Positions 1 through 64,000 of a stretch of DNA of 64,000 nt are shown piece by piece. The notes under the pieces were generated by a model. The model had not been told where the DNA came from and did not search any database. It saw only the letters and a program-made list of their open reading frames with translations. This DNA is from Mesorhizobium sp. L2C084A000 (GTDB lineage Bacteria > Pseudomonadota > Alphaproteobacteria > Rhizobiales > Rhizobiaceae): the NCBI RefSeq assembly GCF_000502875.1, contig NZ_AYWX01000006.1:198472-262471 (forward strand). The letters are read 5' to 3'. The position numbers and the translations under genes are program-made. The stretch's first letter is position 1. Each line of letters opens with the position of its first letter.

Positions 1-61
1 CGCGATATCGCTGGCCATGCTGACCGGCTGGCTCGGAAGGCTGATCTTCCGGCGGGATTAA
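1..61 (+). CDS. 3' end of an unidentified, possibly membrane, protein (partial)
   Basis: Reading from base 2, an open frame runs to a TAA at 59-61 and gives about 19 residues ending in WLGRLIFRRD. The stretch before that is hydrophobic (AISLAMLTG) and is followed by basic residues, as at the cytoplasmic end of a last membrane helix. Two other frames are also open over this short distance, so the frame choice is only likely. The stop lies directly against a palindromic intergenic repeat, which is where such repeats normally sit. No function can be assigned. Confidence 0.35.
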   Translation, partial: AISLAMLTGWLGRLIFRRD

Positions 62-190
62 TGCATGTCGCCCAAAAGTGGCCCCGGTTTTGGGAGACGA
101 CATGCATCGAACCAAAGACCTGAAGTGCGTCGCGTGAATCCGCTCAAACGCGACGCACTTCAGAACTTTTCCCGAAAAGTGGTTTCCCTT
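61..190. repeat. Two-palindrome intergenic repeat, family B copy 1
   Basis: The first palindrome pairs ATGCATGTCG (61-70) with CGACATGCAT (98-107) around a CCCAAAAGTGG...GGTTTTGGG core. The second pairs 120-135 with 148-163, a perfect 16 bp stem. A third short AACTTTTCCCGAAAAGTGG motif follows at about 164-182. Related copies lie at 26630-26740 and 44131-44228. Apart from this element, the gap up to the Hsp70-like gene at 333 shows nothing I can name. Confidence 0.8.
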
Positions 191-332
191 TGCCGAGGCA
201 TGCGGTAGACCGCGCTCCCCAGCCAAATGGCAGACACAAACAATTCGGTTCGGCAGAGCAGCCCGTCCCCGGACAGCGCGCGATTTCTCATGGCGCCTCT
301 TGGCTCGCCGACGACAAATACAGGAACTTGTC

Positions 333-1589
333 ATGCGACCAGCCTTCGGCGGCATCGACTTCGGGACTTCGAACTCCACCGTTGGCGTGGTCCGCAACGG
401 GCAGCCGCGCCTCGTCGTGCTTGAGGACGGCCAGGTCACGCTGCCCAGTGCCGTGTTCTTCAACTTCGAGGACAACCGCACCTGCTTCGGCCGCCACGCC
501 ATCGCCAACTACACCGACAGCATCGAAGGCCGGCTGATGCGCTCTCTGAAGAGCGTGCTCGGCAGTTCGCTGGCCCATGAAAAGACCCGCATCAAATCGC
601 GGTCGATCGGCTTCATGGAGATCGTCGGCATGTTCCTCGGCCATCTCAAGAAGAGGCTGGAAGCAGATGCCGGCGATACGGTCGAGACCGTCGTGCTTGG
701 CCGGCCGGTGCAATTCGTCGATGACGATGCCGAGGCCGACGCGAAGGCGCAAAGCGAACTCGAGAACGCCGCGCGTGCCCAGGGCTTCAAGCACATCGCT
801 TTCCAGTTCGAGCCGATCGCGGCGGCGCTCGACTACGAGCAGAAGGTGACGCGCGAGGAACTGGCGCTGATCATCGATATGGGCGGCGGCACGTCGGACT
901 TCTCGATCGTGCGCGTCTCGCCGCAGCGCTCCCGGTCGCTCGACCGCAAGGACGACATCCTGGCCAGCCGCGGCGTCCATATCGGCGGCACGGATTTCGA
1001 TCGGCAGCTGAGCATCGCCCATGTGATGCCGCAGCTCGGCTATTTGACGCCAACCAAGGACGGCAAGCGCAATCTGCCGGCAAGCTATTTCATCGACCTC
1101 GCGACATGGCAGCGCATCAACCTGGTCTACACCGCCAGGGCGATGACGCATCTGCGCCAGATCCGTTACGAGGCCGAGCGCGCCGACCTGGTCGACCGCT
1201 TCATCCACATCGTCGAGCACCGCTACGGACATGCGCTGGCGGCTCTTGTCGAGAAGGCCAAGATACAGCTGACCGACAGATCGTCCGCAGATGTCGCGGT
1301 GAAGCTGCCGGGTGCGGAGTTCGCCGCCGAAATCACGCGCAACGGGCTGGATGCCACGATTGCCCGGGACATCGAGCGGATCACGGCGACGGTGGCGCAG
1401 ACCATCCGGGACGCTGAGGTGAAGCCATCCGATATCACCGCGGTGTTCCTGACCGGCGGATCGACCGCGATCCCGCTGGCAAGGCGAGAAATCCTGTCGC
1501 TGGTGCCGCAGGCGTCCGTCATCGAGGGCGACATGTTCGGCTCAGTCGGACTTGGCCTGGCGCTGGACGCCCAGCGGAAGTTCGGCTGA
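333..1589 (+). CDS. Short Hsp70-like ATPase (YegD-type)
   Basis: Encodes 418 residues with the actin/Hsp70 ATPase fold. The phosphate-1 loop is GIDFGTSNS (residues 7-15), the phosphate-2 loop IDMGGGTSDF begins near residue 181, and the adenosine motif FLTGGSTAIP lies near residue 372. At about 420 residues it is only slightly longer than an Hsp70 nucleotide-binding domain. The usual peptide-binding domain and helical lid of DnaK (about 640 residues) are missing, as in E. coli YegD. I chose the ATG at 333 because AGGAA lies just upstream and the protein then starts right before the phosphate-1 loop; a TTG at 300 would add 11 residues. A chaperone-like cytoplasmic role is inferred from the family; the substrate is unknown. 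It is convergent with the LysR gene, 11 bases away. Confidence 0.8.
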   Translation: MRPAFGGIDFGTSNSTVGVVRNGQPRLVVLEDGQVTLPSAVFFNFEDNRTCFGRHAIANYTDSIEGRLMRSLKSVLGSSLAHEKTRIKSRSIGFMEIVGMFLGHLKKRLEADAGDTVETVVLGRPVQFVDDDAEADAKAQSELENAARAQGFKHIAFQFEPIAAALDYEQKVTREELALIIDMGGGTSDFSIVRVSPQRSRSLDRKDDILASRGVHIGGTDFDRQLSIAHVMPQLGYLTPTKDGKRNLPASYFIDLATWQRINLVYTARAMTHLRQIRYEAERADLVDRFIHIVEHRYGHALAALVEKAKIQLTDRSSADVAVKLPGAEFAAEITRNGLDATIARDIERITATVAQTIRDAEVKPSDITAVFLTGGSTAIPLARREILSLVPQASVIEGDMFGSVGLGLALDAQRKFG

Positions 1590-1600
1590 TCCGGCCTGCC

Positions 1601-2494
1601 TCACCCATGGTCTGCTGACGTACCCAGATGCGCCTTGAGCGCCATCTGGGCCAGGCTTGCCTGGCGATCGCGATGAGTGATCATGGCGAAGTCGCGTTTC
1701 GGCAGTTCGAGCGGCACCGATCTCAGACTGCCTTCGGCCACGGCGCGGGCCACGACAAGCTCCGAAATGATGGTGGCGCCGGCTCCTGCCTCGACCGCCT
1801 GGCGGATAGCCTCATTACTCGGCAGCACCAGGAATATCTGGAGGTCGGCGAGCGAAATCCCTTCGTGGCGCGCCAGATCCTCCAGCACCTCGCGCGTACC
1901 CGAACCACCCTCGCGGATGATCCAGCGCAGGCCCTTGATGTCAGGGCGGCCGGGCGCGACTTCGGGGATCTCCGGATGCGCGCTGGCAACCACCAGCATC
2001 AGCCTGTCGACGTCGACCTTGGTGCGGCGCAGTATGTCGGACTCGGTCCGGCCTTCGACCAGGCCGAGATCGGCCGCGCCATCGAGGACATTGGCCTCGA
2101 CCTGCCTGGTGTTGCCGATGGAGACGCTCAGCCTGACGGCCGGATAGGCTTCGTGGAAGGAAGCCAGCCGGCGCGGCAGCCAGTAGCTGGCGATGGTCTG
2201 GCTGGCGGCGATCGAGAGGCTGCCGGTGACGGTCTGTGAGACATGCTCCAGCACATTGCGCGCGGCGGCGGCCCGCTCGAGCACGGCCTTGGCCTCCGGC
2301 AGGAACCGGTGGCCGGTCTGGGCAAGCTCGATGTTGCGGCCGACGCGGTTGAACAGATGGACGCCGTGCTGTTCTTCAAGCGCCCGGATGGCGGCCGATG
2401 CGGCCGACTGCGAAATGCCCAGCAGTTCCGCCGCCTTGGTCATATGGCCGCGCTCGGCGACGGCGACGAAAATCCGCAACTGGTCCAGGGTCAT
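1601..2494 (-). CDS. LysR-family transcriptional regulator next to soeABC
   Basis: Encodes 297 residues. The N-terminus MTLDQLRIFVAVAERGHMTKAAELLG continues into ISQSAASAAIRALE, a clear LysR winged helix-turn-helix (about residues 3-60). A periplasmic-binding-protein-like effector domain follows. The ATG at 2494 gives the canonical LysR start; a TTG at 2512 would add six residues. The gene is divergent from the molybdoenzyme operon, with 278 bases between them, the standard arrangement for a LysR protein controlling its neighbour. The effector-domain stretch WIIREGGSGTREVLED resembles regulators of sulfur and CO2/formate metabolism. The inference that it controls soeABC rests on position only. 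Confidence 0.85.
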   Translation of the reverse strand: MTLDQLRIFVAVAERGHMTKAAELLGISQSAASAAIRALEEQHGVHLFNRVGRNIELAQTGHRFLPEAKAVLERAAAARNVLEHVSQTVTGSLSIAASQTIASYWLPRRLASFHEAYPAVRLSVSIGNTRQVEANVLDGAADLGLVEGRTESDILRRTKVDVDRLMLVVASAHPEIPEVAPGRPDIKGLRWIIREGGSGTREVLEDLARHEGISLADLQIFLVLPSNEAIRQAVEAGAGATIISELVVARAVAEGSLRSVPLELPKRDFAMITHRDRQASLAQMALKAHLGTSADHG

Positions 2495-2562
2495 GTCTGC
2501 ATTAAGAACCAATATCGATCGAATTTACAAGAACAACTGATTAGACAGATCGATAGCTTTAT

Positions 2563-2586
2563 TCTAAGTTTTCGAACGAAGTTAGA
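2563..2586. promoter_or_regulatory. Imperfect palindrome in the LysR/soeA intergenic region
   Basis: TCTAA (2563-2567) and TTAGA (2582-2586) are inverted, 14 bases apart, around an inner TTCG-AA-CGAA. The 278-base gap is markedly AT-rich from about 2500 to 2600, unlike the coding sequence on both sides, so it probably holds the divergent promoters. LysR proteins usually bind T-N11-A dyads. This palindrome is a candidate operator, not a firm match. Confidence 0.3.
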
Positions 2587-2772
2587 AAAAATTCGCCGAG
2601 AGATCGCAGAGAGCAGAATGGTCGGGCGGTTCAGATCCCTGCTTGCGCATTGGACCCGCGGCATAAGACGGCGGCTGGCCGGCGATCGCTACCACCCGGA
2701 AGAGCATTACATGCGCGGCCCCGGACCGAAGACGCGGGCCAAGTCCATGGGTCGTACAGGCGCCACCGGATC

Positions 2773-5703
2773 ATGATGCAGGGACCGCCGCGCGGCGCGA
2801 ATTCGGCACCATCGCAACGCCCGCTTGCCGACACGCGCGCGCCCGATGAAGGCGACGGCGTCGACACCTCGCCTGATGTTTCCGACAGCATCGCCAAGAC
2901 GACCTGCTACATGTGCGCCTGCCGCTGCGGCATCGATGTGCACATCAAGGATGGCAAGGTCCGCTACATCAACGGCAACAAGGACCACCCGGTCAATCGC
3001 GGCGTGATCTGCGGCAAGGGCAGCTCCGGCATCATGCAGCACTACAGCCCGGCTAGGCTCAAGAAGCCCTTGCTGCGCAGCGGGCCGCGCGGCTCGGGGG
3101 AGTTCCGCGAGATCGAGTGGGAGGAGGCGTTTTCGATCGCCACTGAACGGCTCTCGGCCATCCGCCGGACCGACCCCAGGAAACTCGCCTTCTTCACCGG
3201 CCGCGATCAATCCCAATCCTTGACCGGCTGGTGGGCGAGCCAGTTCGGCACGCCGAACTTTGCCGCCCATGGCGGCTTCTGCTCGGTCAACATGGCGGCG
3301 GGCGGCCTCTACACGATCGGCGGTTCGTTCTGGGAGTTCGGCGAGCCCGACTGGGACAACACCCGGTATTTCATGCTGTTCGGGGTCGCCGAAGACCATG
3401 ATTCCAACCCGATCAAGATCGGCCTCGGCAAACTCAAGGCGCGCGGCGCCAAGGTCGTCTCGATCAATCCGTGCCGCACCGGCTACAATGCCATTGCAGA
3501 CGACTGGATCGGCGTTCGGCCCGGCACCGATGGGCTGTTCGTGTTCGCCCTCATCCACGAATTGCTCAAGGCGGGCCGCGTCGATCTCGATTATCTGCTG
3601 CGCTACACCAATGCCCATGTTCTCGTCATGCAGGAGCCGGGTGCCGCCGATGACGGGCTGTTCGTGCGCGACGCCGACGGAAATCCCCTGGCGTGGGACA
3701 GGGTTGCGAAGACGCCTGTCGGCGCCACCGATGCCAGTGCGAAGCCGGCACTGACGGGCAGCTTCACGATCGGCGGGCGCCACTGCGTCCCGGTGTTCCA
3801 GCTCATCGCCGACCGCTACCTCGATGAGAGCTATGCGCCGGACGCGGTCGCCGAGCGCTGCGGCATTGCCGCCGATACGATCCGCAGGATCGCCGCCGAA
3901 CTTGCGCATGTCGCCTTCGAACAGACGATCGAACTGCCGATCGCCTGGACCGATTGGGCCGGGCGCCGGCACGAGACGATCAAGGGGCGGCCTGTCTCGA
4001 TGCACGCCATGCGCGGCATCTCGGCCCATTCGAACGGCTTTCACACCTGCCGCGCCATCCATCTCCTCCAGGTGTTGCTGGGCACGGTGGATGTTCCCGG
4101 CGGTTTCCGTTTCAAGCCGCCCTACCCCCGCTCCGCTCCGCCCGGTCCCAAGCCAGCCGGCAAGACCGTCAAGCCGATGACGCCGCTTGACGGCATGCCA
4201 CTCGGTTTCGTCTGTGGGCCGGACGATTTGCTGGTTGATGAGGCCGGCACACCGCTTCGTATCGACAAGGCTTATTCCTGGGACGCGCCGCTGGCCGCGC
4301 ACGGCCTGATGCACACGGTTATCCGCAATGCCTGGGCCGGCGATCCCTACAAGATCGACACGCTGATGATGTACATGTCGAACATGGCGTGGAATTCCTC
4401 GATGAACACCGTCGAGACCATTGCCATGCTGACCGACAGCGACGAAGCGGGCAACTACAAGATCCCCTTCATCATCTATTCCGATGCCTATTATTCCGAG
4501 ACCGTGCCGTTCGCCGACCTCGTGCTGCCCGACACCACCTATCTCGAGCGCCACGACTGCATCAGCCTGCTCGACCGGCCGATCAGCCATGCCGATGGAC
4601 CGGGCGACGCCATCCGCCATCCCGTCGTCGAGCCTGACCGCGACGTCCGGCCGTTCCAGTCGGTGCTGATCGAACTTGGCGCCCGGCTCGGCCTGCCCGG
4701 TTTCATCAACGGCGACGGCTCGGCCAAGTATGCCGACTACGCCGACTACATCGTCAACCATGAGCGCACATCAGGCATCGGCCCGCTCGCCGGCTGGCGC
4801 GGCAAGGACGGGACCTCGACCGGCAGGGGCGAGGCCAATCCCGACCAGTTGCAGCGCTACATCGACAATGGCGGCTTCTGGCACCACGATTTCGCGGATG
4901 ACCAGCGCTACTACAAGATGGCCAACCGCTCCTATCTCGATTTCGCGGTGCAGATGGGTTTTATCCCGAAAGCCGAACCGATCGTTTTCCAGCTCTATTC
5001 CGAGCCGCTGCAGCGCTTCAGGCTCGCCGCGCGTGGGCATGGCTCTGTCTTGCCACCAAAGGGCGATCGCCAGCGCATCGAGACCTACATGGACCCGCTG
5101 CCCTTCTGGCACATGCCCTTCGAGGAAGCGGCCGTCGATCTCGAAAAATATCCGCTGCATGCCCTGACGCAGCGGCCGATGCACATGTACCATTCCTGGG
5201 GCTCGCAGAATGCGTGGCTGCGGCAGATCACCAGCCAGAACCGGCTGTTCGTGCATCACCGGACGGCAGCCGGCCTTGGCCTTGTCGATGACGACTGGGT
5301 GTGGATCGAAAGCATCAACGGCAGGGTGAAGGGGCAGATCAAGCTGATCGACGGGGTCAACGAAAGCACGGTCTGGACCTGGAACGCCATCGGCAAAAGG
5401 CGCGGCAGCTGGGGGCTGAAGGACGACGCGGCCGAGAGCAACCGCGGCTTCCTGCTCAACCATATCATCGGCGACCAGACCTCGGCTGACGCTCAGGGCA
5501 AACGCTATTCGAACTCCGATCCTGTGACCGGCCAGGCGGCATGGTTCGATTTACGCGTGCGCATCGTCAAATGCGCGGCCGAAGAAGCCGGCTTCACCGA
5601 GCCGCAATTCGAGCGTTTCCAGCAGCCACCGCATTTCGAACCCTCACCCGACAGACTGACTTTCGGCGCTGAATTCCGCCGGGCAAGAGAGGCGACCGAA
5701 TGA
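2773..5703 (+). CDS. soeA: Molybdopterin oxidoreductase catalytic subunit, probable sulfite dehydrogenase SoeA
   Basis: Encodes 976 residues of the DMSO-reductase/CISM molybdoenzyme family. Cysteines C45, C48, C52 and C80 (CxxCxxxC-x27-C) form the N-terminal [4Fe-4S] site, and C170 in GGFCSVN is the likely molybdenum ligand. There is no twin-arginine signal peptide, so the enzyme should face the cytoplasm. This distinguishes SoeA from periplasmic Psr/Phs/DMSO reductases. Length, cytoplasmic location and the following four-cluster ferredoxin plus DmsC/NrfD-type anchor all fit SoeABC, which oxidises sulfite to sulfate and passes electrons to quinone. Formate dehydrogenase is less likely because the selenocysteine/cysteine-histidine motif of that family is absent. 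I chose the ATG at 2773; a TTG at 2650 would add a low-complexity basic stretch. Its stop overlaps the next start (ATGA). Confidence 0.65.
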   Translation: MMQGPPRGANSAPSQRPLADTRAPDEGDGVDTSPDVSDSIAKTTCYMCACRCGIDVHIKDGKVRYINGNKDHPVNRGVICGKGSSGIMQHYSPARLKKPLLRSGPRGSGEFREIEWEEAFSIATERLSAIRRTDPRKLAFFTGRDQSQSLTGWWASQFGTPNFAAHGGFCSVNMAAGGLYTIGGSFWEFGEPDWDNTRYFMLFGVAEDHDSNPIKIGLGKLKARGAKVVSINPCRTGYNAIADDWIGVRPGTDGLFVFALIHELLKAGRVDLDYLLRYTNAHVLVMQEPGAADDGLFVRDADGNPLAWDRVAKTPVGATDASAKPALTGSFTIGGRHCVPVFQLIADRYLDESYAPDAVAERCGIAADTIRRIAAELAHVAFEQTIELPIAWTDWAGRRHETIKGRPVSMHAMRGISAHSNGFHTCRAIHLLQVLLGTVDVPGGFRFKPPYPRSAPPGPKPAGKTVKPMTPLDGMPLGFVCGPDDLLVDEAGTPLRIDKAYSWDAPLAAHGLMHTVIRNAWAGDPYKIDTLMMYMSNMAWNSSMNTVETIAMLTDSDEAGNYKIPFIIYSDAYYSETVPFADLVLPDTTYLERHDCISLLDRPISHADGPGDAIRHPVVEPDRDVRPFQSVLIELGARLGLPGFINGDGSAKYADYADYIVNHERTSGIGPLAGWRGKDGTSTGRGEANPDQLQRYIDNGGFWHHDFADDQRYYKMANRSYLDFAVQMGFIPKAEPIVFQLYSEPLQRFRLAARGHGSVLPPKGDRQRIETYMDPLPFWHMPFEEAAVDLEKYPLHALTQRPMHMYHSWGSQNAWLRQITSQNRLFVHHRTAAGLGLVDDDWVWIESINGRVKGQIKLIDGVNESTVWTWNAIGKRRGSWGLKDDAAESNRGFLLNHIIGDQTSADAQGKRYSNSDPVTGQAAWFDLRVRIVKCAAEEAGFTEPQFERFQQPPHFEPSPDRLTFGAEFRRAREATE

Positions 5704-6434
5704 CCTGTCTGCCAAGCCAAAGCGGCAAGAAACTCGGCCTTGTGATCGACCTCGATACCTGCGTCGGCTGCCAGGCCTGTGTCACCGCCTGCAAGGAATG
5801 GAACACCGGCGGCCACATGGCACCGCTGACCGACATCGACCCTTATGGCGGCCATGTCGACGGCGTCTGGTTCAACCGCGTGCACGCTTACGAGCACACG
5901 ACCGAGATGGGCGGGCGCACCGTCAATTTTCCGCGCTCCTGCCTGCATTGCGAGACGCCGGCCTGCGTCACCGTCTGCCCGACCGGCGCGTCCTACAAGC
6001 GGGCCTCGGACGGCATCGTGCTGATCGACGAGGACAAATGCATCGGCTGCAAATTGTGCAGTTGGGCCTGCCCGTATGGCGCGCGCGAATTCGATACTGA
6101 TGTCGGGGTGATGAAGAAGTGCACGCTGTGCGTCGACCGCATCTACAATGACAATCTGGCCGAAGAGGACCGCGTGCCGGCCTGCGTCGCCGCTTGCCCG
6201 ACCAGTGCCCGCCATTTCGGCGATCTCGGCGATCCCCTGTCGGCGGTTTCGCAACTGGTGGCGGAGCGTGGCGGCGTCGACCTGATGCCTGAGCTCGGCT
6301 ATCGCCCGACCAACAAATATTTGCCGCCGCGCGCCCACACCACGCGCGCCGCCTCGGTGGCCGCGCCCGCCCTCGAACCGGTGCGGGCCGAAGGCGGTTT
6401 CCTCGGCTGGGTCGACCGCATGCTTTCGAACTGA
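5700..6434 (+). CDS. soeB: Four-cluster ferredoxin subunit of the molybdoenzyme (SoeB-like)
   Basis: Encodes 244 residues with four cysteine groups: CVGCQACVTAC, CLHCETPACVTVC, CIGCKLCSWAC and CTLC...CVAAC. This is the standard DmsB/PsrB/SoeB pattern for four [4Fe-4S] clusters, which carry electrons between the molybdenum subunit and the membrane anchor. It has no signal peptide. The ATG at 5700 overlaps the stop of the preceding gene as ATGA, so the two should be translationally coupled. The third gene starts three bases after the stop. The electron-transfer role is firm from the family; assignment to sulfite oxidation depends on SoeA. Confidence 0.8.
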   Translation: MTCLPSQSGKKLGLVIDLDTCVGCQACVTACKEWNTGGHMAPLTDIDPYGGHVDGVWFNRVHAYEHTTEMGGRTVNFPRSCLHCETPACVTVCPTGASYKRASDGIVLIDEDKCIGCKLCSWACPYGAREFDTDVGVMKKCTLCVDRIYNDNLAEEDRVPACVAACPTSARHFGDLGDPLSAVSQLVAERGGVDLMPELGYRPTNKYLPPRAHTTRAASVAAPALEPVRAEGGFLGWVDRMLSN

Positions 6435-6437
6435 CCC

Positions 6438-7373
6438 ATGCATCCAGCCTTCTCCGTCGTCTTCTTCACCACCGCCACCGGTGCGGGCTATGGCCTGCTC
6501 GCGCTGCTGGGCGTGCTCGGAGGCTTCCAGATCATCCCGCCCGATTTCTGGCTGGGCTTCATCGGCATGGGGCTGGCACTCGGCCTGATCGTGGCCGGCC
6601 TGTTGTCCTCAACGGGTCATCTCGGCCGCCCCGAACGCGCCTGGCGGGCGTTCTCGCAGTGGCGCAGTTCCTGGCTGTCGCGCGAGGGCGTCGCCTCGGT
6701 CATCACCTTCATTCCGGCGGGGCTGTTCGGCATCGGCTGGGTGTTTCTCGGCAAGACAGATGGCTGGGCCGGCATCGCCGGATCTCTGGCCGCCATCGGC
6801 GCAATCATTACCGTCTGCACCACCGGCATGATCTATGCGTCGCTGAAGCCGATCGCCCAATGGCATAGCCGCTTCACCCTGCCCGGCTACCTCATCTTTT
6901 CGGCGATGACCGGCAGCGTGCTGCTGAACGCGCTTTTGCAGGGGTTTGCTCTCGGCTCGAAAATTCTTCTGGTGGCTTCCGCGCTGCTCACCTTGCTCGG
7001 CTGGGGCTGGAAGCTCGCGACCTGGCGCTACAACGACCGGCTGGAAATCTCGACCAACGCCAACACCGCGACCGGGCTGGCTGGCGGCACGGTGCGGTCA
7101 CTTGAATGGCCGCATACCGAGGAGAACTACCTGCTCAAGGAAATGGGTTTTCGCATCGCGCGCAAGCACAGCGCGCGGCTGCGCCAGATCACGCAGGTTC
7201 TGGCTTTCGTGTTGCCCTTGGGGCTGCTCGCCATTGTGTTCGCCCTGCCATGGCCGCTGGCAGCGTTGCTGTCGGTACTTGCTGCTGCAATCCAGTTCGC
7301 CGGCATGCTGGTCGAACGTTGGCTGTTCTTCGCCGAAGCGAAGCACACGGTTACGCTCTACTATGGCAGGTAA
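6438..7373 (+). CDS. soeC: Membrane anchor subunit, DmsC/SoeC family
   Basis: Encodes 311 residues, mostly hydrophobic, with about eight predicted membrane segments starting MHPAFSVVFFTTATGAGYGLLALL. It has the DmsC-type signature SSTGHLGRPERAWRAFSQWRSSW near residue 55. The family binds quinone(-ol) in the membrane and holds the two iron-sulfur/molybdenum subunits on the inner face. The gene follows soeB by three bases and ends seven bases before the convergent phosphoesterase gene, with no clear terminator between. In SoeABC it would reduce quinone with electrons from sulfite; the direction of electron flow is inference. Confidence 0.75.
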   Translation: MHPAFSVVFFTTATGAGYGLLALLGVLGGFQIIPPDFWLGFIGMGLALGLIVAGLLSSTGHLGRPERAWRAFSQWRSSWLSREGVASVITFIPAGLFGIGWVFLGKTDGWAGIAGSLAAIGAIITVCTTGMIYASLKPIAQWHSRFTLPGYLIFSAMTGSVLLNALLQGFALGSKILLVASALLTLLGWGWKLATWRYNDRLEISTNANTATGLAGGTVRSLEWPHTEENYLLKEMGFRIARKHSARLRQITQVLAFVLPLGLLAIVFALPWPLAALLSVLAAAIQFAGMLVERWLFFAEAKHTVTLYYGR

Positions 7374-7380
7374 GGTTTGT

Positions 7381-8097
7381 TTAGCCCGGCCGCAGCATCG
7401 AGCCGGAAATGGCAAAGATGCGTTGGGCGCCCAGCATATAAGCCATCAGCGTGTCCAGCCGGAACAGCCCGGCATAGGCGCGGTCGAGCACGTTGAGCGA
7501 GCCGGTATAGGCGCCGAAGGCGGGCATGATCATGCGGCCGCCATCGCCGGCAAAGCAGCGGCGCCGCACCGAGCGGCCCTGCTGGACTATGCGGGCGCAG
7601 GGATGCAGATGGCCCGCTATTTCGCCTTCGACACGCTGCTTCGACGGCTCATGCCGGAACAGCAGCGAGCCTATAGCAAGTTCACGCACCGTTTCGCCGG
7701 GCAGATCGGCTGGCGCTTCCGGGTCGTGATTGCCGGTGACCCAGAACCATTGCCGGCCTGATATCAGCGCTTCCAGCCGCTCGCGGAAACTTGCGTGCAT
7801 ACGTTGGGCGCCGCCGCCATCGTGAAAGCTGTCGCCCAGGCTGATGACGATCGAAGGCTGGTAGTCTGATATCACCGCCTGAAGCCGCAGCAAGGTCGCA
7901 CCGGTGTCGTAGGGCGGGATCAACGTGCCGCGCCGTGCCAGCGACGAACCCTTTTCCAGATGCAGATCGGACACGGCCAGAAGCCGCAGATCCGGAAAAT
8001 AGAGCACGCCGCGCGGGTCGCAGACAGCGCGCTCGCCGGCGATGCCGACGAGATCGGCCTCGGCGATCAGCGATATGCGCGCCAGCGAAAATTTCAT
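7381..8097 (-). CDS. pdeM: Ligase-associated DNA damage response phosphoesterase PdeM
   Basis: Encodes 238 residues of the calcineurin-like metallophosphoesterase fold. The metal-binding motifs appear in order: SDLHLEKG (D44, H46), LGDSFHDGG, GNHDPE and the late GHLHP. PdeM-type proteins belong to a bacterial repair group with an Lhr-like helicase, an ATP-dependent ligase and an MBL-fold exonuclease. Here the helicase gene lies directly upstream and overlaps by four bases (ATGA). The ligase and exonuclease genes are not in the window. The start ATG at 8097 lies within the end of the helicase gene, so the pair is almost certainly co-transcribed. Confidence 0.85.
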   Translation of the reverse strand: MKFSLARISLIAEADLVGIAGERAVCDPRGVLYFPDLRLLAVSDLHLEKGSSLARRGTLIPPYDTGATLLRLQAVISDYQPSIVISLGDSFHDGGGAQRMHASFRERLEALISGRQWFWVTGNHDPEAPADLPGETVRELAIGSLLFRHEPSKQRVEGEIAGHLHPCARIVQQGRSVRRRCFAGDGGRMIMPAFGAYTGSLNVLDRAYAGLFRLDTLMAYMLGAQRIFAISGSMLRPG

Positions 8098-10643
8098 TCC
8101 ACACTCATTCCCGGCCCCATGGCCTCCTCGACCAATGTCGCCGCATCCATCAAAAGCGTTTCATCGGCTTCGCCATGGACCGGCATCTTGCCGATCTCGA
8201 GCATGATCGGCACGGCGAGCGGCGATATCTGTTCGAGTGCCTTATGCACGATTCGACCCTGGATGCGCGAGAGCATGTCGGCAAGTCTGCTGACATCGAG
8301 CAGACCGGTCGCTGCGTCGGCGCGTGTTGCCTGCAGCAGAATGTGGTCCGGTTCATGGCTGCGCAGCACATCGTAGATCAGGTCGGTCGAGACCGTGACC
8401 TGGCGGCCGCTCTTTTCCTGGCCGGGGTGGCGTTTCTCGATCAATCCCGAAATCAGTGCACAATTGCGGAAAGTGCGCTTGAGAAGCCAGCTGTCGGCCA
8501 GCCAGGCTTCGAGGTCATCGCCCAGCATATCCTGGTCGAAAAGCGCGCCAAGCGAAGGCTTCCTGGCTTTGAACATCGCGCCCATGTCGCCCAATGACCA
8601 TATCGCCAGCGCATAATCGGTGGCGACAAAGCCGAGCGGCCTGGCTCCTGCCCTGTCGAGACGGCGGGTGAGGAGCATGCCGAGCGTCTGGTGCGCCAGC
8701 CTGCCCTCGAACGGATAAGCCACCAGATAATGGCGGTTGCCTCGTGGAAAAGTCTCGATCAGCAGGTCATCGCGTTTGGGCAGCACCGATTTGTCGGCCT
8801 GGAATCGCAGCCAGTCGGCGACCTGCTCGGGCAGCTTCTTCCATCGCTGCGAGTCGTCCAGCATGATGCGGACCTGTTCGGCGAGATAGGTCGAAAGCGG
8901 GAACTTGCCGCCGCCATAGTAAGGCACCTTGGCATCGCTGCCGGGCGCGTTCGACACGAAGCATTCATTCTCGCGGATGCCTTCGAAGCGCAGAACCTTG
9001 CCGGCGAACATGAAGGTGTCGCCATGCGTCAACGTTTCGAGGAAGGCCTCCTCGATCTTGCCGAGAACCCGGCCGCCGCGCGAAGCCGCACCTTTGCCGC
9101 CGGCCTTGATATAGCGCACATTCAGCGCCGGAACCTCGATGATGGTGCCGACATTCAGCCTGTATTGCTGGGCGACGCGCGGATTGGACACCCGCCAGAA
9201 TCCATCCTTGTTCAGGCGTATGCGGGCGTAGCGCTCGTAATTCTTGAGCGCATAGCCGCCGGTGGCGACAAAATCGATGACGCGGTCGAAAGTCGGCCGG
9301 TCGAGGCTGACATAGGGTGCTGCCGTTCGCACTTCCTCGAACAGATCATCGGCACGGAACGGCGCGCCGCAGGCGCAGCCGAGTACATGTTGCGCCAGCA
9401 CGTCGAGACCGCCATCGATCAAGGGAGGCGTGTCCTGCGCGCCGAGATAGTTGGCGTCGAGGGCGGCCCGGCATTCCAGCACCTCAAAGCGGTTGGCCGG
9501 GATGAGGATCGCCTTGGACGGCTCGTCCATGCGGTGGTTGGCGCGGCCGATGCGTTGCGCCAGCCGGCTCGCCCCCTTCGGCGCACCGACATGCACAACC
9601 AGATCGACATCGCCCCAGTCGATGCCGAGGTCGAGCGTCGAGGTGGCGACGATGGCGCGCAGTGCGTTTTCCCCCATCGCCTTTTCGACGCGCCGACGCT
9701 GGGCGACGTCGAGCGAACCGTGATGCAGCGCGATCGGCAACGTATCCTCGTTGACCCGCCACAATTCCTGGAACAGCAGCTCCGCCTGGCTGCGCGTGTT
9801 GACGAACAACAGGGTCGTCTTGTGGCGCTTGATCTCGCGATAGATTTCCGGCGTGGCGTAGCGCGCCGAATGTCCCGCCCATGGCACCCGCTCTTCGGAA
9901 TCGAGGATGGAAATCTCCGGTTTCGCGCCCCCGGTGACGACGATCAGTTCCGCCATGTCATGGCCTGTCGAACCCTTGGGCGGATTCTGGCTGACCAGCC
10001 AGCGCCGCAACTCGTCCGGCTCGGCCACCGTCGCCGACAGCCCGATGGTTTGCAGACCAGGGACAAAGCTGCGCAACCGCGCCAGACCGAGCGCCAGCAG
10101 ATGTCCGCGTTTCGACGTCACCAGCGAGTGCAGTTCGTCGAGCACGACGTAGCGCAGATCTTCGAAGAAACGTTTTGCATCGCCTGCCGCTATCAGCAGC
10201 GCCAGTTGCTCGGGCGTGGTCAGCAGGATGTCGGGCGGCACCAGCTTCTGGCGCTGGCGCTTGTGCGCCGGCGTGTCGCCGGTGCGCGTTTCGATGGTGA
10301 CGGGCAGGCCGATCTCTTCCACCGGCTTGCCGAGATTGCGCTCAATATCGACGGCAAGCGCCTTCAGCGGTGAGATGTAGAGCGTGTGGATACCGCGACG
10401 CGCCTGGCCCGGCTTTCTCTTGGGCCGGTTGGCCAGTTCGGTCAGCGAAGGCAGGAACCCGGCCAGCGTCTTGCCGGCACCGGTCGGCGCAATCAGCAGG
10501 ACTGATTGCCCGGCCTGGGCTTTCGCCAGAAGTTCGATCTGATGGGCGCGCGGCGACCAGCCTTTCTCGCCAAACCATCTGATGAATGGTTCGGGCAGGG
10601 CCACGGCGGCATTCTGTTCGGCAAGGCGCGGCTGCTCTGTCAC
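8094..10643 (-). CDS. Ligase-associated DNA damage response DEXH helicase (Lhr-like)
   Basis: Encodes 849 residues of a superfamily 2 helicase. The Walker A motif is APTGAGKT (residues 52-59), motif II is DELH, motif III is GLSATVAEPDEL, and the second RecA domain carries STLDLGIDWGDVDLV and QRIGRANHRMDEPSKA. A winged-helix and Lhr-type C-terminal region follow. The length is typical of the ligase-associated Lhr subgroup and much shorter than E. coli Lhr (about 1540). The start is GTG at 10643, because no in-frame ATG precedes the Walker A motif. It overlaps pdeM by four bases, so the two repair genes form one unit. Role: 3'-5' DNA/RNA translocation in repair, by family. Confidence 0.88.
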   Translation of the reverse strand: MTEQPRLAEQNAAVALPEPFIRWFGEKGWSPRAHQIELLAKAQAGQSVLLIAPTGAGKTLAGFLPSLTELANRPKRKPGQARRGIHTLYISPLKALAVDIERNLGKPVEEIGLPVTIETRTGDTPAHKRQRQKLVPPDILLTTPEQLALLIAAGDAKRFFEDLRYVVLDELHSLVTSKRGHLLALGLARLRSFVPGLQTIGLSATVAEPDELRRWLVSQNPPKGSTGHDMAELIVVTGGAKPEISILDSEERVPWAGHSARYATPEIYREIKRHKTTLLFVNTRSQAELLFQELWRVNEDTLPIALHHGSLDVAQRRRVEKAMGENALRAIVATSTLDLGIDWGDVDLVVHVGAPKGASRLAQRIGRANHRMDEPSKAILIPANRFEVLECRAALDANYLGAQDTPPLIDGGLDVLAQHVLGCACGAPFRADDLFEEVRTAAPYVSLDRPTFDRVIDFVATGGYALKNYERYARIRLNKDGFWRVSNPRVAQQYRLNVGTIIEVPALNVRYIKAGGKGAASRGGRVLGKIEEAFLETLTHGDTFMFAGKVLRFEGIRENECFVSNAPGSDAKVPYYGGGKFPLSTYLAEQVRIMLDDSQRWKKLPEQVADWLRFQADKSVLPKRDDLLIETFPRGNRHYLVAYPFEGRLAHQTLGMLLTRRLDRAGARPLGFVATDYALAIWSLGDMGAMFKARKPSLGALFDQDMLGDDLEAWLADSWLLKRTFRNCALISGLIEKRHPGQEKSGRQVTVSTDLIYDVLRSHEPDHILLQATRADAATGLLDVSRLADMLSRIQGRIVHKALEQISPLAVPIMLEIGKMPVHGEADETLLMDAATLVEEAMGPGMSVE

Positions 10644-10710
10644 CTGCCAGAGGTAGCGCGACGGCAGTCAATCGCCAAGAAGAATCGGAACAAAAGGGGA
10701 TCGTTCTTCC

Positions 10711-11580
10711 CTAAGGCCGCCGAAACCCTGTCGGGCTGCCATAGAGATAGCCGATGCGCGCGACGGCGTCTTTCAGTCTCTCGTGCGACACCAGCATGGT
10801 GTGGCCGTTGGCGTGGATCATCGTGTCGGCATCGGTCATGACGGCGACATGGCCCTTCCAGAACACCAGATCGCCACGTCGCAACCCGGACAAATCAGGT
10901 GCCGGTTCCAGCGGCTCGCCAAGTGTCGCCGCCTGCATATCGGAATCGCGCAGCACGTCTCTGCCGGCCATGCGCATCGCCAGTTGCACCAGCCCCGAAC
11001 AGTCGATGCCGAAACCGGAAGTACCGCCCCAGAGATAAGGTGTTCCTAGAAACGCCTCGGCAACCGCGACATAGTCGGAGGCAGCTTCACTGAGCGGCCG
11101 CAGGTGACCTGCGATCAGCGCCTCGCCGGAAGGCAGGACCGCATAGTGCGTACCGCGCGTCTCGGCGGCCTCCGTCACTGTCACCGTCGATCCCATCGAC
11201 AATTGTCCGGCGATCGGAAAGCGCAGATCCGGCCCGGGGTAAAGGAAGGTGCGCGGCACGCAGACGATGTGAGTGGCCGCGTGATCCCGGCCCCCGAGCA
11301 TCGTGTCGGCGACATAGCCGACATAGCCGTCGCGTTCGGCCTGGACCCAGGCCCAGCCTTCAGCGACATCGAAGACCAGAACATCGTCGCCGAACAGCGC
11401 TTGCGTGTTGACGCCGGCAGCAGGCCGCGGCGCCTTGCGCATATCGGCCACTGACGCGATGACCCGCGCCGGCCGGCCGGCGACGAAGCGGTCGGCGGCG
11501 ACCTCGCCCTTCAGCCTTGCATCGGCGAGGTCGGAACGAAAAGCGTGAAGGCGGGCATCCCTGGCAGTCAAATCGAGCAC
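10711..11580 (-). CDS. NlpC/P60 cysteine peptidase with SH3-like domains
   Basis: Encodes 289 residues. The first half holds two SH3-like regions (about 35-95 and 105-165). The C-terminal NlpC/P60 domain carries the catalytic cysteine C194 in GIDCSGLV and histidines at KGHVAVM (H244) and the HANGH motif (256-260). This layout matches C40-family enzymes that cut gamma-D-glutamyl-meso-diaminopimelate bonds in murein peptides. I see no signal peptide, so a cytoplasmic role in recycling murein peptides is plausible. The start is GTG at 11580. The MarR gene upstream is 22 bases away on the same strand, so they may be co-transcribed. Confidence 0.8.
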   Translation of the reverse strand: MLDLTARDARLHAFRSDLADARLKGEVAADRFVAGRPARVIASVADMRKAPRPAAGVNTQALFGDDVLVFDVAEGWAWVQAERDGYVGYVADTMLGGRDHAATHIVCVPRTFLYPGPDLRFPIAGQLSMGSTVTVTEAAETRGTHYAVLPSGEALIAGHLRPLSEAASDYVAVAEAFLGTPYLWGGTSGFGIDCSGLVQLAMRMAGRDVLRDSDMQAATLGEPLEPAPDLSGLRRGDLVFWKGHVAVMTDADTMIHANGHTMLVSHERLKDAVARIGYLYGSPTGFRRP

Positions 11581-11602
11581 CTATGCTGAAAAGGTAATCC
11601 GC

Positions 11603-11953
11603 TCACATCGGCAGTTCGAGCGCCTTGGCGATGATACCATCGCCGAAGCGCTCGACAAAGAGCGCGCCCTCGACCGTGCGCCTGATCAGAACATTGCGCT
11701 TGTCGAGTTCGTCGCGATGGCGCGAGACGAGTTTCAAAGCGCCCATCGTGTCGAGCGCGCGGGTGATCACGGGCTTGGTGACATTGAGGCGCGCGGCGAG
11801 CCCGCGCACGGTGTGCGGCGGCGGGTCGAGATAGATGGTGAACAGGATTGCCGTCTGGCGCATGGTCAGATCGGGCGCGTCGTCGCGCACCTGCGACAGC
11901 ATCACCTGCTGCCACAGTCGCAAGGCCTGGCTCGGGCGCATCGCAATCGACAT
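11603..11953 (-). CDS. MarR-family transcriptional regulator
   Basis: Encodes 116 residues with a MarR-type winged helix: LTMRQTAILFTIYL, then TVRGLAARLNVTKPVITRALDTM (recognition helix) and a wing in SRHRDELDKRNVLIRRT. The C-terminal dimerisation helix after the wing is short, so the protein is smaller than typical MarR proteins (140-150). The target is unknown. It precedes the NlpC/P60 gene by 22 bases and may regulate it; that is inference from position. The start is ATG at 11953; the 72-base gap to the aminopeptidase gene shows no feature I can name. Confidence 0.8.
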   Translation of the reverse strand: MSIAMRPSQALRLWQQVMLSQVRDDAPDLTMRQTAILFTIYLDPPPHTVRGLAARLNVTKPVITRALDTMGALKLVSRHRDELDKRNVLIRRTVEGALFVERFGDGIIAKALELPM

Positions 11954-12025
11954 CGCGCCAGCATGACGGCAAATTGTTTCGGTTCCGTTTCAGTCAAAGC
12001 GATTGCCGTCTCTCGCCTGCAACCG

Positions 12026-13390
12026 TCAGCCGTAGCGTTTCGCGATGATCCGCTCCAGCGCGCGGATGCCTTGTGCCTCACCGCCGGCGGGGCCATGCGG
12101 ACGGTCAGCCGGGTTCCAGGCGAAGATGTCGAAATGCGCCCAGCCCGCGGTTTTTTCGACGAAGCGCTTGAGGAACAGCGCCGCGGTGATCGAGCCGGCG
12201 AAACCATCCGGGGTGACATTGTTGATGTCGGCGATCTTCGACAACAGTTTTGCATCGTAGGGCTGCCACAGCGGCATGCGCCACAGCGGATCCTCGACCG
12301 CGACGGAAGCCGCCGCAAGATCGGATGCCAGCATTTCGTCGCCGGTGTAGAACGGCGGCAGATCGGGGCCGAGCGCGACACGGGCAGCCCCGGTCAGCGT
12401 CGCCATGTCGACCAGAAGCTGCGGCTCCTCCTCGTCGGCCAGCGCCAGCGCATCGGCCAGCACCAGCCGTCCCTCGGCATCCGTGTTGCCGATCTCGACA
12501 GTGATGCCCTTGCGGCTCACCAGCACGTCGCCAGGCCGGAAGGCGTTGCCGGCAATCGAATTTTCGACCGCGGGAATGAGCACGCGCAGCCGCACATTCA
12601 GCCCGGCAGCCATGATCATCGAGGCAAGGCCAAGGACATTGGCGGCACCGCCCATGTCCTTTTTCATCAGCAGCATGCCGGACGATGGCTTGATGTCGAG
12701 ACCGCCCGTGTCGAAGCAGACGCCCTTGCCGACCAGCGTTACCTTCGGCGCCCCTTGCTGCCCCCACTGCATATCGATAAGGCGCGGCGCGCCGGCCGAC
12801 GCACGGCCGACAGCATGGATCATCGGGAAATTCCGGTCGAGGAGATCGTCACCCTTGACCACCGAGACTTCGGCCTTGTGCCTGGCAGCCAGGGTCCGCA
12901 CCGCCTCCTCCAAATCTTCCGGGCCCATATCGCTGGTCGGCGTGTTGACCAGATCGCGTGTCAGGAAGACGCCATCGGCAATGCGGCGAACGCGCCCGGC
13001 ATCGACGCCTGCCGGCAGGCCGAAGCGTAGCGCCCTGCCTGACTTCTTGCCGTAACGGGTGAAGACATAGCCGCCGAGCACCAGTGCGGTGGCCGCGAGT
13101 TCGGGCTCGACCGGCGCCGAGGCGAAATGCCAGTCGCCTTCCGGCAAGGCCTTCGACAGTGCGCCGAGGGCGAGCGCGCCTTCGCCATCGCCGACGCCGA
13201 ACAAGGCGCCGCCGAGCGCCCCGTTTTCGCTGGGCACGACCAGCGTCCTGCCTGCCTCGCCGGAAAAGCCGTTGGCCCTGGCCCAGGCGACAGCGGCCGG
13301 CGCAAGGCCGGCCGCGTCCAGACCGTCCCTGGCGACCAGATGGACCGGCAGCGCGCCCGGCAATGTCTTCCCGACGAGTTCGACAGGCAT
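12026..13390 (-). CDS. M17 leucyl aminopeptidase family protein
   Basis: Encodes 454 residues. The M17 signature NTDAEGRL is at residues 302-309. The two-zinc site residues K222, D227, D245, D304 and E306 are all present in the motifs GKGVCFDTGG, MKKDMGGAAN and NTDAEGRL. These cytosolic enzymes release N-terminal residues from peptides. The N-terminal macro-like domain is present but short, so the protein is smaller than PepA (about 500). It is transcribed away from tadD, and the 116 bases between the two genes hold a CtrA-like box. Family assignment is firm; substrate preference is unknown. Confidence 0.9.
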   Translation of the reverse strand: MPVELVGKTLPGALPVHLVARDGLDAAGLAPAAVAWARANGFSGEAGRTLVVPSENGALGGALFGVGDGEGALALGALSKALPEGDWHFASAPVEPELAATALVLGGYVFTRYGKKSGRALRFGLPAGVDAGRVRRIADGVFLTRDLVNTPTSDMGPEDLEEAVRTLAARHKAEVSVVKGDDLLDRNFPMIHAVGRASAGAPRLIDMQWGQQGAPKVTLVGKGVCFDTGGLDIKPSSGMLLMKKDMGGAANVLGLASMIMAAGLNVRLRVLIPAVENSIAGNAFRPGDVLVSRKGITVEIGNTDAEGRLVLADALALADEEEPQLLVDMATLTGAARVALGPDLPPFYTGDEMLASDLAAASVAVEDPLWRMPLWQPYDAKLLSKIADINNVTPDGFAGSITAALFLKRFVEKTAGWAHFDIFAWNPADRPHGPAGGEAQGIRALERIIAKRYG

Positions 13391-13418
13391 GCGATGTTCT
13401 CCGTGTGAGTCGCCGTTC

Positions 13419-13433
13419 TTAACCGTCCGTTAG
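13419..13433 (+). promoter_or_regulatory. CtrA-like box upstream of tadD
   Basis: TTAA-N7-TTAG, seven of eight conserved positions of the alphaproteobacterial CtrA consensus TTAA-N7-TTAA, lies 74 bases before the tadD start. Similar near-matches occur before cpaB and flp. Pilus genes are CtrA targets in Caulobacter. A match this short can also arise by chance. Confidence 0.35.
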
Positions 13434-13506
13434 GGTTAACAGAATATTTCTGCGGGAGGGAAGACGGCCACGCAATGGCCGCGCATGAATGGAGGCTTAG
13501 GGTGCC

Positions 13507-14328
13507 ATGCCGACCAACCGCAGGATGAATGCCAGGGGAAAACGGCTCATCACCACGGCTCTTGTGCTGGCGCTGACGGCGGGCGTCGCCGGTTGCGGAA
13601 CCGACAAGCTCTCCACCGGCTCTATCGCACGCACCAGCGGCAAACCGCTGGAAAGCATGTCGGCCGGCGAACTGCACAATGCCACCGGCGCACTTGGCCA
13701 ATCCTACGCGAAGAACCCCAACGACAAGCGGATAGCGACGAACTATGCGGCGGCATTGCAGATGGATGGCGACGCCGATCAGTCGCTGGCCGTGATGCGC
13801 AAGCTCGCCATCGCTTTGCCCAAGGATCGTGACGTGCTTGCCTCCTATGGCAAGGCGCTGGCCGCCAATGGCCAGTTCGAGGCGGCGCTCGACGCCGTGC
13901 GCCGCGCTCAGACACCGGAATATCCCGACTGGAAGCTGGTGTCGGCCGAAGCGGCCATTCTCGACCAGACCGGTCAGAAGGACGATGCGCGCAGGCTTTA
14001 CCGCAAGGCGCTCGACCTCAAGCCGAACGAGCCTTCCGTGCTCTCCAATCTTGGCATGTCGTATGTGCTGGAAGGTGACCTGCGCACCGCCGAAACCTAC
14101 ATGCGCTCGGCCGCGCAACAGCCGAACGCGGACAGCCGCGTCCGCCAGAACCTGGCACTGGTCGTCGGCCTGCAAGGCCGGTTCGACGAGGCCGAGAAGA
14201 TCGCCTCGCAGGAGCTCTCGCCCGAACAGGCGCAGGCAAACGTCGCCTATCTCAGGCAGATGTTGGCCCAGCAGAATGCCTGGAGCCAGCTCAAGGACCA
14301 GGACAAGCCGAAATCCGCGACCAACTGA
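13507..14328 (+). CDS. tadD: Tad pilus lipoprotein TadD (TPR protein)
   Basis: Encodes 273 residues. A basic N-terminus and hydrophobic stretch lead to a lipobox, TAGVAGC, with the lipidated cysteine at C30, so it is an outer-membrane or periplasmic lipoprotein. Several tetratricopeptide repeats follow from about residue 60 to 250 (for example KALDLKPNEPSVLSNLGMSYVLEGD). TadD-type pilotins help secretin assembly in tight-adherence systems. The gene stands alone on the plus strand, convergent with tadC, and the two share a strong hairpin. The ATG at 13507 is followed by another ATG at 13525 (residue 7), so the exact start is uncertain. Confidence 0.85.
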   Translation: MPTNRRMNARGKRLITTALVLALTAGVAGCGTDKLSTGSIARTSGKPLESMSAGELHNATGALGQSYAKNPNDKRIATNYAAALQMDGDADQSLAVMRKLAIALPKDRDVLASYGKALAANGQFEAALDAVRRAQTPEYPDWKLVSAEAAILDQTGQKDDARRLYRKALDLKPNEPSVLSNLGMSYVLEGDLRTAETYMRSAAQQPNADSRVRQNLALVVGLQGRFDEAEKIASQELSPEQAQANVAYLRQMLAQQNAWSQLKDQDKPKSATN

Positions 14329-14347
14329 GACCACAATCCCGATGCCC

Positions 14348-14384
14348 AACGAAGAAGCCGCGCTGCATGCGCGGCTTCTTCGTT
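14348..14384. terminator. Bidirectional terminator between tadD and tadC
   Basis: A perfect 16 bp inverted repeat (14348-14363 with 14369-14384) has a five-base loop. It is GC-rich in the middle and ends with GTT on one side and AAC on the other. It sits 20 bases after the tadD stop and 29 bases after the convergent tadC stop, as expected for a shared terminator. Confidence 0.8.
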
Positions 14385-14412
14385 TGAGGGAATGCAGGAA
14401 TTTACCTCGCCG

Positions 14413-15435
14413 CTACTGGGCGTTTGTTGCCGGCGCCGCATGATCGCCGAAGATACCGCGTTGGCTGACCTGAATGCCGGCGGGACCCAAAATGATGGCG
14501 AAGAGCACCGGCAGGAAAAACAGGATCATCGGCACGGTAAGTTTTGGCGGCAGGGCGGCCGCCTTCTTCTCGGCCGCATTCATGCGCATGTCGCGGCTTT
14601 CGGCGGCAAGCACGCGCAGTGCATGCGCCACCGGCGTGCCGTAACGCTCGGCCTGGACGAGCGCCTGCGACACCGACTTGACCGAATCCAGGCCGGTGCG
14701 GCTTGCCAGGTTCTCGTAGGCCTGCTTGCGCTCCGGCAGATAGGAAAGCTCGGCGTTGGTGAGGATGAATTCTTCCGCCAGCGCCACCGATTGCGCACCG
14801 ATCTCGTCGGCGACCTTGCGCAGTGCCGCTTCCACCGACATGCCCGATTCGACGCAGATCAGCATCAGATCGAGCCCATCCGGCCATGCCATCTGGATCG
14901 ACTGCTTGCGCTTGGTGGCGCGGTTGTTGACGTAGATGACCGGTGCGTAGAAGCCGCCGTAAGCAACGAGGACGCAGACGAACAGCCTGATGACCAGTGG
15001 CTTGTCGGGCAGCCCTCCGAGCACGAAGATGTAGATTGCGGCCAGCGCGAAACCGACAAAAGGAAGCACGAGACGGAAGAAAAGGAACCGCGTCAGCGGA
15101 TTCTGTCCACGAAAACCGGCCACCTTGAGTTTCTGCAATGTGCTCTCATCGGCGAGCGCGCGTCTCAGATCCAGCCGGTCGACAATGTTGCGCATGCCGA
15201 TCGACTGTTCCTCGCGCAAGCCCTTGCGACGGCGGTCGGCCTCGACCGCAAGCCGGGCGCGCTGTTGCGCACGCAGTTCGTCGCGTTCCAGCGCAACGGA
15301 TTTCATGCGTGACTTGAGCTGGTTTCCGCCAAACGCCGGCAGCAAGGTGAGGACGGTCGCAAACACCGCTATCGCGACCAGCATCGCGATCAGGAAGCTC
15401 GGATCCGTCAGGGTCTTGATGACTTGCTCGGTCAT
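14413..15435 (-). CDS. tadC: Tad inner-membrane platform protein TadC
   Basis: Encodes 340 residues of the type II secretion F / GspF family. It has an N-terminal membrane segment (FLIAMLVAIAVFATVLTLL), a charged cytoplasmic stretch, a second helix pair near residues 125-170, the conserved WPDGLDLMLICVESGMSVEAALRKVADE motif region and a C-terminal helix (VPMILFFLPVLFAIIL). With TadB it forms the platform on which the CpaF ATPase acts to add or remove pilin. It is the last gene of the minus-strand pilus operon, nine bases after tadB. Confidence 0.9.
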   Translation of the reverse strand: MTEQVIKTLTDPSFLIAMLVAIAVFATVLTLLPAFGGNQLKSRMKSVALERDELRAQQRARLAVEADRRRKGLREEQSIGMRNIVDRLDLRRALADESTLQKLKVAGFRGQNPLTRFLFFRLVLPFVGFALAAIYIFVLGGLPDKPLVIRLFVCVLVAYGGFYAPVIYVNNRATKRKQSIQMAWPDGLDLMLICVESGMSVEAALRKVADEIGAQSVALAEEFILTNAELSYLPERKQAYENLASRTGLDSVKSVSQALVQAERYGTPVAHALRVLAAESRDMRMNAAEKKAAALPPKLTVPMILFFLPVLFAIILGPAGIQVSQRGIFGDHAAPATNAQ

Positions 15436-15444
15436 GCCAGCATC

Positions 15445-16458
15445 CTAGACTTCGAAGTTCATCATCTTGCGCATCACCAGGATGCCGATCGACATCCAGA
15501 CCGCAGAGCAACCAAGGATCAGGTTTCCGACGCTGGTGTTGAAGAGCGGCATCAGGTAGGCCGGGCTCGACAGGTAGACGAGAAAGGCGACGATGAAGGG
15601 CAGCGCACCGATGATCGCGGCGGACGCCTTCGCTTCCATCGACAGCGCCGCGACCTTGGCTTTCATCTTCTTGCGATCGCGAAGCACGCGCGAAAGATTG
15701 CCCAGCGCCTCGGAGAGATTGCCGCCGGCCTGCGATTGAATCTGGATAACGATGCCGAAGAAGCTTGCCTCGGTGCAAGGCATGGTTTCGGGCATGCGCA
15801 AGGTCGCGTCGGGGATAGAGAGGCCCATCTGCTGTGAATCGACGATGCGGCGAAACTCGGTCTTCACGGGTTCGGGCGATTCGTTGGCGATCAAGCGCAC
15901 GGCGTCGTTCAGCGGCAGGCCGGACTTGACCGCGCGCACGATGATGTCGAGCGCGTTTGGAAATTCGTTGAGGAATGCCTTGACCCGGCGGGCGCGACGA
16001 AACGTGACGAACCAGCGCGGCAGGCCCAGCCCCCCGGCCAACAGCACGCCCGGCAAGGCGATCAGCGGGGCTCCGGCCACAAAGGCGACCATCGTCAAAA
16101 CGATGCCGCATATTGCGGAATATATATAGAAACACTCGATGGTGGTCTTGAGGCCGGCCTGACGAAGCTGGGCTTTCAGCGGCGGTTTCTTGACGCGGCT
16201 GTCCTTGGTTTTCTGCTTGGCGTCGAGTTCGTTGAGAGAATCCTGAACCGATTTGCGCCGCTTGGTGGCTTCCGCCACGCGGTCGCGCGAGGCCTTGACG
16301 ACGGAGCGATCCGTCTCGGCGGTCCTGATCGTTTCGAGCCGCTTGCCGGCCTGTTTCTCGTTGCTGATCCGGGTGAACAGAAATGCATAGGCGACGGCGC
16401 CGGCGCTGAAGCCGGCGAGCACGACAAACGCCAGTACTGTGCCGTCAATTCCAAACAT
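15445..16458 (-). CDS. tadB: Tad inner-membrane platform protein TadB
   Basis: Encodes 337 residues of the GspF family. It starts with a membrane helix (VLAFVVLAGFSAGAVAYAFLF), followed by a charged cytoplasmic region, a helix pair near 110-155, the conserved PNALDIIVRAVKSGLPLNDAV stretch, a GGNLSEALGNLSRVLRDRKKMKAK region and C-terminal helices. Paired TadB and TadC genes are diagnostic of Tad systems. It is 29 bases after cpaF and 9 bases before tadC. Confidence 0.9.
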   Translation of the reverse strand: MFGIDGTVLAFVVLAGFSAGAVAYAFLFTRISNEKQAGKRLETIRTAETDRSVVKASRDRVAEATKRRKSVQDSLNELDAKQKTKDSRVKKPPLKAQLRQAGLKTTIECFYIYSAICGIVLTMVAFVAGAPLIALPGVLLAGGLGLPRWFVTFRRARRVKAFLNEFPNALDIIVRAVKSGLPLNDAVRLIANESPEPVKTEFRRIVDSQQMGLSIPDATLRMPETMPCTEASFFGIVIQIQSQAGGNLSEALGNLSRVLRDRKKMKAKVAALSMEAKASAAIIGALPFIVAFLVYLSSPAYLMPLFNTSVGNLILGCSAVWMSIGILVMRKMMNFEV

Positions 16459-16487
16459 TGGCCCGAACCCTTACACCCCAGCATACG

Positions 16488-17990
16488 TCAGTCAGCGCGT
16501 TTCTCCATCGCCTCGAGCGCAATGGCGAGACGCTGCTCCTCGCCGTAATAGCGTGCACGCTCCCAGAAATGCGGACGGCCGATGCCGGTCGATACGTGCT
16601 CACCCAGCAGCCGGCCGTTGGCGTCCTCGCCCTTGATGTTGTAGAGGACGATGTCCTGCGTGATGATGACGTCGCCTTCCATCCCGATCACCTCGGTGAT
16701 GTGGGTGATGCGGCGCGATCCGTCGCGCAAGCGCGCCGCCTGGATGATCACGTCGATGGAGCCGACGACGATTTCGCGCACTGTCTTTTGCGGCAGCGAA
16801 TAACCGCCCATGGCAATCATGGATTCGATACGGTTCAGGCATTCGCGCGGGCTGTTCGAGTGGATCGTGCCCATCGAGCCGTCATGGCCGGTGTTCATCG
16901 CCTGCAGCAGATCGAACACTTCGGGTCCACGCACTTCGCCGACGATGATGCGCTCGGGCCGCATGCGCAGACAGTTCTTGACCAGGTCACGCATCGTCAC
17001 CTCACCCTCGCCCTCCAGATTGGGCGGGCGGGTTTCGAGGCGTACCACATGCGGCTGCTGCAATTGCAGCTCGGCCGAGTCTTCGCAGGTGATGACGCGC
17101 TCCTCGCGGTCGATATAGTTGGTCAAGCAATTGAGCAGCGTCGTCTTGCCCGAACCGGTGCCGCCCGAGATCACGATGTTGCAGCGAACACGGCTGATGA
17201 TCTTGAGGACTTCGGCGCCCTGCGGCGAGATGGCGCCGAACTTGACCAATTGATCGAGCGTCAGCTTGTCCTTCTTGAATTTGCGGATGGTGAGCGTGGC
17301 GCCATCGATGGAGAGTGGCGGCGCGATGACGTTGACGCGGGAGCCGTCGGGAAGGCGCGCGTCGCAGATCGGGCTGGATTCGTCGACGCGGCGGCCAACC
17401 TGGCTGACGATGCGCTGGCAGATGTTGAGGAGCTGCTGGTTGTCACGAAAGCGGATGCCGGTCTGTTCGACCTTGCCGTTGACTTCGATGTAGACGTTCC
17501 TGGAGCCGTTGACCATGATGTCTGCGATGTCGTCGCGGGCGAGCAGCGGCTCGAGCGGCCCATAACCGAGCACGTCGTTGCAGATGTCCTCGAGCAGCTC
17601 TTCCTGCTCGGCGATCGTCATTGCGAAGTTCTTGATCGCGATGATGTCGTTGACGATATCGCGGATTTCCTCGCGCGCGCTTTCAGGATCAAGCTTGGAA
17701 AGCTGCGACAGATCGATGGTGTCGATGAGCGCGGAGAAGACCTGGCTCTTGGTATCGTAATAAGTTTCGCTCTTTTCGCGCTGTGCCCGCTTCGGCTCAG
17801 GCGCCAATGGCGGTGCCTCGACCGCACGGCGCGCCGGCGGTGCGACAGGCGCGCTTGGCGCCGCCGCGGGCCGGATCAGAACCGCCGTGTCCATGGAACC
17901 TGCAGCCGGCGGCGCAACGGGCGCCGGTGCTGGCTGGCGAAATTCCGGCGTGAACCGGTTGCCGTCGTCGCTGCCTCTTTTACCAAACAT
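16488..17990 (-). CDS. cpaF: Tad pilus motor ATPase CpaF/TadA
   Basis: Encodes 500 residues of the secretion ATPase family. The Walker A motif is GGTGSGKTT (residues 276-284), followed by an Asp box ([11 protein letters not shown]), Walker B ([24 protein letters not shown] begins there) and His box ([14 protein letters not shown]). The first 65 residues are rich in proline and alanine and probably disordered. This hexameric cytoplasmic ATPase drives both extension and retraction of Flp pili in Caulobacter. The gene lies between cpaE and tadB. Confidence 0.93.
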
Positions 17991-18019
17991 GATCGACTAC
18001 CGATTCCACTGCTGAAGCG

Positions 18020-19309
18020 TCACTTCTTGTTGCGCGAGAGCTTGCCGAGCAGGCTGCCGAGCCCGGCCTTCTTCTTGATCTTGATTTCGCTGCGCCCGGT
18101 CAGCACATGCGCCATTTCGTTGATCATCGCGACGACCGGGTTCTTGGCATCCATTTCGCCAAGCATGCGTCCGTTGTTGGCGGCATTGCCGAACAGCAAC
18201 GGATCAAAAGCAATGACCGACATTGGCGACAAGCCGAGCGGCTCGGCGAAGTCGGACGGCGAAATCTCCGGGCGCTTCGGCACGCCGGCCTGGTTGATGA
18301 TCAGCTTGGGCGGCGGATCATTGGGACGAAGCCGCTTGAGCATATCGACGAGGTTCTTGGTGTTGCGCAGATTGGCAAGTTCCGGTGTCGCGGTGATGAC
18401 GATCTCGTCGGCCTTGACCAGGGTGTTCTTGGTCCAGCCCGTCCAGGCATGGGGGACGTCTAGCACCAGAAGCGGCACGCTGCGCTGGGCGGTGTCGATG
18501 AGCTGAACGAAGGCCTCGGGATCGAAATCATAGACCCGTTCGAGCGTCGAAGGTGCTGCCAGCAGCGACAGATGCTCGGCGCACTGGGTCAGCAGCCGGT
18601 CGAGATAGACTTCATCGATGCGTTCCGGTGAAAACACCGCCTCGGCGATGCCTTGCGCCGGATCCTGGTCGAAATTCATGTTGGCGGTGCCGAAAGCCAG
18701 ATCGAGATCGGCGACGACCACTTCGGATTTGAACAGGGAGGACATCGCCCAAGCCACATTGTGGGCGATCGTCGAGGAGCCGACACCGCCCTTGGCGCCG
18801 ACGAAGGCGATCGAGCGGCCGAGCGGCTCGGCTTCCGGATCGATAAAAATCGACGACACCACGCTGACGATGTCGGCCATCGAGACCGGCGCGATCACAT
18901 ATTCGGAAATGCCGTTGCGGATGAGCTCGCGGTAAAGGCCGACATCATTGTAGTGGCCGATCACCACCACCTTCGACGTCGGATCGCAATATTCCGAAAG
19001 CTGGGCGAGTTGTTCCAGCAATTGCTTGGGCTCGCTGCGCGATTCCAGCAGGATCAGGTTGGGCGTCGGCGCCGATTGGTAGAATTCGATGGCGGTGGGG
19101 ACGCCGCCCATATGGACCTTGAGATGCGCCTTCGTCATGCGGCGGTCCTCGCCGGCGCGCTCGACCGGGTTGGCGACACCCTCGGTCTCGCAGAATGCCT
19201 GGATCGAGATGCGCGGGATCGGCCGCAACGCCTGCATCGCGGCGATGTCCTGCTGCGAGGTATCGCTGCCATCCACCGGGGCGTCGTAGGCAAGGTTGCT
19301 CATCGTCAT
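18020..19309 (-). CDS. cpaE: Pilus localisation ATPase CpaE/TadZ
   Basis: Encodes 429 residues. An N-terminal receiver-like region (about 45-155) is followed by a MinD/ParA-type ATPase domain whose deviant Walker motif is AKGGVGSST. CpaE/TadZ localises the pilus machine at the pole in Caulobacter and Aggregatibacter. The start ATG at 19309 has GGGAAAGAGC immediately upstream; a second in-frame ATG is at 19303. It is followed after 29 bases by cpaF and preceded by cpaD. Confidence 0.9.
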   Translation of the reverse strand: MTMSNLAYDAPVDGSDTSQQDIAAMQALRPIPRISIQAFCETEGVANPVERAGEDRRMTKAHLKVHMGGVPTAIEFYQSAPTPNLILLESRSEPKQLLEQLAQLSEYCDPTSKVVVIGHYNDVGLYRELIRNGISEYVIAPVSMADIVSVVSSIFIDPEAEPLGRSIAFVGAKGGVGSSTIAHNVAWAMSSLFKSEVVVADLDLAFGTANMNFDQDPAQGIAEAVFSPERIDEVYLDRLLTQCAEHLSLLAAPSTLERVYDFDPEAFVQLIDTAQRSVPLLVLDVPHAWTGWTKNTLVKADEIVITATPELANLRNTKNLVDMLKRLRPNDPPPKLIINQAGVPKRPEISPSDFAEPLGLSPMSVIAFDPLLFGNAANNGRMLGEMDAKNPVVAMINEMAHVLTGRSEIKIKKKAGLGSLLGKLSRNKK

Positions 19310-19347
19310 GCTCTTTCCCGTGGCCTGTTCTATCCGAGACTGGCGGC

Positions 19348-20085
19348 TTAGTAGTCTACTTCCGAATTGCCCAGGAACTCATCCGAAAGGCCTCTTGCAC
19401 GGTAGACATCGATCACCGCGCCGCGATTTTCAGCATCGATTGTGGACGGCTTGCGCGGGCCGAGCAGATCGGCCGGGTTGGCCATCTGGGCGGCAAGATT
19501 GTTCTGATAGGAGCAGCCGAAGTCGGCATAGTGCTTATTCTCCGACGTATCGACGAGGTCGGCTGGCCAGCGTCCGCATTTGTCGGTCTGCGCCCTCACC
19601 GCAACATAAGCGACGCGGACCGGCGAGGATATCTCGCTCGAGGCGGCCTGGTAAGAGGTGACGACAAGCCGGTTGCGCTTGACGCCGCTGGCGATCGCGA
19701 GCCGGGCGAAATCACGGGCCGCCGCGGTCGCGGCGACCTCGTTGGCCGATCCGCTCGGGACCTGGATCGTCAGCGTCGGGGCGGCACTTCTGTCATAGCC
19801 ATCGAGGAAGCCAAGAAGTGTATCGCGCTGAGAGCCGGTCATGCCGCGGTCACCGGCACCAACCGGGAGGTCGATCTTTTGATTCTTCTCGGCGATCACG
19901 ATCGGATGGTTGGTGCGGTAATCGTCCGGAATGGCGCCGACCGTGATGCTGTCGCGCTGGGCGCAGCCGGCCAGCAGAGCCGCCACCGCAACCGCCAGGA
20001 CAGGAACGGCTCCCCGGCAGACCCGCGAGCGGCCAAAGCGCATCGCTGCCGCGATGGTGCTTGCCTTCAATGCTGACTGAGACAT
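19348..20085 (-). CDS. cpaD: Pilus assembly lipoprotein CpaD
   Basis: Encodes 245 residues. The N-terminal signal ends in a lipobox (VAALLAGCAQRD), so the mature protein is lipidated near residue 40. The rest matches the CpaD family (pilus biogenesis, often described as OmpA-like) with conserved RTNHPIVIAEKNQKIDLPVG and the late FGCSYQNNLAAQ stretch. It is thought to work with the secretin CpaC. I chose the ATG at 20085 for its upstream GGGGAAGCGGAC; a GTG at 20103 that overlaps the cpaC stop (GTGA) would add six residues. Confidence 0.88.
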   Translation of the reverse strand: MSQSALKASTIAAAMRFGRSRVCRGAVPVLAVAVAALLAGCAQRDSITVGAIPDDYRTNHPIVIAEKNQKIDLPVGAGDRGMTGSQRDTLLGFLDGYDRSAAPTLTIQVPSGSANEVAATAAARDFARLAIASGVKRNRLVVTSYQAASSEISSPVRVAYVAVRAQTDKCGRWPADLVDTSENKHYADFGCSYQNNLAAQMANPADLLGPRKPSTIDAENRGAVIDVYRARGLSDEFLGNSEVDY

Positions 20086-20099
20086 GTCCGCTTCCCCGC

Positions 20100-21620
20100 T
20101 CACTTGTAGATGAAGCCGACAACGCCGTGGTAGCGGCCGTTGGGCTTGTCTGTCTGCATGGTGCCGTAGACGCGATTGACGCGGCCAAGGAACATGCCGG
20201 CGCCATCGCTGGCGGCGTTGAAATTGTCGTCCGGCTTGGCAAGGTCGTTGCGTGCTACCGGCTTCACCAGATAGGGCGTGATGATGATCACGAGCTCGGT
20301 CTCGTTGCGCACGAAGTCCCTGCTGCGGAAGAGCGCGCCGAGCACCGGTATCTTTGTCAGTCCGGGCAACCCATTGACGGCTTGCCTGACATCGTCGCGA
20401 ACCAGGCCGGCGATCATCATGGAGCCGCCTGAGGGCAGTTCCACCGTCGTATCGGCAAGACGCTTGCGCAGCGACAGGGCATTCATTCCGGGACTGGTCA
20501 CGCCCGAGGAGAGCGATACGGATCCCTCGGTTGTCGGCTCGGAAACCGACGTCCTGACCTTCAGGCTTATGCGGCCGGGAGACAACACCACCGGCTGGAA
20601 TTCCAGGCCGATGCCGTACTCGATCTTGTCGAGGGTGTAGGTTTTCAGGCCAGTCTGGTTGTCGGAGGATACGTTCTGGGAGACGCTGCTCACCATATTG
20701 TATTCACCGCCGACCTTGAAGGTCGCCTTCTCGCCTGATACGGCGGTCAGGGTCGGCTCGGCCAAGGTCTTCATGACCCCGGACTGCTCCATGGCGTTGA
20801 TATAGGCCTGCAGCCCCGACGCGCCGATCTGGAAGCCCGAATTCGACAGCTGCTTGCCAAGGCCGGTGAAGTTGTCGCTGATCGAGCCGTAGCTGATGCC
20901 GTTGCTGCCACCGCTGCCGACCATGTTGACGCCAAGTTGCTTCATCACCGAACGGCTGACTTCGGCGACCGTGACCTTCAGCGTGACCTGGTCGTCGCCA
21001 ATGATCTGCAGCAGGTTGACGATCTTGCTGGTGCGGCGCTCCTGGTCCGGGTTGTTGATGTCGACACCGCTCTGGGCCGAACCGCCGGCCGCCGTCTGCG
21101 AATATTGTCCCGTCGTCGCTTCACCACCCGAAACGAAGATCGTCGCCAGGTCGACCGCGCGTTTTGCGTCCAGCGGCGTGTCGACCGTTCCGGTCAGGAC
21201 GACGTTGTCGTTGAGCAGTTCCACCTTGATGGTGGACGTCGGCAGGAAGCGCCTGATATAATCCTCAAGGCCGGCAACATCGCGTTCGACAGCCAGGTCC
21301 AGGCTGACGATCTGCTCGCCATTCGGGCCGAAGACAAAAATGTTCGTCTCGCCGACCGCCTTGCCGAACAGATAGATGCGCCGCGCGGTGCGGGTCACCG
21401 CATCGGCAACTGCCGGGTTGGCAACGAGAATGTCGTAGGCATCGCTCGGCAGGTCGATGACCACAGACTTGTTGAGGCCGAGCTTGACGCGCTGGGTGGC
21501 CGTCGATGCCGTGACCTGCGCGTTCTTTGCCTCGACGACGCTGCCTTGCAAATTCGATCCGACGAGCAGCAGGCCGAACGCCGCGGCTACAATTGCCGGC
21601 AGTTTACCGCTTAGCCTCAT
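20100..21620 (-). CDS. cpaC: Outer-membrane secretin CpaC/RcpA
   Basis: Encodes 506 residues with a signal peptide. The N-terminal pilus-assembly domain (QRVKLGLNKSVVIDLPSDAYDILVANPAVADAV) is followed by a BON-like segment (about 110-150) and the C-terminal secretin domain, ending with GLPGLTKIPVLGALFRS and LVIIITPYLVKPV. It forms the outer-membrane pore through which the Flp pilus passes. The ATG at 21620 has AAGGAA just before it and overlaps the cpaB stop (ATGA), so the two are translationally coupled. A separate small protein at 23841-24263 repeats only its N-terminal domain. Confidence 0.93.
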   Translation of the reverse strand: MRLSGKLPAIVAAAFGLLLVGSNLQGSVVEAKNAQVTASTATQRVKLGLNKSVVIDLPSDAYDILVANPAVADAVTRTARRIYLFGKAVGETNIFVFGPNGEQIVSLDLAVERDVAGLEDYIRRFLPTSTIKVELLNDNVVLTGTVDTPLDAKRAVDLATIFVSGGEATTGQYSQTAAGGSAQSGVDINNPDQERRTSKIVNLLQIIGDDQVTLKVTVAEVSRSVMKQLGVNMVGSGGSNGISYGSISDNFTGLGKQLSNSGFQIGASGLQAYINAMEQSGVMKTLAEPTLTAVSGEKATFKVGGEYNMVSSVSQNVSSDNQTGLKTYTLDKIEYGIGLEFQPVVLSPGRISLKVRTSVSEPTTEGSVSLSSGVTSPGMNALSLRKRLADTTVELPSGGSMMIAGLVRDDVRQAVNGLPGLTKIPVLGALFRSRDFVRNETELVIIITPYLVKPVARNDLAKPDDNFNAASDGAGMFLGRVNRVYGTMQTDKPNGRYHGVVGFIYK

Positions 21621-22429
21621 TTCCTTGCTCCCACTTCGGAAACTTCGCCCGACTTGATCAGCCTCACCGTTCCCCTGCGGCCATTGCCGGAAACGAGATA
21701 GTCGGCCTCACCCAGATTCTTTTCCTGCGTGTCCGCGACTGCCCGCAGCGCCAGGGTCAGGCGATCCGCCATCTGTTGGGCGACGGTGATGATCTCCGCC
21801 TGCTTGGGCGTCAGTTCCAGCGTTGCAGTCTGACCTACCCTGGTCTTCTTGCCTTCCTCGTCCTCCTGAATGGTCTGGTCGATGGCCAGGACGCGGATGT
21901 TCTTGAGGATGGTCTCGGTGTTGAAGCCGGCGGCGCCGCTGGCGGCATCGGCCCTGCGGGTCATGATGACGTCGACGAAATCGTTGGGAAGAATGAAGCC
22001 GCCGGCCGACGTATCGGCCGAGATGGCCGTGGCGACCGCCCGCATGCCGGAAGGCAGGATCGACGACATGAAGCTCTGCCCCTCGCCGATCAGCTTGGAC
22101 CGCCGCAGCGGTTCTCCGGCATACATCGCCACACGGGCAACGGAACTCTTCAGCTTGTCCAGTGCCTCGGGCTCGGCGGTGCGGGTGATGAAATTCGCGT
22201 TGACGCCGTCGGCGGGCCAGGATTGCCAGGCGATGTTGTTTTGGATCGGGCTGCCCATCGGAACGTCGCCTGAAAGCACAAGCACATCCTGGAGTGCCAC
22301 TGCCGGGGCCTGGGGACCGGAATCGACGACGACCTGGGGCGGCGGTGCCACCATGTTCTTCGCGACATAGCCAGCGCCACCCGCCGCGGCCACCGCCACG
22401 CTCAGAATTATCAATCGCGATGCTGGCAT
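21617..22429 (-). CDS. cpaB: Periplasmic pilus assembly protein CpaB/RcpC
   Basis: Encodes 270 residues. From the ATG at 22429 the protein begins MPASRLIILSVAVAAAGGAGYVA, the typical CpaB membrane anchor. SAF-like/RcpC periplasmic domains follow, with PMGSPIQNNIAWQSWPADGVN and DFVDVIMTRRA. A longer frame opens at 22486, but its 19 extra residues precede the membrane anchor and look non-coding. CpaB is thought to help stabilise or gate the secretin. The preceding gap (22430-22643) is AT-rich with two CtrA-like boxes, so a promoter internal to the pilus locus is possible. Confidence 0.88.
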   Translation of the reverse strand: MPASRLIILSVAVAAAGGAGYVAKNMVAPPPQVVVDSGPQAPAVALQDVLVLSGDVPMGSPIQNNIAWQSWPADGVNANFITRTAEPEALDKLKSSVARVAMYAGEPLRRSKLIGEGQSFMSSILPSGMRAVATAISADTSAGGFILPNDFVDVIMTRRADAASGAAGFNTETILKNIRVLAIDQTIQEDEEGKKTRVGQTATLELTPKQAEIITVAQQMADRLTLALRAVADTQEKNLGEADYLVSGNGRRGTVRLIKSGEVSEVGARK

Positions 22430-22500
22430 TTGTCCGAACCCTTGCCCTGGCAAACCACGTAGCCAAGCCGGACTTTGCAGCGGCAATCGTCAAAACAAGG

Positions 22501-22540
22501 TTAATGTAATGCTTACGATCGTGATTAATTTAAGGTTTAC
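22501..22540. promoter_or_regulatory. AT-rich region with CtrA-like boxes before cpaB
   Basis: TTAA-N7-TTTAC lies at 22525-22540 and TTAA-N7-CTTA at 22501-22515, near-matches to the CtrA consensus TTAA-N7-TTAAC. They lie about 75-110 bases upstream of the cpaB start in a 214-base gap that is far more AT-rich than its surroundings. The gap suggests cpaB-tadC can be transcribed independently of flp and cpaA. Confidence 0.35.
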
Positions 22541-22643
22541 ATAAATTAGCCGGAATGTGGTCTGGACGGCCAAAATGGCCGGGCCGGCCCTGTTGAGAAC
22601 GGGGTTTCGGCAATGCTGACAGACAATAAAAATAAGATCGTGC

Positions 22644-23162
22644 TCAAGCCGCCAGCCTGGCAAGCGCCCATACCATCAAAGGCGAATCCGGATAGGTCAG
22701 CAACCCGCCAAGGCCGAGCGCGACGCCATAGGGGACACCTTTTGCCTCGTCGGCGAAATGGCGCAGAAACGGATTTTGGCCGGTAACGGCCGCAAGCAGC
22801 GACTTCCGGTAGAGGATGATGGCGAGCGTCAGCAGGCCGCCGATGATTGTCGAGGCGACAAAATATTCGACGAGATTGATATTGAGGCCCATCCACATCG
22901 CGCTGGCGGCCAGAAGCTTGGCGTCGCCGCCGCCCATGCCGCCCATTGCAAACAGGCCGAACGTCACAGCCAGGACCAGGGCGCCGGCGGCGAAATGTCC
23001 GCCATAGACCGCCCAGTCCATACCCGTCAGCGGCGCGACCAGCGCGAAAACGACGACGAGCAGCACCGGCACGCGATTGGCGATCGTCATCGACAGCATG
23101 TCGGAGATCGCGGCAAACAGCATGCAGAACGGAAAGACGACGAAGATCAGGGCTTCAAGCAT
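22644..23162 (-). CDS. cpaA: Prepilin peptidase CpaA/TadV
   Basis: Encodes 172 residues, an integral membrane protein with about six helices. The two catalytic aspartates of type IV prepilin peptidases are D21 (AAISDML) and D80 in the GGGDAKLL motif. At this length it has only the peptidase domain and lacks the N-methylase domain of PilD, as is usual for TadV. It should cleave the Flp pilin and the TadE-type pseudopilins in this locus. It lies 172 bases after flp, beyond the flp terminator. Confidence 0.9.
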   Translation of the reverse strand: MLEALIFVVFPFCMLFAAISDMLSMTIANRVPVLLVVVFALVAPLTGMDWAVYGGHFAAGALVLAVTFGLFAMGGMGGGDAKLLAASAMWMGLNINLVEYFVASTIIGGLLTLAIILYRKSLLAAVTGQNPFLRHFADEAKGVPYGVALGLGGLLTYPDSPLMVWALARLAA

Positions 23163-23269
23163 CGGCGCTATGCCTATTGTCCGATTTCACGGGGCTCAAT
23201 CTAAGTATGTTCGATTAACGATTGATGAGGCCAGGAACGAAAAGACGACCTATACTGGCGGCGGCATAG

Positions 23270-23298
23270 AAAAAGGGCCACCACGTGGCGGCCCTTTT
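23270..23298 (-). terminator. Terminator after the flp pilin gene
   Basis: AAAAGGGCCACC and GGCGGCCCTTTT form a 12-base stem with one mismatch around ACGT. Read on the minus strand, it ends in CCCTTTTTCT. It lies 37 bases after the flp stop. A terminator here lets the abundant pilin be transcribed apart from the assembly genes. Confidence 0.7.
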
Positions 23299-23334
23299 CC
23301 AGAACGCAATCCAAATGCTCGGCGATAAGGCCGA

Positions 23335-23517
23335 TCAGCTGCCGCTCGGCGTGCCGTTCAAGGTGGTTCCGATGTTGGTGAACTTAGCATTGAGCGCATT
23401 GCCGAGCGTGCCGGCGCCAGTGATGATGGCGAGCGCGATGAGAGCGGCGATCAGACCATATTCGATAGCGGTCGCGCCGGATTCGTCCTTCACAAAACGT
23501 GCGATGAGATTAGACAT
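23335..23517 (-). CDS. flp: Flp/Fap-type major pilin
   Basis: Encodes 60 residues. The class III signal is short: positively charged leader to G14, cleavage G14/A15, then ATAIEYGLIAALIALAII with the conserved glutamate (E19, +5 of the mature protein) and tyrosine Y20. This is the subunit of the tight-adherence pilus used for surface attachment. GGAGTAGGAG precedes the ATG at 23517. Only one pilin copy is present here, whereas many rhizobia carry several. Confidence 0.93.
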   Translation of the reverse strand: MSNLIARFVKDESGATAIEYGLIAALIALAIITGAGTLGNALNAKFTNIGTTLNGTPSGS

Positions 23518-23840
23518 TCGAGAGCTCCTACTCCACGTGTTACAGCACTTCCGTCAACTTCTGTGATGGTTGATCGGATGCTGCCAATCTAGGGAGAAGC
23601 TCTTTCGATCGGCTTAAGAAACAGCCTTACCGATTCCTTTCCCGGTTCGAACATATTGCGTGGTTAACCTGGGGCTAATATACCACTGAGCCTTCTCGCC
23701 CCGGGTTTGTGGACTTCCGGACAGCGCCCGGCGGGCGTCCTTGTCTGCCATCGCATCATTGGCGACACCGCATGCTTAACCGTTGGTTCACCAATCTCGT
23801 TCATGTTCCGTTGATCAGTCCGCCTGCGTGGAGCGCCTCA
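23518..23840. promoter_or_regulatory. Divergent promoter region between flp and the tadE-side genes, with CtrA-like box
   Basis: This 323-base stretch holds no gene that I accept. It contains TTAA-N7-CTAA at 23664-23678, one mismatch per half from the CtrA consensus. An ATG at 23772 is in frame with the next gene and could extend it by 23 residues, but the start at 23841 has a better ribosome site and gives a normal signal peptide. Confidence 0.4.
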
Positions 23841-24263
23841 ATGGCCCAGCCGAGATCGTCAATCCTGATTGCCGCGCTTCTTGCCGTCTCGAGCTTCGTC
23901 GCGCCCGCCATGGCCGGCGCCGGCATCGAGGTCACGATGAACCAGGCCAAGATCGTCAAACTGTCGCGTCCCGCCGACACCATCGTGGTCGGCAACCCGG
24001 CAATCGCCGACGCTTCGGTGCAGGACGCTTCAACGATCGTGCTCACCGGCAAAGGCTTTGGGGTCACCAATCTGGTTGTGCTCGATACGGACGGCAGCCC
24101 CATCGTCGACGAGCAGGTTACCGTGGTGCGGCAAGCCGCCTCGTCCGTGCGCATCTATCGGCGCGCCGAAATCCAGACGATGTCGTGCACACCCTATTGC
24201 GAAAGCTCGTACAAGAGCGAAGCGGAGAAGTCTTCGGAAGCGGAGATGAGCGTCAGCCGATAG
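23841..24263 (+). CDS. Standalone secretin N-terminal-domain protein (CpaC-like)
   Basis: Encodes 140 residues. From the ATG at 23841 (GGAG eight bases before) it has a signal peptide (SSILIAALLAVSSFVAPAMA, cleavage after AMA). A single pilus-assembly N-terminal domain then matches the start of CpaC: NQAKIVKLSRPADTIVVGNPAIADASV...VLTGKGFGVTNLVVLD. There is no secretin pore domain. The C-terminal tail has a cysteine pair (SCTPYCES) and a charged Ser/Glu/Lys stretch. It is likely periplasmic and may contact or cap the Tad secretin; that is inference. It is divergent from flp and heads the unit with two pseudopilins. Confidence 0.75.
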   Translation: MAQPRSSILIAALLAVSSFVAPAMAGAGIEVTMNQAKIVKLSRPADTIVVGNPAIADASVQDASTIVLTGKGFGVTNLVVLDTDGSPIVDEQVTVVRQAASSVRIYRRAEIQTMSCTPYCESSYKSEAEKSSEAEMSVSR

Positions 24264-24400
24264 GTGGCGTTGCCGACTGCCGTTCCGGTTATTGGCTGGT
24301 TAAGAGGCCTGCGCCGACTTTAACGATCATCCAAACCGGACCTCAATCGGTTTGCGCTAATGCTCCTTCCGAGACCGCATAGAGATCGGCAGGATTGGAC

Positions 24401-24982
24401 ATGAGCACGGAATTCGGCTGCGCAGGCGACCACAGAGCGGGACGCCGAAGGTTTTTCGCCCGCTTCCTTCGTGACCGGCACGGCGCCACGGCAATCGAAT
24501 TCGCGATCCTTTCAGTCCCCTTCGCGCTGCTTGTCTTTGCCATTCTGGAAAGCTGCATCTCGTTTGCCGGCCAGGAGGTGATGGCCAACGTCACCGACGA
24601 TGTGGCGCGCAAGCTGCGCACCGGCCAGTTGAGGGCGGCTGACGTTGCCGGAACCAATTTGAGGGACATGATCTGCACGAAACTGCAGATCATCGTTTCC
24701 CAGGATTGTCCCAATCAACTGCTGGTGGATCTTCGCCAATATACGTCGTTCGCCGATGCGGCCACGGCTGGCTTCAAGATCCAGAACGGCGATGTCGTAC
24801 TGACGAAAGGCACCGCAACCCAATCGTTCTCAGTGACAGCGGGTGCGGCGGAGTCGAGGAACATGCTTCGGGTCTTCTACAAGTGGCCTGTTATGACCGA
24901 TCTGCTGGCGCAGTCGATGGGCGGCAACAAGACCCTGCATTTCGCATCGGTGACCTGGCAGAACGAGCCGTTCGACAACTGA
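24401..24982 (+). CDS. TadE-family pseudopilin
   Basis: Encodes 193 residues. A basic leader ends in HGATAIEFAILSVPFALLVFAILES, the TadE/TadG-type signal and membrane helix, with conserved E33. The family is processed by the CpaA/TadV peptidase and supports Flp pilus assembly. The rest is a periplasmic domain with cysteines at CTKL and QDCPNQ that may pair. I chose the ATG at 24401 (CAGGA upstream). The second pseudopilin gene follows after 37 bases. Confidence 0.85.
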   Translation: MSTEFGCAGDHRAGRRRFFARFLRDRHGATAIEFAILSVPFALLVFAILESCISFAGQEVMANVTDDVARKLRTGQLRAADVAGTNLRDMICTKLQIIVSQDCPNQLLVDLRQYTSFADAATAGFKIQNGDVVLTKGTATQSFSVTAGAAESRNMLRVFYKWPVMTDLLAQSMGGNKTLHFASVTWQNEPFDN

Positions 24983-25019
24983 GCGGAATGCACGAGCAGT
25001 ATAAGAAAAGGGCAAGGGC

Positions 25020-25637
25020 ATGATGCGTGCGGGGGCACATCTTATGATTACGGGAGTTTGGCGGAAAGCAAGTCGATTCTGGTCCGATCGCCGTGGCATC
25101 GCGGCGGTTGAATTCGCGTTGATCATGCCAATTCTGCTGATCATGTATTTCCTCACAATGGAAGCGTCGCAAGCCATCGAGACCAGCAAGAAGGTCAGCC
25201 GTATCGGCAGCATGGTGGCCGATCTCGTCACCCAGCAGACAAGCGTCCTCAAGGCGGATGTCGACGCCATCATGCAGATCGGCAGCGTCACCCTTCAGCC
25301 CTACAACCGCTCGCCCCCTAGCATCACCATCACGGCGATACAGGTTACGCCCGATGCGACGAGGGCACTGGTGGTTTGGTCACGCAAATTGGTCGCCGGC
25401 GTCGCCAGCCGTGGCGCCGGCGCCACCACCGAGACAACGATCCCGACGTCGCTCAGAGTCGCCAACACGTTTCTCATTCGCGTCGAAAGCAACCTCGGCT
25501 ATACGCCAGCCATCGCGTGGAGCGCGAGCAGTCAACAGAAGCTTGGACTGACCTCGGCTTTCAGCAACATAACCATGGGCGAAACCTATTATCTGCGCCC
25601 CCGCAGAAGCGTGACGATCCCTTGCAGCGACTGTTGA
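25020..25637 (+). CDS. TadE/TadF-type pseudopilin
   Basis: Encodes 205 residues. The signal WSDRRGIAAVEFALIMPILLIMYFLTMEAS carries conserved E31 in a hydrophobic helix. A periplasmic domain follows and ends with CSDC, a possible disulfide. A vWA-type TadG is the usual third partner; none is present here. The start may be 25020 or the adjacent ATG at 25023; AGGGCAAGGGC lies just before. It is convergent with the PhnD-like gene, 30 bases away, with no clear terminator. Confidence 0.8.
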   Translation: MMRAGAHLMITGVWRKASRFWSDRRGIAAVEFALIMPILLIMYFLTMEASQAIETSKKVSRIGSMVADLVTQQTSVLKADVDAIMQIGSVTLQPYNRSPPSITITAIQVTPDATRALVVWSRKLVAGVASRGAGATTETTIPTSLRVANTFLIRVESNLGYTPAIAWSASSQQKLGLTSAFSNITMGETYYLRPRRSVTIPCSDC

Positions 25638-25667
25638 ACAGAACCAGCTAGGCCCTGCGCAGGGCCG

Positions 25668-26597
25668 CTACTGCTGCGGCTCACGGTCCGAAACGAAGCG
25701 CACGATAGCAGCGGCCATCTCGTAGTCTTTTGGCGCCACGCGAGCGAAGCCGCCGGAATGTCCCGATTCCAGGAGGGCGTAGATATCGGGCGTCGTCGAC
25801 TTGAGGTTGGTGAGGAACACGGCAAGTCGACGCTTGGCTTCCGGGTCGAGATCGCTGCGGACCGCGTGCGGGCCGTATCTCAGCAGACCCGACGTCCACA
25901 CGACACGAAGCGCCGTCACCGAGAGCCCTGCCGCCTCCAACCTGGCCTGCGTGCCCGACGGTTCTCGCGGGCCGTCGGCAGCGGCCGTCACCCAGCCAAA
26001 CAGGCCATCAGCCTTGCCGTCGACCAGCATCGTCTCGGCCGCCGCGGCCGAATCGGCACGGGCCAGAAACGGTGCATCTTCCGCGATCTTGCGGCCTTCC
26101 GCGGCCAACGCCGCCAATGGCAGGAGAGAACCGCCGACGCTGTCCGAAGGCGCCATGGCGATACGATGGCGGTCCATCGCCGCAAGGTCGGGCAGCTTGC
26201 CGTCCCGCGTCAGCAGAACGGAGCGGATGCCGATCGCGCCGTCTGAATCGACCGGAGCGACAAGCGGTTCGATACATAAGCAGCGCTGCGAGGCCGTTGC
26301 ATAGGCGGTGGCCGAATAGATCGCATATTCGATGCGGGAATCGGCCTGCGCCTCGATCAGCGCGGCATAATTGCGGGCAACGACAAACTCGACCTTCATG
26401 CCCAATGCTTTGGTGTAGGCGTCGGTCAACACAGCCAGCCCCGGAACGGCGTTGCCGGCACCTGGCTCGGCAACGATGCCTATGCGAAACGTGCCGATAT
26501 CATCGCGCCAGTCGGCATGCGCCGGGTTGGACCAGAGCCCGACGAGCGCGCCCGGCCCCAGCAACAGAGCGGCATATGTCTTTAACGCAACCCTCAT
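25668..26597 (-). CDS. PhnD-like periplasmic substrate-binding protein
   Basis: Encodes 309 residues with a signal peptide (cleavage probably after AHA near residue 28). The mature part has the phosphate/phosphonate-binding PhnD-type fold: FRIGIVAEPGAG, DAYTKALGMKVEFVVARNYAALIEA, a YSATAYA stretch and the late LKSTTPDIYALLE. No ABC permease or ATPase gene is next to it, so it may not serve transport. Its position against the pseudopilin genes suggests a link with the Tad locus; that is inference. The ligand is unknown. Confidence 0.7.
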   Translation of the reverse strand: MRVALKTYAALLLGPGALVGLWSNPAHADWRDDIGTFRIGIVAEPGAGNAVPGLAVLTDAYTKALGMKVEFVVARNYAALIEAQADSRIEYAIYSATAYATASQRCLCIEPLVAPVDSDGAIGIRSVLLTRDGKLPDLAAMDRHRIAMAPSDSVGGSLLPLAALAAEGRKIAEDAPFLARADSAAAAETMLVDGKADGLFGWVTAAADGPREPSGTQARLEAAGLSVTALRVVWTSGLLRYGPHAVRSDLDPEAKRRLAVFLTNLKSTTPDIYALLESGHSGGFARVAPKDYEMAAAIVRFVSDREPQQ

Positions 26598-26629
26598 GAC
26601 AGAACCGCCGTCTGTTTTCCCGGATCGAT

Positions 26630-26740
26630 GCTCAGATCGTCATTCCCAAACCGCTGCGCACTTTTGGGCGACGCACTGCTTGCTTTGGGCAAGTCGTTGC
26701 CCCCAAAACCGCTGCGCACTTTTGGGCGATATGCACTGAT
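26630..26740 (-). repeat. Tandem pair of family B repeat halves
   Basis: CCGCTGCGCACTTTTGGGCGA occurs twice, at about 26651 and 26709, each preceded by CCCAAA(A). In reverse orientation this is the first palindrome of the repeat at 61-190. The two copies are about 58 bases apart and fill most of the 232-base gap between the PhnD-like gene and deoB. Confidence 0.75.
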
Positions 26741-26829
26741 TGTCACGCCTGCCCGTTGCCGTTTGGTTTCCGAATTGCCAATGAAGTCGCGGAACCCTAT
26801 GTCTGGTCGGTCAAACTGGCAACAACTTG

Positions 26830-28071
26830 ATGGCGCGCGCTTTCCTCTTCGTCCTGGATTCCTTCGGCATCGGCGGCGCGGCCGACGCCGACCGCTACGG
26901 TGACGCCGGCGCCAACACATTCGCGCACATCGCAGAGGCCTGTGCGGAGGGCCGTGCGGATCGCGAAGGGTCTCGTAGTGGACCGCTGTTTGTCCCTCAT
27001 ATGGCCTCACTCGGGCTTGGCAAGGCTGCCGAAACCGCGACGGGACTGGGATTTGCCAACAGCGGGGCGGATATGCTCCCAACTGCCTTTCACGGCGCCG
27101 CACAGGAGGTTTCGAGCGGCAAGGATACGCCATCCGGCCATTGGGAAATCGCCGGCCTGCCGGTGCGCCTCGACTGGGGCTATTTCCCGGATACGGTTCC
27201 GGCCTTTCCGGCCGAACTGACCGAGGCGATCATCCGTGAAGGCAAGGTGCCGGGCATTCTCGGCAATTGCCATGCGCCGGGCACCGAGATCATCGAGCGC
27301 TTCGGTGAGGAGCACATCCGGACCGGCAAGCCGATCTGCTACACGTCGGTCGACTCGGTCCTGCAAATCGCCGCGCATGAAGTCCATTTCGGCCTCGACC
27401 GGCTTTATGAATTCTGCCAGGTGGTGCGCAGGCTGGTTGACCCGCTGAGGATTGGACGGGTGATCGCGCGGCCGTTCGTCGGCGAAACCACCGCCACTTT
27501 CGAGCGGACATACAACCGTCATGACTACGCCGTGCCTCCGCCGGAACCGACCCTGCTCGACCGGCTGACGGCGCGTGGCAGCCGTGTCATCGCCGTCGGC
27601 AAGATCGGCGACATCTTCGCCCATCGCGGAATTTCGCAAGTGCGCAAGGCGGCAGGCAACATGGCGATGTTCGACGAGGCGCTGGGTGCGATCGATGATG
27701 CCGGCGACGGTGACCTCGTCTTCGCCAATTTCGTCGACTTCGACACCGAATTCGGTCACCGCCGCGATGTCGCAGGCTATGCTGCCGCGCTCGAGGCCTT
27801 CGACCTGCGGCTGCCGGAAGCATTTGCGAGGCTGCGGCAGGGCGATCTTCTCATCCTGACGGCCGACCACGGCAACGACCCGACCTGGGGCGGGACCGAT
27901 CACACGCGCGAGCGCATTCCGGTGATCGGCACTGGACCGGGTCTCAAGGGCGGCGACATCGGACTGAGAACGACATTCGCCGACATTGGCGAGACCCTGG
28001 CCGAGCATCTCGGGCTGGCGCCCGGACGCTACGGCACTTCTTTCTATACGGCGATCGGCGGTCATGCCTGA
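26830..28071 (+). CDS. deoB: Phosphopentomutase
   Basis: Encodes 413 residues. It begins [16 protein letters not shown], the metal-binding start of the alkaline-phosphatase-like phosphomutase family, and carries [13 protein letters not shown] (with the catalytic threonine) and the late [18 protein letters not shown] metal motif. DeoB interconverts ribose/deoxyribose 1- and 5-phosphate in nucleoside salvage. I chose the ATG at 26830; a TTG sits directly before it. The gene overlaps mutM by eight bases. Confidence 0.93.
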
Positions 28072-28954
28072 ATTGCCGGAAGTCGAAACCGTCCGGCGCG
28101 GACTTCAGCCGGTTCTGGAAGGCGCCACCATCGCCCGCGTCGAGGCGCGCCGACCGGATCTGCGCTTTCCATTTCCCGAGAAATTCGCGCAGCGGCTGAC
28201 CGGCAAGACGATCACGGCACTCGGCCGCCGGGCCAAGTATCTGACGATGGACCTGGAAGGCGGGCCCGTGCTGATCTGCCATCTCGGCATGTCGGGCTCA
28301 TTCCGCGTCGAGACGGCCGATGGCAGCGACATGCCCGGCATCTTCCGGCACGACCGCTCGAAAAGCTCCAATCACGACCACGTCGTCTTCCATGTCGAGT
28401 CTCCAACCGGTGCCCGGTCCCGCGTGATCTTCAATGATCCGCGCCGCTTCGGCTTCATGTTGTTTGCGGAGGGACTGCCGGACGTTCACCCGATGCTGGC
28501 TGGACTTGGCGTCGAGCCTACGGGCAACACATTGGACGGTGCGCTGCTCGCCTCATTGATGAAGGGGCGGCGATCACCACTGAAGGCAGCGCTTCTCGAC
28601 CAGAGGCTGATCGCCGGGCTCGGCAACATCTATGTGTCGGAGGCGTTGTGGCGTGCCGGCCTGTCGCCGCTGCGCGAGGCGGGCACGATCGCCAGGCCCG
28701 GAAAGAAAGCCCAAGCCCAAAGCGAACACCTCGCGCAAGCCATTCGTTCGGTGATATCGGATGCGATCGCAGCCGGCGGCTCCTCACTGCGGGACTATAT
28801 GCAGACCGATGGGTCGCTGGGCTATTTCCAGCACGCCTTCGCCGTCTACGACCGCGAAGGCGAGGCCTGCTCCAAGCCCGGCTGCGGCGGCCACATCGAA
28901 CGGATCGTGCAGAGCGGCCGATCGACCTTTTATTGCCGGACATGTCAGCGGTGA
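28064..28954 (+). CDS. mutM: Formamidopyrimidine-DNA glycosylase MutM
   Basis: Encodes 296 residues. The N-terminus is MPELPEVET, with catalytic P2 and E3. The zinc finger at the C-terminus is [14 protein letters not shown]...CRTCQR. The helix-two-turn-helix stretch [21 protein letters not shown] is present. MutM removes 8-oxoguanine and nicks the abasic site. The start inside deoB is certain because the proline must be residue 2. A RIME-like repeat begins five bases after the stop. Confidence 0.95.
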
Positions 28955-28958
28955 GTTT

Positions 28959-29060
28959 GAGCAATTCCAGGAAAAGTGTGAAACGGTTTTCCGTCGAGAA
29001 TTGCGTCGAGACAAGGAGATGGGAGCGGTTCTGCGTTTCCGTGAAACGATGAACCGCTCT
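28959..29060. repeat. RIME-like element, copy 1 (two palindromes)
   Basis: The first palindrome runs from GCAATTC to GAATTGC (about 28961-29005) with AGGAAAA/TTTTCCG inside. The second runs from GAGCGGTTC to GAACCGCTC with CGTTTC-CGT-GAAACG inside. A close copy lies at 34203-34304 and a half copy at 37803-37848. Size and layout match the rhizobial intergenic mosaic element RIME as I know it. Confidence 0.8.
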
Positions 29061-29088
29061 AGACGAGCGTGAGCAAGGAGAAGCAGCC

Positions 29089-29862
29089 ATGGCCTATGAG
29101 ACGATCATCACCGAGACGCACGGCAAGGTTGGGCTGATCACGCTGAACAGGCCGCAGGCGCTCAACGCGCTGAATTCGCAGATTCTGACCGAAGTGGTGG
29201 CAGCCGTGAACGGGTTCAGCGCCGATCCAGATATCGGCGCCATGGTCATCACGGGTTCCGAAAAGGCTTTCGCCGCCGGCGCCGATATCAAGGAGATGCA
29301 GTCCATCTCCTACGCGGACGCCTACGCTCAAGACTTCTTCGTCGGCTGGGAGGAACTGACGCGGGCGCGAAAGCCTATTATCGCGGCGGTGGCGGGCTAT
29401 GCACTCGGCGGCGGCTGCGAGCTGGCGATGATGTGCGATTTCATTATCGCCGCCGACACGGCCAAATTTGGCCAGCCCGAGATCACCCTCGGCGTCATTC
29501 CAGGCATGGGCGGGTCACAAAGGCTGACCCGCTTCGTCGGCAAGTCGAAAGCGATGGACATGTGCCTGACCGGGCGGATGATGGATGCCGCCGAGGCCGA
29601 GCGTTCTGGTCTGGTGTCGCGGGTCGTGCCTGCCGGCGAGCTTGTCGAGGAGGCGCTGAAGGCCGCAGCCAAGATCGCCGCTTTCTCACTACCATCGGTG
29701 ATGATGGCGAAGGAGGCTGTCAACCGCGCCTTCGAGACGACGCTTGCCGAGGGATTGCGGTTCGAGCGCCGGCTGTTTCACTCGCTGTTTGCACTGGACG
29801 ATCAGAAGGAAGGCATGGCGGCCTTTGCCGAGAAGCGGAAGCCGAATTTCACCAACCGCTGA
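29089..29862 (+). CDS. Enoyl-CoA hydratase (crotonase family)
   Basis: Encodes 257 residues of the short-chain enoyl-CoA hydratase family. Both catalytic glutamates are present: E111 in [10 protein letters not shown] and E131 in [12 protein letters not shown]. The oxyanion-hole motif is [11 protein letters not shown]. It should hydrate 2-enoyl-CoA in beta-oxidation. AAGGAGAAGCAGCC precedes the ATG at 29089. Its position between mutM and rpsT is conserved in many Hyphomicrobiales as far as I recall. Confidence 0.92.
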
Positions 29863-29923
29863 CGCCAATCCCTTGGCCGCGAAGAAGATGGCTGTTGGCC
29901 GCCAAAAAGAAGACCGGGCAGCG

Positions 29924-29951
29924 TTGACGCGCCGGAAAAGCTGAACTATAA
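29924..29951 (+). promoter_or_regulatory. Candidate sigma-70 promoter of rpsT
   Basis: TTGACG (29924-29929) and CTATAA (29946-29951) are separated by 16 bases, close to the housekeeping consensus. Transcription would begin near 29958, giving an 87-base leader for rpsT with a terminator-like hairpin inside it. Confidence 0.5.
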
Positions 29952-29965
29952 GCCGCACCAACCGA

Positions 29966-29996
29966 GGCGGCCCCGTGGCTGCCCGTTTGTTTTTTG
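29966..29996 (+). terminator. Terminator-like hairpin in the rpsT leader
   Basis: GGCGGCC (29966-29972) pairs with GGCTGCC (29977-29983, one G-U pair), followed by CGTTTGTTTTTTG. It lies between the candidate rpsT promoter and the rpsT start. It could end readthrough from the hydratase gene or act as an attenuator for S20. The four-base loop and interrupted T run make it moderate in strength. Confidence 0.45.
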
Positions 29997-30044
29997 CGCC
30001 CTGCGGCATTCCGCATGCGCCGACCAGATCAGAAGAGAGGCATC

Positions 30045-30311
30045 ATGGCCAATACATCCTCGGCCAAAAAGGCAACGCGCAAGATCGTCCGCCGCGCAGC
30101 GATCAACAAGAACCGCCGCTCGCGCGTCCGCACCTATATCCGCCAGGTCGAAGAGGCGCTTGCCTCCGGCGACAAGGCTGCCGCACAGGCTGCCTTCAAG
30201 ATCGCGGAGCCGGAATTGATGCGCGCCGCGACCAAGGGCGTGATTCACAAGAACACGGCGTCCCGCAAGGTGTCGCGACTGGCTCAGCGGGTCAAGGTAC
30301 TGTCGGCCTGA
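30045..30311 (+). CDS. rpsT: 30S ribosomal protein S20
   Basis: Encodes 88 residues, the normal S20 length. It has the typical start [22 protein letters not shown] and Arg/Lys-rich helices, with the conserved [13 protein letters not shown] region. S20 binds 16S rRNA early in assembly. The ATG at 30045 follows AGAGAGGCATC; an upstream in-frame ATG at 29994 would add an unlikely N-terminal extension. A terminator follows and then the dnaA control region. Confidence 0.95.
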
Positions 30312-30339
30312 CATTACTTGCCTAGACTGACGTTCTTCG

Positions 30340-30366
30340 AACCCGGCCGTTTGTGCCGGGTTTTTT
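30340..30366 (+). terminator. rpsT terminator
   Basis: AACCCGGC pairs with GCCGGGTT around a seven-base loop, followed by TTTTC. It is 28 bases after the rpsT stop and shows a classical intrinsic terminator layout. Confidence 0.85.
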
Positions 30367-30490
30367 CGTTTGCCGGCAAGCACTTAAAAAGAATGTCCGG
30401 AAACGGCGTCTTAGGCGGATTTCACAATTGGGAATAGTTTGCCGGCATATGCATGCCTGCTGTTGATCGGCATGCTTGAAAAGGGCCAGC

Positions 30491-30505
30491 TTAATGATTC
30501 TTAAC
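30491..30505 (+). promoter_or_regulatory. CtrA-like site overlapping a GANTC site upstream of dnaA
   Basis: TTAATGATTCTTAAC has two TTAA half sites six bases apart (consensus spacing is seven), and the spacer contains GATTC, a CcrM methylation target. It lies 40 bases before the paired DnaA boxes. Confidence 0.35.
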
Positions 30506-30545
30506 TGTCAGAAATAGCTTATAATTTTCAGACACTTACTGATGG

Positions 30546-30565
30546 TGATCCACAGCTTGTCCACA
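30546..30565 (+). promoter_or_regulatory. Pair of DnaA boxes one helical turn apart
   Basis: TGATCCACA (30546-30554) and TTGTCCACA (30557-30565) each differ at one position from TTATNCACA. Their starts are 11 bases apart, so both would face the same side of the DNA. A third box, CTATCCACA, is at 30773-30781. Autoregulation of dnaA is the simplest reading. Confidence 0.55.
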
Positions 30566-31163
30566 CCGGGCCGACCCGATCGGGGACAAGTCGCTGTCAA
30601 GCGAATTATTTCAGAATATTTCTCTCAGCGTCCGGTTTTTCATATTCGCCGGAAAAGGGTTTGAATCACAATGGCTTTGTTAAAATGTGCCGTCACGGCA
30701 CGCCACTCGAACCCGCCTCCAGTAACCAGATTCCTTAAAAATCCGTTAGACGTGGCCTTGCCCTATCCACAGCGATTTCGGTAGTGTCGATCTATCGAAA
30801 GGGACGGGCTCTGGCTCTTAACCCAAGCCTGAATCGGCCAGCTTAAATTGGCGGGATTTGCAACGCGGATCAAGTCCGCGGACGGGTTTGGTTTGTCTTT
30901 TTCGATACGGTAGGGGACTGGCGTAACTAGACATGGCAGGTAGACGGCGCGCCGGCGCTCCTTTCGCCGGACGGTGTTGTATTGCCCTGACATACCCAAC
31001 GCGGACTGGCTTCCATGGGCCGGCACCGGTTCCCGCAGATAATGGGCGACGTTCATCTGCCGGCGGCGGCAGCGGACATCGTAGCAAAGACTTAGGTCGC
31101 CGGAACCGGATGCAGGAGGCGCATCCCCGGTGGAAACAGGTACGGAAGAACAAGGAAAAGATC

Positions 31164-32711
31164 ATGCAGAGCGGCATCGAAAGGGAGCTTACGGGCGACC
31201 TCCCATTTCCTGGAACTTTGATCGGAGCAAACGACATGGCGGTGTCCAGCGACGCGGAACAGAAATTCGACCGGGTCAAAGCCCAGTTGAAGGCGCGCCT
31301 GGGAACCGAAGTCTATTCGAGCTGGTTTGGCCGCATGAAGGTCGCCGAGGCTTCCAAGGGCATCGTCCGCATCTCGGTGCCTACTGCCTTCCTGCGCTCA
31401 TGGATCAACGGCCACTATCTCGACCTCATCTCCGAGTTGTGGAAGCAGGAGGATCCCGATCTCCTCAAGATCGACATCGTCGTGCGCACGGCAACCCGTC
31501 AGGGACGCAGCCAGGCCGAGCCAGAGGTAACGCCAGCACGCAGCAAGGTGACACGGCAGACGCAGACGGCGCTTGCCGCCGGCACAGTCAGCCCCAGCCG
31601 GGTGGAGCGCGCACCGGCTCCGCGTCCGGGCACACCGATCGAGAGCGAATTCCGCCACAACGTTTTGGGATCACCGCTCGATCCGCGCTACACGTTCGGC
31701 TCCTTCATCGAGGGACCGTCGAACCGGGTGGCCTTCGCCGCCGCCAAGGCAGTGGCGGAATCGCAATCGAGCGCGGTGCGCTTCAATCCGCTTTTCCTTC
31801 ACGCAACCGTCGGGCTCGGCAAGACACATTTGCTGCAGGCCATCGCCGCGGAATCGCTGAAGCAGAACCCCAAGTCGCGCGTCGTCTATCTCACGGCCGA
31901 GTATTTCATGTGGCGCTTTGCCACCGCGATCCGCGACAACAACGCGCTGACGCTCAAGGAACAGCTGCGCGACATCGACCTGCTCATCATCGACGACATG
32001 CAGTTTCTGCAGGGCAAGTCGATCCAGCACGAATTCTGCCACCTCATCAACATGCTGCTCGACAGCGCCAAGCAGGTCGTCGTCGCCGCCGACCGGCCGC
32101 CATCGGAACTGGAATCGCTCGAACCGCGGGTCCGTTCGCGCCTCAATGGCGGTGTCGCGCTTGAAATGTCGGCGCCCGATTTCGCCATGCGCCTCGGCAT
32201 GCTCAAATTGCGCCTTGCCACGGCCAGGAGCGACGACGCGTCGCTCGACATTTCGGAGGAGATCCTCAATCACGTCGCCCGCACCGTGACCGGCAGCGGA
32301 CGCGAGCTGGAAGGCGCCTTCAATCAGCTTTTGTTCCGTCAATCCTTCGAGCCGCAGATCACCATCGACCGGATCGACGAAATCCTCGGCCACATCTATC
32401 GCACCGGCGAGCCGAAGCGTGTCCGTATTGAGGACATCCAGCGCATCGTGGCGCGTCACTACAATGTGTCGAAGACCGAATTGCTGTCCAACCGGCGCAC
32501 GCGCACCATCGTCAAGCCGCGGCAGGTCGCCATGTACCTGTCGAAGGTGATGACGCCGCGCTCGCTGCCTGAGATCGGACGGCGTTTCGGCGGCCGCGAT
32601 CACACCACGGTGCTGCATGCCGTGCGCAAGATCGAGGACCTTTCCGGCAACGACAACACGCTGGCGCAGGAACTTGAGCTTCTGAGGCGGTTGATCAACG
32701 ACCAGGCCTGA
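31164..32711 (+). CDS. dnaA: Chromosomal replication initiator DnaA
   Basis: Encodes 515 residues. Domain I has the [10 protein letters not shown] stretch. A variable linker rich in Ala, Thr, Gln and Arg spans about 110-165. The AAA+ domain has Walker A VGLGKTH (216-222) and Walker B LLIIDD near 273-278. The C-terminal DNA-binding domain carries the DnaA signature [17 protein letters not shown] chose the ATG at 31164 because AAGGAAAAG lies just before it; a later ATG at 31236 ([10 protein letters not shown]) is also possible. Sensor/arginine-finger sequence differs from E. coli ([14 protein letters not shown]) but this is normal for rhizobia. It heads the dnaA-dnaN-recF group. Confidence 0.96.
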
Positions 32712-33015
32712 TCCTCCGGGGATGGCAGAGCCGGAACAATACCGGAATTCAATGGCTTGCCAGTGCGGCGCTGGGCCTGGATCGGGCTCGTGGCGCCGCC
32801 TGGGAGCGATCTGGATTTCGGTTTTACGACACTGGCTAGCGGACTTCGGGCGCGTTATCCCCAGAAAGCCCGCCTAGCCGGCCTGAACCGGTGGCGCGGG
32901 CTTGCGTTTGCTGGTTTTTTCCTGTCAGTTTACGCAGATTCTGAGCCTGTTCAGACCTTTCGCGGGACGCCGCCCACTGGTGACCCGTCATTCATTCAAG
33001 CGAGCCTGTTTCGTC
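32712..33015 (+). other. dnaA-dnaN intergenic region
   Basis: A 304-base gap with no acceptable gene. It contains a weak DnaA-box-like TTATCCCCA at about 32859 and a GATTC (GANTC) at about 32938, and becomes more T-rich from 32905 to 32945, where a dnaN promoter might sit. I see no terminator after dnaA, so readthrough into dnaN is likely. Confidence 0.5.
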
Positions 33016-34134
33016 ATGCGTGTTATCCTGGAACGGTCAAATCTCCTGAAGTCGCTCAACCACGTCCATCGTGTGGTCGAGCGGCGAAACACCATACCGA
33101 TCCTGTCCAACGTGCTGCTCAGCGCCGAAGGCGCCAGCCTTGAAATGAAGGCGACCGATCTCGACCTCGAGGTGACCGAAGCGACGCCCGCCAAGGTGGA
33201 GCGCGGCGGGGCGACGACAGTCCCGGCACATCTGCTCTACGACATCGTGCGCAAGCTTGCCGATGGCGCCGAGGTGATGCTGAAGACGGACGAGGACGGC
33301 AACGCCATGACGGTGACGTCTGGCCGCTCGAGCTTCCGCCTTCAGTGTCTGCCGCAATCCGACTTCCCGGAGCTCTCGGCCGGATCCTTCTCGCATATCT
33401 TCCGTCTCGACTCGGTTGCCCTGAAAGGCCTGATCGAGAAGACCCAATTCGCCATCTCCACCGAGGAGACGCGCTATTACCTGAACGGCATCTACCTGCA
33501 CACGCATGAGGTCGGCGGCAAGCTGAAGCTGCGCTCGGTGGCGACCGACGGCCACCGCCTGGCGCGCGCCGAGATCGATGCGCCAGCGGGTTCCGAAGGC
33601 ATGCCGGGCATCATCATTCCGCGCAAGACGGTGAGCGAGCTGCAGAAGCTCGTCGACGATCCGGATGTCGCGGTCACCACCGAACTGTCGGACACCAAAA
33701 TCCGCTTCACCATCGGCAGCGTGGTTTTGACCTCGAAGCTGATCGACGGCACCTTCCCCGACTATCAGCGGGTCATTCCGACCGGCAACGACAAGAAGCT
33801 CATCATCGACCGCCAGAGTTTTGCCGCCGCCGTCGATCGCGTCTCGACCATCTCTTCCGAACGCGGCCGCGCGGTGAAGCTGTCGATCAGCGAGGGTCAG
33901 GTGACGCTTGCGGTCAACAATCCCGATTCAGGCAGCGCCACCGAAGAGCTGTCCGCCGACTATTCATCCGATCCGATCGAGATCGGCTTCAACGCCAAGT
34001 ACCTGCTCGACGTTGCCGCGCAACTGACCGGCACGGAAGCCAAGTTCATGCTGGCCGACGCCGGTTCGCCGACGCTGATCCACGACATGGCCGACGAGAC
34101 CGCACTCTATGTGCTGATGCCGATGCGGGTGTAG
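33016..34134 (+). CDS. dnaN: DNA polymerase III beta sliding clamp
   Basis: Encodes 372 residues, the normal clamp length. The start MRVILERSNLLKSLNHVHRVVERRNTIPILSNVLL is typical, as is the end of the protein (ALYVLMPMRV), which forms part of the peptide-binding pocket. The clamp tethers replicative and repair polymerases. The upstream frame stays open to 32902 but has no support as coding. It is followed by a RIME-like element and recF. Confidence 0.96.
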   Translation: MRVILERSNLLKSLNHVHRVVERRNTIPILSNVLLSAEGASLEMKATDLDLEVTEATPAKVERGGATTVPAHLLYDIVRKLADGAEVMLKTDEDGNAMTVTSGRSSFRLQCLPQSDFPELSAGSFSHIFRLDSVALKGLIEKTQFAISTEETRYYLNGIYLHTHEVGGKLKLRSVATDGHRLARAEIDAPAGSEGMPGIIIPRKTVSELQKLVDDPDVAVTTELSDTKIRFTIGSVVLTSKLIDGTFPDYQRVIPTGNDKKLIIDRQSFAAAVDRVSTISSERGRAVKLSISEGQVTLAVNNPDSGSATEELSADYSSDPIEIGFNAKYLLDVAAQLTGTEAKFMLADAGSPTLIHDMADETALYVLMPMRV

Positions 34135-34202
34135 CGGCACGGTGTCAGCACTTCGGTCCTGTTGTGGACCGGCGGCAAGCGCGATATTTACGGCAACTCC
34201 TA

Positions 34203-34304
34203 GAGCAATTCCAGGAAAAGTGTGAAGCGGTTTTCCGTACGGAGTTGCGTCAAAACAAAGAGATAGAGCGGTCCTGCGTTTCCGTGAAACGATGGAGCGC
34301 TCTA
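34203..34304. repeat. RIME-like element, copy 2
   Basis: Same two-palindrome layout and sequence as 28959-29060, starting GAGCAATTCCAGGAAAAGTGTGAAG. The second palindrome is less perfect (GAGCGGTCC against GGAGCGCTC). It separates dnaN from recF, which are often adjacent in other bacteria. The recF ribosome site begins right after it. Confidence 0.8.
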
Positions 34305-34318
34305 TAGGCGGATAGCGG

Positions 34319-35464
34319 TTGCCGGGACAGAACCATATAAGTAAGCTAACACTTACTAATTTCCGCAACTATGCGGCGCTGACGATCGATCTGGCGCCAG
34401 GTGCCGTGGTTTTTTCCGGCGACAACGGCGCCGGCAAGACCAATCTCCTCGAAGCGATCTCCTTTTTGACACCGGGGCGTGGCTTGCGCCGCGCCCCTTA
34501 CGCGGATGTCGCACGCGAGGGCGGCGACGGCGGCTTTGCATTGCATGCCCGGCTCGACGGACCTGACGGCCAAGTCGAGATCGGAACAGGCATTTCCGGC
34601 GGCGACACCGCCGGCGAAGGCGGCAGGCGGGTGCGCATCAACGGAGCTCCGGCGCGTTCGGCCGAGGACATGCTGGAATGGCTGCGCGTGGTGTGGCTGA
34701 CGCCGGCCATGGACGCGTTGTTCACCGGGCCGGCCGCGGATCGCCGGCGCTTTCTCGACCGGCTGGTGCTGGCGATCGATCCCGGCCACGGGCAACGTGC
34801 GATCGATTACGAGAAGGCGATGCGTGGCCGTAACCGCTTGCTTACTGAAGGCTCTCGAGACGACCGCTGGTTCGACGCAATCGAGACGCAGATGGCCGAA
34901 ACCGGTGTGGCGATCGCCGCCGCGCGAGCCGAGATGGTGCGCCTTCTGACCGCCATGATCGACAGGCTGCCCGACACGGGGCCATTTCCGCAGGCCGATA
35001 TTGGCCTTTCGGGAGACCTGGAAGCCGAAATTGCGACCGCGCCGGCAGTCGATGTCGAGGAGCGCTTCCGCCGAACCCTTGTCGAGGGTCGTGACCGCGA
35101 TCGCGCTGCCGGGCGCACGCTCGAGGGCCCGCATCGTTCGGACCTGATGGTTCGGCACCGCCCCAAGGCGATGCCGGCCGAGCTTTGCTCGACAGGCGAG
35201 CAAAAGGCGCTGCTGGTCGGCATCGTGCTGTCGCATGCAAGGCTGACCGGCGAAATGTCGGGCATGACGCCGATCCTGCTGCTCGACGAGATCGCCGCGC
35301 ATCTCGACAGCCGGCGCCGCACGGCGCTGTTTTCCATCCTGGAGGAACTGAACTGCCAGGCGTTCATGACAGGAACCGATGCTGCGCTGTTTTCCAGTCT
35401 CCAGGGACGCGCGCAATTCCTGACTGTCGACCATGGGACGGTTGGGCCAACCGAAGACCACTGA
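34319..35464 (+). CDS. recF: DNA replication and repair protein RecF
   Basis: Encodes 381 residues of the SMC-like ABC ATPase RecF. The N-terminal ISKLTLTNFRNY is followed by Walker A GDNGAGKTN (about 34-42). The ABC signature CSTGEQKALL and Walker B PILLLDEIAAHLD are near the C-terminus. RecF helps load RecA at gapped DNA. The start must be TTG at 34319 (or another non-ATG codon), as no ATG occurs before the Walker A motif and the N-terminal beta strand is essential. AGGCGGATAGCGG lies just upstream. The next gene, moeB, starts 32 bases after the stop. Confidence 0.93.
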   Translation: MPGQNHISKLTLTNFRNYAALTIDLAPGAVVFSGDNGAGKTNLLEAISFLTPGRGLRRAPYADVAREGGDGGFALHARLDGPDGQVEIGTGISGGDTAGEGGRRVRINGAPARSAEDMLEWLRVVWLTPAMDALFTGPAADRRRFLDRLVLAIDPGHGQRAIDYEKAMRGRNRLLTEGSRDDRWFDAIETQMAETGVAIAAARAEMVRLLTAMIDRLPDTGPFPQADIGLSGDLEAEIATAPAVDVEERFRRTLVEGRDRDRAAGRTLEGPHRSDLMVRHRPKAMPAELCSTGEQKALLVGIVLSHARLTGEMSGMTPILLLDEIAAHLDSRRRTALFSILEELNCQAFMTGTDAALFSSLQGRAQFLTVDHGTVGPTEDH

Positions 35465-35495
35465 CAAGGTTTTTCAGTCCCTGTATGATCAGGCA

Positions 35496-36251
35496 ATGAC
35501 CACTGCCGCCCTGACCGCAGACGAGATCGAACGCTATGCCCGCCACATCGTGCTGCCGGAGATCGGCGGAGCCGGCCAGCAAAGGCTGAAACAGGCCCGG
35601 GTGCTGGTCATCGGCGCTGGCGGGCTGGGCGCGCCGGTGCTTGAATATCTCGCCGCCGCCGGCGTCGGCACACTAGGCGTGGTCGATGACGACACCGTTT
35701 CGCTGTCCAATCTGCAGCGCCAGGTCATTCACGGTACCGACACTGTCGGCCTGCTGAAAACCGATAGCGCCAAGGCGGCAATCGTTCGCATCAATCCCAA
35801 CACAATTGTTGAAGCGCACGCAATCCGGCTGACCACGGACAATGCGCCCGCCCTCGTCGCCCGCTATGACATCGTCGTCGACGGTTCCGACAATTTCGAA
35901 ACGCGCTATGCCGTGGCCGATGCCTGCGCGAGCGAAGGCAAGCCGCTGGTGCATGCCGCCGTCGGACGCTTCGATGGTTCGGTAACGGTGCTGAAGCCAT
36001 TCGAAGACGGCAAGGACGGCAAACCCAATCCAGGCTATCGCGATCTGTTTCCCGAGGCGCCGCCGCCGGGCCTGGTGCCGTCCTGCGCCGAAGCCGGCGT
36101 GCTTGGCGCGCTGACCGGCGTCGTCGGCACGCTGCAGGCCATGGAGGCGATCAAGCTGATCACCGGCGTCGGCGAACCGCTGGTCGGCCGGCTGCTGCTC
36201 TATGACGGGCTGGCGGCGCGCTTCGACACCATCCGCTACAAGAGAAGCTGA
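35496..36251 (+). CDS. moeB: Molybdopterin-synthase adenylyltransferase (MoeB/ThiF family)
   Basis: Encodes 251 residues of the E1-like family. The N-terminal ERYARHIVLPEIGGAGQQRLKQARVLVIGAGGLGAP gives the Rossmann ATP site. DDDTVSLSNLQRQVIH and the acceptor region around CAEAGVLGALTGVVGTLQAMEAIK follow. The two CxxC zinc pairs seen in E. coli MoeB are not evident. It would adenylate MoaD (or ThiS). A molybdopterin role fits the molybdoenzyme earlier in the window, but the family includes sulfur-carrier activators of other pathways. Confidence 0.85.
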   Translation: MTTAALTADEIERYARHIVLPEIGGAGQQRLKQARVLVIGAGGLGAPVLEYLAAAGVGTLGVVDDDTVSLSNLQRQVIHGTDTVGLLKTDSAKAAIVRINPNTIVEAHAIRLTTDNAPALVARYDIVVDGSDNFETRYAVADACASEGKPLVHAAVGRFDGSVTVLKPFEDGKDGKPNPGYRDLFPEAPPPGLVPSCAEAGVLGALTGVVGTLQAMEAIKLITGVGEPLVGRLLLYDGLAARFDTIRYKRS

Positions 36252-36255
36252 ATTC

Positions 36256-36744
36256 TTGGACCGGATCGAAGCTGCCTCCATCACGCGGATCCCGACCGAT
36301 TTCGACCGCTGGGACGATGTGCTCGCATTGATCATGCGCGCTTTCGCCTCGATGGACGGCGTCATCGACCCGCCCTCCTCGGCCCACCTTTTGACCACCG
36401 ACACTCTGCGGGACAAGGCGCGGTGGGAGACCGGCTTCGTGGCGCTCAAGGGCGATCGGATCGTCGGCTGCGTCTTTGCCCTTGAAAAGGTGACAGAGTT
36501 CTATGTCGGCAAGCTCGCGGTCGCGCCGGACTGCCAGGGACAAGGCATTGGCCGGCGGCTGATGCAGGCGGTCGAAGACCTTGCCCGCAGCCGCGGCAAG
36601 GCGGCAATCGAGCTTCAGACGCGGATCGAGCTGACCGGGAATCATGCGGCCTTTGCTCGCCTCGGCTTTCGCGAAACTGAACGGACGGCGCACGAGGGCT
36701 ATGCCAGGCCGACCTCGATCACCATGCGCAAAGCTATCCCGTAA
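36256..36744 (+). CDS. GNAT-family N-acetyltransferase
   Basis: Encodes 162 residues if the TTG at 36256 is the start. The acetyl-CoA site is VAPDCQGQGIGRRLMQAVED, with preceding FYVGKLAV and the late HAAFARLGFRETERTAHEGY. The frame continues upstream into moeB without a good start. The TTG lies four bases after the moeB stop, preceded by AGAGAAG, suggesting one transcript. The substrate is unknown. Confidence 0.8.
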   Translation: MDRIEAASITRIPTDFDRWDDVLALIMRAFASMDGVIDPPSSAHLLTTDTLRDKARWETGFVALKGDRIVGCVFALEKVTEFYVGKLAVAPDCQGQGIGRRLMQAVEDLARSRGKAAIELQTRIELTGNHAAFARLGFRETERTAHEGYARPTSITMRKAIP

Positions 36745-36777
36745 GGTTTATCTTACGGTTTGTGGGCCGCGACAGCG

Positions 36778-37779
36778 TCAGGTCCTGAGCGGCAGCACGC
36801 GGTCTGGTGGGCGGTGGCCGTCAACGAAGGCGCGGATATTGATGATGACCTTTTCACCCATGTCGATGCGGCCCTCGAGCGTCGCCGAGCCCATATGCGG
36901 CAAAAGCACGACCTTGTTCTTGGCGGCGAGCTTCAGCAGCTTGCTGTTCAAGGCCGGCTCATGCTCGTAGACATCGAGCCCGGCGCCGGCGATCTTGCCG
37001 TCCTGGATCAGCTTGACCAGCGCTTCCTCGTCGATGATGTCGCCACGTGCGGTGTTGACGACATAGGCAGTCGGCTGCAGCAGCGCCAGCCGCCGCGCCG
37101 AAAGCAGATGGAAGGTTGCCGGCGTCGAGGGACAGTTGACCGAGATGATATCCATGCGGGCCAGCATCTGGTCGAGGCTTTCCCAATAGGTCGCCTCCAA
37201 CCCGTCTTCCACGGCCGGCAGCACGCGGTGGCGATTGTGATAATGGATCGACAGTCCGAAGGCCTTGGCCCGCCTGGCGACGGCGGTGCCGATGCGGCCC
37301 ATGCCGACAATGCCGAGCCGCTTGCCCCAGATGCGCCGGCCCAGCATCCAGGTCGGCGACCAGCCGGCCCATTTCTTGTCACCGGTGAGCACATTGGCGC
37401 CTTCCGCCAGCCGCCGCGGCACCGCCAGCATCAGCGCCATGGTCATGTCGGCGGTGTCCTCGGTCAGGACATTCGGCGTGTTGGTGACGGTGATGCCCCT
37501 CTTGGCCGCGGCCGCGACATCGATCTTGTCGACGCCATTGCCAAAATTCGCGATCAGTTTGAGGTTGTCGCCGGCCTGGGCGATCAGTGCGGCATCGATC
37601 TGGTCGGTTACCGTCGGCACCAGCACGTCGGCCTCCTTGACCGCCGCGACCAGTTCCGGCTGCGTCATCGGCCGGTCCTCGACATTCAGCCTTGCGTCGA
37701 ACAACTCGCGCATGCGGGTCTCGACGGGGTCGGGCAGCTTTCGCGTGATGACGACGAGAGGCTTCTTTTTGCCTGCCAT
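36778..37779 (-). CDS. D-glycerate dehydrogenase-like 2-hydroxyacid dehydrogenase
   Basis: Encodes 333 residues of the D-isomer-specific 2-hydroxyacid dehydrogenase family. The NAD site is GIVGMGRIGTAVARRA, and the catalytic Arg, Glu and His lie in NTARGDIIDE, DVYEHEP and LLPHMGSAT. It likely reduces hydroxypyruvate/glyoxylate. The ATG at 37779 follows GAGAGGGAAACA; a longer frame to 37818 would extend into the repeat. It is convergent with the acetyltransferase gene, 33 bases away. Confidence 0.88.
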   Translation of the reverse strand: MAGKKKPLVVITRKLPDPVETRMRELFDARLNVEDRPMTQPELVAAVKEADVLVPTVTDQIDAALIAQAGDNLKLIANFGNGVDKIDVAAAAKRGITVTNTPNVLTEDTADMTMALMLAVPRRLAEGANVLTGDKKWAGWSPTWMLGRRIWGKRLGIVGMGRIGTAVARRAKAFGLSIHYHNRHRVLPAVEDGLEATYWESLDQMLARMDIISVNCPSTPATFHLLSARRLALLQPTAYVVNTARGDIIDEEALVKLIQDGKIAGAGLDVYEHEPALNSKLLKLAAKNKVVLLPHMGSATLEGRIDMGEKVIINIRAFVDGHRPPDRVLPLRT

Positions 37780-37802
37780 TGTTTCCCTCTCGAGTACTTG
37801 CC

Positions 37803-37848
37803 GCAATTCCGAACGCAAAACCGCTTCACACTTTTGCTGGAATTGCTT
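37803..37848 (-). repeat. Half RIME-like element (one palindrome)
   Basis: On the minus strand it reads GCAATTCCAGCAAAAGTGTG...GGAATTGC, the first palindrome of the elements at 28959 and 34203. It sits in the 5' leader of the D-glycerate dehydrogenase gene, 24 bases before its start. Confidence 0.75.
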
Positions 37849-37992
37849 CTAACCCGATCTCGTTGAGACCTCTTTAACCAAGACCGGCGAAACTGAAAGC
37901 CGGTCGCGGTGCCGATTACTCCCTGTAACAAGCGGTGCCGCCGAAGACAAAGAAAAAGGGGCGCCGAGGCCGATGGGCAAGCGCCGAAAGGA

Positions 37993-38559
37993 ATGAAAGT
38001 GTCTGGTTTCGCGTCGCTTCGCCTGACCCTCAGCGCAGCATTTCTCGGCGCTCTGCTTTATTCTCCGCTTGCGGGCGCGCAGAGTGCCGCAGCACCTGCC
38101 CAGGGCGTCGTCACGCTTGGTCCGAGCGGCCTGCCGCTGCCGCGCTTCGTCAGCCTGAAATCCGGCCGCGTCAACTCGCGCGTCGGTCCCGGGGCCAACT
38201 ACTCGGTCGACTGGATGTATATGAAGGCCGGCCTGCCGATGGAGATCATCCAGGAATTCGACACATGGCGCCGCGTGCGCGATGCCGATGGTTCGGAAGG
38301 CTGGATCAACCAGTCGCTGCTTTCCGGCCGACGCACGGCAATCGTCGCACCATGGCAGCGCGGCAAGGGCGCCCAGATCGACCTTCTCAACAGTCCCGAC
38401 AAGGACGCAAGAGTGGTCGCGATGATTGAACCTGGCGTCATGGGTACGATCAAATCCTGCGACGGCCAGTGGTGCGAAATGACGTTCGACGGCCACACCG
38501 GCTGGCTTGCCCAGTCGGTTGTCTGGGGCGCCTATCCCGGCGAACGGGTCAAGGACTGA
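37993..38559 (+). CDS. Exported SH3-domain protein
   Basis: Encodes 188 residues. The signal peptide LRLTLSAAFLGALLYSPLAGAQS ends at AGA/QS. Two bacterial SH3-like domains follow: about 65-120 (RFVSLKSGRVNSRVGPGANYSVDWMYMKAG...GWINQSLLSG) and 125-185 (AQIDLLNSPDKDARVVAMIEPGVMGTI...GWLAQSVVWGAYPGE). This type usually binds cell-wall peptides in the periplasm. It contains a CDGQWC pair. The ATG at 37993 has AAAGGA directly before it, so spacing is short. Confidence 0.8.
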   Translation: MKVSGFASLRLTLSAAFLGALLYSPLAGAQSAAAPAQGVVTLGPSGLPLPRFVSLKSGRVNSRVGPGANYSVDWMYMKAGLPMEIIQEFDTWRRVRDADGSEGWINQSLLSGRRTAIVAPWQRGKGAQIDLLNSPDKDARVVAMIEPGVMGTIKSCDGQWCEMTFDGHTGWLAQSVVWGAYPGERVKD

Positions 38560-38670
38560 CAACTTCATCGCGAGGCTCGGAAGAACTCGGGATCAGAAAT
38601 AGGCCGGCAATCACGGATACGGCAACAAGGTGCTTGCGCCTCCGCTTCATCAAACTCAATTGCAGCATTG

Positions 38671-39528
38671 TCATTCACGCCGCCGATCGCTCGCGTCCGT
38701 TGCGAATGCGGCAGCGATTGCGCCTCTCAGCGGGTTGCTCAACCGTGTCAGGAGCGTAATCCGGCTGGCTGGCAAATCCGGCAATCCATGCGACCGGTTC
38801 AGTATCACGCAATCGGCCGGTACCTGGCTCTGCCCGATCGCCGCCACTCCCAAGCCCGCGCTGGCGGCCGATTGCAACGCAGTCACCGAACCGCCGGTGA
38901 AGGCGAGGCGCCAGGCGGTATTGCTGCCATCGAGCGCGCGTTCCGCTGCCAGTCGGACGGTGCAGGATCCGGGCAATGCCAACAGCGGCAACGCGGCAGA
39001 CGACCGCCAGACGTCAGGCGACCTTGCACACCAGACAAGCTGGTCTCGGTAGAGCGGGATGCCCTGGCGCCGGCTGATATCCATGCGCACGACGGCAAAA
39101 TCGGCCTTGCCTGCGTCGTAGCGGGCCTGCATCTCGGCTGAGAGACCCACCGACACTTCCAGCAGCAATTCCGGAAAGACTTGGCTCAGACGCCCAAACG
39201 CCGACTCCAGAAGCGCACCGGCGGCGTGATCGCCGATGGCCGCCCGGAGCGTGGTGGTTTGCGTGCCAGCATCGAATGTAGCCACGGCCCGGTCATGAGC
39301 CTCGAGGACCTGCCGCGCCGAAGCAAGGAACCGCGCGCCTTCGGGCGTCAGCGAAACCGCGCGCGGCGTCCGCGCCAGGAGACGCCGCTCCATCGCTTGC
39401 TCGAGCTTGCGGACCCGCAGGCTGATCGCCGACTGGGTGGTCCCGAGAAGATCGGCCGCGGTGGTGAAGCTCTCGCAGTCGGCAACAAGCACGAAGCTGC
39501 GAAGCTGTTCGATGGCAAGATGCTTCAT
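38671..39528 (-). CDS. LysR-family transcriptional regulator (divergent from an AhpD-like gene)
   Basis: Encodes 285 residues. The N-terminal winged helix has IEQLRSFVLVADCESFTTAADLLGTTQSAISLRVRKLEQ. The effector domain follows with ALQSAASAGLGVAAIG near residue 235. It is divergent from the AhpD-like/DUF302 pair with 116 bases between, and a perfect inverted repeat lies 13 bases before its start. It probably regulates itself and that pair; the effector is unknown. It ends convergent with the SH3 gene, 111 bases apart, and I see no clear terminator in between. Confidence 0.88.
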   Translation of the reverse strand: MKHLAIEQLRSFVLVADCESFTTAADLLGTTQSAISLRVRKLEQAMERRLLARTPRAVSLTPEGARFLASARQVLEAHDRAVATFDAGTQTTTLRAAIGDHAAGALLESAFGRLSQVFPELLLEVSVGLSAEMQARYDAGKADFAVVRMDISRRQGIPLYRDQLVWCARSPDVWRSSAALPLLALPGSCTVRLAAERALDGSNTAWRLAFTGGSVTALQSAASAGLGVAAIGQSQVPADCVILNRSHGLPDLPASRITLLTRLSNPLRGAIAAAFATDASDRRRE

Positions 39529-39540
39529 TTCGTACTCATA

Positions 39541-39561
39541 TCATAGAGACAGCTACTATGA
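39541..39561. promoter_or_regulatory. Perfect inverted repeat, likely LysR operator
   Basis: TCATAG (39541-39546) and CTATGA (39556-39561) form a perfect six-base dyad with a nine-base spacer, containing the T-N11-A signature of LysR sites. It lies between the divergent LysR and AhpD-like genes. Confidence 0.6.
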
Positions 39562-39644
39562 CATTTCCAAATGCTCCTCGTCGAGTCATATGGATTCCGA
39601 CGAAGCACGGCGGTTGCCGGCTGACCCGGAAGGAGAATGATTAG

Positions 39645-40184
39645 ATGTCTCGCCTATCGCCAATAAACGAAGATTCCGACACGGAAGCCGGCAAGCTTCT
39701 GGCGGAAACGCGACGCCAGCTCGGACGCGTCCCGAACCTCTATCGCGTCCTGGCCAACTCTCCGGTCGCTCTCAAAGGTTATCTGCAATTTCGCGAGTCG
39801 CTGCAGAGCGGCCGTCTCAGTTCGAAATTGCGCGAGCAGATCGCCCTGATAACTGCTGAGGTGAACCGCTGCGAATACTGCGTTTCGGCCCACGCATTTC
39901 GCGGATCCAAGATCGGCATCTCCGATACGGAATTGGAGCTAAATCGCAGGGGCGATTCAAGCGATGCCAGAGTGGCGGCCACGCTGGCGTTGGCTGCGGA
40001 TGTGGCGCGTAGCCGCGGAGCCGTCACCGACCAGGCATTCGGCGCCGCCAGGGCCGCGGGGCTCGACGACGAGGAACTGGCAGAGGTGATCGCGCATGTC
40101 GCACTCAACTTCTATTCCAACATCCTCAATCACTTCGCCCAGCCAGAACTCGACTTTCCACGGACAGTGCTTCTCAATGACTGA
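39645..40184 (+). CDS. AhpD-like / carboxymuconolactone decarboxylase-family protein
   Basis: Encodes 179 residues of the AhpD-like all-helical fold. The redox motif EVNRCEYCVSAH gives the Glu, CxxC and His of the AhpD peroxidase site, which fits a peroxidase-related activity better than a decarboxylase. LGRVPNLYRVLANSPVALKGYLQF is the typical N-terminal helix. AGGAGAA lies upstream of the ATG at 39645. It overlaps the DUF302 gene by eight bases, so they are co-translated. Substrate unknown. Confidence 0.83.
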   Translation: MSRLSPINEDSDTEAGKLLAETRRQLGRVPNLYRVLANSPVALKGYLQFRESLQSGRLSSKLREQIALITAEVNRCEYCVSAHAFRGSKIGISDTELELNRRGDSSDARVAATLALAADVARSRGAVTDQAFGAARAAGLDDEELAEVIAHVALNFYSNILNHFAQPELDFPRTVLLND

Positions 40185-40626
40185 CCTCGTGACCCTCGAT
40201 CCGAGTTCGATGGCGACCATTCCGCGTCACCAGATCGTCGTTTCCTCCAGCTATGGTTTCGATGAGACACTGCAACGGCTTCGCGACGCCATCGCTGCTG
40301 CCGAGCTATGGATCATCCATGAGATCGATCCGCAGGCCCTGCTCAGGAAAGGCGGGATCTCCACCATTCGGCTCCGTCAACTGCTTTGGTTCCACCCGCG
40401 ATACATGGCGCGCCTGTTGCTGACCGATCCTGGCGCCGTGCCCGAAGCGCCGTTCAAGTTCGTGGTCAGCGAACAAGCAGCCGGCGTGACGGTCTGCGCC
40501 TTGAACCCGATTTTGGTGTTCTCGCCATATCCCCGGCTTTTTGGTCTCGCCCATGAACTGTTCGACGCGACGGAGCGAATGCTCGAGACGGTTTCCACGA
40601 TGCCGGTGTCGGGAGGCGATATCTAG
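40177..40626 (+). CDS. DUF302-family protein
   Basis: Encodes 149 residues. The core, VVSSSYGFDETLQRLRDAIAAAELWIIHEIDPQA...RQLLWFHPRYMARLLLTDPGAVPEAPFKFVVSE, resembles DUF302 proteins, a small alpha/beta family of unknown biochemical role. It has no signal peptide. The ATG at 40177 lies inside the end of the AhpD-like gene. The pairing suggests a shared role, perhaps in redox stress; that is inference. Confidence 0.7.
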   Translation: MTDLVTLDPSSMATIPRHQIVVSSSYGFDETLQRLRDAIAAAELWIIHEIDPQALLRKGGISTIRLRQLLWFHPRYMARLLLTDPGAVPEAPFKFVVSEQAAGVTVCALNPILVFSPYPRLFGLAHELFDATERMLETVSTMPVSGGDI

Positions 40627-40655
40627 CGGAGCCATGAGCGGTCCGGCCGCCTGCA

Positions 40656-40843
40656 TCAGGCGTGGTCATCTAGTCCCGATGCGGCCGAGATGGTGTCCGG
40701 AAAGCCGGTCGACAGCTTCAGGCCATAGCCCAGCGCACGGTCGATGGCGATGTGGGCGATCCAGATCAGCAACCGCCATCGCATTGCCCCACATGTGCCC
40801 GGCGAGCAGCAACAGCGCGGGCACGGTCAGGGGGCCTCGCCGG
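40656..40843 (-). pseudogene. Remnant resembling the C-terminal end of a DUF4260 membrane protein
   Basis: On the minus strand, one frame gives PLTVPALLLLAGHMWGNAM; a shifted frame then gives RWRLLIWIAHIAIDRALGYGLKLSTGF and ends at a stop at 40656-40658. Together they resemble the last hydrophobic segment and the IDRALGYGLK-type tail of DUF4260 proteins. The start of such a protein is missing; irr occupies the space. It looks like a truncated, frameshifted relic. The family name is from memory. Confidence 0.4.
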
Positions 40844-41275
40844 TCATTCGCGGCGTTTGGGGCGCAGCCTCACCACGATGTCGACATTGGCGATCTCCAT
40901 CCCTTCCGGAGGCTCCGGCAGGTTGGCAACCGTCACCGGACCGCTGTCGATGTCGAATATGCGGTTTTCGCCTTCGATGTAGAAATGGTGGTGGTCGGAG
41001 GTATTGGTGTCGAAATAGGTTTTCGCGCCCTCGACGGCGAGGATGCGCAAAAGTCCCGCCTGGGTAAACTGGTGAAGGGCATTGTAGACGGTGGCCAGCG
41101 ACACCGGCACGCCGGCGGCAACCGCCTCCTCGTGCAGTTCCTCGGCCGACAGATGCCGGTCGCCCTTGGCGAAAAGCAGATCGGCCAGCGCAATGCGCTG
41201 ACGCGTCGGCCTCAGGCCGGCTTCACGGACCCGCTTGTCCACAGCGACATTTTCCTTCCGGCCGTCCAGGTCCAT
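40844..41275 (-). CDS. irr: Iron response regulator Irr (Fur family)
   Basis: Encodes 143 residues if it starts at the ATG at 41275 (GACGAGAAG before it); a GTG at 41311 would add 12. The Fur-type winged helix is GLRPTRQRIALADLLF...PVSLATVYNALHQFTQAGLL. The conserved TSDHHHFY histidine stretch links to haem/metal sensing. The N-terminal GCPWHD haem motif of Bradyrhizobium Irr is absent, as in other rhizobia. Irr represses haem and iron-use genes under low iron. It is divergent from fabA, a conserved pairing in these bacteria. Confidence 0.9.
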   Translation of the reverse strand: MDLDGRKENVAVDKRVREAGLRPTRQRIALADLLFAKGDRHLSAEELHEEAVAAGVPVSLATVYNALHQFTQAGLLRILAVEGAKTYFDTNTSDHHHFYIEGENRIFDIDSGPVTVANLPEPPEGMEIANVDIVVRLRPKRRE

Positions 41276-41517
41276 CTTCTCGTCGAACCCCACAGTTCCG
41301 CCCCAAGACACGCCCAGAATGGCAAAAAAATGAACGTCTGCCGAAACCGGACCTCTCAGGACATATATTCTGTCGTCCGAATGCGATCAATAGCGCGCAT
41401 TGACCCAGGCAGACGAGCAGGCTAAGCGCAAACGCCGGTTTCCGGCCTGAAACAGATTGTGTTAGGAAACCAACGACAAGGGCACCCGATAGCCCGGAAC
41501 GATATGGGATGAGATTG

Positions 41518-42033
41518 ATGGCGGGTAAATCCAGCTACGAGTACGACGAATTGCTGGCCTGCGCCCGCGGCGAACTGTTCGGACCGGGCAACGCCCAGCT
41601 TCCTTATCCGCCGATGCTGATGTTCGACCGCATCACCGAGATCAGCGAGACGGGCGGCGCCTTCGAGAAGGGTTTCATCCGCGCGGAGTTCGACATCAAG
41701 CCGGACCTGTGGTTCTTTGCCTGCCATTTCATCGGCAATCCGATCATGCCGGGGTGCCTCGGCCTCGACGCCATGTGGCAATTGACGGGCTTCTATCTTG
41801 GCTGGCTGGGCGAACCCGGCAAGGGGATGGCGCTGTCGACCGGTGAAGTGAAATTCAAGGGCATGGTCACGCCCTCGGTGAAGAAGGTCGAATATGGCAT
41901 CGACTTCAAGCGCGTGATGCGGGGCCGGCTGGTGCTCGGCATCGCCGATGGCTGGCTGAAGGCGGATGGCGAACCCATATACGCGGCAACGGATTTGAAA
42001 GTCGGTCTGTCCAAGCAGTCGGCGGTTGGCTGA
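41518..42033 (+). CDS. fabA: 3-hydroxydecanoyl-ACP dehydratase/isomerase FabA
   Basis: Encodes 171 residues. With the ATG at 41518 the active-site residues are H70 ([10 protein letters not shown]) and D84 ([10 protein letters not shown]), the same numbers as in E. coli. This supports that start over the in-frame ATG at 41509. FabA dehydrates the C10 intermediate and isomerises it, opening the unsaturated fatty acid branch. fabB follows after 50 bases and fabI after that; all are likely one operon. Confidence 0.96.
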
Positions 42034-42083
42034 CCGGCATCCCTGGCCAGCTCTCTGGCCAGCATCCCTGGAAGGAGTTGCGA

Positions 42084-43304
42084 ATGAGACGTGTCGTAGT
42101 CACAGGCATCGGCGTTGTGTCGTCGATCGGCAACAATGCCAACGAGGTGCAGACCTCTCTGCATGACGCCAAATCCGGCATCAGCTTCTCCGATTCCTTC
42201 GCCGAACACGGCTTCCGTTGCCAGGTCTGGGGAGCGCCGACGCTCGATCCATCGGCCATGATCGACCGCCGTGCGATGCGCTTCCTGAGCCAGGGGGCTG
42301 CCTGGAACCATGTCGCCATGGATCAGGCGATCGCGGATGCGGGCCTCGGCGAGAGCGACATCACCAATGAGCGCACCGGCATCGTCATGGGATCGGGCGG
42401 ACCATCCACCCGCACCATCGTCGAAGCTGCCGAAACGACGCTGAAGAATGGCAGTCCCAAGCGCATCGGTCCGTTCGCGGTGCCGAAGGCAATGTCATCA
42501 ACCGCATCGGCAACGCTTGCCACCTGGTTCAAGATCCACGGCGTCAACTACTCGATCTCGTCGGCCTGTTCGACCTCGGCGCACTGCATCGGCAATGGCT
42601 ACGAATTGATCCAGTGGGGCAAGCAGGACATCATCTTTGCCGGCGGCCACGAGGATCTCGACTGGACGATGTCGGACCTGTTCGACGCCATGGGCGCGAT
42701 GTCGTCGAAATTCAACGACAAGGCATCGACCGCTTCCCGCGCCTATGACGCCAATCGCGACGGCTTCGTCATCGCTGGCGGCGCCGGGGTGCTGGTGCTG
42801 GAAGAGCTTGAGCATGCCAAGGCGCGCGGCGCCAAGATCTATGCCGAGATCGTCGGCTATGGCGCGACGTCGGATGGCTACGACATGGTTGCTCCTTCAG
42901 GCGAGGGCGCGGTCCGCTGCATGCGCCAGGCGCTGGCCACGGTTTCCACACCGGTCGACTACATCAACACCCATGGCACCTCGACGCCGGTGGGAGATTC
43001 CAAGGAAATGGGAGCGATCCGCGAGGTGTTCGGCCCAGAGATGCCGTATATCACCTCGACGAAGTCGCTGACCGGCCATTCGCTGGGCGCGGCCGGCGTG
43101 CAGGAATCCATCTATTCGATCCTGATGATGCAGGGCGGCTTCATCGGCGAAAGCGCCCATATCGAGACCCTCGACCCCGAATTCGAGGGCATGCCGATCG
43201 TGCGAAAGCGCATCGACGACGCCAGGATCGATACTGTCTTGTCCAATTCGTTCGGCTTCGGCGGCACCAACGCCACGCTCGTTTTCCAGCGCTATTCCGC
43301 ATAA
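42084..43304 (+). CDS. fabB: 3-oxoacyl-ACP synthase I FabB
   Basis: Encodes 406 residues of the thiolase-fold KAS I family. The nucleophile is C162 in [10 protein letters not shown]; the catalytic histidines are in [12 protein letters not shown] and [11 protein letters not shown]. FabB elongates the cis-3-decenoyl-ACP made by FabA. AAGGAG lies seven bases before the ATG at 42084. fabI begins 13 bases after its stop. Confidence 0.96.
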
Positions 43305-43317
43305 GGATTTGCCGGCC

Positions 43318-44130
43318 ATGGACGGATTGATGAAGGGCAAGCGCGGGCTTGTCATGGGTGTCGCCAACGATCATTCGATCGCTTGGGGAATTGCCCGGAA
43401 ATTGTCCGAACATGGGGCGGAACTCGCCTTCACCTATCAGGGCGATGCCTTCGGACGCCGGGTCAAGCCGCTGGCCGACAAGCTCGGCGCCTCGCTGGTG
43501 GTGCCGTGCGACGTCGAGGACAGCGCTTCGGTCGCCGCCACATTCGAGACCCTGGGCAAGGAATGGGGCGGGCTGGATTTCATCGTCCACGCCATCGGCT
43601 TTTCCGACAAAAACGAGTTGAAAGGCCTCTACGCCGACACCAGCCGGGACAATTTCGTCCGTACCATGGTGATCTCTTGCTACTCCTTCACCGAGGTCGC
43701 CCGCCATGCAGCCACCTTGATGCAGGACGGCGGATCGATGATCACGCTGACCTATGCGGGCTCCGTCCGCGTCATGCCGAACTACAATGTCATGGGCGTC
43801 GCCAAGGCAGGGCTGGAGGCGAGTGTCCGCTACCTCGCCAACGATTACGGTCCGCGTGGCATCAGGGTGAACGGCATATCGGCTGGACCCGTGCGCACGC
43901 TCGCCGGCGCCGGTATTTCCGATGCGCGCCATATGTTCTCCTACCAGCAGCGAAACTCGCCGCTGCGCCGCACGGTGACCATCGACGAGGTCGGCGGCTC
44001 GGCACTTTATCTGTTGTCGGATCTGTCTTCCGGGGTTACCGGCGAGATCCACTATGTCGATTCCGGCTATCACATCGTTTCCATGCCGACACTCGACGAA
44101 TTGAAGCAGACCGACGGCGGACGAGACTAA
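43318..44130 (+). CDS. fabI: Enoyl-ACP reductase FabI
   Basis: Encodes 270 residues of the SDR family. The catalytic pair Y156 and K163 (YNVMGVAK) has the same numbering as E. coli FabI. The NAD motif GVANDHSIAWG is at 14-24. It performs the last reduction of the fatty acid elongation cycle and is the target class of triclosan. AAGGA precedes the ATG at 43318. A family B repeat begins right after the stop. Confidence 0.95.
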   Translation: MDGLMKGKRGLVMGVANDHSIAWGIARKLSEHGAELAFTYQGDAFGRRVKPLADKLGASLVVPCDVEDSASVAATFETLGKEWGGLDFIVHAIGFSDKNELKGLYADTSRDNFVRTMVISCYSFTEVARHAATLMQDGGSMITLTYAGSVRVMPNYNVMGVAKAGLEASVRYLANDYGPRGIRVNGISAGPVRTLAGAGISDARHMFSYQQRNSPLRRTVTIDEVGGSALYLLSDLSSGVTGEIHYVDSGYHIVSMPTLDELKQTDGGRD

Positions 44131-44228
44131 CGCCTGTCGCCCAAAGGTGCGCGGCGGTTTTGGAATGGCGACATTTGAAGACACGAAGCTTAAAGCGCGC
44201 CAACTGAATCCGTTTCAGCGCCAGGCGT
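44131..44228. repeat. Family B intergenic repeat, copy 3 (degenerate)
   Basis: CTGTCGCCCAAAGGTGCG...CGGTTTTGG...GGCGACA matches the first palindrome of the element at 61-190. AAAGCGCGCC...CTGAATCCGTTTCAG matches the second, with decay. The rest of the 206-base gap up to the GGDEF-EAL gene is AT-rich and may hold its promoter. Confidence 0.65.
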
Positions 44229-44336
44229 ATTGATCCGCTCAAGAAATACTTTCGGTCCAATAAAATTGGATTCATTCGCGGAAACTCATTTTAAGGAGAT
44301 ATCCGCTAGAAAGCCCCGTACTCAGGGGAACTTTCA

Positions 44337-45881
44337 ATGCTCGCCGTCAGCAACCCGAAGCGAACACCGGTGTTCCGACTGCTCACCATAGCGAGTTCGG
44401 GTCTCGGCAGTTTCGTCCTCGGGCTCTGGGGCTTGAAGCTCGGTCTCGGCGATGGTTTTGCCGGCATCTCCGCGGATATGATGGTCTCGGTGATGGCCGC
44501 TCTTTGCGCACTGGCGGCCTCGGTCGCCGCGATGTCCTTTTTCGCCGGCGTCGATGAATCGGCGGATTTCGTCTTCACGGAAACCCATTTCGACAAGCTG
44601 ACCGGCCTGGTGGCACGCCCGGCGATGGTCGGCAAGATTGCCGAGGCGGCATGCGCGACCAGCCGGACCGGCGAGCCGATGTTCCTCATCGATATCGACA
44701 TTGACCGCTTCAAGCAGATCAATGACGCCATCGGCTACAGCCAGGGCGACGAGTTGATCCGCGCCTTCACCAAGCGCTTAAAGACGTGCGTGCCGCCGCG
44801 CGCTCTGATCGGACGCATCGGCGCCGGTGAATTCGCGATCCTGCTGCCCGACAATCAGGTGTCCGGATCGCTGGAAAGCACCGTCGAGAGGCTCATCGAC
44901 GAGATGATGGAGCCCTATGATCTCGGTACGCACCTGCAATCGGTCAGCCTGTCGGTCGGCATCGTGGCGATGCCAAAGGACGGCGTCGATCCGGTCCTCA
45001 TCCTGCGCCGCTCCAATCTGGCGCTGCAGAACGCGCGCGCCAGTGGCGTCGGCAACTGGTCGGTCTTCCATGCCGAAATGGGCAGGGTCGCCGACCATCG
45101 CCAATGGATCGAATCCGAACTGCATATAGCCTTCGAGCGTGGCGACTTCGACCTTCATTACCAGCCGCAGCTCGATCTCCCGACCGGCCGCATCGTCGGG
45201 TATGAAGCGCTTATCCGCTGGCGGCATCCGGAACGCGGCATGATCCCGCCGATGGAGTTCATTCCGATCGCCGAGGAAACCGGCATGATCGGCCCGATCG
45301 GCGAATGGGTGCTGCGCAAAGCCTGCAGCGACGCACAGCATCTGCCCGATGATTGCTTCGTCGCCGTCAACATCTCGCCCGTCCAGTTCATGACCAAGGA
45401 CTTCGTCGGCATCGTGCGCGACACTATGACGAGCACCGGCATCAAGCCGTCGCGGCTGGAGCTGGAAGTGACCGAGACGGCGATGATGCAGGACCGCGAC
45501 CGCGCCGCCGCCATCCTGAAGGAGCTTGCGGATATGGGCATCTCGGTCGCCGTCGACGATTTCGGTACCGGCTATTCCAATTTGAGCTACCTGATCGATT
45601 TCTCATTCGGCAAGCTGAAGATCGACCGGTCCTTCGTCAGCCGCCTCGACACCGATTCCAGCTCCGGCGCTGTCGTCTCGACCATCGTCGGGCTTTCGCG
45701 CGCGCTCGGCGTCAGCATCATTGCCGAAGGCGTCGAGACCGAAAGCCAGGCGACGCTGCTCAGGGCGGCCGGCTGCGAGGTGGTGCAAGGCTATCTTTAC
45801 GGCAGGCCCGCCCCCCTCAAGATCAGGGTCGGCGACGTGCATGTCACCGATGAGGTCCGGCGCGTCGCCAATCTGCATTGA
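44337..45881 (+). CDS. GGDEF-EAL protein with degenerate GGDEF site
   Basis: Encodes 514 residues. Two N-terminal membrane helices (about 14-38 and 49-70) anchor the protein. The GGDEF domain spans about 85-245, but its active site reads RIGAGEF (GAGEF at 162-166) instead of GGDEF/GGEEF, so diguanylate cyclase activity is doubtful. The EAL domain is intact: YEALIRW (EAL at 290-292), EVTETAMM, DDFGTGYSNLSYL, KIDRSFV and EGVETE. It is therefore likely a membrane-bound c-di-GMP phosphodiesterase, with the first domain perhaps binding GTP. GGGGAACTTTC precedes the ATG. Confidence 0.9.
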   Translation: MLAVSNPKRTPVFRLLTIASSGLGSFVLGLWGLKLGLGDGFAGISADMMVSVMAALCALAASVAAMSFFAGVDESADFVFTETHFDKLTGLVARPAMVGKIAEAACATSRTGEPMFLIDIDIDRFKQINDAIGYSQGDELIRAFTKRLKTCVPPRALIGRIGAGEFAILLPDNQVSGSLESTVERLIDEMMEPYDLGTHLQSVSLSVGIVAMPKDGVDPVLILRRSNLALQNARASGVGNWSVFHAEMGRVADHRQWIESELHIAFERGDFDLHYQPQLDLPTGRIVGYEALIRWRHPERGMIPPMEFIPIAEETGMIGPIGEWVLRKACSDAQHLPDDCFVAVNISPVQFMTKDFVGIVRDTMTSTGIKPSRLELEVTETAMMQDRDRAAAILKELADMGISVAVDDFGTGYSNLSYLIDFSFGKLKIDRSFVSRLDTDSSSGAVVSTIVGLSRALGVSIIAEGVETESQATLLRAAGCEVVQGYLYGRPAPLKIRVGDVHVTDEVRRVANLH

Positions 45882-45907
45882 GTGCGACGCGATGCCTGCT
45901 TCTGTCT

Positions 45908-45956
45908 GAGCATGATCTTTTCCGAAAACCGGTATCCACTTTTCGGGATCATGCTT
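45908..45956. repeat. Family A palindromic repeat
   Basis: GCATGATC (45910-45917) and GATCATGC (45947-45954) flank TTTTCCGAAAACCGG and CACTTTTCGG. The element lies between convergent genes and touches the rsmC stop. Related tandem copies are at 63592-63713. Confidence 0.75.
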
Positions 45957-46975
45957 CAACGACGAGCGGAAAGCACCTTGAACATGCCGTCGCGGGCGAG
46001 TTCGGCATGGCTCGAAAAGGCAGCCGCCAGGATCGGCTCATAGGGAAGCTGACGGTTGGCGACCATGAGCAGCCGCCCACCCGGCTTCAAGGCCTTGGCC
46101 GCCGCGCGGATCATGCCGGCGCCGATCTCCGGCTCGGCCGCCCGGCTGCGATGAAAGGGCGGGTTCATCGCAATCGCGTCGTAGCGCTTCTCGACTGGTT
46201 CCTTCAACAGATCGATCCAGAAGAAGTTTCTGGCGATCGACTGGGTGACCCCTGTCAGATTGAGCTTTGCGGCTTCGAGCGCGGCGAAATCGGCCTCATA
46301 GAGGTCGAGCGCCTGAACGCCGGGGGAGCGGGCGGCGATCTCGGCAGCTACATAGCCCCAGCCGGCGCAGAAATCGGCAATGTTGCCACGCAGATCATTG
46401 GGCAGATTCTCGACCAGCAATTTCGAGCCAGTATCGATCCGGTCGAAGGAAAACATGCCGGGCGCGGTGTGGAACCGGCTTTCAACCAGCAGAGCGGGAT
46501 TGGCGGCGCGCAATTCTTCCGCGGCGGCCAGATCGGCGGGACGTCGCAACCAGAAGGCAATGCCGTGATATTTGGGCAAATGGCCTTCAAGCGGCACAAG
46601 CTCGTCAACGCGCTTGCGCAGGCTGGCAATGCCATCGTCCTTGCCGCCGGCAATGACGACCAGGCCGCCCGGCGCCACGCGCTCAAGCGCCTGCGCGAGG
46701 CGCACTTCGTTCAGGCCGCGATGCCGGCCGGCAAGCACAAGTGCCATATCGAAGCCATCGCCTTCCACTTGCGCGGTGACGACGAAGCCCGACGCCTGCA
46801 GCGCGCTAAAATGCGGCCGGAAGCCCTGCACGAGGTGAAGGGTCGCCTCAAAGCCTTCAGGCAGGCGAAAACCCGGCTCAGCGCCGAGAAACAGGGCGCG
46901 CGTGCCCTTTCCCGGCAGAGGAACAGCCTCGGCCTCGAAGGGATGGAAAAGCGTCTTCAACGGCTCGGCGGACAT
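45956..46975 (-). CDS. RsmC-like class I SAM methyltransferase
   Basis: Encodes 339 residues. The C-terminal half is a SAM-dependent methyltransferase: DFCAGWGYVAAEIA (SAM site), then NPPFH (271-275), the N6/N2-adenine/guanine-type catalytic motif. The N-terminal half is a decayed duplicate of the same fold, as in RsmC, which methylates G1207 of 16S rRNA. The RsmC name is the best guess; related RlmG enzymes share the layout. It ends at a family A repeat and is convergent with the GGDEF-EAL gene. Confidence 0.8.
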   Translation of the reverse strand: MSAEPLKTLFHPFEAEAVPLPGKGTRALFLGAEPGFRLPEGFEATLHLVQGFRPHFSALQASGFVVTAQVEGDGFDMALVLAGRHRGLNEVRLAQALERVAPGGLVVIAGGKDDGIASLRKRVDELVPLEGHLPKYHGIAFWLRRPADLAAAEELRAANPALLVESRFHTAPGMFSFDRIDTGSKLLVENLPNDLRGNIADFCAGWGYVAAEIAARSPGVQALDLYEADFAALEAAKLNLTGVTQSIARNFFWIDLLKEPVEKRYDAIAMNPPFHRSRAAEPEIGAGMIRAAAKALKPGGRLLMVANRQLPYEPILAAAFSSHAELARDGMFKVLSARR

Positions 46976-47023
46976 TGTTCGATCTCGACTTGTCTAAGCG
47001 CTTTGAAACCCAGGCTGAAAATG

Positions 47024-47055
47024 AAAACGGGCGCGACATAAGCCGCGCCCGTTTC
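47024..47055 (-). terminator. pnp terminator
   Basis: AAACGGGCGCG (47025-47035) pairs with CGCGCCCGTTT (47044-47054), an 11 bp stem. On the minus strand it is followed by TCATTTTC. It lies 20 bases after the pnp stop. Confidence 0.75.
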
Positions 47056-47074
47056 GATTCATGGCTCAGACCAA

Positions 47075-49222
<2,148 letters not shown>

Positions 49223-49240
49223 GTCTTGTCCTTAATATGA

Positions 49241-49282
49241 GGAAAGGGCCGCGCCGTTTCACGGTGCGCGGATGCCCTTTCC
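49241..49282 (-). ncRNA. Stem-loop in the pnp leader (RNase III-type)
   Basis: GGAAAGGGC (49241-49249) pairs perfectly with GCCCTTTCC (49274-49282), and CGCGC (49250-49254) with GCGCG (49266-49270). It ends 18 bases before the pnp start. In E. coli a double-stranded leader cut by RNase III lets PNPase repress its own mRNA; position and shape here are similar. No T run follows, so it is not a terminator. Confidence 0.6.
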
Positions 49283-49459
49283 CTGGCTTCCTTTCTCGGG
49301 CAGCCACGGGCAAGACAACGGGAAGCTCGGGTGATTTCGGCGCGGTGCGCGCGCGAGCGTCCTGCAATCCTGCCCCATGACCGTCCATGGGCGGTTTCGA
49401 GTGCCCTCTGCACGATCGAAACCGGGTCTGGCCAGTCGATGCGACTGGCAGAATGCGCG

Positions 49460-49491
49460 ACCGGCGGGCTCTCCTTCGAAAGCCCGCCGGT
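49460..49491. other. Hairpin between rpsO and pnp
   Basis: ACCGGCGGGCT pairs with AGCCCGCCGGT, an 11 bp perfect stem, directly after the rpsO stop on the minus strand. There is no T run, so it is probably a stability or processing hairpin rather than an intrinsic terminator, and readthrough to pnp is expected. Confidence 0.55.
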
Positions 49492-49498
49492 CAATTCG

Positions 49499-49768
49499 TC
49501 AACGGCGCAGACCGAGCTTCTCGATCAGCGTCTGGTAGCGCGCGTCGTCCTTGCGCTTGAGATAATCAAGCAGGCTGCGGCGCTGGGAGACGAGAGCAAG
49601 CAGACCACGGCGGGAATGGTTATCCTTCTTGTGGTCCTTGAAATGGTCGGTCAGGTTCTTGATGCGCTCGGAAAGGATGGCCACCTGGACTTCCGGAGAC
49701 CCGGTATCGCCCTTGGCGGTTGCGAATTCACCCATCAATTCCTGTTTGCGCTCGGCAGTAATCGACAT
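49499..49768 (-). CDS. rpsO: 30S ribosomal protein S15
   Basis: Encodes 89 residues, the normal length, with the S15 signature [35 protein letters not shown]15 binds the 16S rRNA central domain. It precedes pnp, as in most bacteria. Its start ATG at 49768 is 182 bases after corA, far enough for an own promoter. Confidence 0.96.
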
Positions 49769-49950
49769 CGTGTTTTTCCTTATCTGTTTGAGGAAACGGG
49801 TCGCCCTCAGCCGGGATGTCGTCCAGCAGGGGCCGGTGCAAGCAAAACGTCATAGCGCTATGCTGCGGCGCATATAGTGCAATTCCCCGGAAAACACCAG
49901 CCCAATTCACAAGCCGGCTTTTCAGCCCGAAATGGCGAGTTTTAGCCTTG

Positions 49951-51045
49951 TCAAAGCCATTTCTTCCATTTGAAGAAGGCGATCAGCCCGAACGCGACAA
50001 GCGCCATGAACAACAGCGACAAGGGATAGCCATAATAGGCCTTCAGTTCCGGCATGTTCCAGGGCGAAGACTCCGGATCGAAATTCATGCCCCAGATGCC
50101 GACCAGGAAGGTGAGCGGCATGAAGATGACCGAGACGATGGTGAGATAGCTGATGACGTCGTTGGTGCGCGCCTGGCTCAGCGACAGGTGCATCTCGATC
50201 AGGCCGGTCAGCATGTCGCGCTGGGTTTCGACCAGCTCGATCAACCGTAGCGCATGGTCGAGCGTGTCGTTGAGGAAGATCTTGGTCTCGGCCTTCACAT
50301 AGGGCACATCGTTGCGGATCAGCGTCGCCAGCGCATCGCGCATCGGCCACAGCACGCCTTTCAGCACGTTGGCGTCGCGCCGCAATTCATGCAGCTGCCG
50401 CATCTGATGCTTGTGCGGCGAATGCAGCATCTGGTCCTCGATGCTGTCGACCGTATCGCCGGCGGCCTCGATCGGCGGAAAGTAGCTGTCGACGATGGCG
50501 TCGATCAGCGCATAGGCGAGGTAATCGGCACCGCGCGCGCGCAACCGGTTGGGCGCTGAGCTTTCGATGCGCTTGCGCACGGGATCGAACGGATCGCCTT
50601 CACGCTCCTGGAAGGTGACGACGAAATTATTGCCGAAGAAGACGGCGATCTGCTCATAGCGGTGCGAGGCGACGTCGTCGATCATCCTGACGACGACGAA
50701 GGCATGATCCTCGAAAAAGTCGACCTTCGGCCGCTGGCCGGTGTTGACGACGTCCTCCAGCGCCAGCGGATGCAGGCTGAAAATGCGGCCGATCTCCTCG
50801 ATCAGCGGGATGTTGGCGAGGCCGGTACAATCGAGCCAGATAACCGGCCACTTGTCGCAATGGGTGTTGAGGTCGTCGATGCTGGCATTTTCGATAGTCT
50901 TGAATTTTTCGGGCGAGATCAGCGTCAGCCTGAGTTCGCTGCGCCGCGCCGAGGGATCGGCGATCAGCGTGCCGGGCGACGCACCGACCGGCGGCCGCCG
51001 CGTTTTCACTGGTGCCCGCGTCTTCACGGTCTCAGCCTTTGCCAT
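49951..51045 (-). CDS. corA: CorA-family magnesium/cobalt channel
   Basis: Encodes 364 residues. A long cytoplasmic domain is followed by two C-terminal membrane helices. The first ends with the selectivity motif GMN in GIWGMNFDPESS, and the second is SLLFMALVAFGLIAFF. A basic tail (KWKKWL) closes the protein. CorA forms a pentameric Mg2+ channel. The gene lies between truB and rpsO, on the same strand as both, which is not the usual order. Confidence 0.9.
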   Translation of the reverse strand: MAKAETVKTRAPVKTRRPPVGASPGTLIADPSARRSELRLTLISPEKFKTIENASIDDLNTHCDKWPVIWLDCTGLANIPLIEEIGRIFSLHPLALEDVVNTGQRPKVDFFEDHAFVVVRMIDDVASHRYEQIAVFFGNNFVVTFQEREGDPFDPVRKRIESSAPNRLRARGADYLAYALIDAIVDSYFPPIEAAGDTVDSIEDQMLHSPHKHQMRQLHELRRDANVLKGVLWPMRDALATLIRNDVPYVKAETKIFLNDTLDHALRLIELVETQRDMLTGLIEMHLSLSQARTNDVISYLTIVSVIFMPLTFLVGIWGMNFDPESSPWNMPELKAYYGYPLSLLFMALVAFGLIAFFKWKKWL

Positions 51046-51089
51046 ATGCCCCTCGTGCGAGTCCTCGCCTCGACATTAGACGACAGGAG

Positions 51090-52097
51090 TCACCCGGCAA
51101 AGACCCGCTTGGGCTTGAACATGCCTTGCTCGATGGCACCGATGGCGACCAGCTTGCCGCGCGCCGTGGCGCAGGCTTCCTCGGCTACCACCGGTGCATC
51201 ACGGCCGCGGATGATGACTGGATTGCCGAGGCGGACCTTGGTCGCCGCATCGTCGCTGATGGCGATCTGCGGCAGGCAGTCAAGGGCGGCCGATGTATCG
51301 ACCAGAAGCGCATCGATGGCGTCGAAGTCGATTGGTACTTCCACCTTGTCGACAGCCTCTGTCGTGTCAGCGGCTTCCGTTGCGTCCGTGACGTCCGTCG
51401 TGCTGTCTTCGTCCTGGACACCGAAACGGGCGGCTTCCAGTTCGGCAATGGTGACGAAATCCTCCGCCGTGAACGGCTCGACCTCGACCCGGCGCAATTC
51501 GGAAATGTGGCCGAAACAGCCCATGTCGCGGCCCATGTCGCGGGCCAGCGCGCGCACATAGGTGCCCTTGCCGCATTCGACCTCGAAAACAGTATGGTCG
51601 GCGCCATGCTCGACAACGTCCAGACGGCCGATCTCGATCTCGCGCGCGGGTATGTCGACTGTCGCGCCGTCGCGGGCCAGATCATAGGCACGCTCGCCCG
51701 CGATCTTGATGGCCGAGAATTGCGGCGGCGTCTGCATGATGACGCCAGTGTATTTCGGCAGCAGGGCGAGCACTTGGGCTTGCGACGGGCGCAGGTCGGA
51801 CTCTTTCGTCACCGGACCTTCGAGGTCATCGGTGGAGCGCTCCTGCCCCCAGGCAACGGTGAAGCGATAGATCTTTGCGCCGTCCTGCACGTAGGGAACG
51901 GTCTTGGTGGCCTCGCCAAGCGCGATCGGCAGCATACCGGACGCCAGCGGGTCGAGCGTGCCGGCATGGCCGGCCTTTTCGGCCTGGAACAGCCATTTGA
52001 TCTTGGAGACGGCTTCGGTCGAGCCCATGCCGACCGGCTTGTCCAGGATCAGCCAGCCCGAGATCGGCCGGCCCTTCTTCTTGCCGCGGCGCGCCAC
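51090..52097 (-). CDS. truB: tRNA pseudouridine-55 synthase TruB
   Basis: Encodes 335 residues. The catalytic aspartate is D49 in [14 protein letters not shown]. The usual TruB core follows to about residue 225. A Thr/Asp/Glu-rich stretch (about 228-252) interrupts the C-terminal part, which ends with a PUA-like segment. It modifies U55 in tRNAs. The start GTG at 52097 overlaps the rbfA stop by one base (TAGTG). Confidence 0.93.
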
Positions 52098-52537
52098 TAT
52101 TCGGTGTCCTTGTTGTCGTCTTTGCCCTGATCCGCGTTTTCCTGGTCCTCAGGACCCAGATCGCGCGCCACTTCAGGTGACTTCAACAGGTCATTGATCC
52201 TGGCAAAATTGTCGAAGGAGGTGTCGAGCTTGAAGCGGAACTCCGGCATGAACTTCATCTGCCGCAGCGCGCCGGAGACACGGCCACGGACGAATTTCGC
52301 ATGCTTGTTCAGCGCCTCGACCACCGCATCGGTATCCTTGGCGCCGAGCGGCGAGACGAAAGCGGTAGCGACCTTCAAATCGGGCGACATGCGCACTTCC
52401 GAAACCGACACCACGGTGCTCTCGATCAGCGGATCGATGATCTCGCCGCGCTGCAGGGTTTCGGATAGCGCATGGCGCACCTGTTCGGCGACGCGCAGCA
52501 TGCGCTGGGATGGGCTGGATGTGGTTGGACGGGGCAT
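52097..52537 (-). CDS. rbfA: Ribosome-binding factor A
   Basis: Encodes 146 residues. The RbfA KH-like core ([19 protein letters not shown]...[24 protein letters not shown]...[24 protein letters not shown]) is complete, with an acidic tail. RbfA helps mature the 5' end of 16S rRNA. I chose the ATG at 52537 (AGGATAGAG before it); the frame stays open further upstream without support. It follows infB after 125 bases. Confidence 0.93.
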
Positions 52538-52662
52538 TTTCTCTATCCTGAAAGCGTGAGGCGCGGGATGGGACCGTGCCGCATGTCTCATATGGGTCGT
52601 TCTCAATAGACCTCGGGCGGCGGCCTCTCGGCCACCGCCCGGTATGGACAAGTCACTCGAAC

Positions 52663-55235
<2,573 letters not shown>

Positions 55236-55239
<4 letters not shown>

Positions 55240-55886
55240 TCCATATCCTCTGCGGCATCATCTTCGTCAGCAACAGCCGCAAGCATTGCCAGATCGTCCG
55301 GGGAACCGCCCCGATACCGGTCGAGCGCAACCATGCGCTTCTGGACCGCCCTGCCCGCGTCTCCCGCGAGAACGGCAGCATGTATCACATTTGTACCCCC
55401 CAATGCCAAGCTCAACTCGGCCTCGGAGAAAAGTTTGTAGGCAAGGATGGCGGGCCCGCCGAGATGGACTGTCGCCCGTCGCGCCTGGCTGATCTTGCGC
55501 ACGCCGTCGTCGGACGCCTCGGTCGCGTGGAGCACGAAAAGCGCCAATCCACCGCGGACAGCACTTTCGACCTTGGTAGCACCAAGCGAAATTGCGCCTG
55601 CCTTGCGGGCAAGACCAAGCATGCCCAGAGCGTGCCTGGAAAGTAGCCCGTCGATCATGCCGCCAAGATCGGGCGGCACGACCACCTGTGCCTTGAAGGC
55701 GCGGGCAAAGAGGTTCTTCGCCGCAGCCTTGTCGATATGTAGGCGGTCGGCGCTCACCCAGCAACCGCGGCCGGGCAGATTTCTCTTGATGTCGGGAACG
55801 ACGGCCGAATCCGGGCCGACGACAAACCGGATCAGATCATCCGGTTCGGCTTGTTTGCGCGTAACGATGCAGGTGCGATCGTTCAT
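55236..55886 (-). CDS. YlxR-family RNA-binding protein fused to an L7Ae-like domain
   Basis: Encodes 216 residues from the ATG at 55886; a TTG at 55895 would add three. The N-terminal part (about 1-85) is YlxR/DUF448: [19 protein letters not shown] and [27 protein letters not shown]. The second part (about 95-190) is ribosomal L7Ae/L30e-like ([35 protein letters not shown]). In Firmicutes these are separate proteins, YlxR and YlxQ; here they are one. It lies between nusA and infB as usual. Confidence 0.88.
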
Positions 55887-55924
55887 CTCGTCCAAGGGCG
55901 GGTTCGGTGCGATGCGGTTTCACC

Positions 55925-57520
55925 TCACGCACCAACGGCTTCGTCAGCCGAGACTTCTTCGGCTGCAAGCTCGTCTTCGGTGATCCAGCCGGCCTTGAGG
56001 CGGGCGGCCAGAACCATTTGTTCGGCGTCTGCGCGGGTCACGCCATGATTGGCGAGCACGCCCGGATAGACTTTTGTCTCGCCGTCCTTGCGTTCCTTCC
56101 AGCCGGTCAGGTCGTCGGCGGCATAGCCGGCGAAATCCTCGATCGTCTTCACGCCGTCCTCGCCAAGCGTCACCATCATGGCGGTGGTGACGCCGGGGAT
56201 TTCGCGCAATTCGTCCGAAACGCCGAGCGCCTTGCGCTTGTCGTCGTGCTCGGCCTCGATCTTCTCCAGATATTCGCGAGCGCGGGTCTGGATTTCCGAA
56301 GCGGTGTCCTCGTCGAAACCGTCGATAGAGGCGATCTCGCCGGAATCGACATAAGCGACTTCCTCGACGCTGGTGAAGCCTTCGGAGGCCAGCACCTGGC
56401 CGACCATCTCGTCGACGTCGAGGGCTTCCATGAACAGCGACGAACGCTCGACGAATTCCTTCTGGCGGCGCTCGGATTCTTCGGCCTCGGTCAGGATGTC
56501 GATATCCCAACCGGTCAGCTGCGAAGCCAGGCGCACGTTCTGGCCGCGGCGGCCGATGGCCAGCGACAGCTGGTCGTCGGGAACCACGACTTCGATGCGT
56601 TCGGCATCCTCGTCGAGCACGACCTTGGCGACTTCCGCCGGCTGCAGCGCGTTGACGATGAAGGACGCCGCCGAAGGCGACCACGGAATGATGTCGATCT
56701 TCTCGCCCTGCAATTCGCCGACGACGGCCTGGACGCGGCTGCCGCGCATGCCGACGCAGGCGCCGACCGGATCGATCGAGCTGTCGCGCGAGATGACGGC
56801 GATCTTGGCGCGCGAACCCGGGTCGCGGGCGACCGACTTGATCTCGATGATGCCGTCATAGATTTCCGGCACTTCCATGGTGAACAGCTTGGCCATGAAC
56901 TGCGGATGAGTACGCGACAGGAAGATCTGCGGGCCGCGCTGCTCGCGGCGCACATCGTAGACATAGGCGCGGACGCGGTCGCCATATTTGTAGTTCTCGC
57001 GCGGGATCAGCTCATCGCGGCGGATGATCGCTTCGCCGCGGCCGAGATCGACGATGACGTTGCCGTATTCGACGCGCTTGACGGTACCGTTGACGATCTC
57101 GCCGATGCGGTCCTTGTACTCGTCATACTGGCGGTCGCGTTCGGCCTCGCGGACCTTCTGCACGATGACCTGCTTGGCCGACTGGGCGGCGATGCGGCCG
57201 AAATCCATGGGCGGCAGCTGTTCAGCGATGAAGTCGCCGAGCTGAGCGTCGGGATTGCGCTCGCGCGCCGAGGAAATGGCGATCTGCGTGGCGTAGTCAT
57301 CGACCTTCTCGACGACTTCCATCAGCCGCTGCAGCTTCATCTCACCGGTGTTCGGGTTGATGTCGGCGCGGATGTTGGTCTCCTGACCGTAACGCGAGCG
57401 CGCCGCCTTCTGGATCGCATCGGCCATGGCGGCGATGACGATCGACTTGTCGATCGACTTTTCACGCGCGACCGCGTCGGCGATCTGCAGCAATTCAAGT
57501 CTGTTGGCGCTTACAACCAT
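55925..57520 (-). CDS. nusA: Transcription termination/antitermination factor NusA
   Basis: Encodes 531 residues: an RNA-polymerase-binding N-terminal domain (about 1-130), S1 (about 130-200), two KH domains (about 230-350, including [26 protein letters not shown]) and C-terminal helix-hairpin-helix repeats with an acidic tail. It affects pausing, termination and antitermination. It lies 49 bases after rimP and 38 before ylxR. Confidence 0.95.
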
Positions 57521-57569
57521 CGTTTTTCTCCCGAGCCTGTTTGCCGGACCTTTGCGCCCGGCAGCTCAA

Positions 57570-58214
57570 TCATAGTTCCTGTTCGTGTTCTTCCGTGGCG
57601 TCCGCTTCCGCACCCGACTCGTCGTCGTCCGGTTCGCCGCGGCGTTTCTTGGCTTCCTTGCGCGCCCTGTTGTCCTTCGACAGGGCATCGCGGATAAGAT
57701 CGTCTGTCAGGATCAAGCGCACATCGGCAATCGCATCATAGGGGACGCGCACCGTCGGCTCCTCGCCATAGGCGGCCTTGTCGCGCTCGATCAGCACATC
57801 GTCTTCGCCGGCTTCGGCGATCTTGCCCTTGAAGCGCTTGCGGTCGGCAACGACGATCGATGTTTCCATCTTCACCAGATGACCCGTCCAGGTCGTGAAA
57901 TCCGATTTGCGGACCAGCGGCCGGTCGATGCCGGGCGATGAGACTTCAAGATGATAGGCCTTTTCGATCGGATCGTCGACGTCGAGCGCCGGCGACACCG
58001 CGCGGCTGACCTCTTCGCAATCCTCGACGGTCATGGTGCCGTCCTCGCGTTCGGCCATGATCTGCAGCGTCAGCCCGTTCTGGCCCGACAGATGCACCCG
58101 CACGAGGCGGAAGCCGATGCCACGCAGGACCGGCTGGACGATCAGCGCGATGCGCGCATCGATGCCGCTTTCGCGGATGATGCGATCGTCGCCCTCGCTT
58201 GCCGTTGCAGTCAT
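57570..58214 (-). CDS. rimP: Ribosome maturation factor RimP
   Basis: Encodes 214 residues. The N-terminal domain ([31 protein letters not shown]) and the conserved [19 protein letters not shown]...[14 protein letters not shown] are typical. The acidic tail (about 185-214) is longer than in E. coli (150). RimP helps 30S assembly. It is the first gene of the nusA-infB operon; a terminator-like hairpin lies in its leader. Confidence 0.93.
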
Positions 58215-58247
58215 TGAAGCCCTGTCGTTCTACTAGGTTATCGGCAG

Positions 58248-58282
58248 GTAATAAAAAAGAGCGGGACCGGGTGGACCCACTC
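58248..58282 (-). terminator. Terminator-like hairpin in front of rimP
   Basis: On the minus strand AAGAGTGGG pairs with CCCGCTCTT (one G-U) across a ten-base loop and is followed by TTTTATT, giving a run of six T with the stem end. It ends 34 bases before the rimP start. It could end the metK-trmB transcript or act as an attenuator of the rimP-nusA operon. Confidence 0.65.
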
Positions 58283-58511
58283 TTCGTCATACCGACCAAG
58301 AATTTGAGGCTGATATAAACGATCATGGCCTGTGTTTCAAGCCCGCTATGCTGGTCGGGCAACGCCGCCATCGAGGCGGCCCGCGCCAGCGTTGCATGGG
58401 GTGCATGGCGCCTATGCGGCGACCCCCATGGGATTGGCGCCGAAACGCACCTACCTATGTTGCGCTGCACAAATGTGGCCGTGGGTCACACGTGCGCGAA
58501 AGGACATGATC

Positions 58512-58679
58512 ATGAGCAATCGCAAGATATTTTCTGCAATAGGCGACTTCTTCACCGTATTCGGCAGCGCCGTGGCCGCTTCACGGGCCGTGGAAGCCGG
58601 TCGCAGGCCGCGCGCCGACGACCTGCGCAACCTCGGCGTCGAGCCTGCCGCCTTCGATCGCATCGGCCGCCGCTTCTAA
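58512..58679 (+). CDS. Small conserved-looking protein of 55 residues
   Basis: The frame MSNRKIFSAIGDFFTVFGSAVAAS followed by GRRPRADDLRNLGVEPAAFDRIG has an amphipathic N-terminal helix and a short basic C-terminal part that recalls the LxxIGL tail of DUF1127 proteins. AAAGGACATGATC places AAAGGA eight bases before the ATG at 58512; an ATG at 58506 is also in frame. It stands alone on the plus strand, convergent with trmB, 10 bases apart. No function can be assigned. The 297 bases before it hold the rimP leader hairpin and nothing else I can name. Confidence 0.65.
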   Translation: MSNRKIFSAIGDFFTVFGSAVAASRAVEAGRRPRADDLRNLGVEPAAFDRIGRRF

Positions 58680-58689
58680 GACTGCAAGC

Positions 58690-59391
58690 TTATTTCCGAA
58701 TGAAGGTAAGATAGGCCGGCCGCCGGCCCTCACGAATGGCCTTGACCTCGTAACGGGTGCCCGGCCAGCCTTCATAGGGCCGGTGCCAGTCCGCCGCCTC
58801 GCAAGCCTGCCATGCGAACGCGCCATGCGCGCGGCAATGCAGCAGGGTCCAGTTGACATAGGTGTCGATGTCGGACGCAAAGCGGAATTTTGAACCAGGC
58901 TTCAGCACACGCGCGAACCGCTCGAGATTGACCGGGCTGACGAAGCGCCGCTTCCAGTGTTTCTTCTTCGGCCAGGGATCGGGATAGAGCAGATCGATGC
59001 CGTCGAGCGAGGCTTGCGGCAGCCAGTCGAGCAGCCTTGTGGCGTCGTCGTCATAAACCCGCAAATTGCCGAGCGGTTTCTCGCGCACCGCCATCATCAT
59101 CTTGGCCATGCCGTTGACGAAGGGCTCGACGCCGATAAAGCCGATCGCTGGGGCCTCGGTCGCACGATGCAGGAGATGCTCGCCACCGCCGAAGCCAATC
59201 TCGAGGCGAACCGCGCGGACATCCGTCTCAAACAAAGCGCTGAGATCAGCCGGCGGCTCGGCCGCCAGATCGAGCCGATATGTGCCGAAGCCGCTTTCCA
59301 GCGCGGCCGCCTGCTGCGGGCGCATGGTCTTGCCGCGCCGGCGACCGAAAAAGGCTTCGGTCGCGCGGCTTGGTCTGTCCTTCGGATCCAT
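58690..59391 (-). CDS. trmB: tRNA (guanine-N7-)-methyltransferase TrmB
   Basis: Encodes 233 residues. The SAM site [15 protein letters not shown], the [13 protein letters not shown] stretch and the catalytic-region motif [19 protein letters not shown] are all present. It makes m7G46 in tRNA. It starts 24 bases after metK on the same strand. Confidence 0.94.
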
Positions 59392-59414
59392 GGCGGGACT
59401 TTGCGGTGCCGCTG

Positions 59415-60680
59415 TCAGGCGGCGACCGCGTCCTTGAGTGCCTTGGCGAGATCGGTCTTTTCCCAGGAGAAAGACCCATCACGGCCGGCCTTGCGGCCGA
59501 AATGGCCGTAGGACGACGTCTTGGCGTAGATCGGTTTGTTGAGATCGAGGTGACGGCGGATGCCCGACGGCGACAGATCCATCACCGTGCGCAACGCGTC
59601 CTCGAGCTTTGCCTCGTCGACCTTGCCGGTACCGTGCAAGTCGACATAGACCGACAGCGGCTGAGCAACGCCGATGGCGTAGGAAAGCTGGATGGTGCAG
59701 CGGTCGGCGAGTTTCGCCGCCACGACGTTCTTGGCCAGGTAGCGCGCCGCATAGGCCGCCGAACGATCCACCTTGGTGGTGTCCTTGCCGGAGAAGGCGC
59801 CGCCGCCATGGGGTGCGGCACCACCATAGGTGTCGACGATGATCTTGCGGCCGGTCAGTCCGGCATCGCCGTCCGGCCCGCCAATGACGAACTTGCCGGT
59901 CGGATTGATGTACCACATGCAATCGTCGGCGATCTTGAGGTCGCCCAGCGCCTCTCGGATATAGGGTTCGACGACCTTGCGGACCTTCTTCGAATCCCAG
60001 CTCGCATCGAGATGCTGTGTGGACAGCACGATCTGCGTCGCCTCGGCGGCCTTGCCGTCGACATAGCGAACGGTGACTTGGCTCTTGGCATCCGGCCCGA
60101 GCTTGCCGGCTTCACCGCTGCCTTCGTGACGGGCGGCAGCCAGCAGTTCGAGGATCTTGTGGCTGTAGTAGATCGGCGCCGGCATCAGATCCGGCGTCTC
60201 GCGACAGGCGTAACCGAACATGATGCCCTGGTCGCCGGCACCCTCTTCGCCCTGACGGTCGGAGGCATTGTCGACGCCCTGGCCGATGTCAGGCGACTGG
60301 CCGTGCAGCAGAACCTCGATCTTCGCCGTTTTCCAATGAAAGCCGGCCTGCTCGTAGCCGATTTCGCGGATCGCCTTGCGGGCGACCGATTTGAACTTGG
60401 CCGGATTGACGACCGAATGCCCGGCGGCATCCTTGAGAATATTGCCGGCCTTGTCCCGCTTGAGCAACGTGTCGGGAACACGCACTTCGCCGGCGATCAC
60501 GACACGGTTGGTGGTGGCCAGCGTCTCGCAGGCGACACGGACTTTCCACGGGTCCATGCCGGTCTTCTTGGCTTCGCGATACACCAGATCGACGATCTCG
60601 TCGGAAATCCGGTCACAGACTTTGTCGGGATGGCCCTCGGCAACGGATTCCGAGGTAAAGAAGTAGTTCTGCCGCGTCAC
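59415..60680 (-). CDS. metK: S-adenosylmethionine synthetase
   Basis: Encodes 421 residues. The ATP/methionine-binding motifs [27 protein letters not shown] and [23 protein letters not shown] are intact. It makes SAM from ATP and methionine, which serves trmB next to it. The start is GTG at 60680 with GAGGGGA upstream. A hairpin with a T run sits just before the ribosome site. The protein is longer than E. coli MetK (384), as is common in rhizobia. Confidence 0.95.
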
Positions 60681-60695
60681 GGGTGTCCCCTCTTG

Positions 60696-60719
60696 AAAAA
60701 CGATCGGCAGGCTGCCGAT
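60696..60719 (-). terminator. Terminator-like hairpin in the metK leader
   Basis: On the minus strand ATCGGCA pairs with TGCCGAT around three bases, followed by CGTTTTTC. It ends 15 bases before the metK start codon, so any transcript that starts upstream must pass it. I do not see a known SAM riboswitch in the 168-base gap. Confidence 0.55.
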
Positions 60720-60848
60720 TTTGGCGCGCCACGTGTTAGCGGGGCGAAGCGCCGCTCGTCAAGCGGTGCTTCGGTTCTGGCATGATGTCGATGCAGTTAT
60801 CTTGTGCCACCGGCGGCAAGACGCCGCCAGTCCTGGCGTGATTGCCGA

Positions 60849-61268
60849 TCAGTCGGGATCGTCGGTGGAGAGGGACTTGACCAGGTCTATGATCCTGCGG
60901 CGCACCTTGGCGTCCGCGATCTTGACAAAGGCCCGGTTGAGCTGGAGTCCTTCGGGACTGCCGCAGAATTCGACGGCGAAAGCCATCGACGCGTCCTCGG
61001 CAAATCCGCGGCCCGCCACGGGCTCCTGGCCGGGCGCATCCTCGAAAAAGAAGGCGACAGGCACGCCGAGTATGGACGCTATCGCCTGCAATCGGCTGGC
61101 GCCGACGCGGTTGGTGCCTTTTTCATATTTCTGAATCTGTTGAAATGTGATGCCGAGGTTTTCTCCCAGCTTTTCCTGGCTCATTCCCAGCATGTTGCGG
61201 CGAAGCCGGATGCGACTGCCAACATGGATGTCGATCGGATTCGGTTTCTTCTTGTTGTCTTCTGTCAT
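60849..61268 (-). CDS. praR: XRE-family regulator, PraR-like
   Basis: Encodes 139 residues. The helix-turn-helix is VGSRIRLRRNMLGMSQEKLGENLGITFQQIQKYEKGTNRVGASRLQAIASIL (about 17-68). A short C-terminal domain ends with RRRIIDLVKSL. Position between lnt and metK and the sequence fit PraR of rhizobia, a repressor of quorum-sensing and attachment genes; the name is from memory of that family. GGCGAGGAAAAA lies just before the ATG, directly after a GCCGAA-TTCGGC hairpin (61278-61293). Confidence 0.7.
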   Translation of the reverse strand: MTEDNKKKPNPIDIHVGSRIRLRRNMLGMSQEKLGENLGITFQQIQKYEKGTNRVGASRLQAIASILGVPVAFFFEDAPGQEPVAGRGFAEDASMAFAVEFCGSPEGLQLNRAFVKIADAKVRRRIIDLVKSLSTDDPD

Positions 61269-61310
61269 TTTTTCCTCGCCGAATTTTTTCGGCTTTCTCT
61301 ATTTTTTTCC

Positions 61311-61361
61311 TGCCCAAACAAAGCCGGAGGCAACTGCCCCAACAGAACGATCCACCGGCTT
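61311..61361 (-). terminator. Hairpin between lnt and praR, probable lnt terminator
   Basis: AAGCCGG (61321-61327) pairs with CCGGCTT (61355-61361); the 27-base loop can pair further (GGGGCA with a TGCCTC-like stretch). On the minus strand TTTGTTTGGGC follows. The weak T run makes it a partial terminator or a leader structure of praR. Confidence 0.4.
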
Positions 61362-61409
61362 CGAGAAATTTTCAGGCACTTACAGTATGAGTTTCTAATG
61401 TGTGGGCTG

Positions 61410-63002
61410 TCAATTCACCCGTAGCCTTTGCCTTACGTTCAACAGCGCTGCCCCAACGGCAAACAGCAACATGATCAGCATTCCGTTAATGCGCCGTTGG
61501 CCGGGAGATATGAGCGCCTGTCCGGAAATCGGTATGTGGGCGTCGATGGCGCCGCGTGCGTCGATCGCAAGCGCATCGACGATGCGCCCACGCGGATCGA
61601 CGACGGCCGAGATGCCGTTGTTGGCAGCACGCACCAATGGCAATCCATTTTCCACCGCACGGATCTGGGCCTGCCTGAAATGCTGATACGGACCCGGCGT
61701 GTCGCCGAACCACGCATCGTTGGTAACGTTCACAATAAGCTGCGCTGACGCAGCGTCAACTGCCACAAGATCGGGAAAGATCACCTCATAACAGATAAAT
61801 GGCAGCGCACGGATGCCATCGGGCAGCGTGATGGCGTGGCGCTCATTGCCGGCCGCGAAACTCATCGGCCCGGCAACCAGTTGCTCGATGCCGAAACGCT
61901 GGAGCAGATCGGCGAAAGGCAGGTATTCGCCGAACGGCACCAGGTGAACCTTGTCGACGGCGTCAGCGATTTCACCCTTGTCGTCGATCGCCACCACGGA
62001 GTTGTAGTAACGGCTGTCGGCATTCGCGGCCGAACCGCCTTCCTCGCGAACGACGCCGGCAATCAGCATCTGGCCGGGTCCGAGCATGTCCCCCAGCGCC
62101 GTCAATGCGTCCGGACGCTCGGTGAAGAGGAACGGCACCGAGGTTTCGGGCCACAAGATCAGTTGCGGCTTTTGATGGCCTGGGTCCGGCGCCTTGGCCG
62201 AGAGCCCCATCAGGACCGCGAAGATGCGGTCGCGCACCGAGGCATCCCATTTTTCCGACAGGTCAACGGCCGGCTGGACGATGCGGACATCCAGGCTGCG
62301 TGAAGCTGGCGGTTCGGGAGCGGCAAGCCTGACATAGCCGAAGCCGACATGGGCGGCGGCGAGCACGACAAACAGTGCCGCGCCGAGGCGCAGATGCCGA
62401 CGTGCCGCCAGCAGTGCCGGCAATGCGAAGACGAACACCGCGAGCGCGTTCATGCCGATCATGCCCGTCACCGAGACGCTCTGCATCAGCAGCGGCACGG
62501 GCATGGCCGCGTAGCCGACGGCATTCCAGGGAAAACCGGTGAACAGGCAATCGCGCAGCCATTCCGCCAGGCCGAAGCCGAAGGCAAGGGCGGCGATGCG
62601 GCCAATGTCGTTGCTCCACAGCAGCCGGGCAACGATTGCCGCAAAGCCGTAGAAAAAGGCGAGCATGAAAGGAATGCCGACCACCGCGAAGGGAAGCGCC
62701 CAGGCAAAACTGTCGGCCTCGACCAGCAGCGCCGAGCCGATCCACCAGAGGCCGGCGAGGAAATAGCCGAAACCGAACCACCAACCGACGGCGAAAGCCG
62801 GCCGCAGGCGCTGGAACAGGCTGCCGGAAGCTTCGCCGGTGGCGCCGTCGAGCAGCCAGACCAGCAGCGGAAACGAGACGAAACAGGCGGCGAAGAAATC
62901 GTAAGGCGCCTGCCCAAGCACGGCAAAAGCGCCTGCGAGAAACGCCACGAGCGCACGCCGCCAACCCCAAAGCAGAATTATCCGGCCGGTGAGGCGCTCC
63001 AT
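61410..63002 (-). CDS. lnt: Apolipoprotein N-acyltransferase
   Basis: Encodes 530 residues: about seven N-terminal membrane helices, a periplasmic nitrilase-like domain with the Glu (LWPETSVPF), Lys ([14 protein letters not shown]) and Cys ([10 protein letters not shown]) triad, and a last C-terminal helix. Lnt adds the third acyl chain to lipoproteins such as TadD and CpaD in this window. The ATG at 63002 follows GGAAGTATGC; the frame stays open to 63089 without support. The neighbouring CorC-like gene upstream is a common partner. Confidence 0.94.
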
Positions 63003-63104
63003 GCATACTTCCGAGTCGCGAATCAGGACACAAGATTTAACAGGCTGCGCTCCGCGCTCCAAACGGCGGATGGGCTGGCTGAGATGCACAGCTTCGGCCC
63101 TGCC

Positions 63105-63574
63105 CTACCGGTGCCAACCCTCGATTTGGACGCCGCCCAGCCGCTCGGCCTCCTCGCGCGGAACCGAACGGATGGTCTGCGTGAAGGTCCAGACATGGCC
63201 TTCGGGGTCGCGTGCACGATACTGGCGCTCGCCGTAGAACTGATCCGCCGGCTCCTGGATTATATCAGCGTCGACCGCCCGCGCCTGCTCGCAATGCGCA
63301 TCCAGGCCGCGCTTCAGCCTGACATAGATCGACTGCGTGTTCTTGCCCAAGACCGAAGCCGGGCTGGCAACATAATCGCTCCATTCGGAATCTACGATGA
63401 TGTAGCTGTCGCCGAATCGCATCTCTGCATGGACGAGTTTCCCTCGGCATCGCTGACCACCATGCTGCGCGCGAAGCCTAAGGCTGCTTCCAGCCAGTCC
63501 AGCGCGGCACGAGGGTCCTTATAGAAAACACCGGACCCCAGACTTGGATGCTTGAAGGGGTCCTCGACCGCCAT
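63105..63574 (-). pseudogene. VOC/glyoxalase-family protein broken by a frameshift
   Basis: The start MAVEDPFKHPSLGSGVFYKDPRAALDWLEAALGFARSMVVSDAEGN is in one frame (63574 down to about 63440). The rest, HAEMRFGDSYIIVDSEWSDYVAS...RARDPEGHVWTFTQ, is in another. One base deleted near 63437, after GAGGGAAA, explains the shift; adding one C restores a normal VOC (PhnB/glyoxalase-like) protein of about 156 residues. It is either a recent pseudogene or a sequencing error. It lies between lnt and the CorC-like gene. Confidence 0.8.
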
Positions 63575-63591
63575 CCCTAAGCGCCTGGATT

Positions 63592-63713
63592 CTGGTTTTG
63601 CCGCATGATGTTCATTCGAAAAGTCTGCAACTTTTCGGCATCATGCTTAAGCCCTGGTTTTGCCGCATGATGTTCATCCAAAAAGTCTGCAACTTTTCGG
63701 CATCATGCTTACG
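63592..63713. repeat. Tandem pair of family A palindromic repeats
   Basis: Two copies with a 62-base period (63592-63651 and 63654-63713), each with GCATGATG at one end and CATCATGC at the other around AAAAGTCTGCAACTTTT. They differ at only a few positions. They fill the gap between the VOC gene and the CorC-like gene and touch its stop. Confidence 0.85.
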
Positions 63714-64000
63714 CCTGTTCGGTGCGCGCGGTGGCGCGCCGGCGGCGCTCACCCTTCTGGCTCTGCACGATGCGCACGCGCTTGACGCGGCGCGGATCGG
63801 CGTCGAGGACGTGGAACTCGAAGCCGGGTATGGCCTGCACCACCTCGCCGCGGGCCGGAACACGGCCAAGCGTGTTGAAAATCATGCCGCCGATCGTGTC
63901 GACATATTCGCCATGTTCACCGGCGGCGAAATCCCCGCCGATCATCTTGGCGACGTCGTCGATCTCGGCCTTGCCGTCGACGATGAACACGCCGTCGCCG
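63709..64000 (-). CDS. CorC/HlyC-type transporter-associated protein, C-terminal part (partial)
   Basis: About 97 C-terminal residues are present; the rest lies beyond the window. GDGVFIVDGKAEIDDVAKMIGGDF, EYVDTIGGMIFNTLGRVPARGEVVQAIPGFEFHVLDADPRRVKRVRI matches the CorC/HlyC C-terminal domain that follows two CBS domains. A basic tail (RRRRATART) follows. The cytosolic YbeX-type proteins with this domain are often next to lnt, as here. The frame runs off the window end, so the ATG at 63990 is not the real start. Confidence 0.85.
   Translation of the reverse strand, partial: GDGVFIVDGKAEIDDVAKMIGGDFAAGEHGEYVDTIGGMIFNTLGRVPARGEVVQAIPGFEFHVLDADPRRVKRVRIVQSQKGERRRRATARTEQA

Follow-up and report, generated by a model that had tools for sequence, protein, structure and literature searches.

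A conserved GANTC site in the dnaA promoter region and a covarying RNA domain at the predicted 5' end of the dnaA leader in Mesorhizobium and its relatives

The rpsT-dnaA region and the sequences compared

The region described here lies between rpsT and dnaA in Mesorhizobium sp. L2C084A000. The window, that is the whole stretch of DNA analysed, comprises 64,000 nucleotides, and all positions are given within it. The two genes and the terminator between them are as follows.

30045-30311, plus strand: rpsT (ribosomal protein S20), the gene upstream of dnaA; an open reading frame that served as tblastn anchor in 78/80 relatives
30339-30363, plus strand: rpsT terminator, from a terminator scan; its stem columns are highly conserved
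31164-32711, plus strand: dnaA, with its start most likely at ATG 31164 (MQSGIEREL), 24 codons 5' of ATG 31236

The sequence ATGCA at the dnaA start (middle base free) is kept in 76/79 aligned sequences, and over 31164-31235 the third codon positions are less conserved than the other two (0.66 compared with 0.78 and 0.78). A first-pass annotation had described positions 30491-30781 as a composite cell-cycle control region. Judged from its sequence, this segment forms the upstream half of a Mesorhizobium dnaA promoter and ends inside a conserved promoter-like pair; the more interesting element, an RNA domain, sits just downstream of it. The GC content of the segment is 0.467, compared with 0.585-0.656 across 2-kb steps of the window.

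The rpsT-dnaA gap was aligned in 79 sequences, consisting of the window and 78 of the 80 relatives fetched via DnaA. The two left out (L066 and L079) lack rpsT, each being cut by a contig end. The DnaA proteins of the window and of Mesorhizobium sp. M7A.F.Ca.US.008.03.1.1 (L002) share 99.6% identity. A diverse subset retained 62/79 gaps (<93% alike), and 54 of these 62 entered the leader alignments. For the wider family, which we take to be the Rhizobiaceae in the GTDB sense, DnaA searches of 151 genomes provided 80 loci; removal of three without rpsT and ten repeating named relatives left a set of 67 loci with both genes. L124-L163 form a second group, presumably 'Rhizobium-type'; 21 of its loci fit a promoter pattern, of which 20 were aligned (alignment A4) and L152 was left out. 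From a sample of order-level genomes, nothing but the dnaA position in one complete relative (G123) was taken. Queries with the gap against a plasmid collection and with the 5' RNA domain against a phage collection returned no similar DNA.

Promoter elements and regulator sites upstream of dnaA

The gap contains the following features, given with their conservation among the 79 aligned gaps and, where stated, the 67 wider-family loci.

30438-30449, no strand assigned: TTTGCCGGCATA, conserved; 75/79 gaps keep its TTTGC at 30438, scored with the middle base free
30492-30506, plus strand: CtrA-like TTAA-N6-TTAAC (TTAATGATTCTTAAC from 30492) with GATTC in its spacer; this strain only (1/79)
30496-30500: GANTC1, GATTC inside the CtrA-like spacer; GATTC in 7/79, GANTC in 8/79 and in 11/79 within 4 bases
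30546-30554, plus strand: DnaA box 1, TGATCCACA; 72/79 gaps and 17/67 in the wider family
30557-30565, plus strand: DnaA box 2, TTGTCCACA; 12/79 strict, 34/79 relaxed, 4/67 in the wider family
30595-30601, plus strand: TGTCAAG block; 78/79
30663-30667: GANTC2, GAATC in the window; 79/79 (75 GAATC, 4 GATTC)
30729-30733: GANTC3, GATTC; 65/79
30758-30763, plus strand: predicted -35, TTGCCC, from the family alignment; CTTGC at 30757 (middle base free) in 79/79, top of 919 windows
30763-30771, plus strand: DnaA box 3, CTATCCACA, in the -35/-10 spacer; 65/79 gaps and 7/67 in the wider family
30782-30787, plus strand: predicted -10, TAGTGT (TAATGT is common in relatives), from the alignments

In the window the promoter-like pair is TTGCCC-N18-TAGTGT; many second-group rows have TTGATC-N17-CTAAAT, and across the wider family a -35/-10-like pair can be made out in many rows. 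A simple sigma-70 scan called no promoter at the TTGCCC/TAGTGT pair; what supports the assignment is therefore its conservation, together with the transcription of such leaders in relatives. Such a core promoter (-35 at 30758, -10 at 30782) would start the dnaA mRNA at about 30794.

Several further elements occur in this gap and its counterparts. The sequence TTTGCCGGCA appears twice between rpsT and dnaA, 69 bases apart, as TTTGCCGGCAA at 30369-30379 and as TTTGCCGGCATA at 30438-30449, and both copies are well conserved. The TGTCAAG block is followed by AT-rich ATTATTTCAGAATATTTC; together (30595-30622) they may be a factor site or belong to a second promoter. In the second group (L128-L150) many dnaA promoters carry two GANTC sites 10-11 bases apart, equal to one helical turn. 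Beside GANTC2, the sequence CAA-N5-TTG at 30669-30679 fits the form CAAN3-5TTG that has been given for the NtrX motif (PMC9223101).

GANTC sites are far fewer in the window than expected, 98 compared with a shuffle mean of 339. The 291-base stretch upstream of dnaA contains three, where ~0.45 would be expected at the density of these 98 sites; a fourth, at 30831 and kept in 28/79, falls inside the predicted transcript. GANTC2 is exceptionally well conserved. Among 919 five-base windows scored with the middle base free, it ties for the top value (79) with the CTTGC of the -35. In the wider family a GANTC is found within 5 bases of the aligned place in 63/67 loci and within 15 bases in 65/67, while other sampled places average 2.5/67 with a maximum of 34/67 at the 5-base margin. 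The genome encodes a member of the GcrA family (E 5.1e-59) and one RAMA-domain protein (E 4.6e-16), a candidate CcrM; we take the RAMA domain to be typical of CcrM. Two marks of a GANTC/CcrM-responsive promoter, a conserved GANTC and the presence of a putative CcrM-type (RAMA) enzyme with GcrA, are thus found, and at the level of sequence the methylation proposed in the first-pass annotation is borne out at GANTC2. The site could be methylated by CcrM and would become hemimethylated once the fork passes; we infer a consequent effect of methylation on the activity of the dnaA promoter. In Caulobacter such a change in methylation state has a small but significant effect on the activity of the dnaA promoter (PMC3973325). 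The dnaA promoter of Caulobacter crescentus described there resembles this one in its conserved GANTC upstream of dnaA, here accompanied by GcrA family and RAMA-domain proteins, and differs in placement, since GANTC2 lies ~115-120 bp upstream of the predicted -10.

It is also possible, though we doubt it, that GANTC2 is kept as a palindrome for a transcription factor, NtrX or another, and not for methylation. Position 30663 shows GAATC or GATTC only in the 79 gaps, and in 5/67 wider-family rows (L086, L095, L099, L109 and L112) the site is embedded in the 15-base palindrome GTTTTGANTCAAAAC. In three more wider-family loci (L130, L139 and L141) the sequence CAAAACCCTTG runs straight into GATTC at GANTC2 and overlaps it; CAAAACCCTTG is present in a Sinorhizobium meliloti dnaA promoter probe bound by NtrX, and its mutation nearly abolished binding (PMC9223101). 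However, it is GA-TC itself that is present in 79/79, windows starting one and two bases earlier drop to 73, and the flanks of GANTC2 vary between genera.

One-mismatch DnaA boxes number nine in the window, and three of them lie in these 291 bases, more than expected by chance. Boxes 1 and 2 are 11 bp apart on the same strand. In relatives box 2 is often of the TTGTTCA type, and its relaxed count allows TTGTTCACA-type letters. The suggestion that DnaA controls dnaA holds in part: box 1 and box 3, the latter within the promoter-like spacer, are well conserved among the 79 gaps, but box 2 is not, and in the wider family boxes 1 and 3 are scarce. Because these two are found in only 17/67 and 7/67 wider-family loci, DnaA control, if real, would belong to this branch. 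Box 3 is a conserved box placed to act on the promoter, as in a DnaA-autoregulated dnaA promoter, and since it lies between the -35 and the -10, DnaA binding there would repress dnaA. In this branch DnaA may therefore repress its own gene through box 3. A DnaA box is also found in the promoter region in the autoregulation of E. coli dnaA (PMC8203912); there the box lies between dnaAp1 and dnaAp2, whereas here it is inside the spacer and is shared by few loci outside this branch.

The CtrA-like site is present at the place where it was first described, with GANTC in its spacer, but it is private to this strain. A search of the 79 gaps for TTAA-N6/7-TTAA finds it solely in the window, and the canonical TTAA-N7-TTAAC with up to one mismatch gives no match at 30492 because the spacer is six bases, not seven. 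CtrA control of dnaA was rejected on these two grounds, occurrence in 1/79 gaps and the wrong spacer, and CtrA gets no support in a model for dnaA. Strain-private motif matches such as this are a warning against reading them as regulation. Elsewhere in the window, the segment 22489-24303 holds five of its seven one-mismatch canonical CtrA sites; the translations there resemble what we take to be a Tad/Flp pilus locus, where CtrA control would be expected. Brilli et al. likewise give CtrA sites as absent upstream of dnaA in rhizobia (PMC2877005).

All of the motifs named in the first-pass annotation, three DnaA boxes, three GANTC sites and the CtrA-like site, do occur in this AT-richer DNA. When the gap is aligned across relatives, box 1, box 3, GANTC2 and GANTC3 are kept (65-79 of 79), but box 2, GANTC1 and the CtrA-like site are not. 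That DnaA, CtrA and methylation jointly control dnaA via all of these sites is very improbable. Four of the sites are kept in most of the 79 gaps, but the CtrA-like site with its spacer of six occurs in one, GANTC1 in eight, and box 2 in 12 by the strict and 34 by the relaxed count.

The same region had been put forward as large enough for a test of origin activity; such activity is not supported. Three DnaA boxes in an AT-richer gap would be consistent with a replication origin, but boxes 2 and 3 are found in only 4/67 and 7/67 wider-family loci, and a gap beside hemE exists on another contig (C15). The gene next to hemE there is, from its translation, presumably the COG1806/DUF299 gene. The 369 bases taken as this gap (L083:9227-9595) contain six GANTC sites and two one-mismatch DnaA boxes; four of the GANTC sites fall within 37 bases (L083:9228-9264) at the hemE end. 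In Caulobacter the origin was found experimentally in the gap between hemE and COG1806, and for Rickettsia the location given is the same (PMC1914354). The dnaA gap resembles an origin of this type in having DnaA boxes and GANTC in AT-richer DNA, but its flanks are rpsT and dnaA, and the hemE gap is separate in this genome. In the complete relative G123, hemE and dnaA lie ~0.84 Mb apart. GC skew was looked at in the window, in G123 around hemE and dnaA, and over a sample of 40 stretches of 20 kb from G123, and is too weak to separate the two places. In this sampled and weak fit for a single relative, dnaA does as well as hemE (0.0130 compared with 0.0128 by span); with equal weights on the same data the values are 0.0077 for dnaA and 0.0066 for hemE, and the best fit lies between them at 5.28 Mb of G123. 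One strict parS pattern has no match in G000 or G123. Origin activity at dnaA is unlikely and the origin probably lies elsewhere; we regard the upstream region as a very improbable origin.

A structured RNA domain at the predicted 5' end

The predicted dnaA transcript begins with the following elements.

30794-30906, plus strand: 5'-terminal RNA domain of the predicted dnaA transcript; the fold closes at these ends and shows covariation
30794-30805 with 30895-30906: P1, a 12-bp closing helix
30806-30817: P2; the domain also contains P3
30864-30880: P5
30952-30970, plus strand: leader hairpin CCGGCG/CGCCGG; the outer five pairs are kept in 49-53 of 54 rows and the innermost in 34/54, with some two-sided changes

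The fold of 30794-30906 has an energy of -47.1 kcal/mol (z -3.5), equalled by one of 200 shuffles, with agreement between the minimum-energy and centroid structures. Folded as a whole, the leader is unexceptional (z -0.34), and the 5' domain alone stands out. Early column-shuffle z-scores were set aside as proof because upstream control windows also reached -5.7. Further downstream in the leader, many Mesorhizobium rows share a hairpin at 31108-31126 (GGATGC-AGGAGGC-GCATCC) that presents AGGAGG in its loop, 45 nt before the start codon.

A covariance model (R1) was built from 54 leaders and applied to 30 wider-family loci outside the training set, all of which it finds at E <= 0.003. Some of these 30 loci are closely related to rows used in training (as L087 is to L044), and R1 includes a few promoter bases that are conserved; for both reasons the matches by themselves are no proof of structure. 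Pairing was counted directly and compared with shuffled and slid controls. In the model-fitted alignment of the 30 test loci (A3), 82.1% of cells are paired, compared with 72.1% shuffled and 32-55% slid. Two-sided changes are seen at 20/22 pairs, in 75 cells compared with 25.5 shuffled and 12-25 slid. Because fitted alignments flatter a structure, the pair counts were repeated on unfitted alignments. With unfitted MAFFT, the same 30 loci have 67.4% of cells paired (62.4% shuffled, 38-58% slid) and two-sided changes at 15/22 pairs in 53 cells (25.7 shuffled, 23-30 slid). The 54 training rows, also unfitted, have 84.0% paired (80.3% shuffled, 33-55% slid), with two-sided changes at 17/22 pairs in 41 cells (15.4 shuffled, 17-33 slid).

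The helices are not equally firm. P5 is the firmest, with 96.6% of cells paired in A3, 91.5% in the 30 unfitted loci and 96.6% in the 54 training rows. P1 is second (82.8%, 63.0% and 84.8%, respectively), and both P2 and P3 are weak: 68% and 63% of their cells pair in A3, and 20-52% do so in the 30 unfitted loci. RNAalifold alone returned P5 but not P1, from the 54 rows as well as from A3. P1 had been named from single-sequence folds and by eye, and it therefore rests on the pair counts, on those folds and on the second group.

Loci of the second group (L124-L163) have no R1 match at E <= 0.01, and many of their leaders carry a helix in the same place made of different letters. In the unfitted alignment of 20 of these loci (A4), two-sided changes occur at 12/15 pairs, in 37 cells compared with 12.2 shuffled and 6-19 slid, the slid control here leaning towards the structure because this was named after viewing the rows. 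In both alignments A-C oppositions are more depleted than G-U, with 21 found and 47.7 expected in A3 (G-U, 78 and 97.9) and 13 found and 25.1 expected in A4 (G-U, 44 and 61.0). Since an A-C opposition is a G-U on the other strand, the stronger A-C depletion is a modest sign that it is the plus-strand RNA that is kept. A covarying secondary structure, as expected of a structured cis-regulatory leader, is thus present. Overall, comparison across the aligned loci supports the conservation, the promoter-like pattern and the RNA structure.

Among the 151 family genomes scanned at E <= 0.01, R1 matches 53 and R2 another 30. Many of the 53, as well as 20 of the 30, are sources or repeats of sequences on which the models were built, unlike the other 10 R2 genomes. 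The remaining 68/151 match neither under strict filters that lose weak matches, as seen for G206, G204, G281 and G207, which match R1 in a separate scan but not in this one. The position is well conserved. Of 84 R1 and R2 matches, 78 lie 158-822 bp upstream of a DnaA match on the same strand, the fixed place directly 5' of one gene expected of a structured leader. Five more sit at high coordinates on a contig where the DnaA match starts at base 1-182, and are probably also directly upstream of dnaA. The last is a weak second R1 match in the genome of the window (E 0.0096), about chance level over 151 genomes. Rfam covariance models gave no match at E <= 1 in 29000-32500, and a search of the literature and Rfam found no description of the 5'-domain fold.

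Transcripts are known from this locus in two relatives. In Agrobacterium tumefaciens, data suggested a 369-nt dnaA 5' UTR of which the sRNA C3 is apparently a part (PMC3738593). In S. meliloti, sra10, with an estimated length of 383 nt, lies between rpsT and dnaA, and its authors list it as a possible ORF and as lacking counterparts in M. loti and others (PMC2245857). The probes for the S. meliloti dnaA 5' UTR extend to -372, and the level of this leader rises on overproduction of the sRNA EcpR1 (PMC4414408). The leaders of both species share the locus and a similar length with the present one, transcribed there and predicted here; they differ in that no structure of the 5' domain was found in the available text of the three reports (PMC4414408, PMC2245857, PMC3738593). 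The Caulobacter dnaA 5' UTR is likewise a folded leader (PMC8443254), whereas the one predicted here is ~370 nt long and has a domain that the 5' terminus itself closes.

As sra10 and C3 were first reported as sRNAs at this locus (PMC2245857, PMC3738593), the 5' part could be an independent small RNA that lies upstream of dnaA by chance. This seems improbable: later data suggest that C3 belongs to the dnaA 5' UTR (PMC3738593), and 78/84 matches, with five more probably, are directly upstream of dnaA.

Possible functions of the dnaA leader

Based on sequence comparison, it is likely that a methylation-marked, perhaps DnaA-autoregulated promoter feeds a long structured leader that would set the stability or translation of the dnaA mRNA. 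In this reading the leader would be ~370 nt long, and its first 113 nt would form a closed RNA domain in which P1 pairs from the very 5' end, with hairpins inside. Stems at the 5' terminus can protect an mRNA from 5'-end-dependent decay by RNase E. In S. meliloti, the dnaA mRNA undergoes RNase-E-dependent decay promoted by EcpR1 (PMC4414408); the authors of that study noted that it was not yet known what the long 5' UTRs of dnaA and gcrA do, and went on to report that sRNA control acts through these. Given both the protective capacity of 5' stems and this decay, the likely role of the domain concerns the life span of the dnaA mRNA or access to its leader. While the structure is supported, its function is inferred: most likely the domain would shield the 5' end from RNase-E-type decay and in this way set DnaA output, and pairing of an sRNA may take place elsewhere in the leader.

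A compact, closed and covarying leader domain could also be a riboswitch or a transcription attenuator, which we consider unlikely. In a riboswitch the unpaired nucleotides should be highly conserved, but here their mean identity is 0.54 in A3 and 0.53 in A4, with 4/68 and 9/99 unpaired columns at >=90%. A structure that is kept while its loops vary argues against a ligand pocket. As regards attenuation, a site at 30865-30896 with CTTTTT after it was flagged in the terminator scan; it corresponds to P5 and P3, its tail being the T-rich 3' strand of P1. As this strand serves both, P1 and a terminator could exclude each other. Terminator-like hairpins also exceed single shuffles (51/79 compared with 27, 19/30 with 12, and 33/37 with 16, the last set including rpsT terminators), and attenuation is listed by the EcpR1 authors as a possible cause of leader accumulation (PMC4414408). 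However, the terminator-like matches fall at scattered places with no fixed site across rows. In the second group a hairpin after P1 covaries, and four or more T follow it in 5/20 rows (L131, L136, L144, L150 and L153, by eye), but the T run is missing in the other 15 rows of A4, and this hairpin was dropped as a general terminator.

To our knowledge, how rhizobia set their DnaA levels is poorly known. There is a further and more tentative proposal, which we think less likely than not: that the dnaA mRNAs of the family begin with a previously undescribed structured RNA family whose closing helix starts from the 5' terminus itself, that its opening and closing by a protein, a small RNA or a growth signal would switch the mRNA between a protected and an RNase-E-sensitive state, and that the near-invariant GANTC would couple the promoter to fork passage. 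With a defined, covarying element of 113 nt that has a closing helix, and one near-invariant methylation site, the question of DnaA levels is reduced to two concrete mutations. If the proposal is true, replication initiation in this family would be coupled to physiology after transcription, in addition to being coupled to fork passage at the promoter.
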